Of a DNA stretch of 64,000 nucleotides, positions 1 to 64,000 are shown one piece after another. The notes below the pieces were generated by a model that was not told the DNA's origin, did not search any database, and worked only from the letters and a program-made list of their open reading frames with translations. This DNA comes from Anaerolineales bacterium (GTDB lineage: Bacteria > Chloroflexota > Anaerolineae > Anaerolineales > JABWBV01): contig JACKAX010000006.1 of NCBI GenBank assembly GCA_020634875.1, positions 1-64,000 of the forward strand, in the 5' to 3' direction. The position numbers were made by a program, and so were the translations under genes. The stretch's first letter is position 1, and every line of letters starts with the position of its first letter.

Positions 1-70
1 GTATATAGGTTCTTTTAAAACACCTGTTTATATGTTAACTTGTCTACCTAATTCCTTATCACTCCTTCTT

Positions 71-1309
71 ATGAATCACGTTGTCATCACAGGTATCGGC
101 ATCGCCAGCCCACTGGGCATTGGCATTGAAACGTTTTGGGGAAATATTCTTGCCGGGAATTCCGGCATCGGTTCGCTGGAAGGCGAAGATTTCACCAACC
201 TGCCCGTGCGGATCGGCGCACGAGTATGGGACTACCGCGCGGATGAGCATTTTGACCGCAAAGAGGCCCGCCGCATGAGCTTGTCCTCGCAGTTGGCGAT
301 CCTCGCGGCGAAAGAGGCGATTGAGCAGGCACAATTGCTCGGGGACCCCGTTGACCCTGTGGAAGTGGGGGTGATGATCGGGAGTTCGATTGGCGGGTTT
401 GCGGCGAGCGATCCGGTTTTTCGGGATTATTACCAGCGCGGGCGGAAGAGTGCGATGGTGATCCCCCTTTCGATGAATTATGGGCCGTCGGCGAATGTGT
501 CCATCCGGTACGGGTTTCAAGGGCCGTTGTTCACCGTGGATGCGGCATGTGCGTCGGCGGCACACTCGATGGGGTACGCGTACAATCTGATCCGCACCGG
601 GCAGTTGGACATCGCCGTGACAGGCGGGGCGGATTCCCCGTTTTCGACCGGGGTGATGGAGGCCTGGGCGACGATGAAGGCGTTGTCCACCCGCAACGAC
701 GACCCCGAAGAGGCCAGCCGCCCGTTCAGCCTGGATCGGGATGGGATGGTGTTGGGGGAAGGCGCGGGGATTTTGATTTTGGAATCTGAGGAATCGGCAA
801 AACGTCGGAACGTCCCCATCCTGGCGGAAATCAAAGGCTACGGCGCGAGCGGCGACAGCTATCACATCACTCAGCCCCACCAGCAAGGCCCGGCGTTGGC
901 GATGCAGCGCGCCCTGAAAGATGCCGCACTCCAAACCGGGGCTATGAATATCGAACACATTGATCTGATCAACGCCCACGCGACCGCCACCCAGCAAAAT
1001 GACAGCACCGAGACTGCCGCCATCAAAGCCGTGTTCGGTGCGCGGGCGTACCACCTCCCCATCATCGGATTAAAAGGAGCATTGGGCCATTCTATCGCCG
1101 CGAGCAGTGGCATTCAGGCGGTGAGTTGTGTGCTGGCGTTGCGGGATCAGATTGTGCCCCCTACACTGAACGTGGCTGTACCCGACCCAGAGTGCGATTT
1201 GGATTACGTGGCGGAAGGCTCGCGGCAGGTGAAGATCGAGAATGTGATGAGCAATGCGTTTGCCTTTGGAGGGAGTAATGCGGTGTTGGTAATCGGGAAA
1301 CCTACTTAA
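71..1309 (+). CDS. fabF: Beta-ketoacyl-ACP synthase II (FabF-like)
   Basis: Condensing enzyme of type II fatty-acid elongation in the cytoplasm, expected to join malonyl-ACP to an acyl-enzyme. The 412-residue product has the family's usual length and the full Cys-His-His set: Cys160 in VDAACASAAHS, His303 in NAHATA, and Lys335/His340 in KGALGHS. The reading frame is open back to an ATG at 32, but the protein MNHVVITGIGIASPLG starting at 71 matches the usual N-terminus, so 71 was chosen; neither start has a clear Shine-Dalgarno site. No acyl carrier protein or other fab gene is adjacent, so a role in a specialised acyl pathway cannot be excluded. Third-position bases change from C-rich to G-rich after about nt 350. 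Confidence 0.9.
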   Translation: MNHVVITGIGIASPLGIGIETFWGNILAGNSGIGSLEGEDFTNLPVRIGARVWDYRADEHFDRKEARRMSLSSQLAILAAKEAIEQAQLLGDPVDPVEVGVMIGSSIGGFAASDPVFRDYYQRGRKSAMVIPLSMNYGPSANVSIRYGFQGPLFTVDAACASAAHSMGYAYNLIRTGQLDIAVTGGADSPFSTGVMEAWATMKALSTRNDDPEEASRPFSLDRDGMVLGEGAGILILESEESAKRRNVPILAEIKGYGASGDSYHITQPHQQGPALAMQRALKDAALQTGAMNIEHIDLINAHATATQQNDSTETAAIKAVFGARAYHLPIIGLKGALGHSIAASSGIQAVSCVLALRDQIVPPTLNVAVPDPECDLDYVAEGSRQVKIENVMSNAFAFGGSNAVLVIGKPT

Positions 1310-1354
1310 CCATCTTTTTCTCCCTTATTTTCTAGCCCCTCCCCCAATACAAGG

Positions 1355-1360
1355 TATAAT
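1355..1360 (+). promoter_or_regulatory. Candidate -10 element upstream of the kinase gene
   Basis: A TATAAT hexamer sits 128 nt before the kinase ATG in the 179-nt gap after the ketosynthase gene. No good -35 is visible at 16-18 nt, so this is a weak call. Confidence 0.35.
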
Positions 1361-1387
1361 CTTCCCTAACTCATCCCCCCAATTCTA

Positions 1388-1476
1388 TCTTCTAAGTTGT
1401 CGCACTACATTCTAAGCTCTCCATCCCCCCGTTCTACGCTCTCCGTTTTACGTTCTACGCTTTACGCTCTACGTTC
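1388..1476. repeat. Degenerate low-complexity repeat of the form TTCTACGCTC
   Basis: The gap contains irregularly repeated blocks such as ttctaag, ttctacgctc, ttttacg, ttctacgctt and tacgctctacg, with a period of roughly 10-14 nt. They are imperfect and do not form an obvious hairpin or a CRISPR-like array. Confidence 0.5.
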
Positions 1477-1488
1477 AAAAGTTTCCTC

Positions 1489-3150
1489 ATGAACCAACCC
1501 TCCTGGATCGGCTACTCCCTCAACAACCGTTACAAAATCGAACAAGAACTCGGCGCAGGCGGCATGTCCGCCGTTTACAAAGCCACCGACCCCAACCTCA
1601 AACGCGTCGTCGCCGTCAAACTCGTTCACCCCCACCTCTCCCGCGACCCCGAATTCGTCCGCCGGTTCGAGACGGAAGCCGCCTCTGTGGCCCAACTGCG
1701 CCACCCCAACATCATCCAGGTCTTCGACTTCAACCATGATGGCGACACCTACTACATGGTCATGGAATTCGTCCCCGGCGAAACTCTCCAAGACCGGCTC
1801 AAACGGATCAACGCCGCCAACCGCAAACTCACCCTCGAAGAAGTCGTCAAATACGCCTCCCAAATCTGCGATGCCACAGACTACGCCCACAAACGCGGCC
1901 TCGTCCACCGGGACATCAAACCTGCCAATATCATGCTGGACATCCACGGCAACGCCATCCTCATGGACTTCGGCATCGTCCGCATCGTCGGCGGCACCAC
2001 CCACACCGCCACCGGTGCGGTCGTCGGCACCGCCCTCTACATGGCCCCCGAACAAATCCGCGGCGAGCACCCCGACCACCGCGCCGACATCTACTCCCTC
2101 GGCGTCATGCTCTTTGAAATGGCGGGCGGACGCCCCCCCTTCAACGCCGACTCCGCCATGACCATCATGATGATGCACCTCAACGACCCGGTCCCCGACA
2201 TCGGCGAGTTGAACCCCAACGTCCCCTTTGGCCTAAAAACGATCATCCACAAAGCCTTAGAAAAGAACCCCGCTGACCGCTACCAATCTGCGGCGGAAAT
2301 GGCAGCGGATTTACGTGCGTTGTTGGAGGCCCGCCCTGGCACCTTCACCGCGACCGCGGCAGTTCCCCCACCCACCCAACCTCCCGCGGTCACCCCGCGC
2401 CGGGCAAACACCCCGCCCCCTACCCCCGCCCCGCGAACCTCCGCTCCCCCCACCTCCTCGGGGATCAGCCCACGTCCGACGCACGCCCCCACCCCGCCTA
2501 AAAAAGGTTCCTCGCGCGGGTTGATCATTATCGGAAGTATTGGCATCCTCCTGCTTCTGTGCCTGGTTGCCAGCGCCCTTGCCGTCCCCAAAGTGATCAC
2601 TACCTTCCAGACACGGCGCGCCACGCCCACAGAATATCTCCTCGCCGCGGCCCCTCCCGCCACCGATCTCCCCCTGCTCGCAGAAGCAACCGACCTCCCT
2701 GCTGCCACCGTCACCTCGCTTCCCACCCAGGCACCCACGGTCGCGCCTACAGACCTACCCACCGAAACCCCCACTGCCACGCCTACAGACCTACCCACCG
2801 AAACCCCCACCACCACCCTCACGCCCACCCCGGAAACTCCTTACGTTGTAATAACCAGCATCACCCTCGAAAATAATACCTACATCGTAAACTACGAAAC
2901 CCACAACTACCCCGCCAACGAACCGAACATGCATGTCCACATGTTCTTCAACACCGTCTCCCCCGAGCAGGCTGGCTTACCGGGGGTAGGCCCGTGGCTC
3001 TTAACCTGGGGACCTTACGGAAACCCACCCTTTACCCAATACGGCCCCAACAACCGCCCCCTCGATGCAACACAAATGTGTGCGCTCGTCGCAAATGCTA
3101 ACCACACAGTCATTCAAAATTCGGGCAACTGTGTAGATTTACCCGAATAA
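1489..3150 (+). CDS. PknB-type Ser/Thr protein kinase with one membrane segment
   Basis: Hanks-type Ser/Thr kinase anchored in the membrane. The kinase domain (about residues 12-280) shows the glycine loop GAGGMSAVY, Lys44 in AVKL, the catalytic loop HRDIKPAN (His140, Asp142), the DFG motif at Asp160 and APEQ near 186. It is followed by a Pro/Thr linker, a membrane span at about 344-366 and an outer part made of Thr-Pro repeats and a roughly 100-residue C-terminal domain of unknown type; no PASTA repeats are seen. The outer domain is presumably the sensor, an inference from topology. It lies 22 nt upstream of the CBS membrane protein genes and may be co-transcribed. No Shine-Dalgarno site precedes the ATG. 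Confidence 0.93.
   Translation: MNQPSWIGYSLNNRYKIEQELGAGGMSAVYKATDPNLKRVVAVKLVHPHLSRDPEFVRRFETEAASVAQLRHPNIIQVFDFNHDGDTYYMVMEFVPGETLQDRLKRINAANRKLTLEEVVKYASQICDATDYAHKRGLVHRDIKPANIMLDIHGNAILMDFGIVRIVGGTTHTATGAVVGTALYMAPEQIRGEHPDHRADIYSLGVMLFEMAGGRPPFNADSAMTIMMMHLNDPVPDIGELNPNVPFGLKTIIHKALEKNPADRYQSAAEMAADLRALLEARPGTFTATAAVPPPTQPPAVTPRRANTPPPTPAPRTSAPPTSSGISPRPTHAPTPPKKGSSRGLIIIGSIGILLLLCLVASALAVPKVITTFQTRRATPTEYLLAAAPPATDLPLLAEATDLPAATVTSLPTQAPTVAPTDLPTETPTATPTDLPTETPTTTLTPTPETPYVVITSITLENNTYIVNYETHNYPANEPNMHVHMFFNTVSPEQAGLPGVGPWLLTWGPYGNPPFTQYGPNNRPLDATQMCALVANANHTVIQNSGNCVDLPE
2746..2817 (+). repeat. Two-copy 36-bp tandem repeat inside the kinase gene
   Basis: A unit beginning cctacagacctacccaccg occurs at 2746 and again at 2782, identical over about 29 bp. 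It encodes the repeated PTDLPTETPT segment of the extracellular linker, so it is a coding repeat that probably sets linker length. Confidence 0.8.
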
Positions 3151-3172
3151 GAGGGGCCTTTTAACCTGTTTT

Positions 3173-4507
3173 ATGTCCTGGCTCATTATCTTTCTCATCA
3201 TCACCATCCTCATCCTATTAAATGCCCTGTATGTTGCCGCAGAATTTTCTGCAGTGAGTGCCCGCCGTGCGCGGTTAACCCAACTCGCCGAGGGGGGCCA
3301 GCCGGTAGCTTCCCACCTGCTCGACATCATCGAAGACCCACATCAACTCGACCGGTACGTTGCCACCTGCCAGTTGGGCATCACCGTCACCAGCCTGATT
3401 TTAGGGTACTATGGGCAGGCCGCTTTGTCGCCGGTGTTGGCCCCATTATTTATTCGCTACGGGGGTATGGCCGAAGTTGCCTCCCTCTCGATTAGCGCCA
3501 CCGTTGTTTTGCTTATTCTCACTGTCGCTCAGGTTTTGCTTGGGGAACTTGTACCTAAAAACATCGGCATCCAATACCCGGAAAAACTAGCAATCTACAC
3601 CGCGGCCCCGCTACGCTGGTCTATGTTCCTTTTCCAGCCCCTGATTTGGATCTTCAATGGGAGTGGACAAATCCTCATGCGTCTGATGGGGAGAGAAATC
3701 ATCGCCGAACATATCCACATCCACGCCCCGGACGAGATAGCCATGCTTGTGGACGAAAGCACGCAAGGCGGCCTAATCAAAAAAGAAGAACAACGTCTGC
3801 TCAAAAACACGCTTGAACTCCGGGAAGCGATGGTACGCCAGATCATGATTCCTCGAACGCAAATGCTCGCTGCGGCAGACAACATGGGCGTGGAAGAACT
3901 CTTCAAATACCTCGCTGATTCCCCCTTTTCCCGTCTCCCGCTTTACCGAGGCAACATTGATAACATTGTCGGCGTTGTCCACCTAAAAGATTTATTATGT
4001 TTGAACCAACACCTGGAACACAAAAACATCGGCGAGATTATGCGTCCTGTTCCGTTTTTCCCTGAAACCACGCCCGTCAAGACAGTTTTTTCGGTACTCC
4101 AACGCCGCCATTTACAAGCGGCCATCGTACTCGATGAATATGGCGGCACTGCTGGTATGGTTACCCTCGAAGACCTGATCGAAGAAATTTTTGGCGAAAT
4201 TCAAGATGAATTCGATGTCCATATTCCCGCCTACCGGATGGCTGGCGAAGATCGGCTGGTTATTCGAGGAGATACCTTGGTGGCAGACTTAAACGAACGG
4301 CTAGAATTGGAACTCCCCGAAGAGGAACTAGACACCATAGGTGGGTTAGTATTAAATGCCTTTGGGGATGTCCCTACCACTGGGGATGAGGTAACGATTG
4401 AGAAAAACATCTTCCGGGTCGAGAAAATGCGCGGGCGCGGGATCACCTTAGTCAGTCTAGGACTGGCCCCGGAACAGATTGCACGCCTTCGTGAGGGGGA
4501 AGCATGA
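3173..4507 (+). CDS. CorC/HlyC-family CBS membrane protein (DUF21), copy 1
   Basis: Integral membrane protein of the CNNM/CorC group, whose members are linked to Mg2+ or other cation handling. The 444 residues follow the family order: a DUF21 transmembrane domain starting MSWLIIFLIITILILLN (about 1-190), a CBS pair (about 205-335; TPRT-like motif IPRTQM and DEYGGTAGMV) and a C-terminal CorC_HlyC transporter-associated domain (about 350-435). The gene has no evident Shine-Dalgarno site. Its stop overlaps the next start in ATGA, and the next gene is a clear paralogue, so the two products probably act as a heteromer or arose by tandem duplication. The substrate cannot be read from the sequence. 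Confidence 0.92.
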   Translation: MSWLIIFLIITILILLNALYVAAEFSAVSARRARLTQLAEGGQPVASHLLDIIEDPHQLDRYVATCQLGITVTSLILGYYGQAALSPVLAPLFIRYGGMAEVASLSISATVVLLILTVAQVLLGELVPKNIGIQYPEKLAIYTAAPLRWSMFLFQPLIWIFNGSGQILMRLMGREIIAEHIHIHAPDEIAMLVDESTQGGLIKKEEQRLLKNTLELREAMVRQIMIPRTQMLAAADNMGVEELFKYLADSPFSRLPLYRGNIDNIVGVVHLKDLLCLNQHLEHKNIGEIMRPVPFFPETTPVKTVFSVLQRRHLQAAIVLDEYGGTAGMVTLEDLIEEIFGEIQDEFDVHIPAYRMAGEDRLVIRGDTLVADLNERLELELPEEELDTIGGLVLNAFGDVPTTGDEVTIEKNIFRVEKMRGRGITLVSLGLAPEQIARLREGEA

Positions 4508-5868
4508 GCGAGACCTTTTTACCCATCCTTATCATTAGTATTTTGATCCTGCTAAATGGGATTTTTGTCGCCGCGGAATTTTCTATTGTCTCCGCACCCC
4601 GCACCCGCATGGCTCAACTCGCTGACGAAGGCAATGAAGCCGCTCAAATTACGCTCAAAACACAGATCGAACCGGTTTTGCAAAACCGTTACATCGCCAC
4701 GGCCCAGATTGGGATTACAATTGTTAGCTTGGGGCTAGGGATGTACGGCGAACATGTTATTGCAGAGTGGGTTCTCCACTTCCTCGAACGCTTTTGGGAA
4801 ATTACAACAGCTACAGAATCTCTCATACATACCGTTGCTACGGTAGCCTCGGTGGGGTTGTTAACCTATTTGCATGTGGTCTTGGGCGAAATGATCCCTA
4901 AAACGCTGGCTCTACAGGCTCCAGAAACGACCGTCTTGGGATTAGCGCGTCCAATGTCCATTTTGGAGCGGCTCTTTATGCCATTCGTCGTGGTGCTTAA
5001 TGCCACCGGAAATTTCATTGTCCGCGGCCTGGGCATCCATGCTCCCAAAGAGGGCGAGCGGCTTTTCACACCGGAAGAACTCGAATTCATTGTTGAGGAA
5101 AGTTCTGAGGGGGGCATGCTCGACCCTGGCGAACAACTTTTCATTGAAAATATTTTTGACTTGGAAGAACGCACCGTCGAACAGGTGATGACCCCGCGCA
5201 CCCAGATTATCGGTATCCCCATTCACGCTACGCCTGCGGACATCCTCCAGCGTATTTGTGAAACGCGCAGGACACGTTACCCAATATACGAGGGTAACTT
5301 CGACCAGATCATCGGTGTCCTCCACATCAAGGATCTTGCTCGCCATCTCAGCCGCTCCAATCAAGGCGAACTAAACCTCAAGCAACTCGCCCGCCCGGTC
5401 ATGTTCGTCCCTGCTTCCATCCACCTCGCACAAGTCCTGACCCGTTTTCGTCAGGATAACGCCCAATTCGCCGTCGCCATTGACGAATATGGCGGCACGG
5501 CAGGCATCATCTCTCTCGAAGACTTGGTAGAAGAAGTTGTAGGCGAAATTCAAGATGAATTTGACAAAGAAATCGCCCCCATCGAGGAAGTATCCGCCCG
5601 GGTCTTGCGCGTCCGTGGGGATGTGATTTTGGACGAACTCAATCAGTTATACGATCTCAAGCTGGACAGCGAAGATGCGTACACCATTGGAGGCTTTGTT
5701 ATGGCGCTGCTGGGCCGCATCCCCCTGCCGAAAGATCAGGTGATGCACGAGGGGGTTAAGTTTGAAGTCGAAAATGTTGAGCGACTGGCAGTCCAGAGCA
5801 TTCTGATCCATCTTCCCGACGAACCTGACCAGGCTGAGGTTCATCTCCCAACGGAACCCACGACATGA
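4504..5868 (+). CDS. CorC/HlyC-family CBS membrane protein (DUF21), copy 2
   Basis: Second CNNM/CorC-type protein, 454 residues, same layout as its neighbour: DUF21 membrane domain (opening MSETFLPILIISILILLNG), CBS pair containing MTPRTQ and DEYGGTAGII, then the transporter-associated domain. It overlaps the upstream gene by 4 nt and the downstream YedF-like gene by 4 nt, so all are translationally coupled. The paralogues share the acidic DExQDEFD stretch after the CBS pair. Function beyond ion-transport association is inferred from the family. Confidence 0.92.
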   Translation: MSETFLPILIISILILLNGIFVAAEFSIVSAPRTRMAQLADEGNEAAQITLKTQIEPVLQNRYIATAQIGITIVSLGLGMYGEHVIAEWVLHFLERFWEITTATESLIHTVATVASVGLLTYLHVVLGEMIPKTLALQAPETTVLGLARPMSILERLFMPFVVVLNATGNFIVRGLGIHAPKEGERLFTPEELEFIVEESSEGGMLDPGEQLFIENIFDLEERTVEQVMTPRTQIIGIPIHATPADILQRICETRRTRYPIYEGNFDQIIGVLHIKDLARHLSRSNQGELNLKQLARPVMFVPASIHLAQVLTRFRQDNAQFAVAIDEYGGTAGIISLEDLVEEVVGEIQDEFDKEIAPIEEVSARVLRVRGDVILDELNQLYDLKLDSEDAYTIGGFVMALLGRIPLPKDQVMHEGVKFEVENVERLAVQSILIHLPDEPDQAEVHLPTEPTT

Positions 5869-6218
5869 ATCCTTTTGCAACCCCCTCAACTGTTATTCTG
5901 ATCCCTTCAAACGGTATGGGTACCGGTCCACGCGAATTGAGCCATAAGCTTATCCGCACCTATTTTTCACTACTTAACGAACACAATTACCTGCCTAACG
6001 CGCTCTGTTTTTATACGGATGGTGTACACCTGCTAGTAGAAGACTCGCCAGTGTTAGATGTGTTGGAAGCCTTGGAAAAAAAGGGGGTACGCTTAATCGC
6101 GTGCAGCACCTGTCTGAACTTCTACGGCCTGACCGAGAAAGTAAAGGTAGGCATTGTCGGGGGCATGACCGACATTATCGAGGCCCAGGCTCGTGCCGAG
6201 AAAGTGATCACCCTTTGA
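5865..6218 (+). CDS. YedF-like DsrE-family protein
   Basis: Small cytoplasmic protein of 117 residues resembling the C-terminal DsrE-type domain of YedF, a sulfurtransferase-like protein associated with selenium metabolism. Visible features are an N-terminal strand VILIPSNGMGTG and the cysteine motif ACSTCLNFYG followed by KVKVGIVGGM. The N-terminal TusA-like half of full-length YedF is absent, so this is the stand-alone form. The start overlaps the upstream stop (ATGA), and the stop overlaps the next start (TTGA). Co-transcription with membrane CBS genes gives no obvious pathway. Confidence 0.75.
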   Translation: MNPFATPSTVILIPSNGMGTGPRELSHKLIRTYFSLLNEHNYLPNALCFYTDGVHLLVEDSPVLDVLEALEKKGVRLIACSTCLNFYGLTEKVKVGIVGGMTDIIEAQARAEKVITL

Positions 6219-6856
6219 TATCTCTCCGCCGTCTGATCCCCGCTCACTCCCACCGTGCGGAAATCACTGTCATTAATTCCCGGTTTATCGCCAGTCTAGC
6301 CCCTGCCTTCACCGTGGAAGAAGCCCGTATCTTCATCAGCCAGGTGAAAGCGGAGTTTGCCGACGCTTCGCACAACGTTCCGGCGTTTGTGCTTGGGCAT
6401 GGGCAGTCCATTATCGAACATTGTCACGATGACGGGGAACCGTCGGGGACAGCGGGACGTCCGGCTCTAGCAGTCCTGCGGGGGTCCGGGTTGGGAGATG
6501 TGGTCGCGGTAGTGACGCGGTATTTTGGCGGGACGAAGTTAGGAAAGGGCGGGTTGGTACGAGCGTATGGAGATGCTGTCCGCGCGGGGCTGGACACCCT
6601 GCCGATGGCGGAAAAAATCTCCACACAAACGGTGATGATTGGTCTGCCCTATCCCTGGTACGAACAGGTTAGCCGTTTGGCCGAAACCCATCACGCCCAA
6701 ACATTGGATGAGGATTTCGCGGGAGACATCACGCTGACGTTGCGCTTTCGTACAGAGGAGGTGCCTACATTTCAGATCGCCTTGACTGAATTGACGCATG
6801 GAACCTTAACCGGAGAGGTCGTGATGACCGAACCAGACACCATCTTCCCGGTTTGA
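6215..6856 (+). CDS. yigZ: YigZ/IMPACT (UPF0029) family protein
   Basis: Member of the YigZ/IMPACT family, linked to translation regulation, with typical motifs: GHGQSIIEHCHDDGEPSG, RPALAVLRG and VVTRYFGGTKLGKGGLVRAY. The reading frame is open upstream, but a TTG at 6215 overlaps the previous stop codon in TTGA and gives 213 residues, close to the family norm, so a TTG start by termination-reinitiation is preferred. The alternative ATG at 6101 would read through the yedF-like gene in another frame. Its stop codon lies inside the -35 box of the next promoter. Confidence 0.85.
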   Translation: MISLRRLIPAHSHRAEITVINSRFIASLAPAFTVEEARIFISQVKAEFADASHNVPAFVLGHGQSIIEHCHDDGEPSGTAGRPALAVLRGSGLGDVVAVVTRYFGGTKLGKGGLVRAYGDAVRAGLDTLPMAEKISTQTVMIGLPYPWYEQVSRLAETHHAQTLDEDFAGDITLTLRFRTEEVPTFQIALTELTHGTLTGEVVMTEPDTIFPV

Positions 6857-6881
6857 CACTGTCCATCATCGTTTGTATACT
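6853..6881 (+). promoter_or_regulatory. Consensus sigma-70 promoter TTGACA-17-TATACT
   Basis: TTGACA at 6853-6858 and TATACT at 6876-6881 are separated by exactly 17 nt. The -35 overlaps the stop codon of the YigZ gene. It should drive the CBS-domain gene, with a leader of about 105 nt. Confidence 0.8.
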
Positions 6882-6992
6882 TTAGACATATCCCCGAAAA
6901 CAAAACGGCGGGAAACGTACTTCACCAATTTTTACGGTGTTGGGAGACGTTTTTCGCTGGGGAATTGGGCCTTTTTGTATCAGGAGACGACA

Positions 6993-7466
6993 ATGAACAA
7001 CCCAAATGGACTTTTCCAAACTTTTACCGTGAACCACTTGCTATCTTCAAAAGGCCGGACTGTATGGCATGTCCGTCCCCATGAAACAGTGTTTGCGGCC
7101 TTACAACTCATGGCGGCAAAAAATGTTGGTGCAGTGGTTGTCATAGATGAAGATAAACTAACAGGTATTCTTTCCGAGAGAGATTATGCCCGCAAAGTCA
7201 CTTTGCTTGGTAAGTCTTCCAAAACCACTCCTGTTTACGAGATTATGACTACCAAAGTGGTAACCGTGGGACCGGACCACACCATTGGAGAATGTATGGA
7301 AAAGATGACGTTTCATAGAATTCGCCATCTGCCTGTTGTAGATGGAGATCGAGTCATTGGGTTGATTTCGATTGGCGACCTTGTCAAAGCGTTTATTATG
7401 CAACAAGCGTTTTTCTTGGAGCAGCTTGAAAATTATCGTGGGGGAAAGCATGGTGTGGCCCCTTAA
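6993..7466 (+). CDS. CBS-pair domain protein
   Basis: Cytoplasmic protein of 157 residues consisting almost entirely of two CBS motifs (VVVIDEDKLTGILSERDYAR and HLPVVDGDRVIGLISIGDLV), which usually bind adenine nucleotides and act as regulatory modules. The ATG at 6993 is preceded by AGGAG seven nt upstream; a longer frame to 6873 lacks homology and was discarded. Transcribed alone from the strong promoter at 6853. The partner protein is not evident. Confidence 0.88.
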   Translation: MNNPNGLFQTFTVNHLLSSKGRTVWHVRPHETVFAALQLMAAKNVGAVVVIDEDKLTGILSERDYARKVTLLGKSSKTTPVYEIMTTKVVTVGPDHTIGECMEKMTFHRIRHLPVVDGDRVIGLISIGDLVKAFIMQQAFFLEQLENYRGGKHGVAP

Positions 7467-7874
7467 CATAGTAGCATTTTCATTGGCTTGGATGTACCGT
7501 TAAGTTCCAACCCGGTTGAAAAGCTTTTGGGAGATCTATTTTGATGATCCTTAAGCTAGTACTAGAATACTATTAAAATCCGGTTATAATGGACTTACCT
7601 CATATCCCTATTTCATCCCTTTCAAATATTGGGCCGCAACACGCTGATTTCTTTTTCCCCGGTGAGAGACCATTAAAAACTGAATAACTAAAATCATAAG
7701 GGCCTACCGTATTTAACGGGTTTAGTCGAAATTTCCCGTCTAAAACGGAAGAGCCTAGCTTAATGATGTAACGTTTCCAAGCAAACATTTCAAAAGCAAG
7801 TTTGTCTTGAACGTTCTAGCAAAATTCCCGGCGTGTCAAGGACTGACTATTTGGAAAGGAAAGGAGAAGCACAG
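7467..7874. other. 408-nt gap with probable leader of the subtilase gene
   Basis: No gene is seen. A TATAAT at 7585-7590 could start a leader of about 280 nt ahead of the subtilase; its -35 is poor. The leader has short inverted segments (near 7708-7750, cccgtctaaaacgg) but no riboswitch class I can name. Confidence 0.4.
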
Positions 7875-10800
7875 ATGCAAAAAAGATCGTTTTTCCTTTT
7901 CATTGTAGCGATGTTGGGTGTTGCTTTAGTTGGCATTGCTTTACTCGGCGCACAATCCAGCCGGGCAGCCACTCAAACCAACAGCCCACAACTACAAACC
8001 GATGATCCGGCTGGGCCGCCCAGAGCACCCCGCCCCGATCCTGTCGTTCAAGGGTCCACCATGCCTCCCCTCTCCCCTGCATGGAACGGAACCTGGCAAT
8101 ATGGCCCGAGTACCACCTTTACGTTTTCCCGCTTTGATGCTGCCTTTTATTCCGGGGACGGTTTGGTTTACTTTTTAGGTGGACGTCTCCCAGACAACAC
8201 CACAGACGGCAGTGTCTGGAGCTTTGATCCAGCCACGGGTACATATACTGATATGGGTGTGGATATGCCCACCCCGATTTCCAACTACGAAATCCAAATT
8301 CTTCAAGATAGCAATGGCTGGGGGTTGTATATCTTTTGTGGACGCCCTGCCGCGGGTGGGGTTGTAGATTTTGTTCAGGTTTACTATCCTGACACCAATA
8401 CCACCGCGCAATTGCCTGCTGGGGATGACTACCCTGGAACCGGAACTTGTTCTTCCGGGCTTCAGACCACTTATAACAACAAAGTGTATACGGCCGGAGG
8501 GTTCGACGCTGTTTCTAACTTTAGCGAGACCTGGGTTTTCGATCCGATGGCCGCCTCTGGGAGCCGGTGGACACAACTGGCCTCTGCGACTCTGACCACG
8601 GCGCGCGCTTACATTATGAGTGCAGTTGTAGACGATATGATCTACGCCATTGGCGGAAGTTCTTTCGATGGCACCAATCTCATAAATTTGCAAATCGTTG
8701 AAGTGCTGGACCCGAATGCCGCGACCCCTGTATGGGATGACGCTGCCGCCCTCGATCTTCCTGAGCCTTGTTCCGAATCTCGGGCTTGGGGCTTTGACAG
8801 CACAAGCAGTTATGTAGACCCCGACGGCACGCCTTTAGCAGGCAAAATCGTTTCAGGCTGTGGTTTCTGGTCCACGGCGAACAATCACGTCTTGGTTTAT
8901 GATACCCACCTGAATTTCTGGGAAGATTTCCCGTACTTAAACGATGCCCGTCGAAGTGAAGCCGCTACTTTTCTTCCCGTAGACGGCTCCATCGCCAATG
9001 GTGTCGCAGCACTTTGGGCTTGGGGCGGGTATGACTCGACCGGCCAAGCGATGCTGAACACGAGCGAATACTATGGCGTCGAACAAGGATCGGCCTGCCA
9101 GGTTCTCCTGGTGGACGATGACTGGGACTTCACCAGCCCGAACTTTGGGGGCCGGTACTATTACACCTCCACCCTTGATACCCTGGGTTACAACTATTCA
9201 GTTTGGGATACTGGCTCGATGGGTACCCCAACATCTACCGATATGGACCCGTACAATGTGGTTGTCTGGTTTACGGGTTACGACTGGCAAACCCCCATTT
9301 CCCCCACCGAAGAGGCTGAATTGGTAAATTACCTCAATGCCGGTGGAAATGTACTGGTATCTGACATTGACCAAAACTACGCCTTTGGGCTAACCCCACT
9401 CATGACCGAATACTTCTGGGTGGACACCGCAGTGGATGATGTCGCCATCACCAATACAGTCGGCAATCCGGCAGACCCGCTCTTCTCCGGGCTTGGCCCA
9501 TATACCCTCGCCCGCCCGGATCAATGGGATGCCTATTGGCCTACTGGCACCTTTGAAGGCCCGTGGGATGACGAAGTCTACGCACGCTCAGGTGGCTTTG
9601 AACCTACGTTATATGACTCCACAGGCGCGCCGAACGGAACACGCTACAATGGCGGCAACTTTAAAACCATCTACTTTGGCTGGCCTCTCGAATGGGTTCC
9701 TGATGTGAACGATCGGGCTGACATTATGGGCAATGCGTTGTCCTGGCTCTGCGCCCCCAACACCACCCCCTTCGACCTGATCCCGCCCTTCCAACAAGGC
9801 AGTGCCCCAGCGGGAACGACCATCACCTACACAATGGCAGTTGTCAACAACCTGGGCTATGCCGAAACCTTCAGCATGACCTATGATGCCCTCTGGCCGG
9901 TTGATGGCCCAGCCGCTGTCGGCCCCATCGCCGATGGTGATTCCGCTGAATTCCTGGTCACCGTGGATGTTCCCGCAGGCGAAAATTGCTATGTAGAAGA
10001 TACCGCTTCCATTTTCGCTATTGATCAAAGCACAGGTGTCTACACCGACACCGCAACAATTGTGAGTTCTATCGGGCCAGACGGAACGGGTGGCGTGGAC
10101 GGAACAGTCATTGACGCCAATACCGGTTCTGGCATCCCGAACGCCTACGTTTTCTTACAACTCGGTGATGCCTATTACGACACCTACTCGGACTCCGATG
10201 GTGTATACGTCTTTGGTGACATCCCCTCTGGGTGTACGTATGAAACAGTACCTTCTGCGGCAGGCTATCAGTTCAATTACCCACCGCTGTACTACACCAC
10301 TGTAGTACCAGATGTTACCGTCACAAGCGACTTGACCATGACAGCTCCACTCATGACCTTGTCCCAAGACGCCTTCAATGTGTCGCTTGCCCCAGGTGAA
10401 CGGTACACGGTCACCCTGCTGATTACCAACAGTGGAACAGCCGATCTTTCCTTCGGGTTAGACACGATGTCCCCCAGCACGTTCGCTCCGGTGGGCAACC
10501 TCGCCCTGCCATTTGGTGACGGCAAAGTTGATCCTCAACTTCGCGCCGCCCTCACAGATGCCCCCAATGGTCAGGCTGACATCTTGATCATCATGGCCGA
10601 ACAGGCGGATGTAAGTGCCGGATATACGATCGAAGATTGGTCTGTACGCGGGAAATACGTTTACGACACGCTAAAAGCAACGGCTGAACGCAGTCAGAGC
10701 GGTGTTCTCAGGCTGTTGGATGCTCAACAATACAGCTACCGCACTTTCTACGCCTTGAACGGGATCCTGGTTCACAACGGGAATAGCACCCTGCTCGACC

Positions 10801-12131
10801 AACTTGCGGCTCGGCCCGAAGTCGGTTACCTAACCGTAAATGGTTCCGTGCAATTAGAAGAACCACACTTCGCCCTGGCGACATACGGCCCGCCCGCCGA
10901 AGCCAGTACTATCGAATGGGGTGTCACCCGTGTCAACGCCGACGATGTCTGGACCACCTATAGTGATACCGGTGAAGGGATTGTAGTGGCAAACATTGAT
11001 ACAGGTGTCGAATGGACCCATGATGCGTTAGTCAGCCAGTATCGCGGAGGCCCTGGCAGCCACGATTACAACTGGTATATGCCCACCAATGTACCCGAAT
11101 GCGGCGATGGTTCCGAACCCTGCGATAATGACGGCCACGGCACCCACACGATGGGCACCATGGTTGGTGATGATGGCGGATCGAACCAAATCGGGGTTGC
11201 CCCCGGCGCAGAGTGGATCGCCTGCAAGGGTTGCGAATACAACTCCTGTTCTTTTGAGGCACTGCTGGCCTGTGGCGACTGGATGGTCGCTCCTACCGAC
11301 ACGAGTGGTGCCAACCCTAATCCCGATATGCGCCCGAACGTCATCAACAACTCCTGGGGTGGTGGCGGTGGCGATTTCTGGTATGCCCCCGTCGTTTCGG
11401 CCTGGCGCGCCTCCGGCATGTTCCCGCAATTCTCTGCCGGGAATGCTGGTCCCAACTGCTCCACCACCGGCTCACCAGGGGACTACTGGCTGAACTTTGC
11501 AGCAGCCGCGGTTGATATTGCAGATAATGCAGCGGGTTTCTCCGCTCGTGGTCCTGCCGATATTACCGGATTGCTAAAACCGAATATCAGTGGTCCGGGA
11601 GTGGGCATTCGCTCCAGTGTACCAGGTAATGGTTACGGCTTTAGCAGTGGCACCAGTATGGCTTCTCCGCACATAGCAGGTGTCGTTGCACTGCTGTGGT
11701 CAGCTGATCCCGAATTAATCGGTGACATTGTAGGCACCATGAATCTCCTTTCCATGACTGCAGCCCCCTTGTACACCACGGACACTTGCGGTGGGAACAC
11801 CTTGACCGATCATCCGAACTACACGTTTGGCTACGGAATGGTAGATGCCCTTGCCGCGGTAGACGCTGCAACCGCAGGGGAACAGACCGTTCCGTGGGTT
11901 GAACTATATCCAGATGGTGGTATTCTTGCCCCCGGAAGCAGTATGGAAGTGAAAGTGGTCTTCCAGGCGCCAGAAGTCACCGGCACCTACACAGGCACGT
12001 TGTACCTGACGGCAAACGAACCCTACAATCCGATGGTTTCGATGAATTTGAACATGACTGTTGAAATTCCATCCATGGGAGGTTTTGAAATCTACTTGCC
12101 AATCATCTACAAACCAACAACCAGTGAATAA
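7875..12131 (+). CDS. Exported multidomain subtilase (S8 protease) with Kelch-like and Ig-like modules
   Basis: Exported serine protease of 1418 residues. A signal peptide (MQKRSFFLFIVAMLGVALVG, cleavage likely after SSRA) is followed by Kelch-like repeats (about 75-400), an LLVDDD domain (about 408-625) also found in the 60070 protein, an Ig-like region, a carboxypeptidase-regulatory-like segment (about 739-820), an inhibitor-I9-like stretch (about 900-995) and the S8 domain with Asp1042 (NIDTGVEW), His1088 (DGHGTHTMG) and Ser1261 (SGTSMASPH). It ends in an Ig-like domain and IYLPIIYKPTTSE, a form of the recurring C-terminal motif of this window. The ATG at 7875 follows AGGAG by 8 nt; an upstream in-frame start at 7833 would spoil the signal peptide. 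The catalytic domain in the last third, behind non-catalytic modules, is unusual. Confidence 0.9.
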   Translation: MQKRSFFLFIVAMLGVALVGIALLGAQSSRAATQTNSPQLQTDDPAGPPRAPRPDPVVQGSTMPPLSPAWNGTWQYGPSTTFTFSRFDAAFYSGDGLVYFLGGRLPDNTTDGSVWSFDPATGTYTDMGVDMPTPISNYEIQILQDSNGWGLYIFCGRPAAGGVVDFVQVYYPDTNTTAQLPAGDDYPGTGTCSSGLQTTYNNKVYTAGGFDAVSNFSETWVFDPMAASGSRWTQLASATLTTARAYIMSAVVDDMIYAIGGSSFDGTNLINLQIVEVLDPNAATPVWDDAAALDLPEPCSESRAWGFDSTSSYVDPDGTPLAGKIVSGCGFWSTANNHVLVYDTHLNFWEDFPYLNDARRSEAATFLPVDGSIANGVAALWAWGGYDSTGQAMLNTSEYYGVEQGSACQVLLVDDDWDFTSPNFGGRYYYTSTLDTLGYNYSVWDTGSMGTPTSTDMDPYNVVVWFTGYDWQTPISPTEEAELVNYLNAGGNVLVSDIDQNYAFGLTPLMTEYFWVDTAVDDVAITNTVGNPADPLFSGLGPYTLARPDQWDAYWPTGTFEGPWDDEVYARSGGFEPTLYDSTGAPNGTRYNGGNFKTIYFGWPLEWVPDVNDRADIMGNALSWLCAPNTTPFDLIPPFQQGSAPAGTTITYTMAVVNNLGYAETFSMTYDALWPVDGPAAVGPIADGDSAEFLVTVDVPAGENCYVEDTASIFAIDQSTGVYTDTATIVSSIGPDGTGGVDGTVIDANTGSGIPNAYVFLQLGDAYYDTYSDSDGVYVFGDIPSGCTYETVPSAAGYQFNYPPLYYTTVVPDVTVTSDLTMTAPLMTLSQDAFNVSLAPGERYTVTLLITNSGTADLSFGLDTMSPSTFAPVGNLALPFGDGKVDPQLRAALTDAPNGQADILIIMAEQADVSAGYTIEDWSVRGKYVYDTLKATAERSQSGVLRLLDAQQYSYRTFYALNGILVHNGNSTLLDQLAARPEVGYLTVNGSVQLEEPHFALATYGPPAEASTIEWGVTRVNADDVWTTYSDTGEGIVVANIDTGVEWTHDALVSQYRGGPGSHDYNWYMPTNVPECGDGSEPCDNDGHGTHTMGTMVGDDGGSNQIGVAPGAEWIACKGCEYNSCSFEALLACGDWMVAPTDTSGANPNPDMRPNVINNSWGGGGGDFWYAPVVSAWRASGMFPQFSAGNAGPNCSTTGSPGDYWLNFAAAAVDIADNAAGFSARGPADITGLLKPNISGPGVGIRSSVPGNGYGFSSGTSMASPHIAGVVALLWSADPELIGDIVGTMNLLSMTAAPLYTTDTCGGNTLTDHPNYTFGYGMVDALAAVDAATAGEQTVPWVELYPDGGILAPGSSMEVKVVFQAPEVTGTYTGTLYLTANEPYNPMVSMNLNMTVEIPSMGGFEIYLPIIYKPTTSE

Positions 12132-12198
12132 GGTGTAATTCTTCAAAAGTGGGGGACCTGCAATTTGCAGGAATCCCACAAGACACTGTTCACAACCA

Positions 12199-12238
12199 GG
12201 AGTGGGAGCAGATAATCTGCTCCCACTCCTTTTCTTTC
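12199..12238 (+). terminator. Intrinsic terminator after the subtilase gene
   Basis: Perfect 15-bp arms (ggagtgggagcagat and its complement, 12199-12213 and 12215-12229) are followed by TTTTCTTT. A smaller hairpin, cctgcaatttgcagg with outer GTGGG/CCCAC, precedes it at about 12150-12180. Confidence 0.85.
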
Positions 12239-12297
12239 ACAACAAATGGCCCGGAGGTAACCTATTCTCTCCCTTCGCAGGTTCATTAAGTTATTTG

Positions 12298-12367
12298 TAT
12301 AATATTCGAGCATACATAAACAAAACTGGCTTAAAGTTCTTGACTTTTCAGGGTTTTGAATTATCCC
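12298..12367 (+). promoter_or_regulatory. Candidate promoters for the 12402-14000 gene run
   Basis: TATAAT at 12298-12303 (with a poor TTCGCA 18 nt upstream) and TTGACT-16-TATCCC at 12340-12367 both lie within 105 nt of the small CxxC gene. Either could be used; neither is fully consensus. Confidence 0.4.
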
Positions 12368-12401
12368 TAACGGAAACCCGTTAATCTTCTAAGGATTGTC
12401 C

Positions 12402-12662
12402 ATGAAAAATACTCCATCCCAATCTCGTTCCCCCCTTGCTAGCCTGTGTGATAAATGTGGCGAAATCGTGCCACCTGATAATAGCATCCTCCATTTAGAA
12501 GAGTTTATTAATGGCCCCATGATTGGCAATGTACGTGACCGGCATTTGTTTCCGTTAAAAAATTGCCCCGGCTCCCCTTCCCGCGTCAAATTAATCGAAA
12601 CAAATGCTAAGTATGCGGAAGCTTATCGCCAGATGAAGACCGCAAAAAAGGCTACCATTTAA
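12402..12662 (+). CDS. Small hypothetical protein with a CxxC motif
   Basis: Product of 86 residues that I do not recognise. It has a CDKCGE motif near residue 16, a further Cys in KNCPG and a lysine-rich end, so metal binding is possible but the usual second CxxC is missing. It is separated by only 3 nt from the TrmH-like gene, whose own N-terminus carries a zinc ribbon, which suggests co-expression. The ATG at 12402 is preferred to an in-frame TTG six nt upstream. Confidence 0.6.
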   Translation: MKNTPSQSRSPLASLCDKCGEIVPPDNSILHLEEFINGPMIGNVRDRHLFPLKNCPGSPSRVKLIETNAKYAEAYRQMKTAKKATI

Positions 12663-12665
12663 GGA

Positions 12666-13289
12666 ATGAATTTTGAAATCCGGCAATGCCCCCATTGCCG
12701 TTTCCGCTATCCCCAAGAAACCGGGCAGGAAAATACAATTCCCTGCCCGGTTTGTGGTTCTCTCACCCAACAGGTGGCCGTTTTCGCCCCTAGCCGGACA
12801 CCTCCCCCCCCTCCTTCTAACAGTTCACTTTATGCAGCCCTGCTCGATAACATTCGCTCCACCTGGAATGTGGGTGCGATGTTTCGTAGTGCGGATGGGG
12901 CAGGGTTACGCCGTTTGTTCCTCGGTGGATATACGGCCACCCCTGAACACCCGAAAGTGGGCAAAACCGCCCTCGGCGCGGAACAGGCGCTGACATGGTC
13001 CCACCACCCGAACGCGGTGGAACTCGCCCAAACGTTGAAGGTGGAAGGGAAACGGCTCATTGCACTGGAGGGGGGTACGCGTGCGGAGTCAATTTTTCAT
13101 CTGACGAAAGAGGAGGATGGGAAACCAGCAGTTCTAATTGTAGGAAATGAAGTTGCAGGGGTGGATCCAGGGTTGTTGGCGTTGTGCGATCAGGTGGTGT
13201 GTATTCCAATGTTAGGGGTGAAAGAGTCGCTTAACGCGGCGGTGGCCTTTGGTATAGCAGTGTATTCGCTTCGATACGGGGTAAAATAA
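12666..13289 (+). CDS. TrmH/SpoU-family RNA 2'-O-methyltransferase with N-terminal zinc ribbon
   Basis: Predicted SAM-dependent RNA ribose methyltransferase with a trefoil-knot (SPOUT) fold, 207 residues. An N-terminal zinc ribbon (CPHC near 8, CPVC near 29) precedes the catalytic domain. SPOUT motifs are visible: NIRSTWNVGAMFRSADG (motif 1), LIVGNEVAGV (motif 2) and IPMLGVKESLNAAVAFGIA (motif 3). The target could be tRNA or rRNA; the sequence does not decide. The preceding AAGGA abuts the ATG, so initiation may depend on coupling to the gene 3 nt upstream. Confidence 0.88.
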   Translation: MNFEIRQCPHCRFRYPQETGQENTIPCPVCGSLTQQVAVFAPSRTPPPPPSNSSLYAALLDNIRSTWNVGAMFRSADGAGLRRLFLGGYTATPEHPKVGKTALGAEQALTWSHHPNAVELAQTLKVEGKRLIALEGGTRAESIFHLTKEEDGKPAVLIVGNEVAGVDPGLLALCDQVVCIPMLGVKESLNAAVAFGIAVYSLRYGVK

Positions 13290-13319
13290 CTTTCTGACAA
13301 ACACACCAAGAGGTTTTCT

Positions 13320-14000
13320 ATGACTTTTTCTTTTCACTGTATTCCGGTTGGAATTGATAACTGCTTTCTCCTGCGCGGAGAGCGGACAATTTTTGTGGAT
13401 GGCGGCGCGCCTGGGGGGTTGCCTGCCTTCCGGCGTGGGTTGGCAAAGCTAGGGGTGGAACCCCGCGAGATTTCGTTGATCCTACTCACCCACGGGCATT
13501 GGGATCACATTGCGTGTTTGCATCCTATTCAAGAGCTGACAGGGGCACCGGTAGCGGCTCATTACCAGGATCAGGCGTGGGTGGAGACCGGGCGTCCCGC
13601 TTTTCCCCGGGGGGTGACAACGTATGGCAAGGGGATGATCTGGATGGCAGAGCGATTGATTCATCCACAACTGCCCCCCGTAAAGGTGGATCGCGTTTTG
13701 GGAGATGAAGGGTTCCCGCTTGCGGAATTTGGTATCCCTGGACAGGTAGTATATACGCCAGGGCATTCGATGGGGTCAATCAGTATTTTGTTGGATAGTG
13801 GGGAGGCACTTGTAGGGGATTTGGCGATGAACGATTGGTATTTGCGGTTAACCCCCGGGTTACCCGTTTTGGCGGATGATATAGGGTTGGTGATCGAGAG
13901 TTGGAAGCGGTTATTGCCAATGGGCGTAAAAAATGTGTATCCAGCACACGGAAAACCGTTTTCGGTGAAGGTAATTGAGGAAGCCCTTCAAAGAGATTAA
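13320..14000 (+). CDS. Metallo-beta-lactamase fold hydrolase
   Basis: Cytoplasmic metal-dependent hydrolase of 226 residues. It has the metal motif THGHWDH (HxHxDH, near residue 58), a second His in TPGHSMGS, the bridging Asp in LVGDLAMND and a final His in VYPAHGKPF. This is the glyoxalase-II-like arrangement; substrate unknown. AAGAGG precedes the ATG by 6 nt. It is probably co-transcribed with the TrmH-like gene, 30 nt upstream, and ends 12 nt from the convergent deoxynucleoside kinase gene with no terminator between them. Confidence 0.87.
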   Translation: MTFSFHCIPVGIDNCFLLRGERTIFVDGGAPGGLPAFRRGLAKLGVEPREISLILLTHGHWDHIACLHPIQELTGAPVAAHYQDQAWVETGRPAFPRGVTTYGKGMIWMAERLIHPQLPPVKVDRVLGDEGFPLAEFGIPGQVVYTPGHSMGSISILLDSGEALVGDLAMNDWYLRLTPGLPVLADDIGLVIESWKRLLPMGVKNVYPAHGKPFSVKVIEEALQRD

Positions 14001-14012
14001 TTCGTTAAAGGC

Positions 14013-14651
14013 TTAATCCAAAATCAATTCCTCTTTTCCGGCCAGTTTTTCTTGAATGTGTTGAATGACGATGTCCAGATGCTGGGATTTGTTGACAAAG
14101 TCCAGATCATCGCTGCGTATGGTGAGAACAGGACATATATCGAACGCGGCGAGCCAATCTTCGTAAAAGCCATCGAGGAGTGTGAGATATTCGGCCGTAA
14201 TGCCTGTTTCGATGTCGCGGGCGCGACGGTGAATCCGTTCAAGGAGGACTGGAACAGGTGCTTTCAGGTAGATGAGCAGGTCGGGACGGGGTAAGCTGTT
14301 GATCATTAGCGTGTACAGGCGATGGTATGAAAAATAGTCCCGTTCGTTGACATTTCCCATTTGGTACAGGGCGCGCGCGAAGATGTGATAGTCTTCGTAA
14401 ATGCTCCGGTCAATGATTGCGGAGCGGGGATGGTGCGCCATTTCGAGATGCTGCTCAGCCCGGTGCCCCAGAAAAAAGATTTGCAAATGGAATGACCACG
14501 CACGCATATCCGCGTAAAAGTCGGGCAGGTAGGGGTTATCAGCAACCGACTCATACCCCGTTTCCCAATTTAGCCGTGCTCCCAGGCGTTGGGTGATAGA
14601 GGTTTTGCCCGCGCCGATGTTACCAGCAACAAGAATTAGACGTTTGGTCAT
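14013..14651 (-). CDS. Deoxynucleoside kinase (dNK/dGK family)
   Basis: Phosphorylates deoxyribonucleosides for nucleotide salvage. The 212-residue product has the P-loop GNIGAGKTS, the DRSIYED motif (the family's DRS/ERS signature), the LID-type arginines RIHRRARDIE and the substrate-pocket region typical of bacterial dAK/dGK enzymes. The start at 14651 overlaps the stop of the HAD-hydrolase gene by 4 nt; a longer frame to 14768 would run into that gene. Pairing with a HAD phosphatase suggests a kinase/phosphatase module in nucleotide metabolism, an inference. Confidence 0.9.
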   Translation of the reverse strand: MTKRLILVAGNIGAGKTSITQRLGARLNWETGYESVADNPYLPDFYADMRAWSFHLQIFFLGHRAEQHLEMAHHPRSAIIDRSIYEDYHIFARALYQMGNVNERDYFSYHRLYTLMINSLPRPDLLIYLKAPVPVLLERIHRRARDIETGITAEYLTLLDGFYEDWLAAFDICPVLTIRSDDLDFVNKSQHLDIVIQHIQEKLAGKEELILD

Positions 14652-15394
14652 GATACACTCCAGGAGGATAGGATTTGCGGCAGTTCGCTTAAATTGGAGA
14701 TCGTAAGAGCAGGAGTAAGTTCGTTGGAGGGAGTTGGAGGGGGTGAAGCAACCCGGCGCGTGATCCAAATGCTGAGGAGACCCATGCGGTTAGCTCCCAA
14801 AATATCAGCGTCCAGAGTATCACCCACCATTGCCACCCGCGCGGGGGGGAGGTTCCAGTGGCTGAGTGCGGCGCGGAAAATGGCTGGGGCGGGTTTGCGC
14901 TGACCGAAGGCGGCGGAGGTCATCACAAAATCGAGGTAGGGACGCACCTGGGCTTTGTTTACCAGGGTTTGCACATCCCAATCATCCGCAGCATTGGAAA
15001 GGACCCCCATCCGATAGCCTTGTTGGTGGAGCACACGTAAGGTTGTAACAGCGTCTAGCTCTGGGAGCCAATGGGTTTGGGTCACGGCGTAAAAAGCGCG
15101 GTGGGCCGTTTCGAGCAAATGGGTTGGAAGGGATGAATAACCAAGGGAGGCAACTGTTTCAGTAAGAAGGTCAAGGGTGGTGCGTTCGAGGAGATCATCC
15201 GCACGGCGAGCGTAATGATTTTCAAGCGTTTCACGGAAGATATGGAGGAAGGGTTCCGCAGGCACCTGCACCCCAGCGGCCTGAAATGCAGCAAAGGCAG
15301 CATAACGTGCTTCTGCGAGAACCGTCCCCCAATCTCCATCAAAATAGAGGAGGGTGTTCCCTAAATCAAAGAGAATGGCATTTAGGGCAGGCAT
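14648..15394 (-). CDS. HAD-superfamily hydrolase (subfamily IA)
   Basis: Predicted phosphatase of 248 residues. Motif I is FDLGNTL (the general acid Asp of DxD is replaced by Gly at the second position; many IA members have DxDGT, so the DxG form should be noted), motif II is VLSNA, motif III is the Lys in GQRKPAP and motif IV is GDTLDADILGA. It is the first gene of a two-gene operon with the deoxynucleoside kinase (4-nt overlap). Three phased 9-bp repeats lie just upstream. Confidence 0.85.
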   Translation of the reverse strand: MPALNAILFDLGNTLLYFDGDWGTVLAEARYAAFAAFQAAGVQVPAEPFLHIFRETLENHYARRADDLLERTTLDLLTETVASLGYSSLPTHLLETAHRAFYAVTQTHWLPELDAVTTLRVLHQQGYRMGVLSNAADDWDVQTLVNKAQVRPYLDFVMTSAAFGQRKPAPAIFRAALSHWNLPPARVAMVGDTLDADILGANRMGLLSIWITRRVASPPPTPSNELTPALTISNLSELPQILSSWSVS

Positions 15395-15425
15395 CGTTTT
15401 GGAAGATGCAGAACATCATAAAAAG

Positions 15426-15456
15426 GTGGGATAAATGTGGGATAACCGTGGGATAA
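15426..15456 (-). repeat. Three 9-bp direct repeats at 11-bp spacing
   Basis: GTGGGATAA occurs at 15426-15434, 15437-15445 and 15448-15456 (TTATCCCAC on the minus strand), a period of exactly 11 bp. They lie 32-62 bp upstream of the HAD-dNK operon, so they may be an operator for a protein binding one face of the helix. The unit resembles but does not match a DnaA box. Confidence 0.6.
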
Positions 15457-15485
15457 GAGGGGGAAAACGTGGAAAAAGGTCAACT

Positions 15486-17012
15486 TTACCGGCCAAAGCG
15501 TGGTAAACGGAAATTTGGGATGGCAATCGTTTGAGCAGGTTCGCTAGCCTGATCTCCAGTTCCGGTCGTAACTGCGTAGGAGGCATCCGTACATTCAGCC
15601 TCCCGATTCGCACGGGCAAGATTGAAGACGATGAGATAAATATAATCGTAGATACTACCATCTACATTCACCAAGCCTGCCTGCATATGATAAATATCTG
15701 CTTCGCCGCCGCGCACTCCTACGACCCATCCCGCGTCACCCCCTTGTAAACGTATAGAGGCTGTTCCAGAGAGGTCTCCCAGACCGACCAGGGATAAGTA
15801 ATCTGCCCCCATTTGGAAGACCCCTCCATTAGGTCTAAAGGTATTTCCGACAACTACTTCTCCTTTTAAGCTAAGGACTGGGTAAGTAACGCCCTCCTCA
15901 AAATTATGGGTAAGGAGGGCGACACCATAGTTGCGGAAAACATCATCCAATGAAGTACCGACTGTTGCCAGGGCAGCTTCAATTGCTCCATACCCATCGT
16001 GAGTGACGGTATTCTCCCAAATGGTACGAATGACTTCTGGCCCGTATTGTTCTGAGATGTATTGGATGAAAATCCACATCCCATACCAATGATAATCGCC
16101 GCCTCTAGATTCCTCGGCAATCTGGCAAGCGCCGGGATCGCCAAAGACTGCATCAAGGTAATACACCCCATCGTTGATATCATCATATACCATATCTTCC
16201 ATCCAGGTGGCGGAGGCTTCCCATAGCCAATCGGCGGGTTCGTTACCATCGTAGCCAAATTGGATGGCATGGTTAAATTCATGGGCAGCGGTCACTTGCA
16301 TGAGTTCGTAAGCGCCAAGGGTCTGGTCTTCGCGGAAGTCGTTGTCAATGGTGATATAGGAATAAGAGGCATCATTTTCGATGACGGGAGTGTTGGGATT
16401 ATCCCCAACCGTCGTACTTCGGTAACCGCCATCGGTGTAGCCTGCAGTACCGTCGCCATAAATATTTTTGAGATAAACATCATATCGGGCATCCCCGCCA
16501 ACGCCCCCATCTGAAGGAGGCGCGGCCCAACCCAATTGTACGATTTCTACCTGCCAGGATAATTCCATCGCCGCCCCAACTTGCTCAACATAATCAGGAA
16601 TCCCACTTCCATCCCCATCCCCAACAAGGGCTAAATCCTCGCCAGAATTGGTGTAGTGAATCAGGAAATGTTCTGTACCATACACAAGCATTTGTCCGCT
16701 CAGTCGGGGTCGGTCAGGATCACTAAGTTTTGCGAGGTCAATGGTGGGGGAGGGTAAAGGGGTAAGCGTTGCGGTAGCGGTGGGTTCGGGAGTGTTAGTG
16801 GGGGTATTGGTAGGCGTGGCGGTTGGGGTTTGTGTGGGAGTCGCGGTCGGAGGGCGGAGTTCGCCGAATTGGCGGGGAAGTTCTGCGATAGCTGGGATGG
16901 TGGGTGTCGGGGTAGGGGGCAGGAAAGGGGCGAGAACGTAGTTACAAGCCAGGGAAGCCAGGAAAAGGGGTAATAGAAGCAGACTTGTGTAAAACAGGCG
17001 ACGAAAGGTCAT
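15486..17012 (-). CDS. Lipoprotein zinc metalloprotease with HExxH motif
   Basis: Exported protease of 508 residues. The N-terminus has a lipobox (LASLAC), followed by a Thr-Pro rich linker (about 35-95). The catalytic motif is HEFNHAIQFGYD (His244, Glu245, His248), with a downstream WLWEASATWMED segment that supplies a candidate third ligand, as in gluzincin-like families and the MXAN_6640-type putative proteases of myxobacteria. The C-terminal half looks beta-rich. A TATAAT ends 7 nt before the ATG, so the mRNA is probably leaderless. Confidence 0.85.
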   Translation of the reverse strand: MTFRRLFYTSLLLLPLFLASLACNYVLAPFLPPTPTPTIPAIAELPRQFGELRPPTATPTQTPTATPTNTPTNTPEPTATATLTPLPSPTIDLAKLSDPDRPRLSGQMLVYGTEHFLIHYTNSGEDLALVGDGDGSGIPDYVEQVGAAMELSWQVEIVQLGWAAPPSDGGVGGDARYDVYLKNIYGDGTAGYTDGGYRSTTVGDNPNTPVIENDASYSYITIDNDFREDQTLGAYELMQVTAAHEFNHAIQFGYDGNEPADWLWEASATWMEDMVYDDINDGVYYLDAVFGDPGACQIAEESRGGDYHWYGMWIFIQYISEQYGPEVIRTIWENTVTHDGYGAIEAALATVGTSLDDVFRNYGVALLTHNFEEGVTYPVLSLKGEVVVGNTFRPNGGVFQMGADYLSLVGLGDLSGTASIRLQGGDAGWVVGVRGGEADIYHMQAGLVNVDGSIYDYIYLIVFNLARANREAECTDASYAVTTGTGDQASEPAQTIAIPNFRLPRFGR

Positions 17013-17019
17013 GGATGAG

Positions 17020-17025
17020 ATTATA
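17020..17025 (-). promoter_or_regulatory. -10 box of a probable leaderless promoter
   Basis: TATAAT on the minus strand, 7 nt upstream of the lipoprotease ATG and with no Shine-Dalgarno site between. Transcription would begin at or next to the start codon. Confidence 0.6.
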
Positions 17026-17072
17026 CCCGGTTGGGGAAAGGGCCGTGGAAGGATACTACCTTTCGCGGAGGA

Positions 17073-17972
17073 TTATCTCCGCTTGCGGGTATACCAATAA
17101 ATCACCCATGCGCCAAGCAACATCGCCGGAAAAAGGATTACCCCTGCCTCTGGGCCAAATGCACCGCCAGTGAGCAGTTGCGGGCCGGTGTTAGTATGAA
17201 AAAGCAAACCCAACGTATCCAACCCACTCACTGGGAAGCCAAAAATCGTATTCTCAAAGAAATTCCACCCTAAATGTAGGCCTATCGGCAGCCACAACGT
17301 CTGAGTACGAAGATAAGCATATGCAAAAAAGATTCCTGACAACGCCACTCCGAGCACGGCCAGCCAAGTCGCATTGGGGTTGGTCAGATGGAGCATGCCA
17401 AATAATAGGGAAGAAAGAACCACCCCAAACGGAATATTGACCCCTTCGGCCATATTTTGGAGCCAATAACCCCGGCTCAGGAGTTCCTCGCTCCAGGCGA
17501 CAAGCACAAATAACACAAACATAACTGGCACAGTTGTAGCAACGGTGGAAACGGGACCAAACTCCCACGCAAACCCGCGAAACTCCAACCATCCCAGCCC
17601 CCATTCTGCTAAAAAGATAGCCCCCATTAATACGGCAGGGATTAGAAAACCTACAAACAAATCCCGTCCCGCCTGGGCATTCCAAACAATGCCCAAACTG
17701 GCAAACGAACGGCGATCCACAAACCGTCGGGCGAGATAGGTAGAGAGGGTGATCGCGAGCCAAAATATGGCCTGATTAACCAAAAGGTTCGTGAGAAGCG
17801 CATCATTTCCGGTTAACAGGAAGATCACGCCTAACCCTCCGCCCAGAACTAACATGAGAGCGGTGAAGATCAATAAATGAGCAAGCAAACGCCACCCAGC
17901 GCGCAGACGAGGTTCATCCACACAAAGAAAAAGGTTGGCAAGGAAAGAACGCGGAGGAGTTTTACGGGTCAT
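17073..17972 (-). CDS. CPBP-family intramembrane metalloprotease
   Basis: Polytopic membrane protein of 299 residues with the CPBP/Abi (Rce1-like) motifs: EELLSRGYW (motif 1 EExxxR), FGMLHLTNP (motif 2 His) and HLGWNFFEN (motif 3 HxxxN). Members cleave within membranes in protein maturation or bacteriocin self-immunity; the substrate here is unknown. The start overlaps the upstream small membrane protein gene by 4 nt. A hairpin (gcggag/ctccgc) spans the stop codon. Confidence 0.88.
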   Translation of the reverse strand: MTRKTPPRSFLANLFLCVDEPRLRAGWRLLAHLLIFTALMLVLGGGLGVIFLLTGNDALLTNLLVNQAIFWLAITLSTYLARRFVDRRSFASLGIVWNAQAGRDLFVGFLIPAVLMGAIFLAEWGLGWLEFRGFAWEFGPVSTVATTVPVMFVLFVLVAWSEELLSRGYWLQNMAEGVNIPFGVVLSSLLFGMLHLTNPNATWLAVLGVALSGIFFAYAYLRTQTLWLPIGLHLGWNFFENTIFGFPVSGLDTLGLLFHTNTGPQLLTGGAFGPEAGVILFPAMLLGAWVIYWYTRKRR

Positions 17973-18214
17973 TTTTTCTTCTTTTTCTCTTTCTTCGTGA
18001 ATAGTTTCCGCAATGTAGTAAAACGTTCAACCTGTTGGGGTTTGGGACGGCTAGTCCACGAGCGCCAGATGCCAAAAATCAACGAGGCGAGACCAATCAC
18101 CAGGAAGTTACCTTCTGGAGTCGCATTCTCCCCCTGCGTGGTGAGCCAAAAGAAAAAGATAGCCCCCAACCCGAGGAGAATAAAAAAGTTGCCGAGGCGG
18201 TAGTTGAATTCCAT
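17969..18214 (-). CDS. Small membrane protein, hypothetical
   Basis: Product of 81 residues with two predicted membrane spans (about 8-25 and 36-54) and a very basic C-terminus ending in a lysine run. I do not recognise the family. It is translationally coupled (4-nt overlap) to the CPBP protease gene, so the two probably work together, for example as a protease and its partner. Confidence 0.65.
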   Translation of the reverse strand: MEFNYRLGNFFILLGLGAIFFFWLTTQGENATPEGNFLVIGLASLIFGIWRSWTSRPKPQQVERFTTLRKLFTKKEKKKKK

Positions 18215-18254
18215 GTGGAGAGGTTTTGAAATTTAGGGGGTACAGAGAATTTCC

Positions 18255-18313
18255 GGGAACTCGTAAGGATTGGATGGATTGGATAGAATTAATCGAAATT
18301 CTTACGAGTTCCC
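18255..18313. repeat. 17-bp inverted repeat with TGGATTGGA repeats in the loop
   Basis: GGGAACTCGTAAG (18255-18267) is mirrored exactly by 18301-18313; with one mismatch the arms extend to 17 bp. The loop contains repeated ggattggatggattggata. It lies between two same-strand genes and lacks a U-tract on the minus strand, so it looks more like a dispersed palindromic element than a standard terminator. Confidence 0.6.
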
Positions 18314-18398
18314 TTGGATTCCCTGGTCATTTACCATTGAATTCTCATGGCTTAGGGAGTTACCCATGCCAATAAAGAACTTTGATAGTCAGGATATG

Positions 18399-19973
18399 CT
18401 ACGCAATCACCGTCCGAACCTGCTCGTGCATATACAACTGCAAATAATGCACGCCGCCTGCGTTTTTACCAGAAGAACCGGAGCCTTTCCACCCGCCGAA
18501 GGGTTGGAAGCCAGGCCACGCACCAGTGGTTGCGCCTTGCGGACGGTTAGCGTAGTTCACGCCCGCTTCGATGTTATCGAAGAACCATTCCGCTTCTTCC
18601 GTGGAACCGTAAAAACCAGAGGTAAGACCATAGTCCACATCATTGGCAAGCGTCATGGCTTCATCCAGGTTTTCAACTTTGTGGATCATGGTGATGGGCA
18701 GGAACATTTCCTGTTTCCAGAGCGCATGGCTGGTGGGTACATCAGCAACCAATGTGGGGGTACAGAAATAGCCTTTGCCATAATCACCTTCGGTCAACAC
18801 ATGGCCGCCTGAAAGGAAACGACCGTGCTGAGAAAGGTCTTCGGTGAAGGTTTTGAAGTCATTGTATGCCCATTGGTTGATGACCGGCCCCATGAAGATT
18901 TCGCGGCGGGTCGGGTCGCCGACGGACAGTTTCCCTGCTGCGGAGGCCAAACGATCAGCCATTTCATCGTATACAGGGGCTTCCACGTACACGCGGGAGG
19001 CGGCGGAACATTTCTGCCCCTGCAACCCAAAGGCGGAGCGGATGATCCCTTGCGTGGCGCGGTCGAGGTCGGCGTGACGGGAAACGATGGCAGGGTTTTT
19101 GCCGCCCATTTCGAGGATGGTCGGGCGCGGGTATCTGCCGTTGGCATAGGTGCGGTAAATTTTCATGCCGATGTCATACGAACCGGTGAAGGTGATCCCA
19201 TCCACATCGGGGCTGTCAATCAACGCCTGTCCAACGGTGCCGCCACCACCCGTGACGTAGTTGAACACGCCATCGGGAAGCCCCGCATCGCGGAAACATT
19301 CCGCCAGCAACCGAGAGGTGAACACGGTGTCCGAGGCGGGCTTCATCACGAGCGTGTTCCCGGCCACGAGCGCGGCCCCGGCAGGGCCACCGGTCAACGC
19401 CGCGGGGAAGTTAAACGGGCTGATCACCACCCACACCCCATACGGGCGCAGAACAGAAACATTGCGAGATTTGTACCCTTTGAGGGGGTCCACGCCCATC
19501 TCGACCACGTATCCGTCATTGGCTTCGATCTGGTCACAGGCATAGCGGATGAGGTCAGCGGTTTCAGCAGCGTCACCCATCGCTTCCATACGATTTTTCC
19601 CGACTTCCAACGAAATGACTGCGCCGAATTGGAAAATACGTTCGTCTATGAGGGCCGCAGCTTTCCGCATGAGAGCGATGCGCTCTTGCCAGGGTGTACG
19701 GCCCCATGTCTTGGCAGCCCGGCGTGCCGCGGCAATGGCATCCAGGGCATCTTGGGAGGTACCGCTTTGAAACACGCCCAAAACCATACTGGTATCCACG
19801 GGGGAGGTGTCTTCGGTCTTTTTGCTGGCAAAACGTTCTTTGCCGTCAATGATCATGCCATATTCTTGTCCCAGATTGGCCTTGAGGTAGGCAACAGCCG
19901 CTTCATACGAGCTGTGCAGGTGCTCCGGGGGGTCATACATGGTCGCGTAGGTTAAACGAAAGGGTTCGGTCAT
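18399..19973 (-). CDS. pruA: L-glutamate gamma-semialdehyde (P5C) dehydrogenase
   Basis: NAD-dependent aldehyde dehydrogenase of 524 residues, the second step of proline catabolism to glutamate. ALDH hallmarks are Cys322 (GLQGQKCSAASRV), Glu288 (LEMGGKNP) and the cofactor motif FTGSYDIG. Length and the N-terminal portion fit the stand-alone P5CDH (RocA/PruA) group rather than generic ALDHs. AGGAG lies 8 nt before the ATG. No proline dehydrogenase gene is adjacent, so the pathway partner must be elsewhere. Confidence 0.88.
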   Translation of the reverse strand: MTEPFRLTYATMYDPPEHLHSSYEAAVAYLKANLGQEYGMIIDGKERFASKKTEDTSPVDTSMVLGVFQSGTSQDALDAIAAARRAAKTWGRTPWQERIALMRKAAALIDERIFQFGAVISLEVGKNRMEAMGDAAETADLIRYACDQIEANDGYVVEMGVDPLKGYKSRNVSVLRPYGVWVVISPFNFPAALTGGPAGAALVAGNTLVMKPASDTVFTSRLLAECFRDAGLPDGVFNYVTGGGGTVGQALIDSPDVDGITFTGSYDIGMKIYRTYANGRYPRPTILEMGGKNPAIVSRHADLDRATQGIIRSAFGLQGQKCSAASRVYVEAPVYDEMADRLASAAGKLSVGDPTRREIFMGPVINQWAYNDFKTFTEDLSQHGRFLSGGHVLTEGDYGKGYFCTPTLVADVPTSHALWKQEMFLPITMIHKVENLDEAMTLANDVDYGLTSGFYGSTEEAEWFFDNIEAGVNYANRPQGATTGAWPGFQPFGGWKGSGSSGKNAGGVHYLQLYMHEQVRTVIA

Positions 19974-20346
19974 GGTAAGTACTCCTGAGGGGGGATTTGA
20001 AGTAGATAAGATTTTGACAAGCTCCTGATAATCACGTTAAAGTATTTAAACTTGACGGTCAGGTTCGCCCCTAGTATAGCGCGGGCAAGCGTGGGCGTCA
20101 AAAGCAAACGGATTTACTGTTGCAGGCTTATAATTTGATGGTACATGTCGATCCGGTGAGGCCTTTATTTCTCTACGAGACCGTCGAAACTACCCATCAA
20201 GGGGATGTAACAAACGCCTGACTGAGCGCATCACTGCCCCTTAGCGTGTAATGGGTTGAATGAGGCCCCGCTCCAATAAGACGACCAGAGGGTGTCGCGA
20301 ATGATTAAACGGGCAACATTTCAAAATTTTTTCAGGAGTTAAGGCA
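19974..20346. other. 373-nt divergent gap with a long GGDEF leader
   Basis: Lies between the minus-strand P5CDH gene and the plus-strand GGDEF gene. A plus-strand promoter is likely at 20052-20080 (TTGACG-17-TATAGC), and there is another TATAAT at 20130-20135. The first would give a leader of about 260 nt. I looked for a c-di-GMP riboswitch and could not recognise one. Confidence 0.45.
20052..20080 (+). promoter_or_regulatory. Sigma-70 promoter TTGACG-17-TATAGC
   Basis: Good -35 and ideal 17-nt spacer; the -10 is one of the weaker forms. Oriented toward the GGDEF gene. Confidence 0.5.
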
Positions 20347-22092
20347 ATGCCCGCACTTATGGACAACGAACAACCGAAGATATGGGGAGAGTCACGATTA
20401 CTTTCTTCGGATTTACGCTCATCGCAAATACCAGAGACTGCATATTTCCATCAAATATTTAATGCGAATAAGGCAATCATGCTCGTCATCGATCCCGATA
20501 CCGGTCACATCATCGAGGGAAATCTGGCTGCATGCCAGTTTTACGGATATGACTCCCAAACTTTAGCGACAATGTCTATTCACCAAATTAATATGCTTTC
20601 GGAAGAAGATATTAAAGTAGAAATGCAACAAGCCAAAGAGCATGTAAAAAACCATTTTCACTTCCAACATCGTTTAGCATCGGGGGAAATTCGTGAGGTA
20701 GAGGTATATTCCGGGCCAATTCAAGTCTTCGGGAAGCTCTTGCTTTATTCCATTGTTCACGATATTACCCCTCTCGTTCTCGCAGAAAAAGCCTTGCGGG
20801 ATAGTGAGCAAAAGAACCGCCAAGTGCTTAAAAACCTGGGGGTGGCGGTCTGCATATTGCAAGCAGGCCAGTTTGTCTTTGCCAATGATACTTGTGCCCG
20901 GTGGTTAGGCTCTTCAACAGAGATGTTATTAGGCGTTGGTATTTCTAACTTAAATTGTTCCCCTGCGGTTCGGCAAGCTTTGCAAACACGTTACCAGGAA
21001 CTTATGGAAGGGAGTCTCATGGAACACGCTTGGGAATTGAGGCTTCAAAATGGATCTAAAGAAAGTTGGTTTTTGATTCAATCCTCACGTGTTTGTTGGG
21101 AAGAAGCTCCTGCAACCCTTACTGTTGCTCACGACATAACAGAACGAAAAATGATGGAGCAAGCGCTCCGGGAAAGTGAAGACCGTTACCGTCAATTGTT
21201 TGAGGCAGAATCCGATGCCGTATTTTTGATTGAGAATGCTACTGGACAGATACTTGAGGCCAATAGCGCCGCGGTAACCTTGTATGGTTATTCCAGGGTA
21301 GAAATTCTGGTACGAAAAAATTCGGATTTATCCGCGGAACCGGAAGAAACCCGCCGCGTAACACGGTCCACCCCCATTCAATTTGAGCAAGTCATCCATA
21401 TACCCTTGCGTTGGCATCGGAAAAAAGATGGCACAGTCTTCCCTGTAGAAATCACTGGGCGTTTTTTTCAATGGCAAGGGCGAGGGGTTCACATTGCAGC
21501 CATTCGTGACATCACCTTCCGTTGTCAGGCCGAGGAAAAAATCCTGGCCCAGCAAAAGCAGCTCGAAGCGGCCAATGCTCGCCTCAAAGCCCTTGCGGCC
21601 AAAGATCCCCTGACCGAGCTTTTCAACCGCCGAGCTTTTGACGAACAGCTTATTAAGGAAATTGCCCGCGCAACCCGACAAAACACACTGCTTTCGGTCA
21701 TACTGGTTGATATTGATTTTTTCAAAACTTATAACGACTCCTTCGGTCATCCGGCAGGGGACGAAATTTTGCAACAATTAGCCCGCTTGCTTGAGCAACT
21801 TTCCCGCACTGCGGATGTTGTCGCACGTTTTGGGGGTGAGGAATTTGTGTTAATCCTACCCCGTACTGGTTCGCAAGGTGCGCTTCAATTAGCAAACCGA
21901 TGTCGCCTATCCATAGAAAAAACAGAGTGGCCCCGCCAAGCGCTTACAGCCAGCTTTGGAGTCGCGACGATGAATCCTGCAGAGGGAGTGAAAACCAGTT
22001 ATCAGTTGATAACTGAGGCTGACCAGGCCTTGTACGCTTCTAAAAATGCTGGAAGAAATCGTGTAACACATTTTGAAACAATAGAGAAATAG
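20347..22092 (+). CDS. PAS-PAS-PAS-GGDEF diguanylate cyclase
   Basis: Makes c-di-GMP in response to signals sensed by PAS domains. The 581 residues contain three PAS-like segments (about 35-155, 160-275 and 280-400; for example ATGQILEANSAAVTLYGYSR) and a GGDEF domain (about 415-578) with the active A-site GGEEF at 496-500. An inhibitory-site RxxD (RTAD, 487-490) sits exactly five residues before it, so product feedback inhibition is predicted. There is no membrane span or EAL domain, so it is a soluble synthase. AGGAG precedes the ATG. Confidence 0.93.
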   Translation: MPALMDNEQPKIWGESRLLSSDLRSSQIPETAYFHQIFNANKAIMLVIDPDTGHIIEGNLAACQFYGYDSQTLATMSIHQINMLSEEDIKVEMQQAKEHVKNHFHFQHRLASGEIREVEVYSGPIQVFGKLLLYSIVHDITPLVLAEKALRDSEQKNRQVLKNLGVAVCILQAGQFVFANDTCARWLGSSTEMLLGVGISNLNCSPAVRQALQTRYQELMEGSLMEHAWELRLQNGSKESWFLIQSSRVCWEEAPATLTVAHDITERKMMEQALRESEDRYRQLFEAESDAVFLIENATGQILEANSAAVTLYGYSRVEILVRKNSDLSAEPEETRRVTRSTPIQFEQVIHIPLRWHRKKDGTVFPVEITGRFFQWQGRGVHIAAIRDITFRCQAEEKILAQQKQLEAANARLKALAAKDPLTELFNRRAFDEQLIKEIARATRQNTLLSVILVDIDFFKTYNDSFGHPAGDEILQQLARLLEQLSRTADVVARFGGEEFVLILPRTGSQGALQLANRCRLSIEKTEWPRQALTASFGVATMNPAEGVKTSYQLITEADQALYASKNAGRNRVTHFETIEK

Positions 22093-22384
22093 CAAAAGCA
22101 ATTCCGTTCTAGTGTAATTTACTTCTTTCAGCCAGAGCGGTGGGATCATATCTCGTCCAAAAATACGCTTCTTGTATCCAAAACCTAGCTATTTCTGCTT
22201 TGATCCTGAAAAAGATCGATTTTTAACCTAATATATCCTTAAAAATCTAAAAAACTAGCAATGCGCGGGTAAAAAATCCTTCACAAAAACCAACATTAAG
22301 TTAAAATTAAATTTCAAAGAAACGGTTTAGTTTCTTGATCCCCCCTCTCGTTCGCTGAAAAATGAATATATATAGGAGAACAAT
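22093..22384. other. A/T-rich gap upstream of the 1677-residue protein
   Basis: No gene seen. It holds a short hairpin (aagaaac/gtttctt, about 22317-22337) and ends with AGGAG ahead of the ATG at 22385. No clear promoter. Confidence 0.4.
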
Positions 22385-25300
22385 ATGCGCGCGAAACAAT
22401 TTTTCAAGTTTGTTTTTGTGTCGGTCTTGTTAGCAGGGTTTACATACTCTGCTCTTGCTGGCCCTCCTGAACCCCCTCTTAAGGAAGAGACGGTTGATAG
22501 CCCACAAATCAGTCAGGTGCGGCTTGAGGGCTTTAAGCTAAAGGATGATCACCAAGCCACTCCATATGCTTATGCGCCTAATGGTCAAAGCTTCCTGAAA
22601 GAAGTGGAGCCGAACGGGACACCTGCCGAGGCTACAGCGCTTGGGAGTACTGATCTCGTTGCCTATGGAACCGTCTATCCCAACGCGGATGTGGATTATT
22701 ATTCGTTTGCTGGCAATGCAGGTGATCGCGTCTATGCAGCAACGATGACCTCTTTCTCAGCGAATGCAAGTAGCGACAGCACGTTGCAACTGATCAGCAC
22801 AGATGGTGTCACTGTCATCGAGACCGACCTGGATGATGGCAGTTTCGGTTCTCTTTCCTCCAGCATTGCTGGCGCGGTCTTGCCCGCTTCCGGTACTTAC
22901 TACCTGCGCGTCAGTCATAATAGCGCGACAAGCCAACTTCGTCCTTACCATCTGCATTTTCGGCTTCAAAGCGGAACCCCCATTCCAGAAACTGAACCGA
23001 ACGACCTTGGCCAGCCACTTCCGGCTTCTGGCTGGGTCAGTGGTGATCTTAACAGCTTAACGGACGTAGACATATACACGCTTACGCTGTCTGCCGGCGA
23101 CACCGTCTTTTTGAGCCTGGACCTCGATCCCGAACGCGATACGGTCGAATGGAATGGAACACTAGGATTAGGTCTCTTCAACAACTTTTTCCTGATCGTA
23201 AATGATGGTGGAACCTCCACCCCTGACTCCGAAGCCTTCTTCATGACCGTGAAGGAATCAGGAACCTATGCCATTTATGTGGCTGTCCCGACAGGTGGCA
23301 CAACCTTTGGCACCTACCAACTCAGCGCCAGCGTTCATGCCGCGGAAGCTCAAGCCTGTACCACCTATACCAGTACGAATGTGCCCGTTGCTATTCCAAC
23401 AGGTCCCGGCCTGGTTTCTTCAACGCTTACGGTCCCAGGGAATCCCCGCGTTGGCGACTTAAACATGACGTTGGACATAGACCATACCAACATGCCCGAT
23501 CTCGATGTCGTGCTTACCTCTCCGGCAGGTAACTCGGTTCTCTTGCTCACGGATATCGGTGCCAGTACCCAAATTACCATGAGTATTGGCATTGACGACG
23601 AAGCTGGAGTACCCCTTGGGCTTTACACCGTTGTGCGCGGTTCAGTTCACCAACCCGAACTCCTTTATCGTCTGGATTGGTTTGATGGAATTGATGCAGG
23701 CGGTACTTGGACATTGGATATCTATGATGACCTGGCCAGCAACGGCGGCGACCTGAACGGTTGGAGCATCACCGTATGCGATCCCCCGCCACCGCCCTCT
23801 TGCCCCGCGGGTACAGCCCCCACGGTCGTTTACTCAAGCGACTTTGAAGCTAACGATGGCGGCTTTACCCACTCTGGCACCCAGGATGAATGGGAATGGG
23901 GTACCCCTGCTTTTGCCCCCATAACCACCTGCAGTAGTGGTGTAAGCTGCTGGAAAACCGACCTGGACAACACCTACAATGCCAGTAGCACTCAAGACCT
24001 GCTCTCCCCAAGCATTGACCTGACCGGATATGTCGGAAGTGCCTGGGTCACCTGGTCACAAAAATACAACATTGAATCCGCCAGTTTTGACCACTATGTC
24101 GCGAGTGTTCGGCAAGCCGGTGGAGCCAATCCGCGCACACTTTATGAATGGTTGGGCGCTTCCATGAATCAAGGGGTTGGTAGCCCCACCGTAACGATCA
24201 TCCAGAGCGCGGGATGGGGTCAGTTCACAACTGATATAAGTAGTTACTTGGGTCAAAACGTCGAATTTAATTTCCACCTGGATTCCGACAGTACAGTCCA
24301 ATACACGGGTCTCGCGATTGATGATGTCACTGTCACGGCTTGCGAAATTACCCCGCCTGTCGCAGGTGGTTTAGCCAGCACTGTAACGAACACTCAAGCC
24401 CCTGACACCGTCGTTACCCAAACTCTGACGATTAGCAATACGGGTGGTTCTACACTCGACTGGCAAATCTTCGAAACCACCAATCCAAATCTTCAGGTTG
24501 GGCCTGTCAGCTTCCCTGATGGCGGCGCCTGCCCCAATGTCACCGACTTCCCCTGGCTCAGCACGAACCCCACCAATGGAAGTGTCGCTGGTTTAGGGAG
24601 CCAAGCCTTAAATGTCGTCTTCGACTCAACGGGTTTGACCCCAAATGCATACACAGGCAACTTGTGTTTCGCTAGTAACGATCCTGTCACGCCACAAATC
24701 ATGATTCCTGTTACGTTGACCGTAAGTTCTCCTGCGGCTGCTAGCATCGTTATGACGAAAACTGTAGGAACCGACCCGACAATTTGTGCCACGACTGAGG
24801 TCATAACTGTCACGTATGGCACGGATGTCACCTACTGCTATACCGTCACGAACACTGGCAATGTCACGCTAACACAACACACCTTAACAGACAGCGAACT
24901 GGGTGTGCTTTTGAACAACGTTCCTTATCCATTAGGTCCCGGAGCTGCGGCTTACTACACGACCACAGAGAATATCATTGCAACTACGGTCAACACAGCC
25001 ACCTGGGAAGCCTACAACGCTATCGGATACTCTTACAACGACACCGTCCCGTTCAACTGGGTTGAAATTAGCGGTACCGGTACCGCCCTCAACTTGACCG
25101 ATGACAGCGAAGCCAATGTCACCATGCCTTTCCCGTTCACCTACTACGGTGTAACCTCCGACCTGATCCGCGTGGGCAACAACGGTGGGATTCTCTTCAA
25201 CGCCACCACCGGGGATGTCGCCGTAACCAATGCAACCCTGCCGAACTCAGCCCACCCCCTGGCCATGTTCCCCTTCTGGGATGATGTTGATGCTGACACA

Positions 25301-27418
25301 GGGAATGTGTACTACGAAACCCAGGGAACCGCGCCGAACCGGCAATTCATCATTGAATGGTACGACCGGCCTCACTATAGCAATACCCCTGGTCACACCA
25401 CCTTCGAATTGATCCTGTTTGAAAGCACCAACGAGATTTTGTTCAACTATCTAGATGTGGATTTCCAAGATCCCACCTATGATTTTGGGGCGTCAGCTAC
25501 GGTTGGTCTCAACGAGAATGCGAGCAGCGCGCTCCAGTATTCCTACAACACCGCCTCCCTATCAGACAACTTCGCCATTCTCTTCACCGCCAACACTCCT
25601 GCCTACGCTTCCGCCAGTGATACCGCGACTGTGATTGTCATTGCACCGCCAGTCATTGAGGTAAACCCCGAGAGTATGAGCAGTGCTCAGGCACAAGATA
25701 CTGTTATCACCCAAACCCTGACGATCGGTAACCTTGGCATTGATGACCTCAACTGGACAGTTGAGGAAGAAGCACCAGCCCTGTCTGCATTGCCCATCGG
25801 ACAACCCACTGGCTTGTCTGGCAATCCCGCAGATGCTGCCGAAAAAGTTTCAGCGAGCGATGCCTTAGTTTCCATACCAGCCCCCTTGTCCAACTTTGAA
25901 GTCCCTGCCGATGTTCTATATGACAACGGACCTCTCGTCACCAATCCTGGTGCAGGTGCAGGTGGCGCAGATGTCAGCGCTCTGCAAACTGCGCTTGGCA
26001 TGACGTTATATGGTTTTGGGCATGCCCAAACCTCTGGCTTCCGTGTAGCGGATGACTTTACCGTCCCTGCAGGAGGCTGGACTCTCGATCAGGTAATCTT
26101 CTATGCCTACCAGACAGGCTCAAGCACCACTTCAACAATGACAGGTGTGAACCTGCGCATTTGGGATGGCCCGCCCAACGCTGGTGGCAACATCATCTGG
26201 GGTGATACCACTACCAACATCATGAGTTCCACTACCTGGAGCAATATCTACCGGACTCTGGATACAGGCCTGACCGATACAAATCGTCCCATTATGGCAG
26301 ACACTGGCGAATTGGGTGGTTTGTACCTGCCGGCAGGAACCTATTGGCTCGACTGGCAAACTAGCGGCACCTTAGCCTCTGGTCCTTGGGCCCCACCCGT
26401 TTCAGTGCTTGGCTCTACGGGAACAGGGAATGCGCTCCAATTTGATGCAACAACCTTAACCTGGAATGCAGTTACCGATATCGGCCCGCAGGATTTCCCC
26501 TTCGTGCTCATCGGCACAGCCCAACCTGCAGTTTGTGCAACTCTTGGAGATATTCCCTGGGTTAGCGTTAGCCCCACCAGCGGCACTACAGCAGGTGGCG
26601 ATTCCAGTGACGTCAGTGTCGTCTTCGACTCTACTGGCATGAGTGCAGGGGTTTACACAGGCACCCTCTGTATCAACAGCAACGACCCGCTCACCCCGCT
26701 CGTTACCGTCCCGCTCACCCTCACCGTGGAAGGTGTCCCAGTTTATGGGGTTGCCCTTTCTGGCGATGATGCTGGCTCAGGCTTACCTGGCACCACCGTT
26801 AGCTATGTCGTCACCATTACTAACACTGGTAACGTTGCGGACTCCTACGATCTGTCAGCCTCTGCAACCTGGACCACCACCCCCGATGCAAGCAGTGTCA
26901 CCCTCAACCCTGGCGAAAGCACCACCTTCACCGTAGACGTTGACATCCCCTCGGGTGCCATGAGTGGTGATAGTGATGTTGCCACCATCTCGGCGACCTC
27001 GCAAACCGATAACACCGCCACCGCTTCGACCACCCTAACAACTACGGTCGGCGACGTTTATAGCGTGGCCCTATCTTCGGACCAAGCGGAATCCGGTGCA
27101 CCGGGTGAGACCGTTACCTATGTCGTCACCATCACCAACACTGGCAGCACGACAGATACCTTCGACCTGAGTGCGGCAGGCATTTGGACGGCGGATCTGT
27201 CCGTTGCCAGCGTCACCCTCGCGGCAGGCGACAGCGCGACCTTCACAGTAGATGTTACTATCCCTGGCGGGGCGGCAGATGGCGACTCGGACGATACAGT
27301 CGTTACCGCCACCTCTCAAAGTGACGCCAGTGCAACGGATAGTGCTACGCTCACTACCATGGCTGTCATTACACCTGAGGAAGGTTCCGTCCTCTACATC
27401 CCGCTCATCTTCAAGTAA
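22385..27418 (+). CDS. Giant exported modular protein (PPC, P-domain, ASH-like, NEW3-like repeats)
   Basis: Extracellular or surface protein of 1677 residues with no recognisable enzyme domain. A signal peptide (cleavage after SALA) is followed by two PPC-type domains (about 70-315), a proprotein-convertase P-domain-like region (about 325-465), a jelly-roll/MAM-like segment (about 470-655), ASH/Hydin-like Ig domains (about 660-780 and again later), a VGTDPTIC module and a nidogen-like WDDV module shared with the 38493 protein, and two NEW3/CARDB-like repeats (about 1455-1665) shared with the 60070 protein. It ends LYIPLIFK, the recurring C-terminal motif. AGGAG lies 6 nt before the ATG. Adhesive or matrix role inferred only from composition. 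Confidence 0.8.
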   Translation: MRAKQFFKFVFVSVLLAGFTYSALAGPPEPPLKEETVDSPQISQVRLEGFKLKDDHQATPYAYAPNGQSFLKEVEPNGTPAEATALGSTDLVAYGTVYPNADVDYYSFAGNAGDRVYAATMTSFSANASSDSTLQLISTDGVTVIETDLDDGSFGSLSSSIAGAVLPASGTYYLRVSHNSATSQLRPYHLHFRLQSGTPIPETEPNDLGQPLPASGWVSGDLNSLTDVDIYTLTLSAGDTVFLSLDLDPERDTVEWNGTLGLGLFNNFFLIVNDGGTSTPDSEAFFMTVKESGTYAIYVAVPTGGTTFGTYQLSASVHAAEAQACTTYTSTNVPVAIPTGPGLVSSTLTVPGNPRVGDLNMTLDIDHTNMPDLDVVLTSPAGNSVLLLTDIGASTQITMSIGIDDEAGVPLGLYTVVRGSVHQPELLYRLDWFDGIDAGGTWTLDIYDDLASNGGDLNGWSITVCDPPPPPSCPAGTAPTVVYSSDFEANDGGFTHSGTQDEWEWGTPAFAPITTCSSGVSCWKTDLDNTYNASSTQDLLSPSIDLTGYVGSAWVTWSQKYNIESASFDHYVASVRQAGGANPRTLYEWLGASMNQGVGSPTVTIIQSAGWGQFTTDISSYLGQNVEFNFHLDSDSTVQYTGLAIDDVTVTACEITPPVAGGLASTVTNTQAPDTVVTQTLTISNTGGSTLDWQIFETTNPNLQVGPVSFPDGGACPNVTDFPWLSTNPTNGSVAGLGSQALNVVFDSTGLTPNAYTGNLCFASNDPVTPQIMIPVTLTVSSPAAASIVMTKTVGTDPTICATTEVITVTYGTDVTYCYTVTNTGNVTLTQHTLTDSELGVLLNNVPYPLGPGAAAYYTTTENIIATTVNTATWEAYNAIGYSYNDTVPFNWVEISGTGTALNLTDDSEANVTMPFPFTYYGVTSDLIRVGNNGGILFNATTGDVAVTNATLPNSAHPLAMFPFWDDVDADTGNVYYETQGTAPNRQFIIEWYDRPHYSNTPGHTTFELILFESTNEILFNYLDVDFQDPTYDFGASATVGLNENASSALQYSYNTASLSDNFAILFTANTPAYASASDTATVIVIAPPVIEVNPESMSSAQAQDTVITQTLTIGNLGIDDLNWTVEEEAPALSALPIGQPTGLSGNPADAAEKVSASDALVSIPAPLSNFEVPADVLYDNGPLVTNPGAGAGGADVSALQTALGMTLYGFGHAQTSGFRVADDFTVPAGGWTLDQVIFYAYQTGSSTTSTMTGVNLRIWDGPPNAGGNIIWGDTTTNIMSSTTWSNIYRTLDTGLTDTNRPIMADTGELGGLYLPAGTYWLDWQTSGTLASGPWAPPVSVLGSTGTGNALQFDATTLTWNAVTDIGPQDFPFVLIGTAQPAVCATLGDIPWVSVSPTSGTTAGGDSSDVSVVFDSTGMSAGVYTGTLCINSNDPLTPLVTVPLTLTVEGVPVYGVALSGDDAGSGLPGTTVSYVVTITNTGNVADSYDLSASATWTTTPDASSVTLNPGESTTFTVDVDIPSGAMSGDSDVATISATSQTDNTATASTTLTTTVGDVYSVALSSDQAESGAPGETVTYVVTITNTGSTTDTFDLSAAGIWTADLSVASVTLAAGDSATFTVDVTIPGGAADGDSDDTVVTATSQSDASATDSATLTTMAVITPEEGSVLYIPLIFK

Positions 27419-27441
27419 ACACTGACGCGATGTCACATTTG

Positions 27442-27472
27442 GAGAGCCACCCGCCTGGGTGGCTCTCTTTTT
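27442..27472 (+). terminator. Intrinsic terminator
   Basis: GAGAGCCACCC / GGGTGGCTCTC with a 4-nt loop, followed by TTTTT, 23 nt after the stop of the giant exported protein. Confidence 0.9.
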
Positions 27473-27517
27473 ATCACGTCAGGCAACAGGCTTAGAAAAG
27501 TACGATAAAATCACCCC

Positions 27518-27916
27518 ATGCTACAAACCAACTCCACCTACGGTCAATTTGAAGACCTATTCATCCTCCTTCCTGTCCCCATCGCTCTCCTTACCTATGA
27601 GGTACGTGATCTGATTGAAAAAATCATCCCCAACGCCATCGAAACCCCCATCCCTAAAGAAAACCACGCCGATTACGCTCTCCCGTCTGGTCAACGCCAT
27701 GATGTTTTCGCCTACCTTTGCCCAACAGAAAAAAACCTTCGCCTGGGCTTCTATTACGGTGACATACTGCCCGACCCCGCCGGGTTACTCCTCCCCGAAG
27801 GGAAACGCCAGCGCTATCTCGCCCTCACCTCTCCCGCCGAAGCCCATCGTTCCGAAGTACGAGCCTTGCTTCTCGCTGCAATTCAGGAACGAAGGACCAC
27901 TTTAGGTGATAGGTAA
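27518..27916 (+). CDS. DUF1801/YdhG-like small protein
   Basis: Product of 132 residues with an alpha/beta fold resembling the DUF1801/YjbR-like group, whose function is unclear. The segment LGFYYGDILPDPAGLL followed by EGKRQRYLAL is the family's characteristic C-terminal region. A TAAAAT hexamer ends 6 nt before the ATG and there is no Shine-Dalgarno site, so a leaderless transcript is likely. It stands alone, between two terminators. Confidence 0.7.
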   Translation: MLQTNSTYGQFEDLFILLPVPIALLTYEVRDLIEKIIPNAIETPIPKENHADYALPSGQRHDVFAYLCPTEKNLRLGFYYGDILPDPAGLLLPEGKRQRYLALTSPAEAHRSEVRALLLAAIQERRTTLGDR

Positions 27917-27975
27917 TTTTAGTCTTCTCACTTCTGACGGGAAAATATTTGAATTCAGCGTCATACATAAAAAGA

Positions 27976-28002
27976 AAAGCCCCTCACGTAACGAGGGGCT
28001 TT
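27976..28002. terminator. Bidirectional terminator
   Basis: AAAGCCCCTC / GAGGGGCTTT hairpin with a 7-nt loop between convergent genes, A-rich on the left and T-rich on the right. Confidence 0.75.
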
Positions 28003-28022
28003 CTGTTATTCACTCGTTTTCA

Positions 28023-28793
28023 TTACGGAAAACAGTACACAAAAAATGTTGCCTTCTTCTTAATTTTAATTGTACCCGTCGCGTGACATGGGCTGGTTAG
28101 TTCATAATCATACGTTCCGGGAAGCATTTGCACGGTTGTTTTGCCCGGTACTAGGTTGAGGTAATAAGAAGCTGGGCCATCGAGATGCAAAGCCACATTT
28201 GAGGATTGATTTACATTGAAGAACGTGATGGCAAGACAGGAGATTTTTAAAGTTCCACCCTTCTTTTTCACTTCAAAAGTTTGTGAGGATTGTGCGCCAC
28301 ATGCAAAATACGAAACCTCATAGGTCCCTTGCTCAACAGAATAATTGCTCTTACCAGCTGGGGCATTAAAGGTGTAAGTTTTCGGACCAATAAATGTCAC
28401 GTATATTGGTCCACCTGATTTGTTATCAATTGTCAATTTGGGAGTTTTCCCGGAAGGATTTTTTGCTGTTTCACAAAGCAATTTTATTGAGGTTCCGCTC
28501 TTTTTGACGTTTACAACCTTGGTCTGTTGTGCACCGCAAGCATAATAAGACAGCGAATATTCGCCCTTAACCACCACAAAATTATTCTTCCCCGCCAGAA
28601 CATGGAAGGTATATGTTTGGGGTCCAGTAGCCGTTAAATAGAAAGCAGTTCCTGTCTGATTATTAATCGTCAAAGTAGGATCGCTGGCTGCATTGGCTGA
28701 CATCAGGTCCGCTCCGTGGGGTAGAGGACTCCACCCACCAAGCATCACGACCATTAACAAAAATCCGATAACCAACATTGTCCTTTTCATCAT
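28023..28793 (-). CDS. Exported protein with three about 70-residue beta-rich repeats
   Basis: Secreted protein of 256 residues, family not recognised. A signal peptide (MKRTMLVIGFLLMVVMLGGW) precedes three tandem repeats (about 36-105, 115-187 and 188-256). Each follows the pattern LTINNxTG..Y.T..GP.TYTF..AGK..Y.V..G.Y..SYFACGA, then a KKKG strand and a Cys. The conserved Cys pairs could form disulphides. The third repeat is the most diverged. AGGAG is followed by two adjacent ATG codons; the second (28790) has the better spacing. A perfect hairpin lies in its leader. Confidence 0.75.
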   Translation of the reverse strand: MMKRTMLVIGFLLMVVMLGGWSPLPHGADLMSANAASDPTLTINNQTGTAFYLTATGPQTYTFHVLAGKNNFVVVKGEYSLSYYACGAQQTKVVNVKKSGTSIKLLCETAKNPSGKTPKLTIDNKSGGPIYVTFIGPKTYTFNAPAGKSNYSVEQGTYEVSYFACGAQSSQTFEVKKKGGTLKISCLAITFFNVNQSSNVALHLDGPASYYLNLVPGKTTVQMLPGTYDYELTSPCHATGTIKIKKKATFFVYCFP

Positions 28794-28831
28794 TTTCTCC
28801 TTGTTTTTTTGATGAATAGAAAAAATTCCAC

Positions 28832-28855
28832 CTCAATTTATCGGAATAAATTGAG
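28832..28855 (-). promoter_or_regulatory. Leader hairpin upstream of the three-repeat protein
   Basis: CTCAATTTAT and its exact complement ATAAATTGAG flank a 4-nt loop, 39-62 nt upstream of the start. On the minus strand GTGGAATTTTTT follows, so it could act as a weak attenuator or stabilise the mRNA. Confidence 0.5.
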
Positions 28856-29174
28856 TCCTACCCAAATTATGCTGGCGGCCTGATTAGCAATGCCTAGCCA
28901 GAAATTAACTTTATTTTAATTTTCAAGAGGCTTCCAGTTACAAATGTCCTTACTTTCTTAGGACACAAATGCTTGGCTTCTCCCATTTTTTTTAGCATAC
29001 CCTCTGCGCTGACAGAACAATCCCAAGGCAACTTATTGATTAAACAATGCGTAAATTTAACATGGGTCTCCTTAAAGCCACTCAACATTGCGATAAAATA
29101 TTCTAGATATAAGCCCCTTGGCTTTAGTTTTTTTGCGAGAAAACCAACCCTTTATTGATCTCGAACGTGTAACC
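28856..29174. other. Divergent intergenic region
   Basis: About 320 nt between the exported repeat protein and the ABC module. No gene is supported. It holds -10-like TAAAAT/TAGATAT sequences near 29095-29110 and a small hairpin with T-tract at 29111-29134. Confidence 0.4.
29111..29134 (+). promoter_or_regulatory. Possible leader terminator of the ABC operon
   Basis: AAGCC-CCTT-GGCTT followed by TAGTTTTTTT, 41 nt before the first ATG. The stem is only 5 bp, so this is tentative; it would terminate transcription ahead of the operon. Confidence 0.35.
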
Positions 29175-29375
29175 ATGATCGACAAAATTCAACCCTACCT
29201 CCCCCTCCTCATCCCCTTGATCATCCTCCAACTCATCCTCATGATCGCCGCCCTCGTAGACCTCGCCCGCCGCGAACGGACTCGCGGTCCCAAATGGGTC
29301 TGGGCACTCGTCATCCTCTTCGTCAACATGATCGGCCCCATCATCTACTTCGTCGCCGGACGGGAAGAAGAATGA
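29175..29375 (+). CDS. PLDc_N-domain membrane protein (YxlE-like)
   Basis: Small membrane protein of 66 residues with two hydrophobic spans and the PLD-nuclease-N-terminal-type ending GPIIYFVAGREEE. In the Bacillus sigY operon the same kind of protein (YxlE) precedes an ABC ATPase (YxlF) and a permease (YxlG), and the order is identical here. The ATG at 29175 was chosen because the longer frame to 29118 adds a non-homologous tail. The stop overlaps the ATPase start (ATGA). Confidence 0.78.
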   Translation: MIDKIQPYLPLLIPLIILQLILMIAALVDLARRERTRGPKWVWALVILFVNMIGPIIYFVAGREEE

Positions 29376-30328
29376 CCCCCGATGCCGCCGTTTACTGCGA
29401 AAACCTGAGCAAACGCTACAAAGAAGTCGTCGCCCTCGACGACCTGACCCTCTCCGTCCCCTACGGCTCCATCTTCGGCTTCCTGGGGCGCAACGGTGCG
29501 GGCAAAACCACCACCATGCGTCTGCTCGCGGGCCTTGCTCTCCCCACCACCGGGCGCGCCTGGATCGCCGGGCTGGAAACCACCCAAACCTCCTCCGGCA
29601 ACGCCAACTTCCTCGCCCGCACCCGCTTTGGCTACCTCCCCCAGGCCCCCGCGTTTTACACCTGGATGTCTGCCCGCGAATACCTTGATTACGTTGCCCA
29701 AATTCAAGGCCTCACCCCCGCCGAACGCAAACAACAAATCCCCGAACTCCTCGACCTTTCCGACCTCAAAGGCGCGTCCAAACGACGCATCGGCGGCTTT
29801 TCCGGGGGGATGCTCCAACGCCTCGGCCTCGCGCAAGCCCTCATCGGCCATCCGCCCGTCCTCCTGCTCGACGAACCCACCAGCGCCCTCGACCCTGCGG
29901 GGCGGCGCGAAGTCCTCGACATGATCGCCCAACTTCGTGGACAGACCACCGTTTTCCTCTCCAGTCACATCCTCACCGACATTGAACGCGTCTGCGACAC
30001 CCTCGCCGTCCTGCACAATGGCAAACTCGTCCTCGTCTCCGGGCGGGATGAACTCCTCGCAAAATACGCCACCAATGCCGCCGAACTCGTCTTTGAACCC
30101 GCACCCGACCCCCTCGCGGGCACCCTCCCTCGCCTCGCCGAAACCCTCCGTGCCCAACCCTGGGTCGCCAGCGTGACCCACGAAGACCAAACCCTCCGCG
30201 TCCTCGTTCAAGATTTGCCCCGCGCCAAACAAGAACTCCTCCCCCTCATCCTCGCCCACGGCCTGATTCTCAACCGCTATGAATGGGTACGCCCCTCCCT
30301 CGAAGAAATCTTCCTGCAACTGACTTAG
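29372..30328 (+). CDS. ABC transporter ATP-binding protein (YxlF-like)
   Basis: Nucleotide-binding subunit of an ABC exporter, 318 residues. It shows Walker A GRNGAGKTTT, signature SGGMLQRLGLAQAL, Walker B VLLLDEPTSALDP and the H-loop SSHIL, plus the C-terminal domain usual for ABC-2 type exporters. It is coupled by 4-nt overlap to the small membrane protein and abuts the permease fusion directly. The adjacent convergent lasso cluster has no transporter of its own, so a role in lasso-peptide export or immunity is an attractive inference. Codons are strikingly C-rich at the third position. Confidence 0.93.
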   Translation: MTPDAAVYCENLSKRYKEVVALDDLTLSVPYGSIFGFLGRNGAGKTTTMRLLAGLALPTTGRAWIAGLETTQTSSGNANFLARTRFGYLPQAPAFYTWMSAREYLDYVAQIQGLTPAERKQQIPELLDLSDLKGASKRRIGGFSGGMLQRLGLAQALIGHPPVLLLDEPTSALDPAGRREVLDMIAQLRGQTTVFLSSHILTDIERVCDTLAVLHNGKLVLVSGRDELLAKYATNAAELVFEPAPDPLAGTLPRLAETLRAQPWVASVTHEDQTLRVLVQDLPRAKQELLPLILAHGLILNRYEWVRPSLEEIFLQLT

Positions 30329-31966
30329 ATGCTGACCTTCGCCTACACCCTCTCCATTTTGCTGATGATCTTCCTGCCCGTCCTCTTTGCCGCAGGCTGG
30401 CGGCGGATGCGGCCCACGCCCTGGCTTTTATTCAGCTTGGGAACCCTGACGTTTATCCTCTCCCAGGCCGTTCACCTGCCCCTCAACCATTGGCTGACCA
30501 CGATCAACTTTCTCCCGACCCCCGCGGACACCACGTTCCCGCTCTGGCGCAGCGCCCTGACACTGGGCCTCACGGCGGGACTATGTGAAGAACTGGCCCG
30601 CGCGGGGGGTTACGCCCTCCTTCAACGCTGGAAACCCACGTGGCTCCGCTTCCAAGATGGCGTCATGCTTGGCCTCGGCCACGGCGGATTCGAGGCTATC
30701 GTCTTCGGCGGCATCCTCACCGCGGCCTCGATCAGCGCCCTGCTCCCCCTCATCGGTACGGACCTCACCACCCTCGGCCTGTCCCCCGCCCAAATCGCCA
30801 CCCTCCAACTCCAACTCAACAGTTTGACCGCCGCCCCATGGAATGCCGGACTGCCCCTGCTTGAACGGTTGATTGCCATGACTGGGCACGTGGTTTTTTC
30901 GCTGCTGGTGTGGCAGGCTTTTGCCCGGAATCAGGTTCGCAGGGATTGGTTTTGGATTCTGATCGCGGTCTTGTATCATGCGCTGTTAGATTTTGTCGCG
31001 GTGATTGGGGTCACGAAAATGCAGGGGCAGGCACTGTTGTTGGAACTGGTATTCGCTGGGGTGGTGTTGCCCGGTGCGGGGTGGGCGGTGTGGCGCGTCC
31101 GGCGGGAGCGCGTGCCCCGTCCGCAGGCTGATCTGCGCGGGGAGTGGCGGGTGTTCGGCATCGTTACCATGAAAGAATTTCGCCAACTCTGGCGCACAAA
31201 CCGGTTGCTCGTCATGGGCGCGGTCTTCCTCCTCTTCGGGATGGGTTCGCCCCTGCTGGCAAAACTGACCCCCGAACTTTTACATTCCCTCCCCGGCGCG
31301 GAACAGATCGCCAACCTGATCCCCGAACCGACTGCCGGGGACGCGATGGCGCAGTATCTCAAGAACCTGTCGCAGTTCGGCTTTCTGCTGGCGATTTTGC
31401 TGGTGATGGGAACAGTCGTTGGCGAGAAGGAACGGGGCGTTGTGCCGATGATTTTGAGCAAACCGATGCCGCGTTGGGCGTTCATATTGAGCAAGTTCAC
31501 CGCGCAGGCCGGGATGTATTTGGGCGGATTCGCACTGGCGGGGCTGGGGGCGTATTACTACACGGTGATTTTGTTCGGTGCGTTGGATTTTGGCGGGTTT
31601 GCGCTGTTAAACGGGCTTTTGTTTTTGTGGCTGATGACGTTTGTCGCGCTCGGTCTATTGGGCAGTGTACTCGGACGTTCAACGGTGGCGGCGGGGGGGA
31701 TTGGACTGGGGTTTGCCGTGATCATGATGCTGTTAGGGAGCCTGCCCCAATACGGCGCACTGTTCCCCGGCGGGTTGATGGCCTGGGCCGCGCAGGTGGG
31801 GGCGCAAGCGGCTGGGGCACCGGCGTCCGCGTTGAGTGGGGGGCTGGGGAGCGGTGCCGCGGTCGGGATGGTCACCGCGCAGGGGGGGGCGGCGGCTTCA
31901 TCGGTCGCGTTGATCTTGTTGATGTTAATTTTGGCAATTGGGGTGTTTGAACAGCAGGAACTCTAA
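30329..31966 (+). CDS. Fusion of YhfC-type intramembrane protease and ABC-2 permease
   Basis: Membrane protein of 545 residues made of two normally separate families. Residues 1-265 resemble YhfC-family glutamic-type intramembrane proteases, with Glu87/Glu88 (CEELARAGGY), GLGHGGFEA (His118, Glu122), His187 and His217. Residues 275-545 resemble an ABC-2 type permease, starting WRVFGIVTMKEFRQ as free-standing permeases do, with about six spans. The frame is continuous, with no sign of a frameshift. It is the transmembrane partner of the ATPase just upstream. The protease part might cleave the exported substrate or a signalling protein. Codon third positions flip from C-rich to G-rich near nt 30860, inside the protease half rather than at the domain joint. 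Confidence 0.8.
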   Translation: MLTFAYTLSILLMIFLPVLFAAGWRRMRPTPWLLFSLGTLTFILSQAVHLPLNHWLTTINFLPTPADTTFPLWRSALTLGLTAGLCEELARAGGYALLQRWKPTWLRFQDGVMLGLGHGGFEAIVFGGILTAASISALLPLIGTDLTTLGLSPAQIATLQLQLNSLTAAPWNAGLPLLERLIAMTGHVVFSLLVWQAFARNQVRRDWFWILIAVLYHALLDFVAVIGVTKMQGQALLLELVFAGVVLPGAGWAVWRVRRERVPRPQADLRGEWRVFGIVTMKEFRQLWRTNRLLVMGAVFLLFGMGSPLLAKLTPELLHSLPGAEQIANLIPEPTAGDAMAQYLKNLSQFGFLLAILLVMGTVVGEKERGVVPMILSKPMPRWAFILSKFTAQAGMYLGGFALAGLGAYYYTVILFGALDFGGFALLNGLLFLWLMTFVALGLLGSVLGRSTVAAGGIGLGFAVIMMLLGSLPQYGALFPGGLMAWAAQVGAQAAGAPASALSGGLGSGAAVGMVTAQGGAAASSVALILLMLILAIGVFEQQEL

Positions 31967-31971
31967 GGAAA

Positions 31972-32035
31972 ATTCTCCGAAAAAAAGGGACGGTGGGCAA
32001 GGTACCTTGCCCACCGTCCCTTTTTTTCGGAGAAT
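31972..32035. terminator. Perfect 64-bp palindrome, bidirectional terminator
   Basis: The two 32-nt arms (31972-32003 and 32004-32035) are exact reverse complements with no loop, centred on GGTACC. The core is AAAAAAAGGGACGGTGGGCA and its mirror ending in TTTTTTT then CGG. It lies between convergent genes, 5 nt after one stop and directly against the other, so it ends both transcripts. Confidence 0.93.
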
Positions 32036-33169
32036 CTATCGCATACGGTAGCGGCGAAACCAGAGTAACGGACGCAACACAAAATACAAGGGGAAAAGAG
32101 CGTCAGGCAGGGCGATTTCTTCCCAATCATCTTCCGTCATCCACAGCTGGCTGAGCACGGCGAGTTTGAAACGCCAGGAGGCTTTCATGCCCGTGCCGTA
32201 GTGCAAGGCGCGCCAACGGCGTCCCTGTCCCGCGCCCGCCCCGAACCCCTCAAAAATAATTTCCATCGCTTGCGCTGCGAAACGTTGAATGGCGCGGTCT
32301 TCCAGCAGCGGGGAAAGCGCGGGGGGAATGGGGGCCTGAAACAAAGCGCGGGCCAACAACAACGCCTGCCCCAATGGACGCAACAAATCGAGTGCGTCCA
32401 TCTGTGCACGCACAGTTTCCCAATCTGGGCTGGGGGTTTGGCGCAGGAACATGGCGATGTCAGCCAGCCATTTGAGTTGTTCCCAGCCATGGCGCGCGCC
32501 ATGCAAGATCAGGTAACACACCTGATCGGGATCAGCGAGGCGGCCTGGGGTGGGGGCGGCCTGGGCGCGTTGCCAGATTTGTTCCATCGCCGCGGGGGGG
32601 AGGAGGTCGGGGGTAGCGAGGGTCCAGTGCAGTTCGAGGTGGGTGCCCCGCATGGTGTGGACGTACACGAAGTGGTGGATGAGGCGTTTGAAGACGCGCC
32701 ATTGCCGGGGGGTCAGGTCTACCGCGGGGGTAGTGCGTTGAAAGCCCGCTTGTTTGAGGCGCACGTCGGTTTCGTCGAGTTGGGTTTCGTGAATCAACAC
32801 GTCCAAATCCGCGGTGGTGCGGAGGGCAACGTCGCCGTACAACTGTTGGGAGAGAGGCGGGCCTTTGAGCAGGCAAAAGGGGATGCCCGCGGGGGCGAGG
32901 AGGGCGCGGAGGGTGTTCGCTTCAACCATCAGGGCGAGGACGCGCTGACGGTTTTGGGCGGTGCGGGTTTGCAAGGCGGCAAGGGTCTCGGGGGGAACGA
33001 GGTCGGCGGCATGGCGTTTCAGGTTGGCGTAGAGGAGGGGGGCGAGGTGATGGTAGATGGTCAGAGTTAGGAACGCGGGCCAATCCACGCTCGATTGGCA
33101 GAGGTGGCGTAGGTGGTCGCGTTCGTCCGGTTGGAGGGGGAAAAGTGCCCCGGCCAGGATCAGACGCAT
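32036..33169 (-). CDS. Nucleotidyltransferase-family protein of the lasso cluster
   Basis: Predicted nucleotidyltransferase of 377 residues, similar to the uncharacterised PF14907-type proteins (NTP_transf_5) that recur in lasso-peptide clusters. The diagnostic region is CLLKGPPLSQQLYGDVALRT followed by ADLDVLI, giving the metal-binding Asp121/Asp123 pair. It is the last gene of the cluster, 24 nt after the cyclase gene; an alternative TTG start overlapping the cyclase stop (33196) exists. It may tailor the peptide, perhaps acting on a phosphorylated terminus, which is inference. No Shine-Dalgarno site. Confidence 0.82.
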   Translation of the reverse strand: MRLILAGALFPLQPDERDHLRHLCQSSVDWPAFLTLTIYHHLAPLLYANLKRHAADLVPPETLAALQTRTAQNRQRVLALMVEANTLRALLAPAGIPFCLLKGPPLSQQLYGDVALRTTADLDVLIHETQLDETDVRLKQAGFQRTTPAVDLTPRQWRVFKRLIHHFVYVHTMRGTHLELHWTLATPDLLPPAAMEQIWQRAQAAPTPGRLADPDQVCYLILHGARHGWEQLKWLADIAMFLRQTPSPDWETVRAQMDALDLLRPLGQALLLARALFQAPIPPALSPLLEDRAIQRFAAQAMEIIFEGFGAGAGQGRRWRALHYGTGMKASWRFKLAVLSQLWMTEDDWEEIALPDALFPLYFVLRPLLWFRRYRMR

Positions 33170-33192
33170 TTCGGGGGAGATGGTTGCCAGGT

Positions 33193-35100
33193 TCAAAAGC
33201 GAGTCAAAAAAAGGCCGGCCATCACGCCGCGGGTGAGGACGCTGCCACATTGCGCGGTCAGGTGGGGGGTGAAGGTAGAGGAATCGCGTTCCAATGTGCG
33301 GAGGAGGGCGTGAAGTTTGGGCAGGTCTAAGAGCTCACGGGCGAGGGAAGTGTTTTCGAGTTGGGCCATGACGGCGTGCCAGGCGGGAAGTTCGGCGCGG
33401 ATGCGTGGGGCGAGGTCTGCCGCTTGAAGTCCGCGAGAGCGGTTCAGACGCACTTCGTCGGGCAAAAGACCCTGCATGGCGCGGCGAATGAGGGCGCGGT
33501 CTTGTCCGTTGCGTTGGTACTGCGCGTCCGGGATGGCGAAACATAGTTCGACAAGGCGTTGATCCATCGTCGGGTCGCGGATTTCCAGGCCATGCGCGGT
33601 CCCGTTTTCTGCCCAGGTTGCACCGATGGTGCTGGAGCCAGGACTGAAGATTTGCAAACGTTCTTGTCGGGGGGCGCGGGGAGGGAGGAAGTGTGGGTCG
33701 TGCGCGGCTTCTTTCATACGTTGTTTCAGGTGAAGGGCTTGTGCGGTGTGGGGGTGGAGGGCGGAGTAGGCAGCCCAGGGTGTGGCGCGCATTGCAGAAA
33801 AGGAGGCAGTCAGGCGGGCGGCTTGTAAACGAAGGGGATGCAAAAGATAGTGCCGGAGAACCGTCCACGGCGAGAGGCCGTGTGCGGATCGGCGGAGCGT
33901 TTGCCATTGACCTGAAAGCAGGAGGGACCAGAAATTCGGCGGACTGCCACGCCACGAGATGGTGCTATTGCCGACTTGCCCGGTCAAGACGATTTCGCAG
34001 CCCATTGCGCGGGCTTGAGTCAACAGCGCGTCGATCCAGAAATAATTCCCCGCGGCGTGCATGGGGCTATCGTGCGCGTCCAACGAACGCTGAATACCCG
34101 TGAGTGGGCTAACCGTCTCGGCGCGGATGATTTCCACATCCAGGTTGGGGATGAATTGGCGGACGCATTCGACGAGCGTGGTTTCGTCGCCGTAGCGGCG
34201 GGGGAGGAGGAGGCCGTCGAGGGGGTAAAGCGGAGCGGCGGTAAAGGCAAGGAGGCGTTCGCCCCGCGCGTGCAGAGCTTCCGCGGCCAGAGCAACGACT
34301 GAGCCAGAATCCAGGCCACTGCTGAGGGTCGCACTGAGGGGGGCGGGCGCATCGGCGGAGGGGCCGCGTAAACGGGTTTGGACGGCGGTGCGATAGGTTT
34401 CGAGGAAAGTTTCGAGATAAGCTTCGTCCGAGGGGAGGTGGAGGGGCGGGAGGTTGTCGAGAGACCAGTATTGGCGAGTATGGGGGTGGGTGAACGGGGC
34501 AGGAAGCGTGAGGGTATGGGCGGGGGGGAGTTGGCAGAGGTTTTCGTAGGCAGTTTGTACGCCATCCCCAGGCCAAGAGACGAGGACTTGGGCGATGCGG
34601 AAGAGGTTGGGGCGTTTAGGAATTTCGGGGAGGGCCAACAATGCTTTGAGGCTGGAGGCAAACGCGAAAAAGTCCGGGCCGTGATAATAGTAGAGGCTGC
34701 TGATTCCGCAGGGGTCGCGGGCGAGGAAGAGTTTTTGTGTGCGCGCATCCCACGCGGCAAACGCCCAATCACCGAGCAGATGTTGGACACAGGTTTCGCC
34801 CCAGTGGAGATAGGCGTGGAGGATGAGGGTTTCATCATTGGGCAAAGGGTCGGTTTGCCCCAAGATGGCCCAAAGTTCGTCCCGTTTATCGAGGCGTCCG
34901 TGGGCGGTCAAGGCGACGCCGCGTGGGGCATCCTGTGGGATAGAACTGTGGGGACGCGTAATCCCTAACCCAACCGGACCATTTAGCCAGCATGTACCGG
35001 CTGTCTGTGCGCCAGAAGGCATCGCCGCGCCCATGTGGGTGAGCGTTTCCCGAAGGACAGGGCGATAATCTTGATGAAAAAGGCCAAAAATACCGGACAT
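33193..35100 (-). CDS. Lasso-peptide cyclase (asparagine-synthetase-like, C protein)
   Basis: Predicted macrolactam synthetase of 635 residues that adenylates an Asp/Glu side chain of the core peptide so the new N-terminus can close a ring. The C-terminal domain has the ATP-pyrophosphatase loop SSGLDSGS (261-267). The N-terminal glutaminase-like domain begins MSGIFGLF, so the catalytic Cys2 of true asparagine synthetases is Ser and glutamine hydrolysis is not expected, as fits a lasso cyclase. The frame is open to a GTG at 35172, but the domain starts at 35100. That ATG follows directly on a terminator T-tract and has no Shine-Dalgarno site, so translation may be low or depend on the structure. 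Confidence 0.88.
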   Translation of the reverse strand: MSGIFGLFHQDYRPVLRETLTHMGAAMPSGAQTAGTCWLNGPVGLGITRPHSSIPQDAPRGVALTAHGRLDKRDELWAILGQTDPLPNDETLILHAYLHWGETCVQHLLGDWAFAAWDARTQKLFLARDPCGISSLYYYHGPDFFAFASSLKALLALPEIPKRPNLFRIAQVLVSWPGDGVQTAYENLCQLPPAHTLTLPAPFTHPHTRQYWSLDNLPPLHLPSDEAYLETFLETYRTAVQTRLRGPSADAPAPLSATLSSGLDSGSVVALAAEALHARGERLLAFTAAPLYPLDGLLLPRRYGDETTLVECVRQFIPNLDVEIIRAETVSPLTGIQRSLDAHDSPMHAAGNYFWIDALLTQARAMGCEIVLTGQVGNSTISWRGSPPNFWSLLLSGQWQTLRRSAHGLSPWTVLRHYLLHPLRLQAARLTASFSAMRATPWAAYSALHPHTAQALHLKQRMKEAAHDPHFLPPRAPRQERLQIFSPGSSTIGATWAENGTAHGLEIRDPTMDQRLVELCFAIPDAQYQRNGQDRALIRRAMQGLLPDEVRLNRSRGLQAADLAPRIRAELPAWHAVMAQLENTSLARELLDLPKLHALLRTLERDSSTFTPHLTAQCGSVLTRGVMAGLFLTRF

Positions 35101-35134
35101 AAAAAAGCGGGCGCACCGATTACCGACGCGCCCG
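35101..35134 (-). terminator. Terminator/attenuator between precursor and cyclase genes
   Basis: On the minus strand CGGGCGC (35134-35128) pairs with GCGCCCG (35114-35108), followed by C and six T residues (35107-35101) and then at once the ATG of the cyclase. It should end most precursor transcripts and let only a fraction read into the cyclase gene. Confidence 0.8.
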
Positions 35135-35174
35135 TTTAATATTGCGCCAAATCTAAAGAAGATTTGAGGCACTT

Positions 35175-35324
35175 TTAGGACATGCCATCTCCATCCAGGC
35201 TGGGGCCTTGCTGGAATAACGCTTCGTTGAGCGGAACGCGTTCAAAGGAGGGTGTGACCCAGGGTTGAGGGGCTGGGGTTTCGGATTGGGGTTGGGGTTC
35301 TTGGGTTTCGGTGGGTTGTTCCAT
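35175..35324 (-). CDS. Lasso-peptide precursor (A), 49 residues
   Basis: Short gene between the B2 and cyclase genes. ATAAGGAG lies 8 nt before the ATG. The leader is Pro/Glu/Gln-rich and contains WVTPSFERV, a fit to the YxxPxL-type motif that PqqD-like B1 proteins bind. It ends NEALFQQGPSLDGDGMS. Core boundaries are uncertain: Phe start gives 13 residues with an 8-residue ring to Asp8; Gly start gives 10 residues with Asp7. The Thr usual at leader position -2 is absent. The terminal Ser fits HprK-like kinase tailoring as in paeninodin. The gene has its own -10 box upstream and its own terminator downstream. Precursor identity rests on position, motif and neighbours. Confidence 0.8.
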   Translation of the reverse strand: MEQPTETQEPQPQSETPAPQPWVTPSFERVPLNEALFQQGPSLDGDGMS

Positions 35325-35349
35325 AGTGGATACTCCTTATCAAAATCAT

Positions 35350-35355
35350 TTTATA
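35350..35355 (-). promoter_or_regulatory. -10 box of the precursor's own promoter
   Basis: Minus-strand TATAAA (reading on as TATAAAAT), 25 nt upstream of the precursor ATG. No convincing -35 was found at 17 nt; the inverted repeat lies there instead. Confidence 0.45.
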
Positions 35356-35364
35356 AGAGATGGA

Positions 35365-35479
35365 TAACTACTCAGACCCTAAAGGTTTTTCTCGATGAAG
35401 GGATACATTTGCAGACGGAAAGCATTGCAGGCGAGCTTCTCTTGCAAACGAAACCTTTAGGGTCTGGTCTGAGTAGTTA
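35365..35479. repeat. 115-bp palindromic element with 24-nt arms
   Basis: TAACTACTCAGACCCTAAAG plus GTTT (35365-35388) is mirrored at 35451-35479; the right arm carries a 5-nt duplication (ggtct). The arms enclose about 62 nt. The right arm supplies the last codons (VTTQTRP) and stop of the B2 gene. It looks like a dispersed palindromic or MITE-like repeat that landed between B2 and the precursor gene. Confidence 0.7.
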
Positions 35480-36008
35480 CAGAGGCGGGATAATGTGCCA
35501 GGATGTGGTAGTCCTGTCCTTCTGTCTGTCCGAGGATCACTTTCGGCCCATCTTGTAACCAGACATGGGCGGTCAGACCAAGACCAGGGAGGACGGCTGC
35601 GCCGTAATACAAGGTTGTGCCAATGCCTAACCGTCGTAGGAGCGCCTGTCCGGCAATGGCCTGCGGAAAACATACGGTTTGGCCGGGTAACAACTGGCTT
35701 GCTTCGTCAATTAACCACTGTACACTCCTTTGGAACTGTTCGCGTTCGGTTCCGGTGATTTCATGCTGATTGACAACCAAAAAGGCGGGCAAAAGGGCCG
35801 CGGCTTTTTGGCGTCGGGAAAACGTCTCTTCGGGGCGTTTGGGAGGACGCGCAAAGAGCCAGATCAGGCGGCGAAAGGGGATGACGCGTAAGGTCAACCG
35901 CGCGGCCATCAAGTATCCCATGGTTTCCAGCACGTAAAAGCGCGCGGGGCCGGGGATTTGCCGAAGATGGGCCACACGTTTAGCCAGCGAAGTCCACAAG
36001 CCCGGCAT
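35457..36008 (-). CDS. Lasso-peptide leader protease (B2, transglutaminase-like)
   Basis: Cysteine protease that removes the leader before cyclisation, 183 residues, close to the family size. The catalytic set is Cys113 (QTVCFPQA), His148 (TAHVWLQDG) and Asp153 nearby; the N-terminal region LETMGYLMAARLTLRV is typical. The ATG at 36008 lies inside the end of the B1 gene (29-nt overlap) and follows AAGGA by 7 nt; an earlier start at 36059 lacks support. The last seven residues are encoded by the palindromic repeat at 35365-35479. Confidence 0.87.
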   Translation of the reverse strand: MPGLWTSLAKRVAHLRQIPGPARFYVLETMGYLMAARLTLRVIPFRRLIWLFARPPKRPEETFSRRQKAAALLPAFLVVNQHEITGTEREQFQRSVQWLIDEASQLLPGQTVCFPQAIAGQALLRRLGIGTTLYYGAAVLPGLGLTAHVWLQDGPKVILGQTEGQDYHILAHYPASVTTQTRP

Positions 36009-36267
36009 CGAATAATCCTTGCAATAAAAAGGATACTTCCTGGCGGCAGGTTGGCTCATCTACCGCGTATTCGTGGCGGAGTTGGGCACAAATTGCGTCA
36101 AAAGATGTGGGAGTGGCGAGGAGGTCCCACACCCGTCCGGCGGTGGTGTTGAGGGCATAACAATACCCGGCTTGCACATCAATTGCCAGCAGTTCCTCAT
36201 CCAGTTGGGAAAAGGGGAGGTCTATTTTTCGGGTAAGGAAGGTAGTGGGGGATAAGGTAGGTTTCAT
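35980..36267 (-). CDS. PqqD-like RRE protein (lasso B1)
   Basis: RiPP recognition element of 95 residues that binds the leader peptide and delivers it to the B2 protease. The PqqD fold is recognisable from DEELLAIDVQAGYCYALNTT, the GRVWDLL helix and the closing LLQGLFDAGLVD. It starts 3 nt after the kinase stop and overlaps B2, so B1 and B2 are translationally coupled. Confidence 0.88.
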   Translation of the reverse strand: MKPTLSPTTFLTRKIDLPFSQLDEELLAIDVQAGYCYALNTTAGRVWDLLATPTSFDAICAQLRHEYAVDEPTCRQEVSFLLQGLFDAGLVDFAG

Positions 36268-36270
36268 ATT

Positions 36271-37179
36271 TTATTTGGCTGCCCAGTGCATTTGCAGTTG
36301 AGTTATCGTCGGTACGATTTCGGTGACATCGCGCGGGCGACGCAATTCCCAAACGGGCACGCGGCGCACGAGTTCCAAAAATTGCTGCCAGTAGGAACCC
36401 ATTTTGCCCATTGGCTCGATCAGTGCGCCACGATAGGTCGCGGCAGCGATCAGGCGACGGAGGGCGATTTGCCCGGTGAGGCGGGTGAGGGAGAAGTCGC
36501 CCCATTCGAGCAGGTAAAGCGCGCGGAGGGGAACAGGCCGTTGGAGGTAATTGCCCGGTATCTGCATGTGAAATTTCTCATGACGAAAATGATCCCGCTC
36601 TAACATGGTGTGATCCCAGGCTAGCGCGTCGAGGGTATCTTGCCAGAGTTTTAAACGAGGCGCGGTCGGGTAAAGGATAGGTTGTCCATGAACGGGAAGA
36701 TCACATCGCACGAGATCATCGCTCACGAACGGGTAACCTGCTTCGGTCAACCACGCCGCTAATGTAGATTTGCCATGCCCTGGGGCAGCACAAAAAGCTA
36801 CCGCTTCTTCCCCTACCTGGACGGCGCTGGCATGTAACACTAACAGATCACGTTGATAGCATAAGGCTCCCCAAGCTGAACCGAGCAAATACAAGCGAAT
36901 TTCACGGTTTTCTGCCTGTTGCGCGGGAAAGATTTTTATCTCGTTCCCGTGAGCAACCCAATACGTAGCCACTTCTGGAATACAAAAGCGATATTCATCT
37001 GCGCGGACGAATGGAAGTTCTTCCCTTACTTCCTCCACCAGATGAACAAGCCGGATGTTTACATCAGCTTGCGGAAACTGGTTTTCTTGTTCAAACTTTT
37101 TCCACTCCGGGATTTGAAGTTGTGAGTCAATTCTTAAACCAGCGTAACAATAACACCAATATTCTTTAGAAGATGACAT
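36271..37179 (-). CDS. HprK-like kinase of the lasso cluster
   Basis: Predicted peptide kinase of 302 residues related to the C-terminal domain of HPr kinase/phosphorylase. It has HASAV (His116), the P-loop APGHGKST (132-139) and VSDDLV (Asp154/Asp155). Such kinases in lasso clusters (paeninodin type) phosphorylate the C-terminal Ser of the precursor, and the precursor here ends in Ser. It is the first gene of the cluster. A TTG at 37185 is in frame, but ATG 37179 is preferred; the -10 box sits only a few nt upstream and there is no Shine-Dalgarno site, so the operon mRNA is probably leaderless. Confidence 0.85.
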   Translation of the reverse strand: MSSSKEYWCYCYAGLRIDSQLQIPEWKKFEQENQFPQADVNIRLVHLVEEVREELPFVRADEYRFCIPEVATYWVAHGNEIKIFPAQQAENREIRLYLLGSAWGALCYQRDLLVLHASAVQVGEEAVAFCAAPGHGKSTLAAWLTEAGYPFVSDDLVRCDLPVHGQPILYPTAPRLKLWQDTLDALAWDHTMLERDHFRHEKFHMQIPGNYLQRPVPLRALYLLEWGDFSLTRLTGQIALRRLIAAATYRGALIEPMGKMGSYWQQFLELVRRVPVWELRRPRDVTEIVPTITQLQMHWAAK

Positions 37180-37187
37180 TGACAATA

Positions 37188-37216
37188 TTATTATGTTCTC
37201 TCTCCCCTTCTGTCAA
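37188..37216 (-). promoter_or_regulatory. Lasso operon promoter (TTGACA-17-TAATAA)
   Basis: Minus strand: perfect -35 TTGACA (37216-37211), 17-nt spacer, TAATAA (37193-37188) with an overlapping TAATAT three nt on. Transcription should begin within a few nt of the kinase ATG at 37179. Confidence 0.72.
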
Positions 37217-37265
37217 GAGAGGGGGGTTTCTCGCCCAGACCTTTACAAATCCCGGCAAGTGTAGA

Positions 37266-37293
37266 TTGACGGGTACGGGTTATCGTGTATAAT
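37266..37293 (+). promoter_or_regulatory. Strong promoter TTGACG-16-TATAAT of the RRM gene
   Basis: Near-consensus boxes with a 16-nt spacer. Start expected near 37300, giving a leader of about 100 nt that opens with an intrinsic terminator. Confidence 0.85.
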
Positions 37294-37306
37294 GCTTTTT
37301 TGTACG

Positions 37307-37332
37307 CCGGGTACTAGACCCGGTTTTTTTTT
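37307..37332 (+). terminator. Leader terminator (attenuator) of the RRM gene
   Basis: CCGGGT-ACTAG-ACCCGG followed by nine T residues, starting about 7 nt after the predicted transcription start and ending about 67 nt before the RRM ATG. Most transcripts would stop after about 30 nt unless the hairpin is prevented. Confidence 0.75.
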
Positions 37333-37398
37333 GCTAGAAAAAATCTGGCACCCGCCATGGTCCCCTATGCGGTAATATTTTTTGGAGATTCTGTTAAT

Positions 37399-37755
37399 AT
37401 GGAAACAAGATTGTATGTTGGCAACCTCGCCTACCAGACGACCGAGGAAGAGTTGCAAGAACTGTTTGCTCAGGCGGGCACAGTCAAATCGGTCGCATTA
37501 ATTAAAGACCGCGAAACGGGCCGTTCAAAAGGCTTTGGGTTTGTGGAAATGGAAACCCAGGCTGAAACGGAAAAGGCTATTAGCCTCTTTCATGGTGCAA
37601 CCCTGCGTGAGCGCGCGCTCACCGTCAATGTCGCTCGTCCTCGCGAAGAACGCTCCTTCAGTGGTGGCGGAAATCGTTTTGATCGCGGCGGCGGACGCGG
37701 CGGTGGACGTGACAACCGGCGTGGAGGCCAGGGCGGCGGACGTCGCGAGTACTAA
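37399..37755 (+). CDS. RRM-type RNA-binding protein with RGG-like tail
   Basis: Small RNA-binding protein of 118 residues, like the cold-inducible Rbp proteins of cyanobacteria and other bacteria. One RRM (about 2-80) shows RNP2 LYVGNL and RNP1 KGFGFVEM; the tail is Gly/Arg-rich (RGGGRGGGRDNRRGG). GGAG lies about 10 nt before the ATG at 37399; a longer frame to 37357 begins in the leader and was discarded. The leader has a terminator just after the promoter, so control by attenuation, perhaps autoregulated or cold-linked, is plausible. Confidence 0.92.
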   Translation: METRLYVGNLAYQTTEEELQELFAQAGTVKSVALIKDRETGRSKGFGFVEMETQAETEKAISLFHGATLRERALTVNVARPREERSFSGGGNRFDRGGGRGGGRDNRRGGQGGGRREY

Positions 37756-37771
37756 ATCTTTTCTTTGGAAA

Positions 37772-37818
37772 GAATATAAAAAAGTGCGGCTCTTAAAGAG
37801 CCGCACTTTTTTATATTC
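37772..37818. terminator. Palindromic terminator, perfect 23-bp arms
   Basis: Arms 37772-37794 and 37796-37818 are exact complements around one A: GAATATAAAAAAGTGCGGCT and onward. A-tract left, T-tract right, so able to work on both strands. Confidence 0.92.
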
Positions 37819-37951
37819 CAGGTGTAATTGCTCCTACGGAGAAGATGACTGAATCTTGGGGGAATAACAGGATACACCTATAATCCAGACTTACCCCCGG
37901 CAAATCTCAAGGAGCCATTTTCTATACGTGCTTCGGGAAACGGCATCCGAG

Positions 37952-37957
37952 TATAAT
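37952..37957 (+). promoter_or_regulatory. -10 box of a leaderless promoter
   Basis: TATAAT ending 6 nt before the GNAT ATG, with no Shine-Dalgarno site. Transcription would start at the A of ATG. Confidence 0.65.
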
Positions 37958-37963
37958 GCGCCC

Positions 37964-38482
37964 ATGATCACGATTCGTACTGCTACCCCTGCCGATGCCA
38001 CCCTACTAGCCAAAATTGGGGAAGAAACTTTTTTTGATACTTTCTCCTCACAAAATACGCCCAAAAATATGGAGAGGTATTTAAAAGCTTCTTTTAGCCC
38101 TGCTCTACAAGCTTATGAATTGGCAGAGATGGGCGCGGTCTTTATGATTGCAGAAATGGAGGGTGAGACAGCCGGGTATGCGAAACTGTTAGTGGGAAGT
38201 CGTGAACCGGGCATCAAGGGAGAAAAGCCTGTAGAGTTGGTTCGCATTTACACGCGAAAGAAAGTGTTCGGGCAAGGCGTTGGGGCCGCGCTGATGCAGG
38301 CGTGCCTGACGGAGGCCATTCGGCTTGGGGGGGATGTGATCTGGTTGGGCGTGTGGGAACACAATCCCCGCGCGATACGGTTTTATCAAAAATGGGGGTT
38401 TGAAAAAGTTGGAACACATGCTTTTCTGCTAGGGGACGATCTTCAAACAGATTGGATCATGCAGAGAGCATTAATATTTTGA
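37964..38482 (+). CDS. GNAT-family N-acetyltransferase
   Basis: Acetyl-CoA-dependent acetyltransferase of 172 residues. It opens ITIRTATPADATLLAKI as RimI-like enzymes do; the acetyl-CoA site is RIYTRKKVFGQGVGAALMQ (Q/RxxGxG/A), followed by WLGVWEHNPRAIRFYQKWGFEKVG. The substrate is not evident. ATG 37964 was chosen over 37928 because homology starts there and a -10 box lies at the leaderless distance. Its stop is 10 nt from the next ATG, so the exported protein gene downstream may be co-transcribed. Confidence 0.9.
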   Translation: MITIRTATPADATLLAKIGEETFFDTFSSQNTPKNMERYLKASFSPALQAYELAEMGAVFMIAEMEGETAGYAKLLVGSREPGIKGEKPVELVRIYTRKKVFGQGVGAALMQACLTEAIRLGGDVIWLGVWEHNPRAIRFYQKWGFEKVGTHAFLLGDDLQTDWIMQRALIF

Positions 38483-38492
38483 GGTATTTCCT

Positions 38493-40643
38493 ATGCACAA
38501 ACATTTTTTCCTGACTTTCCCGATCTTGTTAGGGGTAAGTTTACTTTTGCTGTGGATGGTTCCCGTACAGGCACGTCCAGCATCCCATAAATCCGAAACC
38601 GGACCACTGCATCCTTTGGAACAGAGGGACGGTTTCACGTCTGAGGGGGGAAACGGGCTGGTGCTGAAAAAAACCGTTGGGCTGGATCCTGGTGTTTGTG
38701 CCTCTTCGGAAACAATCTCTGTTACAGTCGGAACCAAAGTCGTATATTGTTTCATCATTTCCAACAATACGGTATTCACGCTTACTGATCATACAGTTGA
38801 AGATAGTGAGTTAGGTTTGTTGGTAAACCACTTGACCTATCCCCTTGTCCCTGGGGCCAGCGCATACTTCACCCAGAGTGCAATTATTTCCACCACAACG
38901 GTGAACACAGCCACCTGGACGGCGCTTAATCCGATCAACGATTATTCCATCATCACAGGCGCATGTAATCCTTTTCCCGATATCAGCATGAATGGAACTG
39001 CACTCAATCTAGCAGATGACGGAGAAGTCAACCTGAAAATGCCGTTCCGATTTCAATTTTATGATCTTTACACCGACCGAATCCGGGTTGGGAATAATGG
39101 GGGGAGTGTGCTAGGGGACACGCTAGTCCAAATCCCGGCAGCAAATGCTGCTTTACCTACGGATTTATTACCGCGGCTGATTACGCCCTTTTGGGATGAT
39201 CTGGTAAGTGACACCGGGAATGTCTACGCCGGGATATATACCACCACACTTGCCATGCCCGGTATCGCCCTCCCTGGAGAGACTCCGGTCAGTTCATCCT
39301 ATTTTGTCGTTCAATGGGATGAAGTTTCCCATTTTCCTGCTCCCAGCCCCAGCCTCGCCACCTTCGCGATGCTGATGCTCGAACCTGGGCAAGGCAATGA
39401 CGGGTATATTGTTTTTTGCTATGAAAATACGTTTTTTGGAAATGCGCTCTTTGATAATGGCGCGTCAGCCACGATTGGACTGAACAAAAGTGGTACGGAA
39501 GCCCACCAATTTTCTTACAACACCGCACATCCCGAACTAAACGGCGGCTTTGCCATCGGTTTTCTCGCGAGTGGGAGTGGGGAAGCCGCAGCAGCAACTG
39601 CCTCCGCAACCGTGTATGTACCCCCGCTTACCTTTTATAAAACCGTGGGAACCGATCCATCCCTCTGTGCAGACACAAACACGCTCACCGTCGCTGAAGG
39701 CACCGAAGTCTATTACTGCTACAAAGTCCGCAATACCTCTCCGCACACCCTCACCCTGCATACACTGGAAGACAGCGAACTTGGGGTGCTCCTCGAGCAA
39801 TTTCCATACACCCTTGCTCCACAAGCCAGTGTTTCCATCACACAAAGTGCAATGATTACAAGCACCACCATCAACACAGCCACATGGACAGCAGAAATCC
39901 CGTCTTCATACACACTCATACCAGGTGTCTGCAACCCTTTCCCAGACATCTCCGCCACCGGCGTTCCGCTAACTTTTGATAGTAACGGACAAACCGAACT
40001 TGAGCTCCCGTTTGCTTTTCCTTTTTATCATCACCCTGCCCAAAATCTCACTATTAGCGAAAAGGGTCTGATCTTTCTCAATGCTCCAGCCTCCCTGCCC
40101 CTCTCTCCCAACGGAACCCTGCCTACAGACGACCTTCGGAACGCTATTGCTCCATTCTGGGATGACCTCACCAACGAAACAGGCACGGTGTACGCGGGTT
40201 GGTTCACCTATACGCTGCAAACGCCCGGCAATAATCTTCCTTCCCAACCTGGGGACACCCTACAAGGAAATTTCGTGTATTATGTGTTTCAATGGGACCA
40301 ACGCTCCCACGAACTGGGTGCGGCAGGTGACACCGCCACATTTTCCGTAGGTCTGAGCAAACCTGGCCAGGGTTTAGATGGGTATATGTTTTTCTGTTAC
40401 AAAGACACCACCTTTGGCAACCCATCCCTGGATTATGGAGCTTCTGCGACCATCGGCGTAAATTTGAATGAGTTAACCGCGACCCTTTTTTCCTTCGATA
40501 CCAGCCACCCAGAATTGAACGGGAACAGTGGACTCGTCATCCTTCCCATGTCCAATAGCCTGGTTTACACCACAACCGAAACCGCGACGGTTCATACCCT
40601 GAACAAAATTTTCCTTCCCCTGCTCACCAAAGGTTCGCAGTAA
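38493..40643 (+). CDS. Exported protein with two copies of a cysteine-paired/nidogen-like unit
   Basis: Surface or secreted protein of 716 residues without a recognised enzyme domain. After a signal peptide (cleavage near VQA), two long units (about 50-365 and 375-700) each contain a DUF11-like part (VGLDPGVCASSE, VGTDPSLCADTN; ending NTATWTA) and a nidogen-like part (APFWDDL, GxVYAG, ASATIGxN). The 22385 protein carries one copy of the same unit, so the module is shuffled between exported proteins. The C-terminus FLPLLTKGSQ is the recurring motif with a short extension. GAGGT lies 7 nt before the ATG. Confidence 0.78.
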   Translation: MHKHFFLTFPILLGVSLLLLWMVPVQARPASHKSETGPLHPLEQRDGFTSEGGNGLVLKKTVGLDPGVCASSETISVTVGTKVVYCFIISNNTVFTLTDHTVEDSELGLLVNHLTYPLVPGASAYFTQSAIISTTTVNTATWTALNPINDYSIITGACNPFPDISMNGTALNLADDGEVNLKMPFRFQFYDLYTDRIRVGNNGGSVLGDTLVQIPAANAALPTDLLPRLITPFWDDLVSDTGNVYAGIYTTTLAMPGIALPGETPVSSSYFVVQWDEVSHFPAPSPSLATFAMLMLEPGQGNDGYIVFCYENTFFGNALFDNGASATIGLNKSGTEAHQFSYNTAHPELNGGFAIGFLASGSGEAAAATASATVYVPPLTFYKTVGTDPSLCADTNTLTVAEGTEVYYCYKVRNTSPHTLTLHTLEDSELGVLLEQFPYTLAPQASVSITQSAMITSTTINTATWTAEIPSSYTLIPGVCNPFPDISATGVPLTFDSNGQTELELPFAFPFYHHPAQNLTISEKGLIFLNAPASLPLSPNGTLPTDDLRNAIAPFWDDLTNETGTVYAGWFTYTLQTPGNNLPSQPGDTLQGNFVYYVFQWDQRSHELGAAGDTATFSVGLSKPGQGLDGYMFFCYKDTTFGNPSLDYGASATIGVNLNELTATLFSFDTSHPELNGNSGLVILPMSNSLVYTTTETATVHTLNKIFLPLLTKGSQ

Positions 40644-40722
40644 CCTCATACAATATCGGTGCTTCCGTTTTGGGCGGGTTAATCCCGTTAATTACGGGAG
40701 AGCAACAGTGTCATTACACAAA

Positions 40723-40758
40723 GAAAAAGGAGATAGCGTGTATGCTATCTCCTTTTTC
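40723..40758. terminator. Palindromic bidirectional terminator
   Basis: GAAAAAGGAGATAGC (40723-40737) and exact complement (40744-40758) with a 6-nt loop, between convergent genes. Confidence 0.9.
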
Positions 40759-40776
40759 TTCGAGAAAATACCCTCC

Positions 40777-42702
40777 CTACCGGAAAATCAAGGGAATAAA
40801 ATGCCGTAGATCTAGGACAATCTCTTCTAACAAATAAACCGCCATGCCCCCATCCCCATCGGCCACCGCCAACCAACCGAATGATCCACTCACACCAACC
40901 GTGTCGCCTGGTGTGTTGATCGTCTGCACAGGCAACGGCCCTGCGGGGTTAATCACACTGACTGCCGTCAGCCCGCCCCAACCATTTGCTACATACGCCG
41001 TTGTCCCCCACACATAAACATCTTGCGCATAAGATAACAACAACCCGCCCAATTTTACGGGATTTGTCGGGTCACTCACATCCACCGTTGTAAGCCCGTT
41101 ATTCCACCGGGCTAGATATGCCACATTCCCCATCACCTCTACCGCGTAAACATTCTCTGCCACATAAACCCCTACTTCGACTGGACTCGCAGGATTGCTC
41201 ACGTTCACAATCCGCAACCCGCCATACGAATCTGCTACAAAAGCCAGGTCGCCTTGCACTACCACATCCCGCGCATAGTCGGGGGTGTCCCAAAAGCCAA
41301 CTTCCACAGGCTCAGTCGGCGAAAACACATCCACCACACGCAAACCCGCGAGTCCATCCGCCACATACGCATACCGCCCCGCCACCGCCACCCCGCTCGC
41401 CCAATCGGGCAAACTCACTTCCCCTACCTCTCCGGGATACATGGGATCGCTAGCCTCAACCACGCGCAACCCTGTATTCCCATCTGCTACGTATACCACA
41501 TTGCCCGCTACCGCTACTGCTTCCGCCCATCCGGGGGTATCTGCCACACTCAATGGGGTTACGCTCGCGGTTACACCTGTCCCGGTAATTTGCGAAATCG
41601 TCACGCCACCTTGCCCATTGGCAGTATAAATCCGCCCGCTCGCCATCGTCACCCCGCGCGGGTTGCCAGGCGCGGCGTAATCGGCTACCAAGATCGGGTT
41701 CGCAGGCATTGTGACATCTGCTACTTGCAAGCCAGTCCAGCTATTAGCGATGAAAAGATGATTGCCATCTCCCGCTGCTGCCCACGTATAGGAAAGCGTA
41801 GGAATGGTTGCCGATAAAACTGGAACTGCCGGATTTGCGAGGGACACCTCGCGTAAGCCCGTTTCCATCCCCGCGACAAATGCCACGTTCCCGACCACCG
41901 CAACCCGCCACGCCATCGTTAACCCGGTCAACGAACCGACCTCCGCCGGATGCACCGGGTCAGAAACATCTGACGTATACACACTCCCCCCCGCTGTCGT
42001 CACCACCATCAAATTACCGCTCAGGGCTACATCTTGCACTTGCCCCCCTGGCGTATAACTTCCCACCCCCAACGGGTTGGACGCGCTGCTCACATCCACT
42101 ACTCGCACTCCGGCAAACCCCGCTGCGACAAACGCATAATCCCCAACAACCGCCACCCCCCAAGCATCATCCGAGGCAGTGTATGTTCCTTTCAGCACTG
42201 GATTTGTCCGGTCAGACACATTGACTACACGCAAATTTTTCCCGTTAATCACATACGCAAAATTCCCTACGACTGCAACATCTCGAATGGTGCCCACCGC
42301 GGTCGTCCCTCCCACCTCAACGGGGTGTATTGGATTGCTCACATCCACGATCCGCAAACCCGCTTTGCCAGCTGCAACGTAGGCGTAATTACCACTCACG
42401 GCGACAGCCTGTACCAGATCGGCAAACAGAGCTGTCCGCCCCAACACGGTCAACGTTGGGAGGGTGGAAACGTCAAACACCGTCAGGGAGGCACCTTCGC
42501 CCGCATACAATCGGTCCTCCGCGAGGGCCAGGTCAAACATCGGACCGCCAAACTGTGCGACTTGATCCAAGTCGGTCACATCATCCGCACCAGGAGAAAT
42601 TTCTCGAGAACGTGCGTTCCCTGGATAAGCGCGGATGAACACCCACGCGGATACAATTACCATAAAGAAGAAGATGGATAAGAGAAGGGTACGAATTTTC
42701 AT
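40777..42702 (-). CDS. Exported LVIVD-repeat beta-propeller-like protein
   Basis: Extracellular protein of 641 residues built from about 13 LVIVD-type repeats (pattern VAVVGNYAYVA..GLRVVDVSNPxxPVEVG), which probably form one or two propellers used for binding. The N-terminus has a signal anchor (MKIRTLLLSIFFFMVIVSAW) and the C-terminus ends HFIPLIFR, the recurring motif. There is no Shine-Dalgarno site; a TTAAAT lies 5 nt before the ATG, so leaderless expression is possible. Confidence 0.88.
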   Translation of the reverse strand: MKIRTLLLSIFFFMVIVSAWVFIRAYPGNARSREISPGADDVTDLDQVAQFGGPMFDLALAEDRLYAGEGASLTVFDVSTLPTLTVLGRTALFADLVQAVAVSGNYAYVAAGKAGLRIVDVSNPIHPVEVGGTTAVGTIRDVAVVGNFAYVINGKNLRVVNVSDRTNPVLKGTYTASDDAWGVAVVGDYAFVAAGFAGVRVVDVSSASNPLGVGSYTPGGQVQDVALSGNLMVVTTAGGSVYTSDVSDPVHPAEVGSLTGLTMAWRVAVVGNVAFVAGMETGLREVSLANPAVPVLSATIPTLSYTWAAAGDGNHLFIANSWTGLQVADVTMPANPILVADYAAPGNPRGVTMASGRIYTANGQGGVTISQITGTGVTASVTPLSVADTPGWAEAVAVAGNVVYVADGNTGLRVVEASDPMYPGEVGEVSLPDWASGVAVAGRYAYVADGLAGLRVVDVFSPTEPVEVGFWDTPDYARDVVVQGDLAFVADSYGGLRIVNVSNPASPVEVGVYVAENVYAVEVMGNVAYLARWNNGLTTVDVSDPTNPVKLGGLLLSYAQDVYVWGTTAYVANGWGGLTAVSVINPAGPLPVQTINTPGDTVGVSGSFGWLAVADGDGGMAVYLLEEIVLDLRHFIPLIFR

Positions 42703-42841
42703 AGGAAATTTAACCCGTTCAAAGAGGATTCACGTACAATCGCAGTATCTTAACAGATGATGTGGACTTGTGAAACATACACTTGAGGCATAGATTCGCA
42801 AGTTCACCTTACCGAAAATCTATAAAAAATAGCCCGCCCAC

Positions 42842-44362
42842 ATGAAACCTATCGAACAATCTTTTCATTTTACCCGGTTTAGCATCACTTTTTGGGGAAT
42901 CCTCATTTTGATCCTCGTCCTCCCGTCCTGCGCACAGGCTCCTACCCCTCTTCCAAGTACTTCTACCCCCCTCCCCGCGACTGCCACCACCCTCCCAACG
43001 GAAACTCCCACCCTCACCCCTTCCCCAGCGCCAACGGAAACCCACACCGTTACCCCCCTCCCAACAGAAACCCCACTTCCCCAAATAGGTGCACATTCCA
43101 TCGGTGATCCCTACGCCCCTGAACTGGGCAATACTGGTTACGATGTACAACACTACAACCTTCAGCTTACGCTAGACCCCGCGCAGGTGTACGTAGATGG
43201 CGCTGCAACCATCGAGGCCATCGCCACCCTGCATAATCTCGTGGAACTATCGCTTGATTTTTCCGGCTTCGACATCCAGACTCTAACAGTGGATGATCTA
43301 CCCGCCACCTATACACGAGACCGGGGCAAGTTCATCATCGCCCTGCCACAACCACTTGTTGAGGGACAGATATTTACGATCTTTATTGACTATCAGGGAG
43401 TGCCTATTCAAACCGGGTCAGCGTTTGTGCCGTTTGTGCATCATTTGGGCTTGCAATATCTCCCTGGCAACCTATACGCCATCAACGAGCCGGATGGCGC
43501 GCATTATTGGTTCCCTTGCAACGATCACCCGCGCGACAAAGCCAGTTTCACGTTCGAGATCACCGTGCCCACGGGGCTGGATGCAATTTCGCATGGAACA
43601 CTTGTCCAGGAGGAAGCGGGCGAAGGGGTCACGACCTACGTTTGGGATCACCCTTCCCCCATGGCAACATATCTCGCTACAATTGTGGTAGGAGACTACG
43701 AAAGTGAGGAAACCATTTCCCCAAGCGGCGTTCCAATCCATTACTACTATTTTTCGGACACGCGCGACACATTCCAACAAGCGACTTCGATCACACGGGA
43801 AGCGCTAGATTGGATGAGTGAGCAGTTCGGGACATATCCGTTCGAGAGTTTTGGGTATGTCACCACGCGCTTGATTCGAGCCTCCCTCGAAACACAAACG
43901 ATGGTTTTGCTCTCAGAAAATATGCTCAACGAAGAAACAGTGGTACACGAAATGGCACACCAATGGTTCGGAGACTGGGTCAGTATGGCTTCTTGGGCGG
44001 ATATGTGGTCGAATGAAGGGTTTGCGGTGTATGTGAGTTTGATGTGGCAGACACGGGATAACCCCAGTTCGCTGAATATTTTTATGCAAAACCTGGAGGC
44101 CACAGTCAATCGCGAGGCCAGCCTCGATCCGTTGGGGGCGTTGTCTCCTCAGCGATTATTTGGGTTTGACAGTTACCAGCGTGGGGCGTTGATGATCCAT
44201 AATCTGCGGCGCACTGTGGGAGACGAGGCTTTTTTTGCAGGGCTGCGTTTGTATTTTGAACGTTTTGGCGGGGGAACTGCAACACGAGAGGATTTTATTT
44301 TTATCATGGAAGAAGCGAGTGGCATGGATTTGGAGAGTTTCTTTGACGAGTGGCTGAATTAG
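42842..44362 (+). CDS. M1-family aminopeptidase lipoprotein
   Basis: Zinc metallopeptidase of 506 residues attached to the membrane by lipidation (lipobox VLPSC) through a Thr-Pro linker (about 35-85). The M1 N-terminal beta domain (about 90-290) and the catalytic domain follow, with His369-Glu370-x-x-His373 (HEMAHQWFGDW) and Glu392 (NEGFAVY) at the standard 18-residue spacing. The usual GxMEN exopeptidase motif appears only in altered form near LETQTMVLLSEN, so substrate end recognition may differ. The long C-terminal helical domain of M1 enzymes is absent. The promoter of the next gene lies within its last codons. Confidence 0.9.
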   Translation: MKPIEQSFHFTRFSITFWGILILILVLPSCAQAPTPLPSTSTPLPATATTLPTETPTLTPSPAPTETHTVTPLPTETPLPQIGAHSIGDPYAPELGNTGYDVQHYNLQLTLDPAQVYVDGAATIEAIATLHNLVELSLDFSGFDIQTLTVDDLPATYTRDRGKFIIALPQPLVEGQIFTIFIDYQGVPIQTGSAFVPFVHHLGLQYLPGNLYAINEPDGAHYWFPCNDHPRDKASFTFEITVPTGLDAISHGTLVQEEAGEGVTTYVWDHPSPMATYLATIVVGDYESEETISPSGVPIHYYYFSDTRDTFQQATSITREALDWMSEQFGTYPFESFGYVTTRLIRASLETQTMVLLSENMLNEETVVHEMAHQWFGDWVSMASWADMWSNEGFAVYVSLMWQTRDNPSSLNIFMQNLEATVNREASLDPLGALSPQRLFGFDSYQRGALMIHNLRRTVGDEAFFAGLRLYFERFGGGTATREDFIFIMEEASGMDLESFFDEWLN

Positions 44363-44370
44363 CGTATAAT
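44343..44370 (+). promoter_or_regulatory. Strong promoter TTGACG-16-TATAAT inside the M1 gene end
   Basis: Same boxes and spacing as the RRM promoter. The -35 lies within the last codons of the peptidase gene and the -10 just after its stop; it drives the dockerin-protein gene. Confidence 0.85.
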
Positions 44371-44423
44371 ACGCGCCCAATCCCATCCCCTCATTTTTAA
44401 GTTATTGAACCCGGAGGTTCCCC

Positions 44424-46499
44424 ATGCAACAAAAGAAACTTGTTCGTTTTGCCGTGATTGGCGTTCTTCTGATGTGGGCTGTCATTTTTGCGACCCGGAG
44501 CGGTCAGCCCATCTTTGGGGTAGAAGGCGTACGCGGCAAATCCCCAGCCTTGCCGGTGTCTGGCCCCTTGACGCCTGAAGATACCCTTGCACAGGACCTT
44601 GCCCTTTCTGATCCACGGGTACAGGATTTGACCGTTGGCAAACGCTCTGAGGTTTTCGGGGTGAGTGATCCTGGCTACCATGTTCCTGAGAGCAGTAAAG
44701 CATGTTATGAGGCCAATTGCCGGAGTGTGATCATTTATCTGTGGGATGAAGATATCACCATTACAGCCATCGTGGATGTAGATACGCGCGAAGTGCTGGA
44801 TGTTCTTCAATTAATTGGCAACCACCCTGGGCTTAACGTGAAATATATGGCCCGCGCAGCGGAGATTATTTACAACACACCTGAAGTGGCAGCCCAACTG
44901 GGTTACCAGCCTAAACTTGAAGACATCATGCCCATGGATGGTAACCTGTTAGGAACTTCGTGTGGTGATACCCATTTGTGTGCCTCCGCTACGTTCCGAA
45001 TCGGAGATCGTTTTATGTGGGCAGCGGCAGATTTGACAACCGACACCTTTGCCGGGATTGGATGGTCGCCTGCCCCGGAAAATGATGGCTCATCCACCTT
45101 ATATGTTCCCGAAGGTTGTCCTCCTTCCGGCAGCGTGACCCGCGATGGCTGGTCGCTCCAACACGAAGTGACCGGGACCGATAGTATGCGGGTGTTCAAC
45201 GTCAGTTACAATGGCGTGCCAGTAATGACGAGTGTCAAGGTTGTAGAACAGCACGCGGATTATGGTTCGAGCGGTTACCAGGACTCGACTGGCTGTGGCG
45301 GGGGCGGGGGTGGCTTCCCGATTTACCCGTATGGGGATACTGTAATTCTCGATCTATTGGATGAAAACACCAATGTGATTGGGTTTGAAGTCGTACAAGA
45401 TTTCCGTATGGGAAGTTGGGGGAACTCCTGCAACTATCGGTACGACCAACGCATTCAGTTCTTTACCGATGGGCGTTTCCGTGTCGTAAGCAGTGCCTAT
45501 GGAAAAGGGTGTGGCACCAATGCAACCTATCGCCCCGTCGTGCGAATGGATCTTGCAATCAACGGTGACGACAATGACAATTTTGCATACTATGACGGCA
45601 CCCAATGGGTGGATGTGACGACTGAAACCTACCGGGTACCCTATACTGAAACTGGCCATGGCCCACACTATATTGATGAAAACGGCTACTCTTGGAAAGT
45701 GTATGATACTGATGGCACGGGCTACTACATCGAACAAGATGTGGGACAATTTTTGAACGGGCGGGGCGATAATCCCTTCCTTTACCCGGTTCTGCACCAT
45801 GCCAACGAAGGGGATACCGACCTCCCAGTGTTTTCCAGCGGGTGCTGTAACGATAATCACATGCAAGGCCCGCATCTGTACCTGAATAACGAAAACATTG
45901 TCAATCAAAACATCGTCTTGTGGTATGTACCCCAAGCAGTGACGGATGCAGTAGCCCCCGATTATTATTGCTGGACCCTGCAAGGCGAACCTAACCCCGT
46001 CACCTATCCCTGCTTTATGGGGCCGATGTTCCACCCGATTGCCAATACCCCGATGGGCACCACGGCAGGCACCATCAGTCTGCAAGGCCGCACGGACTTC
46101 ACGGGAGCGGTCGTCACTGCCTCTAATGGGATTAACCAATACACGGCAGATACCGACACCGTTGGCAACTTCTCCCTGCCTTTGCCGGTTGGCACCTATC
46201 AATTTTCCGTAGAAATGCCTGGGTATCTCGATGCGGTGATTTCTGGGATTGAAGTAACTGAAGGTAACACCACTAACCTTCCAGCGGTAACATTACTTGG
46301 CGGCGATACTAACGATAGCGACAAGATTAACATTCTTGATCTGGCGTTGATCGGCTCCCATTACGGGCTACAATGCTCGGACAATGGCTGGGATGCGCGT
46401 GCAGATGTCAATGCGGACTGTGTTGTGGACTTGCTCGACCTGACCATTGCGGCAGGCAACTTCCAAATGACCTCGCCCGTGCCCTGGTCCCTAGAATAA
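44424..46499 (+). CDS. Exported protein with C-terminal dockerin-like domain
   Basis: Secreted protein of 691 residues; the main domain (about 35-540) is not recognised but is rich in aromatic residues and Cys (CCNDNH, CGGGGGGFP) and could be an enzyme or binding domain. A carboxypeptidase-regulatory-like Ig domain (about 545-625) leads to a dockerin-I-like pair of calcium loops (GDTNDSDKINILDLALIGSH and ADVNADCVVDLLDLTIAAGN). It lacks the YLPL-type ending of its neighbours, so the dockerin may be an alternative way to attach it. GGAGG precedes the ATG; it has its own strong promoter. Confidence 0.8.
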   Translation: MQQKKLVRFAVIGVLLMWAVIFATRSGQPIFGVEGVRGKSPALPVSGPLTPEDTLAQDLALSDPRVQDLTVGKRSEVFGVSDPGYHVPESSKACYEANCRSVIIYLWDEDITITAIVDVDTREVLDVLQLIGNHPGLNVKYMARAAEIIYNTPEVAAQLGYQPKLEDIMPMDGNLLGTSCGDTHLCASATFRIGDRFMWAAADLTTDTFAGIGWSPAPENDGSSTLYVPEGCPPSGSVTRDGWSLQHEVTGTDSMRVFNVSYNGVPVMTSVKVVEQHADYGSSGYQDSTGCGGGGGGFPIYPYGDTVILDLLDENTNVIGFEVVQDFRMGSWGNSCNYRYDQRIQFFTDGRFRVVSSAYGKGCGTNATYRPVVRMDLAINGDDNDNFAYYDGTQWVDVTTETYRVPYTETGHGPHYIDENGYSWKVYDTDGTGYYIEQDVGQFLNGRGDNPFLYPVLHHANEGDTDLPVFSSGCCNDNHMQGPHLYLNNENIVNQNIVLWYVPQAVTDAVAPDYYCWTLQGEPNPVTYPCFMGPMFHPIANTPMGTTAGTISLQGRTDFTGAVVTASNGINQYTADTDTVGNFSLPLPVGTYQFSVEMPGYLDAVISGIEVTEGNTTNLPAVTLLGGDTNDSDKINILDLALIGSHYGLQCSDNGWDARADVNADCVVDLLDLTIAAGNFQMTSPVPWSLE

Positions 46500-46516
46500 T
46501 AACTTACGTTTTTTTT

Positions 46517-46556
46517 AAAAAAGCGTGGATGGTTTTCCCATCCACGCTTTTTTTTC
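46517..46556. terminator. Palindromic bidirectional terminator
   Basis: AAAAAAGCGTGGATGG and its complement, 5-nt loop, then TTTTTTTT and CGGA, between convergent genes. Confidence 0.9.
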
Positions 46557-46574
46557 GGAAGCAACCAAACTCGA

Positions 46575-47633
46575 TCATCTGCGCCAGAGCATAAAGGCAG
46601 TCAGCAGGATCAGGTTTTCGTCAAAATCGGTGTATTTGTGGGTGTGGAGTTCCAGGTCCACGGCAGCGATGCCTTCGGAAACAGCCCAGTCAGGGAGAGA
46701 ACCGGTGTAAAAACAGCCTGTATCAATCGGGGGGTAGGGGTATTTGCTGACATCGGCAAGAGTTTCAGCGAGGACGATGGAGTCGGGGTCGGCGGGTTCA
46801 CCACCAGGAAAGATGCCTAGGGCGGCGCTATGGTAGCTGATGAGGGCCGTTGGACGAATTTGGGAAACGAAGGCGATGAGGGCCTGGGTTTCGGGTTCGG
46901 AGCCAGGACCGGAACCCCCATTGAGCGTTCGATAGCTCCAACACCCACTCCGAGACCATTCTCTTTGCCAGTTGACGGGGAAGTTGCGGTTAAGATCCAC
47001 GTTGTTATTGTTGGCACGGCCATCCACACCTTTAGCGCGGGCGTAACCATCGGGGTTGAGATTCCGCAGGATATAAAGCGTCACGTTGCGGGGAATAAAG
47101 TCCGGGTTGGATTGGATGTGGGCAATTAATTCATCGGCGAGGGCAACCGTGTTGGCCTCATAGCCACCGTGGATACCCGCGACGATCATCCGTTTGACCG
47201 GGCCATTGCCGAAACGGTACACTTCAAGCGGGCGACCTCCCAAAGAATACCCGATGATGATTGGCCCTTCGGAAAAGGTCGGTTGGGGGATAAAGATGAA
47301 GGGTGTAGGGGTGAAGATGACAGAGGGGGTAAAGGTAGGTTCGAAAAACAAGCCATCTCCGGTGGGGCGCGGCGTGAGGGTTGGAAGCGGAGTAGCGATG
47401 ACAGGGATATCTGTAGCGGGGAGGATGAAAGAGGTTTCGGCCCGCGTGGGGGCGGGGGGCATCGCGGGAACGGTGGGAACCTGGGGAAGGGGGGGGAGTT
47501 CGGAGAGATCTATCCATCCAGAAGCCGCGGCAACGACCATTCCGCCCGCACAGAGCATTACCAAAACCCATAATGAGATTGCGCCAAAGGCGAGCGTATC
47601 GCTCCTGGCTCCCCCGCGGGTTGTTTTTGCCAT
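46575..47633 (-). CDS. Membrane-anchored M14 zinc carboxypeptidase
   Basis: Extracytoplasmic carboxypeptidase of 352 residues with one N-terminal span (about 13-38) and a Pro-rich linker. The M14 zinc ligands are in GIHGGYEAN (HxxE) and SYHSA (His); the substrate Arg/Asn are in DLNRNFP; the catalytic Glu is in DLELHTH. A peptidoglycan or protein substrate are both possible. ATG 47633 lies 5 nt after GGAG; the GTG at 47639 is less likely. A TATAAT on the minus strand at 47675-47680 is a likely -10 box. Confidence 0.9.
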   Translation of the reverse strand: MAKTTRGGARSDTLAFGAISLWVLVMLCAGGMVVAAASGWIDLSELPPLPQVPTVPAMPPAPTRAETSFILPATDIPVIATPLPTLTPRPTGDGLFFEPTFTPSVIFTPTPFIFIPQPTFSEGPIIIGYSLGGRPLEVYRFGNGPVKRMIVAGIHGGYEANTVALADELIAHIQSNPDFIPRNVTLYILRNLNPDGYARAKGVDGRANNNNVDLNRNFPVNWQREWSRSGCWSYRTLNGGSGPGSEPETQALIAFVSQIRPTALISYHSAALGIFPGGEPADPDSIVLAETLADVSKYPYPPIDTGCFYTGSLPDWAVSEGIAAVDLELHTHKYTDFDENLILLTAFMLWRR

Positions 47634-47997
47634 AAACACTCCAGAGAGAAGATTGCCTTTTCAGGCTTTTGGAGATTATACCGTTGATAAACAGGTGGGA
47701 TTTTAAGGAAGCATTGCAATCTCAGCCCTGAGATCAATAGAACAGGAATCTCGAATAAAAACTGTGAGGGGCAAAAATAAGAAATATGGCATAGTAGGAA
47801 AATTTATGTCGTATGCTAAACTTTCGGGGTTGCTTTTTATGGGCTGTGTTTTCTCCGGGTTTTTGTGTTCCTTTTTTTGTATGGATAGGTATTGGTGGTT
47901 ATTCTCCCTATGTGGGAGAACTTTTAGGTTGCAGTACTATCCTTTTCTTTGCCGTGTGTGCCCCGGGAAGCGCGCCTTATTCCCCGAGGAGATTGCT
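47634..47997. other. 364-nt divergent gap
   Basis: Contains the minus-strand TATAAT at 47675-47680 for the carboxypeptidase. The plus-strand frame of the next gene is open back to 47764 and encodes a hydrophobic, Cys-rich stretch, but GAGGAG before 47998 marks the better start. Confidence 0.45.
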
Positions 47998-49839
47998 ATG
48001 CGAGTGAATTCTTTGATTAAACCTCATTCTTCCCCGTTGGAAAGTAAACTGGTTTTATTGATTGCGGTTTTCCTGATTATTTTTGGCTTTATGCTGGCAA
48101 TTAATCGGATGCTGTTTCCACAAACCCATGCAGGTCCCTACCTTGCGGCAAATGTGTCAGGAAATGTCCCGGCGATAAGCCCGGCTTTTCCGCTCAAGTT
48201 GTCTGCCGACCCAAATGCACGCTATCTGGTGGATCAAAATAACCTGCCCTTTTTCATTGTGGGTGAGGCAGCTTGGTCGCTGATAGGGCAAGTGAGTTTG
48301 GAAGACGCCCAATTTTACCTGGATGACCTGGCGACGCGAGGGTTTAATACTGTGATCGTTACGCTGGTGGAAGGATATTACGCCGACAATGCACCCGCCA
48401 ATTTTTATAACGTTCCCCCCTACATCCCAGCAAACGATCTTTCTTCCCCCAATGAGGATTATTTTGCCCACGCAGATGCGGTGATTAATTACGCCGCGTC
48501 CAAAGGAATTTTGGTGATATTGGCTCCCAACTACCTGGGGTGTTGTGATGACGGATGGCGAAGCGTGTTGGAACAGCAAAATACGCTTCAAGATGCCATC
48601 AATTATGGAACTTTTATCGGCAACCGTTACAAAAACTTTCCAAATCTGGTTTATGCCTGGGGAAACGACATGAATCCTGATACAAGCAATGTCCATGAAA
48701 AGATTGATGCAATGGTAAATGCCGTCAAAAGCGTTGATCCGAACCACCTACACACCTTTCATCCAACTTCAGAGTTTTCAGCCTGGGATGTGATGAATTT
48801 GTACAATTATTCCTGGATTGATTTCAATGCCATTTACACCTACAACCCGGTACAGGGGGAAGTCATTGCGAATTTCGACCCAGATAACAACCTTGCCACT
48901 GCGCCGCCCATGCCGCTCTTCCTCTTCGAGTCACACTACGAAAACGATTGGGCGAACAAGAATGCTCTCATCACTCGCCGTGAGGGTTATGTTGCTGTGC
49001 TGTCCGGGGCCAGCGGATATGTATACGGTAACAACCCCATCTGGCACATGAATGGACACCCTTTTTGGAGCACCACTGATTGGCACCTTCATCTGGACGA
49101 TGAAGGGCGGGCGGATATGGCACACTTCCGCGCCCTGTTCGCCTCCCGCGATTGGGTATCTTTGATCCCCGATTTAAATAACACCCTCGTCACCGGGAAC
49201 AAAGGTACGGGTGAAAATTACTCTGCCGCAGCTCGAACCAGCGAAGGCAATACGGCTATCATATACTTTCCACAGGCGAAAACCATTTCCATCAATATGG
49301 CCCAAATCAGTGGTATTTCGGCAAAAGTCTGGTGGTTCAACCCACGGGACGGTTCTGCCCTGGCCGGGGAAACCCTCCCCACAAATGGGATACAAAATTT
49401 TACCCCGCCAACCAATGAAGATTGGCTCTTAGTGCTGGATAATGCGGATTTGAACCTTCCCGCTCCGGGGAATGGTACGCTACCCACGCCCACACCCGGC
49501 CCCTCAGCAACGAGCGGTCCCACCCAGACTCCCATCCCCACCAAAACCCCGCGCGGCGGAGCTGGCACCCCCACCGCCCTCCCCCCTACCGCAACGCCCA
49601 CAAACACTGTCATTTTTACGGCAACGTCTACCCCCGCGGCCACCATTACCCCCATCGCCTCGCAAACCCCCACCGCGACAAACCCCGGACGTGGAACCCC
49701 TCTTCCTACTCCATCACCCACCCCAACATCAACCAACCTTCCGACAAACACGCCCACCAGTCTTCCCACAAATCCCCCCCCTCCAACCAGTGCTGTTTCG
49801 CCAACCCCCACGCGTCTCCCACGAAATAACCAACCTTAA
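47998..49839 (+). CDS. Exported DUF4038-like glycoside hydrolase with Thr-Pro tail
   Basis: Exported, probably cell-surface protein of 613 residues. A signal anchor (about 17-40) precedes a TIM-barrel-like region resembling DUF4038 putative glycosidases: RYLVDQNNLPFFIVGEAAWS, then DLATRGFNTVIVT, YAWGNDMNP and LFLFESHYEND, which holds the candidate catalytic acids. After a small beta domain comes a 120-residue Thr/Pro-rich tail (TPTPGPSATSGPTQTPIPTK onward) that ends the protein; such tails may span a thick envelope. It lacks the YLPL-type ending. GAGGAG lies 6 nt before the ATG at 47998. Confidence 0.78.
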   Translation: MRVNSLIKPHSSPLESKLVLLIAVFLIIFGFMLAINRMLFPQTHAGPYLAANVSGNVPAISPAFPLKLSADPNARYLVDQNNLPFFIVGEAAWSLIGQVSLEDAQFYLDDLATRGFNTVIVTLVEGYYADNAPANFYNVPPYIPANDLSSPNEDYFAHADAVINYAASKGILVILAPNYLGCCDDGWRSVLEQQNTLQDAINYGTFIGNRYKNFPNLVYAWGNDMNPDTSNVHEKIDAMVNAVKSVDPNHLHTFHPTSEFSAWDVMNLYNYSWIDFNAIYTYNPVQGEVIANFDPDNNLATAPPMPLFLFESHYENDWANKNALITRREGYVAVLSGASGYVYGNNPIWHMNGHPFWSTTDWHLHLDDEGRADMAHFRALFASRDWVSLIPDLNNTLVTGNKGTGENYSAAARTSEGNTAIIYFPQAKTISINMAQISGISAKVWWFNPRDGSALAGETLPTNGIQNFTPPTNEDWLLVLDNADLNLPAPGNGTLPTPTPGPSATSGPTQTPIPTKTPRGGAGTPTALPPTATPTNTVIFTATSTPAATITPIASQTPTATNPGRGTPLPTPSPTPTSTNLPTNTPTSLPTNPPPPTSAVSPTPTRLPRNNQP

Positions 49840-49858
49840 CAATCCTCCCCCTCCTAAG

Positions 49859-49892
49859 AAAAGCGGAAAGGCATGTGCCTTTCCGCTTTTTT
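49859..49892. terminator. Palindromic terminator
   Basis: AAAAGCGGAAAGGCA and its complement around TG, then a T-tract, 20 nt after the glycosidase stop. Confidence 0.88.
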
Positions 49893-50086
49893 GTATCCCG
49901 GCAAGGGCACATCCATTGTTCAGGAGAAATTCGTATTGAAGTACTAGCCCTCTTTTGTTTTATATCCCTTTTCATATCCCTTTTCCTGCTTGTCGCTAAA
50001 AATACGAATCGCTACAATGAAACTTGGGGATTCATGGTCTTCTGTTCATAAAACTTACCCTCAACATCTCATGAAGGAGCAAAACA

Positions 50087-53000
50087 ATGCATACAAACCC
50101 TCTTAATCGCTGGCTACGTTTCGGCGGGATGAGTCTTGTCCTTATCCTGACCACGTTTGCCTTTCTTCTCACCAGGGCTGAACACGCCTCAGCGCTTTCG
50201 ACAACGACCGTCACTCAAACAGCGATTGCCAACGACCCAGCCGATGGCGGATGCGATCTTTACGAAGCCCTACAGGCTATCGCGGATGTCCGAAACGGAA
50301 GCAACAGCGACGGCGATGGTGATCTTTCCCATTATCACGAATGCGGGGCTGGTCCCGCCCCTCACTTCGTGATTTTTGGTGGTGCGGCAGTAGGAGGTGT
50401 GATCAAATTGCCCACTACCCTCAATGGCAATCCCTTCCCTTATCTGCCTTTCGTCACCGATGATGTGACGATCACCGGCCCAGCCGTGATCGATGGCGGT
50501 GGATCGGCAGTTAACGGCCACATCTTTTGGACCAGCGCAGGCGGGAGTCTGACATTGGTGAATCTGGTCGTGCAAAACGGCTATACAACCGGCGGGGGCG
50601 GGGCAATCATCGGGTTGAGTGGGGATGATGTGATCAATATTATCGGGTGTAGTTTTATGAACAACACTGCCGAGGGCAACGGCGGCGCAATTGACACCGC
50701 CGGACAGATTAACATTATGCTGTCTAACTTCTCCGGTAATAAAGCCCTGGGGTTGGACCTGAATGGCAATGATTACCCTGGGCAGGGTGGAGCTATTCAC
50801 CAGACCGGGTATAACAATCTTACGATCTCCCTCAGTAATTTTGCTGGAAACATCGCCACAGAAGGCGGTGGCGCCATTTACACCCGCGCCGATACCGGCA
50901 ACATCTCAGATACAGTTTTCAACGGAAATATCGTTAACGACGACGCACCTGTAGAATTCTATTCTCAGGGCGGCGCGGCGATCAACAACGGCGGAAATAA
51001 TTCCGACTCGGGTATCTTAATCACCCGGTCGGCATTCAATGGCAACCTGTCATTTAACGCCCCCGGCGGCGCGATTTTCAACGCCCCGGACGGGTACATG
51101 CACATCTACGATAGCTCCTTCAACGCCAATATCGCCGGGACGTTGTTTTACGCCGAACACGGTGGAGCCATCTACAACCAAGAAGTGCTCGATATTCAAC
51201 GCGTGATGTTCCTGGCGAATGTGGCCGCGAGCGGTGTCAGCATCAACGATGAAGAGTATGGGAACGGCGGAGCCATTGCCAATGACCGCACCGGGATCGC
51301 CTCCTTCGCGAACGTCAGTTTCACGGCAAATGGTGCCCCAGGCGGGCACGGCGGTGCGATCTGGAACGGTAACACCCAACAAGGTGGGCCGGCCTCGTAT
51401 GTTTACCTCTATAACGACACCTTTTCACTGAACACCTCCCTCAGCAATGATGGCGCCGCAATTTACAATCAATCGGATGGCTCTCACGAAGTGTACGTTG
51501 CTAATACCATTGTGGACGGCATCGGCATTGGCGGGAATAACTGTAATGAAGCCCTCACCTCGCAAGGCCACAACATTGACAGCGCAAACACCTGCGGCTT
51601 CAACCAACCCGGCGACCAACACGACACTGGCCCTGGCATCAAAACCCTGGACTTTAACGGCGGCCCGTTGACCTCCCTGCTGTCCCACGGTCTCAACCCC
51701 GACAGTCCCGCGATTGACGCCGGTGATCCCAGCGTGTGCGCCAACGACTACGTTCACAACCTCGACCAACGCAGTGACCCGCGTCCCAAAGGCGGGGCTT
51801 GCGACATCGGCGCGTTCGAGTCAGATGTGCAAGTTGCCGGGTTTGGCTCCCTGCCCATTCCCCCTGGCCCAGTCGTGATCGGCAATACCAGCGTGGGCAG
51901 CCCGCTCGTTAACTCCTTTTTAGTGATTGATGCGGGCAACGTTGAACTGTCCCTAAGCAATGGGCACATCATCGGCGGCGACTCCGATCAGTTTGAACTG
52001 ATCACCTCCTCCGTTTCTACCTCGGATACTGCGGAAATTTACGTCCGCTGTCTGGCAACGGCAGAAGGAGAATTTACCAGCACCCTGGGCTTCACGACCA
52101 ATGTCCCCAACCTACCCGCGGTCGCCTATATCCTAACCTGTAACGTTGGTCCCGCTGCCACGCCCGGCTATGGCTCCGATCCGATTGCCCCCGGCACCCT
52201 CGAATTCGGTCAAGTTGAAGTGGGCAATGGCGACACTTCCCTCCAAAACCTGACCTACTTTGAAGTCGGCAACGCCACTTTGACGATTGGGGGAGCCGAA
52301 TTGACCGGGGCAAACCCCACGGATTTCACCTTCAACGCCTTTGACACCACAATCAACAACGGCGAACCCGAGGCCACCCTCCCCATCACCTGCACCCCCC
52401 AGGATTACGGTATCCGCACCGCGACCCTCACCCTGACCACCAACGACCCCACCCAACCCACCGTTGAATATACGTTGGTCTGCGAAGGTATTGCCCCCCC
52501 CTCCCCCGAATTAGCCGCGCCGGGCGGTCTCAATCTCCCTGGCCTTGATAATCCCGATTTGAACGAGACCTACGATGTTGCCGTCAGCCCGGATGGGCAG
52601 TATGTGTACGTCACCAATTACGTCAGTAACAAAATTGTCGTATACAAACGCGATGCGGTTACAGGAAATCTCTCTTTCGTAATGGACTATCAAAACAACG
52701 TTGATATGGTTGGCCCCGCCATGATCGAAGTCAGCCCGGACGGAACCCAAGTCTATGTCACGGCCATTGATAGCGACGCCTTCCTGATCTTCAACCGCAG
52801 TAGCACCTATGGGTTTGTCACACTTGATCACGTGTTCAAAAACAGCGCACCGACCCCCGGCCTCGATTACGCATTTGGTCTGACGGTCAGCCCCGACGGA
52901 CGTAACATCTACGTCACCGGGTTTTATAGCAATGCCCTCGTCACCTTCTACCGGGATGCGGACGGATACGTCGGCTACGATAGCACATTCGTAGACAACA

Positions 53001-54616
53001 CCCATCTCGCTTATCCTTACATTCCCGTCATTAGTCCAGATGGTAAACATATCTATGTCAGTGGCGGCGGCACGAGTGGCTTTCCTGACTATGGATACGT
53101 CTCCGTCTTTGCCCGCGATGCCTTTGACGGCTCCATCAGCTTTGTCCAGCAACTCGAACAAAGCGACCCCAGTTGTTTCTTCAACTGTATTTGGGGCTTG
53201 GAACAGGCCTGGGGCATCACCGTAAGCCCGGATGGGAAAAACGTGTATGTTACCGGTTTTTATGATGACTCCATCGTCCGGTTCAACCGCAACGCCTTCG
53301 ATGGAATGCTGACCTACGGTGATTACCAGTCCAATAGCCTACTCGAAGACCCCACCACTCCTGTCACCAAGACCGGAACCTTGACATCATCCCAAACCGT
53401 TTCGCAAACCGCCCTTCTCTCCGAAACCCTCCAGACTCTCAGTCCCCTCACACCCGGGGGCATTGAAGCCATCTATGCTACCGGCCTGGATGGAGCCGTT
53501 GATGTCAAAGTCAGTCCCGATGGACGGTATGTGTACGTGACCGGTTTCTACTCCGACGCCGTTGCCGTATTCGGGCGCAACCTATCCAACGGTTATCTCA
53601 CCCAAATTCAGACGATCCTCGACGATGGCAGTCTCAATCTGAATGGCGCGCGGGAAATCGGCCTAAGCCCGGATGGCTCTTCCGTCTACGTCACCTCCTA
53701 TGCGGATGGCGCGCTACAACTCTTTGAAATTGCTAACCCCATCCCGACCCTTTCCAGCCTCTTGCCAGCATCGGTCCAGGCGGGAAGTGGCGGGTTCACC
53801 CTCGAAGTGATGGGGGAGAATTTCATGCCCACCTCAATTGCCCGCATTAACGGGGTTGACCGCCCCACCACCTTCATCCACCCTGGGAAAATAGAAGTCA
53901 CCGTCATGGGGACGGATGTTGGCGGCGCGGGCAACGTGACCATTACAGTGGTCAATCCAGCCCCAGGAGGTGGCCTCTCCCTCAATACCCTCACCCTCAC
54001 GGTCACCGCCTCCGGGCAGAATCCCATCCCCTCCATTGCCTCCCTCACCCCCACGGGCACCGAAGCAGGTGGAACCGACCTGACCGTGACCCTTTACGGG
54101 TACAACTTCCTCAGTAACTCTACCGTCACCTGGAACGGCAATAGCCGCGCCAAGACCTTTGTCAACAGCACGACCCTGCAAATCACTGTTACTAGCACCG
54201 ACCTGCTTACTCCTGGCCCGGTCGTGATCACCGTCTCGAACCCCGGCCCGGGTGGCGGCACCTCCAACACCGTCACCTTCGACATTGCTGACCCTGGCGA
54301 AAATCCTGTCCCGACCATCCATACCCTCAGCAGTTGGGATGCCATCGCACGTGGCGCATTTGCCCGCCAAAATGAAATCCATGTTTATGGGGAGCACTTC
54401 GTTTCCGGCGTGCAAGCGCAATGGAACGGACAAAATCGCCCGACAAAGTTTGTCAGCGAAACCGAAATCGTTATCACGCTTACCGCGTATGACATGGCCT
54501 TTGCCGGTTCCGGTGCGATCACCGTAATTAACCCCGGCCCGGGCGGCGGCACATCCAACGCCCTGACCTTTACCGTCTATCCTTATGGGATTGGGCTTCC
54601 GGCAATCGTCCGCTAA
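50087..54616 (+). CDS. Giant exported protein: beta-helix, YVTN-like propeller and IPT/TIG domains
   Basis: Surface protein of 1509 residues, probably adhesive or matrix-binding. After the signal peptide a degenerate CSLREA-like segment (GGCDLYEALQAI, about 47-58) opens a right-handed beta-helix region (about 75-560; GGAIxNxG repeats). The choice-of-anchor/ASH-like domains follow (about 580-800), then a propeller of repeated VSPDGxxVYVT units (about 825-1210) and three IPT/TIG Ig-like domains (about 1225-1495), each ending PGPGGGTSN or similar. The C-terminus YGIGLPAIVR is a weak form of the recurring motif. AAGGAG precedes the ATG. Confidence 0.85.
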   Translation: MHTNPLNRWLRFGGMSLVLILTTFAFLLTRAEHASALSTTTVTQTAIANDPADGGCDLYEALQAIADVRNGSNSDGDGDLSHYHECGAGPAPHFVIFGGAAVGGVIKLPTTLNGNPFPYLPFVTDDVTITGPAVIDGGGSAVNGHIFWTSAGGSLTLVNLVVQNGYTTGGGGAIIGLSGDDVINIIGCSFMNNTAEGNGGAIDTAGQINIMLSNFSGNKALGLDLNGNDYPGQGGAIHQTGYNNLTISLSNFAGNIATEGGGAIYTRADTGNISDTVFNGNIVNDDAPVEFYSQGGAAINNGGNNSDSGILITRSAFNGNLSFNAPGGAIFNAPDGYMHIYDSSFNANIAGTLFYAEHGGAIYNQEVLDIQRVMFLANVAASGVSINDEEYGNGGAIANDRTGIASFANVSFTANGAPGGHGGAIWNGNTQQGGPASYVYLYNDTFSLNTSLSNDGAAIYNQSDGSHEVYVANTIVDGIGIGGNNCNEALTSQGHNIDSANTCGFNQPGDQHDTGPGIKTLDFNGGPLTSLLSHGLNPDSPAIDAGDPSVCANDYVHNLDQRSDPRPKGGACDIGAFESDVQVAGFGSLPIPPGPVVIGNTSVGSPLVNSFLVIDAGNVELSLSNGHIIGGDSDQFELITSSVSTSDTAEIYVRCLATAEGEFTSTLGFTTNVPNLPAVAYILTCNVGPAATPGYGSDPIAPGTLEFGQVEVGNGDTSLQNLTYFEVGNATLTIGGAELTGANPTDFTFNAFDTTINNGEPEATLPITCTPQDYGIRTATLTLTTNDPTQPTVEYTLVCEGIAPPSPELAAPGGLNLPGLDNPDLNETYDVAVSPDGQYVYVTNYVSNKIVVYKRDAVTGNLSFVMDYQNNVDMVGPAMIEVSPDGTQVYVTAIDSDAFLIFNRSSTYGFVTLDHVFKNSAPTPGLDYAFGLTVSPDGRNIYVTGFYSNALVTFYRDADGYVGYDSTFVDNTHLAYPYIPVISPDGKHIYVSGGGTSGFPDYGYVSVFARDAFDGSISFVQQLEQSDPSCFFNCIWGLEQAWGITVSPDGKNVYVTGFYDDSIVRFNRNAFDGMLTYGDYQSNSLLEDPTTPVTKTGTLTSSQTVSQTALLSETLQTLSPLTPGGIEAIYATGLDGAVDVKVSPDGRYVYVTGFYSDAVAVFGRNLSNGYLTQIQTILDDGSLNLNGAREIGLSPDGSSVYVTSYADGALQLFEIANPIPTLSSLLPASVQAGSGGFTLEVMGENFMPTSIARINGVDRPTTFIHPGKIEVTVMGTDVGGAGNVTITVVNPAPGGGLSLNTLTLTVTASGQNPIPSIASLTPTGTEAGGTDLTVTLYGYNFLSNSTVTWNGNSRAKTFVNSTTLQITVTSTDLLTPGPVVITVSNPGPGGGTSNTVTFDIADPGENPVPTIHTLSSWDAIARGAFARQNEIHVYGEHFVSGVQAQWNGQNRPTKFVSETEIVITLTAYDMAFAGSGAITVINPGPGGGTSNALTFTVYPYGIGLPAIVR

Positions 54617-54631
54617 CTCCCCGTATTTCTA

Positions 54632-54672
54632 ACAAACCGGCCAGGTAAAATTCACCTGGCCGGTTTGTTTTT
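54632..54672 (+). terminator. Intrinsic terminator, 15-bp perfect stem
   Basis: ACAAACCGGCCAGGT and its exact complement with a 7-nt loop, then TTTT. Only 20 nt before the LRR gene start. Confidence 0.9.
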
Positions 54673-54675
54673 CGG

Positions 54676-54681
54676 TAAGAT
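54676..54681 (+). promoter_or_regulatory. -10 box of a leaderless promoter
   Basis: TAAGAT ending 6 nt before the LRR-protein ATG, with no Shine-Dalgarno site; the -35 would fall in the terminator's right arm. Confidence 0.45.
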
Positions 54682-54687
54682 TACTGC

Positions 54688-55545
54688 ATGGTATCCCCCT
54701 TCACGCTCGACTTATCTGGCCACAACCTTATCACCTTACCTGAATCGTTATGGCAACAACACGAACTTCAGCGCTTAAATCTTGGTGAAAATCAGTTGAC
54801 CTCCCTTCCCGCCGAAATCGGCCAATTGCACTGCTTGACACACCTTTATTTACATAACAATCAATTCGCTACCTTACCTGAAACCCTCGGCCACCTTTCG
54901 CGGTTGCACACGCTCGATCTGGGGCACAACGCTCTGATTGCCCTCCCCGCATCCCTCGAACACCTTCAAAACCTGGAATTTCTCTACGCCAGCGACAGCC
55001 GCCTGACCGAACTCCCCGCTGCCCTCGGAAATCTCCGCCACCTCCGCTATTTCAACGCCACCGATAACCAACTCACCATCCTCCCCGATACCATCGGCAA
55101 TCTTAAAACTCTGGTCGAATTGCGTCTGTACAACAACCACCTCGCCACCCTCCCGGCCTCCCTCGGCAAACTGACCAATCTCAAAGAACTCCACCTGCAC
55201 CACAACCAATTAACGCACTTACCCGAAACACTAGGCCAGCTAAAAAGCTTGATGCGCCTGAGCCTCGCCAACAACCGGCTTACGACTTTGCCAGACTCAG
55301 TAGCCAACTTGACTACCCTCACCGCCCTGGATTTACGCAATAACCACCTCACCCACCTGCCTGATCTCACCTCCCTCACCCAACTCCGTTATCTCGATCT
55401 CCGCGCCAACCGTCTAACGGACTTACCAGATTTCCTACCTAATCTCCCCACCCTAGAACGCCTAGATTTACGCTGGCTACCACTTGAATCGCTCCCCGCC
55501 TGGCTCCCTGCGCTAGAGCAACGTGGCTGTCTCGTATATGCATAA
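54688..55545 (+). CDS. Leucine-rich-repeat protein
   Basis: Protein of 285 residues consisting of about 11 LRRs of 23 residues (LxxLxLxxNxLTxLPxxLGxL), the type found in bacterial and plant intracellular LRR proteins, forming a binding solenoid. No signal peptide, membrane span or effector domain, so it is predicted cytoplasmic and a protein-interaction module. It is isolated, with a terminator upstream and a repeat element downstream. Confidence 0.93.
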   Translation: MVSPFTLDLSGHNLITLPESLWQQHELQRLNLGENQLTSLPAEIGQLHCLTHLYLHNNQFATLPETLGHLSRLHTLDLGHNALIALPASLEHLQNLEFLYASDSRLTELPAALGNLRHLRYFNATDNQLTILPDTIGNLKTLVELRLYNNHLATLPASLGKLTNLKELHLHHNQLTHLPETLGQLKSLMRLSLANNRLTTLPDSVANLTTLTALDLRNNHLTHLPDLTSLTQLRYLDLRANRLTDLPDFLPNLPTLERLDLRWLPLESLPAWLPALEQRGCLVYA

Positions 55546-55548
55546 ATA

Positions 55549-55676
55549 AGTATCTATCGAAAATTCGGAATAAACGTAATTGCGGCCCGCTTTTGGCAAA
55601 GCAATCCCCCCCTCTCGGTTAGGGAGATTGCTTCGTTGTCAAAGCCCTCCTCGCAAAAAAAAAACGGATAGATACT
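55549..55676. repeat. 128-bp MITE-like inverted repeat element
   Basis: Terminal arms AGTATCTATC (55549-55558) and GATAGATACT (55667-55676) flank an inner hairpin AAGCAATC(ccc)...GATTGCTT (55599-55633). No coding potential. It resembles small non-autonomous or palindromic repeats. Confidence 0.6.
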
Positions 55677-55760
55677 AAACACTACGTCAACGCGACGAGC
55701 CTTCTATCTAACGCTACGAGCGTTCCATTGACGCCATGCGAATACCTCAAATGATCCTGA

Positions 55761-55766
55761 TATAAT
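55761..55766 (+). promoter_or_regulatory. TATAAT -10 box upstream of the glycosidase gene
   Basis: The hexamer overlaps an ATG at 55765, which therefore cannot be in the mRNA if this is the -10. This supports the start at 55795. No good -35. Confidence 0.5.
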
Positions 55767-55794
55767 GCCGCAAATCTGGAAACCCCGGTTTAGT

Positions 55795-57054
55795 ATGCCC
55801 ACCCACGCCCCTGATCGTCAAAAACCCCCCTCTTTCAAACGCATTTTGCTCACGGCACTGTTTGTCCTGCTTCTCGGATGCGTAGGGATTTTCGCCGCGG
55901 TAGAAATCTGGCCCTCGTTTGGCGCACGGGTGGCAAACCAACTGCGGGCATGGTTTGGCCCGCGCGTCGTCGCCCAATTGGAAACGGTAGTCTTTCAGGT
56001 GCAAGATGGCGTCAAACAATGGCAATACGCCTCCGGCCTCGAACAACCCGAAGCCCCCTGGCAAATTACCCCTTCTCCTTCGCCATCTCTCCTTATCACC
56101 CCTTCCCCCACTTTCTCTCCTTCTCCCCTGCTCACCCCATCGCCTTCTCCATCTCTCCTTATCACCCTTTCTCCTACATTCACGCCCCTCCCCACCCACA
56201 CCCCCTCCCTTACCCCCTGGTACCCCACCGACCTACCCCCTTTCGGAACACTGGAAGGCGAAGGCATTTGGCAACCTTATCTTTACGCCGACGGGCAAAT
56301 GGTCGCCGCGCGGACCTTTCTCCAACCCGACTCCGCACGCCCCTACACGGTTGTCGCAGTCGTTGCGATTGACCTCACCCACACGGATTTGCACTTCGTC
56401 CTCGGATTTAGCGATCCCGCGCTGGTGGATGGTCCCAAAGGCGACGGCCTGATCCCCGACGAGGATAGGGGGACGCTCGTGGCGGCGTTCAACGGCGGGT
56501 TCCGCACCGCGAACGGGTTGTTCGGGGCGATGGCAAACGGGATCGTCGCGCTTCCGGCGGTGGAGGGGCTGGCAACCGTGGGGATTTATCAGGATGGTAG
56601 GGTTCAGATCGGCAATTGGGGCACGGACATTGTCGCTTCCCCGGATTTGGTTGCGTGGCGACAAAATTGTCCGCTGGTTATCCAAAATGGGCAGGTGGGA
56701 CCAAAAGTGAACAACGGCTCCACCTACGATTGGGGCGGGACCATCAGCAATGACATTGTCACCCGCCGTTCGGGGATGGGCTTGAGCGCGGACGGCCAAA
56801 CGCTGTACTACTTCGCCGGGCCGAGCCTGAGCATGCCTGCGTTGGCAGATGCGATGCTCGCGGCAGGTGTGCACAACGGGATGTTGCTGGACATCAACCA
56901 TTTTTGGGTGCATTTCACCGCCATCTACCCCAACGAAACCGGCACACTGGTTGCCGACCCGCTGTTGCCACAAGATATGATCGATCATGTTGACCGGTAT
57001 TTGAATGCCTCGCCGGTGGATTTCTTTTATGTGACGGTGGGGAGTGGTAAGTGA
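55795..57054 (+). CDS. Membrane-anchored phosphodiester glycosidase family protein
   Basis: Extracytoplasmic protein of 419 residues. One N-terminal span (about 13-36) and a Pro/Ser/Thr linker (about 95-150) precede a NAGPA-type (PF09992) domain with the family segments VAAFNGGFRTANGLFGAM, SGMGLSADGQTLYYFAG and MLLDINHFW. Members hydrolyse sugar phosphodiesters or related exopolysaccharide bonds. The ATG at 55765 lies within a TATAAT, so 55795 is preferred. Codons shift from C-rich to G-rich at about nt 56460. Confidence 0.83.
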   Translation: MPTHAPDRQKPPSFKRILLTALFVLLLGCVGIFAAVEIWPSFGARVANQLRAWFGPRVVAQLETVVFQVQDGVKQWQYASGLEQPEAPWQITPSPSPSLLITPSPTFSPSPLLTPSPSPSLLITLSPTFTPLPTHTPSLTPWYPTDLPPFGTLEGEGIWQPYLYADGQMVAARTFLQPDSARPYTVVAVVAIDLTHTDLHFVLGFSDPALVDGPKGDGLIPDEDRGTLVAAFNGGFRTANGLFGAMANGIVALPAVEGLATVGIYQDGRVQIGNWGTDIVASPDLVAWRQNCPLVIQNGQVGPKVNNGSTYDWGGTISNDIVTRRSGMGLSADGQTLYYFAGPSLSMPALADAMLAAGVHNGMLLDINHFWVHFTAIYPNETGTLVADPLLPQDMIDHVDRYLNASPVDFFYVTVGSGK

Positions 57055-57079
57055 TAAGTGTGATGGGTTAGTTTTTGGC

Positions 57080-57110
57080 TTGACTCTCCAGTTACTGGAG
57101 GGGGTATAAA
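57080..57110 (+). promoter_or_regulatory. MerR-type promoter and operator (19-bp spacer)
   Basis: TTGACT (57080-57085) and TATAAA (57105-57110) are separated by 19 bp, longer than normal, and the spacer holds the dyad CTCCAG-TTA-CTGGAG (57086-57100). This is the classic architecture that MerR-family activators untwist. The MerR gene is at 57864 and the controlled GyrI-like gene starts 72 nt downstream. Confidence 0.88.
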
Positions 57111-57181
57111 TGGTGAGCGATGAGTGACAAGTCGCCCAATCGCTCAATCACCCAATCAACAAATCCCCTCTGGAGCCTCTC

Positions 57182-57793
57182 ATGGAAGACCTAGACCTCA
57201 AAAAAACCTATAAATTCCTCTACGCCCCGTCGAAAAAATTTGAAACCGTCACTGTTCCTGAACTATCATTCTTAATGGTGGATGGACAAGGCAATCCCAA
57301 CACCGCTTTGGCGTACACACAAGCGGTTGAAGCGTTGTATTCCGTAGCCTATACCCTCAAGTTTACGCTCAAAAAAGAAGTGGAGAAAAACTACGCCGTC
57401 ATGCCGCTCGAAGGGCTGTGGTGGGTTCCCGATATGCGCGAGTTCAGCATCGAAAACAAAGACGCGTGGTACTGGACAATGATGATCATGCAACCACCCG
57501 AAGTCACCGTTGAAGGGTTTCAACGTGCCTGTACCGAGGCCGGGAAGAAAAAGGATTTGCCCGCTCTGCCCAAGATGCGCTTCGAACCCTATCATGAAGG
57601 CGTGTCCGCACAGATTCTCTACTTCGGTGCCTACGCCGACGAAGGCCCGACCATTGCCCGCTTGCACGAATTTATCCACGCGCAAGGCGGCACGCTCACG
57701 GGCAAACACCACGAGATTTATCTTGGTGACCCGCGGAAGACTGTGCCAGAGAAGTTGAAAACGGTGATCCGGCAGCCGTACAAACTGGATTAA
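57182..57793 (+). CDS. Stand-alone GyrI-like small-molecule-binding protein
   Basis: Soluble protein of 203 residues of the GyrI-like (SOUL/AraC effector-domain) family, which bind or in some cases hydrolyse amphipathic drugs. Characteristic parts are VPELSFLMVDGQGNPN, LKFTLKK, PLEGLWWVPD and the closing HHEIYLGDPRKTVPEKLKT. The nearby MerR regulator has a related effector domain, so both may bind the same compounds, one to sense and one to sequester or process. TGGAG lies 8 nt before the ATG. Confidence 0.88.
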   Translation: MEDLDLKKTYKFLYAPSKKFETVTVPELSFLMVDGQGNPNTALAYTQAVEALYSVAYTLKFTLKKEVEKNYAVMPLEGLWWVPDMREFSIENKDAWYWTMMIMQPPEVTVEGFQRACTEAGKKKDLPALPKMRFEPYHEGVSAQILYFGAYADEGPTIARLHEFIHAQGGTLTGKHHEIYLGDPRKTVPEKLKTVIRQPYKLD

Positions 57794-57796
57794 CTT

Positions 57797-57848
57797 CCGA
57801 AAAAAGGGGATGATGGGGCCGTATGGCCCCATCATCCCCTTTTTTCGG
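57797..57848. terminator. Palindromic terminator, perfect 24-bp arms
   Basis: CCGAAAAAAGGGGATGATGG and onward (57797-57820), loop GTAT, exact complement to 57848. It ends only 15 nt before the MerR start codon. Confidence 0.93.
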
Positions 57849-57863
57849 GTTTTTAAAATTCCC

Positions 57864-58682
57864 ATGCTCAAAATCGGCGACTTTTCCAAACTCTGCCAGG
57901 TTCCTATCAAAACCCTGCGCTATTACGACCAGATTGACCTGCTGAAACCATCCGAAGTGGACCGGTTTACCAGTTATCGTTACTACACACTCGATCAAAT
58001 TCCTCGGCTTAACCGCATCCTAGCATTTAAAGACCTTGGCTTTTCTCTTGAACAAATCGCCGAACTTTTAGATGAAGATGTGTCGGTAGAACAAATCCGC
58101 GGGATGCTTCGCCTAAAGCGAGCGGAAATTGCGCGGAATCTGGCAGATGAACAGGCGCGGTTTGCCCGTGTGGAGGCTCGTCTGCGCCAGATTGAACAGG
58201 AGAACCAACCCATGCCTGCTTATGAAATTGTGATCAAAAAAGTAGAATCCATCCGTATCGCGGGTCTCCGTGACATTGCGGAAAACTATCAGAGCCTAGG
58301 CCCCCTGTTCGGGGAGCTTTATGCAGCAGTCGCACAAAACATGCTTACCCCAGTTGGCCCCACAATAGCGATTTATTACGATGAGGGTTACCGCGAAAGA
58401 GAGGTAGATGTAGAAGTGGCCGTACCCGTCTCCGAAAATACAAGCCTCCCTCAACAACGCGTTCAAGTTCGCACCTTGCCCGGAGCGGAAGTGGCCTCGC
58501 TGTTGTATCGCGGCTCGTACGATGACTTCACCCCTGCGTACCAGGCACTGATGGGGTGGATGCAAGCGAATGGATACATGATGACCGGCCCAAACCGAGA
58601 AATTTACCTACGCGGCCCCGGGGAGGGGATCAGCCCGGAAGATTTTCTAACAGAGATACAATTTCCGGTTACGAAGGGATAG
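57864..58682 (+). CDS. MerR-family regulator with GyrI-like effector domain (BmrR/BltR type)
   Basis: Ligand-responsive activator of 272 residues. The N-terminal winged helix (KIGDFSKLCQVPIKTLRYYDQIDLLKP, about 2-70) is followed by a dimerisation coiled coil (about 78-118) and a GyrI-like effector domain (about 125-270; ending MTGPNREIYLRGPGEG). The closest concept is BmrR/BltR multidrug regulators. It should act at the promoter at 57080. Its ATG lies 15 nt after a strong terminator, so it is either expressed by read-through (self-amplifying) or from a leaderless promoter with TTTAAAAT as -10. Confidence 0.92.
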   Translation: MLKIGDFSKLCQVPIKTLRYYDQIDLLKPSEVDRFTSYRYYTLDQIPRLNRILAFKDLGFSLEQIAELLDEDVSVEQIRGMLRLKRAEIARNLADEQARFARVEARLRQIEQENQPMPAYEIVIKKVESIRIAGLRDIAENYQSLGPLFGELYAAVAQNMLTPVGPTIAIYYDEGYREREVDVEVAVPVSENTSLPQQRVQVRTLPGAEVASLLYRGSYDDFTPAYQALMGWMQANGYMMTGPNREIYLRGPGEGISPEDFLTEIQFPVTKG

Positions 58683-58684
58683 AC

Positions 58685-58742
58685 AAAAAAAGTGCCGGTC
58701 ACTGGCAATCTACGATTGCTTAAAGTGACCGGCACTTTTTTT
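58685..58742. terminator. Palindromic bidirectional terminator overlapping a stop codon
   Basis: 19-bp perfect arms (58685-58703 and 58724-58742) enclose a second small stem GCAATC/GATTGC. The right T-tract forms part of the minus-strand stop codon of the sigma-factor gene. Confidence 0.9.
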
Positions 58743-59682
58743 ACGAATTGAATTGGTGCAGGCGTTGTTTGACCGGGGTGGAACGCAACCGTCGAAGGGC
58801 TTGTCCTTCGATTTGGCGAGCACGTTCGCGGGTGACGCCCAACTGTCGCCCGACTTCCTCTAATGTGTACGTTTTCCCGTCTAGCAGGCCGAAGCGCATT
58901 TCGATGGTGTTACGTTCGCGGGTGGGCAGTTCATCCAGAATTTCCATTAGCTGTTCGTTGCGAAGGTTTTCGAGGGCTTCTTCGTCGGGGGCTACGCTGG
59001 AGTCGTCGGAAATCAGTTCGCCCAGGGTAGTGTCTTCGTCTTCGTTCACCGCGAGGTCGAGGGAAACGGGGGCACGGGTGGATTGTTGGAGTTCGATCAC
59101 GCGGAAAAGTGGCAGATGCAGTTCGTCAGCCATCTCTTCCAAAGTGGGTTTACGGCCTAGGTTTTGCATCAGCGAATGTTGGGTTTGTTTAAATTTATTG
59201 ATCTCGCCCTCCCAATGGACGGGGAGGCGAATGGTTCGCGCCTGGTTGGAAATCGCCCGCGTGACGGCCTGGCGAATCCACCAGGTAGCATAGGTACTGA
59301 ATTTGTGGCCCAGGGTGTAATCGTACTTTTTGGCCGCCCGCATGAGGCCAATGTTTCCTTCCTGAATTAGATCAATGAATGGGAATCCGTAACCGAGATA
59401 ACGTTTGGCAACTTTGATCACCAGCCGGGTATTGGCCCGGATCAGACGATCCGTAGCCTGGTTTTCGAGGGCAATCATTTCCCGAAGGCTCGTTAATTCA
59501 TCGGGGTTAAAATTGCCTGTGGCAAGATTAACACGGGCCATGCGTCCACGTTCAATCTGTTTAGACAATTCAATTTCCTCTTCCCGTTTCAGCAGCGGTT
59601 CCTTCGCTGCTTCTTTGAAGTACATACTCAACAAATCTCCGACCGGAATATTTTCAAGGTCAGAATGCAAGAGGAGTTCCAT
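58741..59682 (-). CDS. Sigma-70 family RNA polymerase sigma factor (RpoD/SigA-like, no region 1.1)
   Basis: Sigma factor of 313 residues. Region 1.2 (VGDLLSMYFKEAAKEPLL), region 2 (NTRLVIKVAKRYLGYGFPFI, DLIQEGNIGLMRAAKKYDY, KFSTYATWWIRQAVTRAI), region 3 and region 4 (PTRERNTIEMRFGL, TLEEVGRQLGVTRERARQIE) are all present. It lacks the acidic region 1.1, so it is a group 1 factor of the short type or a group 2 paralogue. The strong TTGACx/TATAAT promoters here are what such a factor would recognise. ATG 59682 follows AAGGTG; a GTG at 59691 is also in frame. Confidence 0.95.
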   Translation of the reverse strand: MELLLHSDLENIPVGDLLSMYFKEAAKEPLLKREEEIELSKQIERGRMARVNLATGNFNPDELTSLREMIALENQATDRLIRANTRLVIKVAKRYLGYGFPFIDLIQEGNIGLMRAAKKYDYTLGHKFSTYATWWIRQAVTRAISNQARTIRLPVHWEGEINKFKQTQHSLMQNLGRKPTLEEMADELHLPLFRVIELQQSTRAPVSLDLAVNEDEDTTLGELISDDSSVAPDEEALENLRNEQLMEILDELPTRERNTIEMRFGLLDGKTYTLEEVGRQLGVTRERARQIEGQALRRLRSTPVKQRLHQFNS

Positions 59683-59875
59683 AAGCTTCACCTTCTTTTG
59701 TTACATTTATTTTACACTGCGTATACAATCATTATACAGGAGAAATATCATTGATCAGGCACTATCGTTTAGACTTTAATCATTTCCTTAGTCTTACCTC
59801 TTCTAAAAGGCAAACGCACAAATCGGAATCCTGAAAAGCTCTTGAGGAATAATACTCACAACACAAAATCTGTAA

Positions 59876-59904
59876 TTGTCCGGTTGAAAGGAGTATATTA
59901 AAAT
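59876..59904 (+). promoter_or_regulatory. Candidate promoter TTGTCC-17-TAAAAT
   Basis: Reasonable boxes with the ideal spacer, pointing to the 60070 gene and giving a leader of about 160 nt. Confidence 0.55.
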
Positions 59905-60014
59905 AAAATAAATTGTGGTGCCTCACCTGATCGCGTGACCCTGTAGATGAATGCTCTATTTTCTCGTTCCACCAGGTTTTTGAGACCATCGTTGAGACAT
60001 TACATCCAACTTTC

Positions 60015-60050
60015 CTCTGGGCGAAATTTTTCATCCCCAGAGATTTTTTT
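60015..60050 (+). terminator. Leader terminator upstream of the 60070 gene
   Basis: CTCTGGG (60015-60021) pairs with CCCAGAG (60036-60042), followed by A and seven T residues. It ends 20 nt before the ATG, between promoter and gene, so it must be bypassed for expression. Confidence 0.7.
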
Positions 60051-60069
60051 GTAAAAAAGGACCATAAGT

Positions 60070-63000
60070 ATGAAAACGAATTGGAAATTTTGGCTTATCG
60101 CCAGTTTGTTAGCCCTAACCACCCTCATCTTTTTAGATGCAAGAATTCAGGCGACAGCTACCAGGTCGCAAGCCCCCTACACCTATGATGTAAGTGCCCC
60201 AGCGTATCCGGTGCTGAGCGTTGCCGTTCGCGATCTCCCCATCATTGAAGAACCATATCTGGCCCGCGAAACCAACCCGATTCAATGGCTAGGGGAAGGC
60301 GTTGGTGCGGAGGGTACATCCGTGGCCTATGACGCTTTAGCGCCCTTTAGCGTCAATGATGGTGTCGCCCCTGATCCCCTCGTAACTTTTGAAGGTGTGC
60401 CCTCCCTCTCCGGCGTCACCCCGCCCGACACAAATGGGGATGTCGGTCCGAATCACTACATCCAAATGACGAACTTCCACTTCCAAATTTGGGACAAAGG
60501 TGACCCCGACAACGGTATTGCCCCTACCCCTCTTACCGCGCCTATCGCTGTAGGAACGCTTTTCACATCCCTCGGGGGTGGTTGTCAAAACAATTATGGC
60601 GATCCGGTCGTGTTGTATGATGATCTTGCCGACCGCTGGGTGCTCACTCAGTTTAACCTGAGTGGGGCCTTGGGCATGTGTTTTGCCGTCTCCACTACCC
60701 CCGATCCACTCGATACATATTACCTGTATAACATTGGCACCCCGGACTTCCCCGACTACCCCAAAATCGGTGTATGGCCCGATGGATATTACATGGGCAC
60801 CAACACTGGGTTCCCTAACCAGTATTTCGCCCACGTTTTTGATCGGGTCGCGATGCTGAACGGTCAACCCGCTACCCGCCAATCCGTAGGTAGCCTTGCC
60901 AACTTAATGATGCCCGCCGATGTAGATGGACAAACGCCTCCCCCCGATGACGCTCCCGGCATTTTCTATACATACTACCACCCCAGTGGCAGCGGCCATC
61001 CCGCAGGAAACCCGCGCTTAGCCATCTACGAATACGATGTAGACTGGGCGAATCCCGGCAATTCTACCTACACATTAGCTGCTGAATTGCTCGTCACCCC
61101 CTTTAACTACACAGTATGCGGTTTCTTCGCCGGAGGATGCGTCCCCCAACCCGGAACCGGCCAGCTTCTCGATGACCTCTCCTGGTGGCCGATGTTCCGC
61201 TTCCAATATCGAAACTTTGGGCAATACGAAGCGATGGTCGGCAACTTCGCTGTGGATCTGGACAATACCAACAAAGCCGCCATTCGTTGGTTTGAAGTCC
61301 GCAAAACAAATGGTGTTTATTCGCTCTACCAGGAAAGCACCTATGCTCCTGATTCCAGCCACCGCTGGATGGGCAGCATTGCCATGGATGGTTCTGGCAA
61401 CATCGCCCTGGCCTACAGTGTCTCCAATCCCTCCACGGGAGTAGACCCCTCCATCCGCTACGCCACCCGCCTCCGCAACGATCCCCTCGGCACCCTCTCC
61501 GCCGAAGCCGAAATGTGGACAGGCACAGGGGTTCAGACTGGAATCCACAGGTGGGGTGACTACTCGGATCTGACTGTTGACCCAGTAGATAACTGCACGT
61601 TCTGGTTCACGACCGAATATCACGATGTCACCGACTCGGGCTTCGGCTGGAACACTCGCATTGGTGTTTTCCGCATTCCCGAATGTACTGGCGGCCTCGG
61701 CCCAGACTTTGACGTCGCGGTGGAACCCGAAAGCATGGATGCCTGTATTTTCAGTGATAGTCCCACAGTCAATGTCAATGTTGAATGGATGCAAGGCTAT
61801 AACGCCGCGGTGACACTCAGTGCGGTGGATGTACCTGCAGGATACAACGCCGATTTCAGCATCAATCCGCTCATTACGCCAACCGTTACCAGTGAACTGA
61901 CCTTTCTCAGTACTGGCGCGGCCACCGCGGGAACATATCCTGTGAACATCGTCGGTCTTGGCACCCCGACCCCTACCCACACGGCTACCCTCACCCTGAA
62001 TTTGTTCAACCCAATCACCACCGTGACGACTTTGCTTGCCCCGGCAGATGGCGAAACCGGCGTTAGCCCAGCCCCTTCGTTCTCCTGGGACCCAGTCTTT
62101 GGCGCTACATCCTACGGGCTAGACATTGCCACAGATGCTGCTTTCAATGATATCGTCTTTAGTGCGACAGGTATTGAAGGCACTTCGTATGATCTGGCTA
62201 TCGCGTTGGGCGAACTGCATGTCTATTACTGGCGCATCAAGGCCAATAATGCCTGCGGGGATGGCAGTCACTCTGGAAGTTTTAGTTTCACAACCAAAGA
62301 TGTCCCCTCCATTCTCTTAGTGGATGATGATGATAATAGCCCTTCGGTCATCAACTACTACACCCAGGCCCTCGATGATCTCTCCTGGGTTTATGACGTC
62401 TGGCACACCGATGGCACCGACGAAGAACCGACCGCGACGGACCTGGCGCCTTACACAGCCGTCATCTGGTTCACCGGCGACAACACGAACGGAAAAGCCG
62501 GACCAGGTGCGGACAGCGAAGCCGCCCTCGGCACATGGCTTGACAATACACAAGGGTGCTTCTACCTCTCCAGCCAGGATTACTTCCAAGACCGTGGTCT
62601 GACCGATTTTATGACCCAATACCTCGGCACAGATACGATTACGGAAGGCAACGGCGATTATAGCCAGGTAATTGGCCAAGGCGTGTACAGCGCGTTAGGC
62701 ACGCGTTCCCTCCTGTACCCCTTCACCGACTCCGCCGATTGGATCATCCCAGACGGAACTGCAGAAGTAGGCATCGTTGGAACCAACGGACGTGGAGCGG
62801 CATTGACCAAAGAGGATGGGTACAAGTCGTCCTTCTGGGTCTTCCCGCTCGAAGCTATCTATGGTTCTCAAAACCGGCGTAACGCACTCAATGCGTTTAT
62901 CAACTGGTGCGGGCTGGAACTTCCTTACAATGGTCTGGCTCTTAGCAGTGATCAGGCTGGAACGGCCTCCGCAGGTACGACCTTCACCTACACTCTGACT

Positions 63001-63288
63001 GTCACAAACACCGGCAATGTTACTGACCTGTACACCCTATCGCTGGCAGGCAATACCTGGAGCGCCACGCTCTCTACCGAAAATCTAACGATTGACGGCG
63101 GAGCCAGCGCCGAGTTCACTGTTGTGGTAACTGTCCCTATTGATGCAATGGATGGAGAAAGCGACACCGTCACTGTCACCGTCACATCCCAATCAGATAA
63201 CACCCTCACGGCAAGTGCCAGCCTCACGACTACGGCATCTACCGCCAGTACGGGGTTTTCCCTGTATCTGCCTTTGCTCGTCAAGTAA
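60070..63288 (+). CDS. Large exported protein, paralogue of the next gene
   Basis: Exported protein of 1072 residues. A signal peptide (MKTNWKFWLIASLLALTTLI) precedes a large N-terminal domain (about 100-550) of unknown, possibly propeller-like fold marked by GVTPPDTNGDVGPNH, GDPVVLYDDLADRWVLTQF and YPKIGVWPDGYYMGTN. Then come Ig-like regions, an LLVDDDDN domain (about 755-950) as in the subtilase at 7875, a NEW3-like repeat shared with the 22385 protein and the ending FSLYLPLLVK. AAGG lies about 9 nt before the ATG, behind a leader terminator. Confidence 0.8.
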   Translation: MKTNWKFWLIASLLALTTLIFLDARIQATATRSQAPYTYDVSAPAYPVLSVAVRDLPIIEEPYLARETNPIQWLGEGVGAEGTSVAYDALAPFSVNDGVAPDPLVTFEGVPSLSGVTPPDTNGDVGPNHYIQMTNFHFQIWDKGDPDNGIAPTPLTAPIAVGTLFTSLGGGCQNNYGDPVVLYDDLADRWVLTQFNLSGALGMCFAVSTTPDPLDTYYLYNIGTPDFPDYPKIGVWPDGYYMGTNTGFPNQYFAHVFDRVAMLNGQPATRQSVGSLANLMMPADVDGQTPPPDDAPGIFYTYYHPSGSGHPAGNPRLAIYEYDVDWANPGNSTYTLAAELLVTPFNYTVCGFFAGGCVPQPGTGQLLDDLSWWPMFRFQYRNFGQYEAMVGNFAVDLDNTNKAAIRWFEVRKTNGVYSLYQESTYAPDSSHRWMGSIAMDGSGNIALAYSVSNPSTGVDPSIRYATRLRNDPLGTLSAEAEMWTGTGVQTGIHRWGDYSDLTVDPVDNCTFWFTTEYHDVTDSGFGWNTRIGVFRIPECTGGLGPDFDVAVEPESMDACIFSDSPTVNVNVEWMQGYNAAVTLSAVDVPAGYNADFSINPLITPTVTSELTFLSTGAATAGTYPVNIVGLGTPTPTHTATLTLNLFNPITTVTTLLAPADGETGVSPAPSFSWDPVFGATSYGLDIATDAAFNDIVFSATGIEGTSYDLAIALGELHVYYWRIKANNACGDGSHSGSFSFTTKDVPSILLVDDDDNSPSVINYYTQALDDLSWVYDVWHTDGTDEEPTATDLAPYTAVIWFTGDNTNGKAGPGADSEAALGTWLDNTQGCFYLSSQDYFQDRGLTDFMTQYLGTDTITEGNGDYSQVIGQGVYSALGTRSLLYPFTDSADWIIPDGTAEVGIVGTNGRGAALTKEDGYKSSFWVFPLEAIYGSQNRRNALNAFINWCGLELPYNGLALSSDQAGTASAGTTFTYTLTVTNTGNVTDLYTLSLAGNTWSATLSTENLTIDGGASAEFTVVVTVPIDAMDGESDTVTVTVTSQSDNTLTASASLTTTASTASTGFSLYLPLLVK

Positions 63289-63296
63289 CCTGTATA

Positions 63297-63327
63297 ACGG
63301 GACACAAATTGTGTCCCGTTATTTTTT
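63297..63327 (+). terminator. Intrinsic terminator
   Basis: ATAACGGGACACAA and its exact complement around a single A (63294-63322), then TTTTTTCG, just after the stop codon of the 60070 gene. Confidence 0.88.
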
Positions 63328-63417
63328 TCGAATGGTAAAGGGTACGGCGTTCCTGCCGCGCCGTACCCGCTTTCGTTCAAAACGGAAACTACATACGCAT
63401 CTATCAAGGAACAAACC

Positions 63418-64000
63418 ATGAAGAAGTCTACCCGTACCCTGATCATTTTGTGCGCGACGGCCATCCTTGGCCTGTTTTTTCTATTGGGGCTTCAAGCCCA
63501 ATGGCACATGACCGCCCAAACCGAAACCCCTGTGGTCGAGGGCATCTACCGCGGCCTTAGCCCGGTTGTGCAATTTGATGTTTCACCCCCTCTCCGGGAT
63601 ATCCCATCCGCTGAACTCAATTTTCGCTCAGGTATGGAAATCCTGGATGAACGCCCAAGCGGGCTGGAAGGTCCGTTTGGGCCGCAAGATGTAGATCCAC
63701 TTGTACAAGGATTTACTGGCCCCAGCGTGATCCCCACACCCATCGTTTCGTTCAATGGCCCAGCAAATCTGTCCGGCGTGCAACCCCCTGATCCCAATGG
63801 CGATGTCGGTCCGAACCATGTTGTCGTAATGAGTAACCTATCTTTTCAAATTTTTGATAAAGCCGGGAACTCTGTTTATGGGCCAGTTGCCAATAACACC
63901 TTATGGTCGGGTTTTGGCGGCGCGTGCCAAAACGAAAATGCGGGCGACCCGGTGGTTTTGCATGATCAGTTTGCCGACCGCTGGATTCTCACTCAATTCA
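63418..64000 (+). CDS. Exported protein, paralogue of the 60070 protein (cut by window end)
   Basis: The first 194 residues are present; no stop occurs before the window ends. AAGGA lies 8 nt before the ATG. A signal peptide (MKKSTRTLIILCATAILGLF) is followed by the segments LSGVQPPDPNGDVGPNHVVV, SFQIFDKAG, CQNENAGDPVVLHDQFADRW and ILTQF. These match the N-terminal domain of the 60070 protein in the same order, so the two are tandem paralogues. The rest of the protein, and whether it carries the C-terminal motif, lies outside the window. Confidence 0.85.
   Translation, partial: MKKSTRTLIILCATAILGLFFLLGLQAQWHMTAQTETPVVEGIYRGLSPVVQFDVSPPLRDIPSAELNFRSGMEILDERPSGLEGPFGPQDVDPLVQGFTGPSVIPTPIVSFNGPANLSGVQPPDPNGDVGPNHVVVMSNLSFQIFDKAGNSVYGPVANNTLWSGFGGACQNENAGDPVVLHDQFADRWILTQF

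What the first reader, a model, noticed from the sequence alone, without database searches (positions are those of the whole stretch)
35175..35324. Unusual short precursor with a 10-13 residue core and no leader Thr
The 49-residue peptide has the WVTPSFERV recognition motif and an ideal Shine-Dalgarno site but ends FQQGPSLDGDGMS. Spacing from the recognition motif suggests a core starting at Phe (13 residues, ring to Asp8); a Gly start gives only 10 residues with Asp7. Both are at or below the shortest known lasso lengths as I recall them, and the conserved Thr at -2 is replaced. It may be a macrolactam without a threaded tail, or a new sub-family. It was found by reading the gap between B2 and C.
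Basis: partly seen in the sequence, partly recalled or inferred. Interest (0 to 1): 0.85.

Follow-up and report, generated by a model that had tools for sequence, protein, structure and literature searches.

The report
Short lasso-peptide precursor, new sub-family
A 49-residue gene product in this bacterium looks like the precursor of a very short lasso-type peptide; it belongs to a family in which the usual signal residue at the cutting site (threonine) is replaced by alanine and the last residue is always serine, probably to receive a phosphate.

Summary
The peptide is real, at the stated place, in a minus-strand operon: HprK-type kinase, B1 (RRE), B2 protease, precursor, cyclase C, NTP_transf_5. 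It is not a lone oddity: 53 database precursors including it, plus four read from other genomes, share W--P-[FL]----L-[ED]A and a hypervariable 13-18 residue tail. Ala at W+13 and a C-terminal Ser hold in all 57; Asp/Glu is at tail position 8 or 9 in 47 of the 53. Spacing in paeninodin-type leaders and Thr(-2) siblings puts the cut after Leu(W+14): core FQQGPSLD-GDGMS, ring Phe1-Asp8, five-residue tail, Met12 as likely plug, Ser13 as likely phosphorylation site. The 10-residue Gly-start reading is rejected; a cut one residue later stays open. Thirteen residues equals, not undercuts, the shortest known lasso. The RRE tyrosine reported to contact Thr(-2) is Cys or Ala in 6 of 9 Ala(-2) loci and non-Tyr in 1 of 49 Thr(-2) loci, resting on one or two evolutionary events, with three exceptions. 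Kinase-B1-B2-precursor looks like one cassette joined to different cyclases. Threading and phosphorylation are inferred. New variant of a known kind.

The parts
35175..35324 (-). Precursor gene, 49 aa; leader residues 1-36, predicted core FQQGPSLDGDGMS
   Evidence: family of 53; conservation
35217..35261 (-). Leader recognition motif WVTPSFERVPLNEAL; Trp at -15, Ala at -2, Leu at -1 by the preferred cut
35178..35216 (-). Predicted 13-residue core: ring Phe1-Asp8, loop GDG, plug Met12, C-terminal Ser13
   Evidence: Inferred
35333..35338 (-). Shine-Dalgarno site AAGGAG, 8 nt before the ATG
   Evidence: Sequence
35457..36059 (-). B2 leader peptidase (Transglut_core3; NF033537 lasso B2, 56.4 bits against a cut-off of 33)
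35980..36267 (-). B1, PqqD-type RRE; Cys36 at the place of the tyrosine reported to contact Thr(-2)
36271..37185 (-). HprK-related kinase (HPr kinase/PEPCK fold in the model)
33193..35100 (-). C, asparagine-synthetase-like macrolactam cyclase; starts MSGIFG, i.e. without the glutaminase Cys2 (role of that Cys recalled)
32036..33250 (-). NTP_transf_5 nucleotidyltransferase, PsmN-like tailoring enzyme

Best explanation
The gene encodes the precursor of a short, class II, phosphorylated lasso peptide of a sub-family with Ala at -2. B1 binds WVTPSF. The HprK-type kinase phosphorylates the C-terminal Ser13 on the leader-bearing precursor. B2 cuts between Leu(-1) and Phe1, with Ala(-2) held by an RRE/B2 pocket that lacks the Thr-contacting Tyr. 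C joins the Phe1 amine to the Asp8 side chain around the folded tail (loop GDG, plug Met12). NTP_transf_5 may extend the phosphate with a sugar or nucleotide. Shown from sequence: the genes, the family, the invariant residues and the spacing. Inferred: cleavage site, ring, phosphorylation, threading and order of steps.
For: Lasso B1/B2/C gene set plus kinase and NTP transferase around the ORF. 53 precursors with invariant W, P, L(+10), A(+13) and C-terminal Ser, acid at tail 8 or 9 in 47 of 53 against a shuffled mean of 11.6, maximum 22. Paeninodin-type leader PbaA has its Trp at -15. Acid at core 8 in 22 of 25 hand-listed Thr(-2) siblings when the core is set at Thr+2. Bulky residue at +4 after the ring acid in 36-37 of 57, reached by 0 of 2000 shuffles. 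RRE tyrosine site changed in 6 of 9 Ala(-2) loci against 1 of 49 Thr(-2) loci. Paeninodin and pseudomycoidin precedents for C-terminal Ser phosphorylation and hexose addition (passages).
Against: A cut at W+16 would place an acid at 7-9 in 54 of 57 instead of 50 of 57 and Gly at position 1 in 25 instead of 10. Three Ala(-2) loci (L069, L078, L098) keep the RRE Tyr, and the changed site rests on one clade plus perhaps one more event. Kinases also occur in siblings whose peptides do not end in Ser; BsfK and LppK act on Ser3. In BsfA, replacing Ile(-2) by Ala abolished cutting by its own B2, so Ala is no general substitute. C, B1 and the kinase score below NCBIfam's curated cut-offs. No product is known.
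Confidence: 0.72

Rival explanations
1. Same pathway, but the cut is one residue later: Leu at -2, core QQGPSLDGDGMS (12 residues), ring from Gln1 to Asp7 or Asp9.
For: Acid at 7-9 in 54 of 57 and more Gly at position 1 (25 against 10); the Chloroflexota Thr siblings with Thr at W+14 have their core at W+16.
Against: Would make Pro1 in P0134 and a six-residue ring in L097; the PbaA register is W-15.
Confidence: 0.14
2. The enzymes close the ring but the five-residue tail is not held in it: a branched-cyclic, unthreaded peptide.
For: Five residues after the ring would be the shortest tail; huascopeptin has six, computed from 13 residues and a ring of seven.
Against: Fixed-distance bulky residue at +4 and small residues at +1 and +2; five-residue tails occur in 12 of 57 by one rule and 14 of 57 by the other, and in Aquirufa, Ancylobacter and other loci.
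Confidence: 0.2
3. A linear polyphosphorylated peptide (LPP-like) rather than a macrolactam.
For: LPP clusters share RRE, HprK kinase and NTP transferase (passages).
Against: B2 and C are present here and in L001, L097, L099 and L100; the acid is placed at 8 or 9; LPP leaders carry Tyr.
Confidence: 0.03
4. A chance ORF; the true precursor lies elsewhere.
For: Short ORF without any Pfam or NCBIfam match.
Against: 52 relatives, the same place beside B2 in L001, L097, L099 and L100, no other candidate in the window.
Confidence: 0.01

Closest known systems
Paeninodin / pseudomycoidin type phosphorylated lasso peptides (Bacillota)
   Same: Separate B1 and B2, C, HprK-type kinase, NTP transferase, WxxP leader with Trp at -15, C-terminal Ser
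   Different: Ala instead of Thr at -2; core of 13 instead of about 20 or more residues; RRE Cys36; outside the Bacillota clades of the C and B1 trees
Bsf (Bradymonas) lasso system with Ile(-2) (PMC10368454; abstract and sections 10, 22, 25 and 26 seen)
   Same: Kinase-bearing lasso cluster with a non-Thr residue at -2
   Different: Ile at -2, Tyr leader motif at -17, RRE Tyr kept, kinase acts on Ser3
Huascopeptin
   Same: 13 residues (passage)
   Different: Ring of seven, tail of six; whether it has a tailoring kinase was not looked up
Linear polyphosphorylated peptides, LPP (PMC13381572; abstract, passages and section 8 seen)
   Same: RRE, HprK-like kinase, NTP transferase
   Different: No cyclase, signal-peptidase-type protease, Tyr(-16) leader, phospho-Ser3
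Metanodin (PMC12670498; abstract and passages seen)
   Same: Lasso peptide with an unusual first residue (Asn1); Asn1 is also predicted in 5 of 57 here
   Different: Thr(-2) kept; no kinase is mentioned in its text (0 occurrences)

Membership tests
Lasso peptides | Genes for B1/B2 leader peptidase and asparagine-synthetase-like cyclase beside the precursor | tested here: met
   B2 passes the curated NCBIfam cut-off, C and B1 match lasso models below theirs
Lasso peptides | YxxPx[L] or WxxPx[F/L] RRE motif in the leader | tested here: met
   WVTPSF; W and P invariant in 53 of 53
Lasso peptides | Thr at -2 (usual; Ile/Val known exceptions) | tested here: not met
   Ala in 57 of 57; not a strictly defining feature since Ile(-2) is published
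Lasso peptides | Asp/Glu at core 7-9 for the macrolactam | tested here: met
   Asp8 in the window; 50 of 57 in the family
Lasso peptides | Threaded lariat topology of the product | not testable with these tools
   Only the indirect plug signal
Paeninodin-like phosphorylated lasso peptides | HprK-type kinase and NTP transferase in the cluster, W at -15, C-terminal Ser | tested here: met
Paeninodin-like phosphorylated lasso peptides | Falls in the Bacillota paeninodin clade | tested here: not met
   C and B1 trees
Paeninodin-like phosphorylated lasso peptides | Phosphate on the C-terminal Ser | not testable with these tools
   Ser invariant at the end in 57 of 57
Linear polyphosphorylated peptides (LPP) | Absence of macrolactam cyclase; signal-peptidase-like protease | tested here: not met
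   C and B2 present

The most novel reading that the evidence does not exclude
A naturally minimal lasso (ring of 8, tail of 5) whose lower lock is Met12 together with a phosphorylated, perhaps sugar- or nucleotide-capped, C-terminal Ser added before cyclisation. It is made by a leader-reading cassette (kinase-B1-B2-precursor) that changed its cutting-site specificity from Thr to Ala by losing the RRE tyrosine, and that has taken up unrelated cyclases because the cyclase acts on the freed core.
Probability: 0.3. Interest if true: 0.72.

Novelty: new variant of a known kind. Interest (0 to 1): 0.55.

Why it matters
Thr(-2) was found in all reported lasso precursors until Ile(-2) was shown in 2023 (PMC10368454). 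An Ala(-2) class, part of it with a changed RRE pocket, makes the specificity pocket of B1/B2 directly testable. Five-residue tails recur in the family, which offers natural substrates for asking how small a threaded lasso can be and whether C-terminal phosphorylation serves as a stopper.

Tried and rejected
Rejected: chance ORF; 10-residue Gly-start core; LPP-like linear product; a second precursor in the window (none by the loose pattern). The W+16 cut and the unthreaded product are kept as rivals.

Led nowhere or weak: ten genomes reached through loci, searched with the three-row profile, gave 7 of 10 with a match at E <= 1; of these I followed only L001's and G007's. The same profile found 0 of 400 genomes of the phylum of G002 and 1 of 297 of the phylum of G001, L001's own. 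The 53-row profile found 2 of 396 (class of G010), 2 of 46 (order of G007; the second, G008, carries a Thr sibling peptide), 1 of 6 (order of G793, itself) and 4 of 200 (class of G001); these sets overlap. Of the four, G1146 (L096/L101) gave neither a precursor nor a cluster gene when read. Many first-look candidates were not scored in the large sets, so absence is not shown. The window kinase and B2 alone had no PDB sequence match. Kinase presence does not predict a C-terminal Ser.

Limits and corrections: the loci are the best 80 of 540 confirmed. The first precursor scan covered L001-L033 only; later ones covered all. One search lists 120 of 808 cyclases, and one search compared contig lengths with 40 of those 120. 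The bracketed RRE column was one residue off; searches are right. The 'family motif' pattern was mis-written, so its zero says nothing. One search used 33 rows that I chose and classed by hand, leaving out most Bacillota rows, in which the acid is commonly at core 9. One search used only loci with both a readable precursor and an RRE, with the RRE picked by hand in five loci that have two; some Thr rows came from an automatic pattern and at least one (L071) may be false. The C tree was a quick one with long branches flagged; the B1 tree has few columns.

Full report
Observation. The ORF at 35175-35324 (-) is as described, with AAGGAG 8 nt before the ATG. The minus-strand genes in order of transcription are: HprK-related kinase (36271-37185), PqqD-type B1 (35980-36267), B2 (35457-36059), the precursor, C (33193-35100) and NTP_transf_5 (32036-33250). 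The precursor has no Pfam match at E <= 0.1 and no NCBIfam match at E <= 1. B2 passes NCBIfam's lasso B2 cut-off (56.4 against 33 bits); C and B1 match lasso models below cut-off (315 against 525; 51.5 against 80) and the kinase matches HprK_rel_A below cut-off (44.6 against 200). No whole genome is held for the window, and its taxon was not settled.

A family. A search with the window precursor found one relative, P0002, and a profile of three (window, P0002, L001) found 53 proteins at E <= 10 among 91 candidates. All 53 have W, P(+3), L(+10) and A(+13); L(+14) is in 52; the last residue is Ser in 53. The 15 leader residues are on average 83% identical and the tails 17.5%. Tails have 13 to 18 residues (13 in 7 of 53). 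An acid is at tail position 8 in 30 and at 8 or 9 in 47 of 53; shuffled tails give means of 6.0 and 11.6 and maxima of 15 and 22 in 5000 trials. Five of the 52 other precursors have the same longest-contig length as one of 40 cyclases of the list (84739, 60125, 18320, 5124, 3719): indirect evidence of linkage, since those contigs could not be opened. L001 (MAG labelled Acidobacteriaceae) has the order K-B1-B2-A, then a truncated C-like ORF, another ORF and C. Four more Ala(-2) precursors were read from other genomes (L097, L098, L099, L100); with the 53 they make 57.

Where the core starts. Three arguments favour the cut after Leu(W+14). First, the crystallised paeninodin-type leader PbaA is numbered W-15, P-12, L-10 (section 8 read, PMC13381572), so its core begins at W+15. 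Second, in 25 Thr-containing sibling precursors listed by hand, setting the core at Thr+2 puts an acid at position 8 in 22. With Thr at W+13 the acid is at W+22 in 11 of 14, where most of the Ala family has it, so Ala(W+13) stands in the Thr(-2) place. Third, a W+16 start would give Pro1 in P0134 and a six-residue ring in L097. Against this, a W+16 start gives an acid at 7-9 in 54 of 57, compared with 50 of 57, and Gly at position 1 in 25 compared with 10; I keep it at 0.14. The window core is then FQQGPSLD-GDGMS. A 2026 review gives cores of 13-33 residues (passage), another gives huascopeptin 13 residues with a seven-residue ring (passages). The length is at the known floor, and the tail of five is one shorter than huascopeptin's as computed from those numbers. 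Position 1 in the 57 is S 12, G 10, A 9, L 8, F 5, N 5, D 4, T 2, W 1, K 1; Asn1 was reported as a first for metanodin in 2025 (abstract).

Threading. Taking the acid nearest position 8 as ring acid, the residue four further on is bulky (W, Y, F, M, R, L, I, H, K or Q) in 36 of 57 tails (37 by a second rule); shuffles of each tail give means of about 21.7 and none of 2000 reaches the observed number. Positions +1 and +2 are depleted, +3 is not unusual, and +5 is mildly enriched by the first rule only. A plug at a fixed distance whatever the tail length is what a sterically locked lasso needs. The sequences are related, so the shuffles overstate the strength. In the window this residue is Met12.

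Kinase. The alignment of 25 kinases keeps a P-loop (G136, G138, K139, S140) and D157. The model has mean pLDDT 92.7. The profile's best solved matches are HPr kinases, E 6e-10; Foldseek ranks PEP carboxykinases first and an HPr kinase 49th, E 1.6e-5, two groups that share a fold (recalled). PadeK phosphorylates the C-terminal Ser of its precursor, and PsmK/PsmN (kinase and nucleotidyltransferase) give phosphorylated, hexose-bearing products (passages, PMC9266682). The C-terminal Ser is invariant in the 57 tails, while no position among the first twelve has Ser/Thr in more than 15 of 57. But kinases also sit in siblings whose peptides end otherwise, and BsfK and LppK modify Ser3.

Matching change in the RRE. 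Duan et al. write that an RRE tyrosine (FusE Tyr33, BsfB1 Tyr37) is suspected to engage Thr(-2) (section 25 read). BsfB1 as printed there has one Tyr, number 42 from the first Met and 37 from the second. It aligns with window Cys36 and with a Tyr in PbaB1, TbiB1 and TfuB1. Among loci where both a precursor and an RRE could be read, the site is Cys in 5, Ala in 1 and Tyr in 3 of 9 Ala(-2) loci, and Tyr in 48 and Phe in 1 of 49 Thr(-2) loci (Fisher p 1.4e-5, not corrected for kinship). The B1 tree puts window, L001, L097, L099 and L100 in one clade (100/97), with L038 (Cys) outside and unresolved; L069, L078 and L098 are the exceptions. So the pairing rests on one or two events.

A cassette and its cyclase. 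The window kinase and B1 are closest to Ala(-2) loci (L001, L099, L100, L097, and for the kinase a gene of L098); B2 to L001, L097 and L099, then L003 (unclassed) before L100. After L001, the closest C proteins are from L002 (Thr), L003 (unclassed) and L004 (Thr). NTP_transf_5 is closest to Bacillota copies, about 30%. In the C tree the starred branches force at least three changes for the Ala label (11 rows, two of them without an RRE). Gene order agrees: K-B1-B2-A-C in window and L001, C-K-B1-B2-A in L097, L099 and L100; L098 differs, with C-A-K and its B1 further on. The simplest reading is that the genes that read the leader travel together while the cyclase was exchanged.

Prior art. Literature searches listed one paper on a non-Thr penultimate residue (PMC10368454, Ile/Val) and none that I recognised from title and abstract on Ala(-2); subscription journals are mostly not held. 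By sequence it meets the criteria of lasso peptides, departs at -2, and resembles paeninodin-type phosphorylated lassos without falling in their Bacillota clade. Verdict: a real Ala(-2) sub-family of short, probably phosphorylated lasso peptides.

Noticed in passing
35365-35479: Perfect inverted arms (14 and 16 nt, overlapping) with TA at both outer ends, about 115 bp, between precursor and B2; MITE-like. The last codons of B2 lie inside it. No second copy in the window.
   Followed up: partly
29294-31966: Convergent ABC transporter pair whose permease is fused to a YhfC-type intramembrane protease; whether it exports the peptide is unknown.
   Followed up: partly
L056, L069, L078, L010: 13-residue predicted cores (ring 8, tail 5, ending in Ser) in Aquirufa (three, Thr(-2)), Ancylobacter, Xanthobacteraceae 501b and a Desulfuromonadales MAG: the short core is not confined to the window family.
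   Followed up: partly
L007, L008, L009, L011, L083, L090: Thr(-2) siblings with a Gly-Ser at core 4-5 and no C-terminal Ser although a kinase is present: perhaps ring-Ser phosphorylation as in Bsf.
   Followed up: no
L001:8686-9597; L100:2-337: Sulfotransferase genes near the precursor in two clusters (the second a fragment just under the Pfam cut-off).
   Followed up: no
L001:4374-4640: Truncated second cyclase start between precursor and intact C, with an unrelated ORF in between: a trace of cyclase remodelling.
   Followed up: no
L015:10436-12142; L038:2364-4229: Single ORFs matching both B2 and NTP_transf_5, apparent fusions.
   Followed up: no
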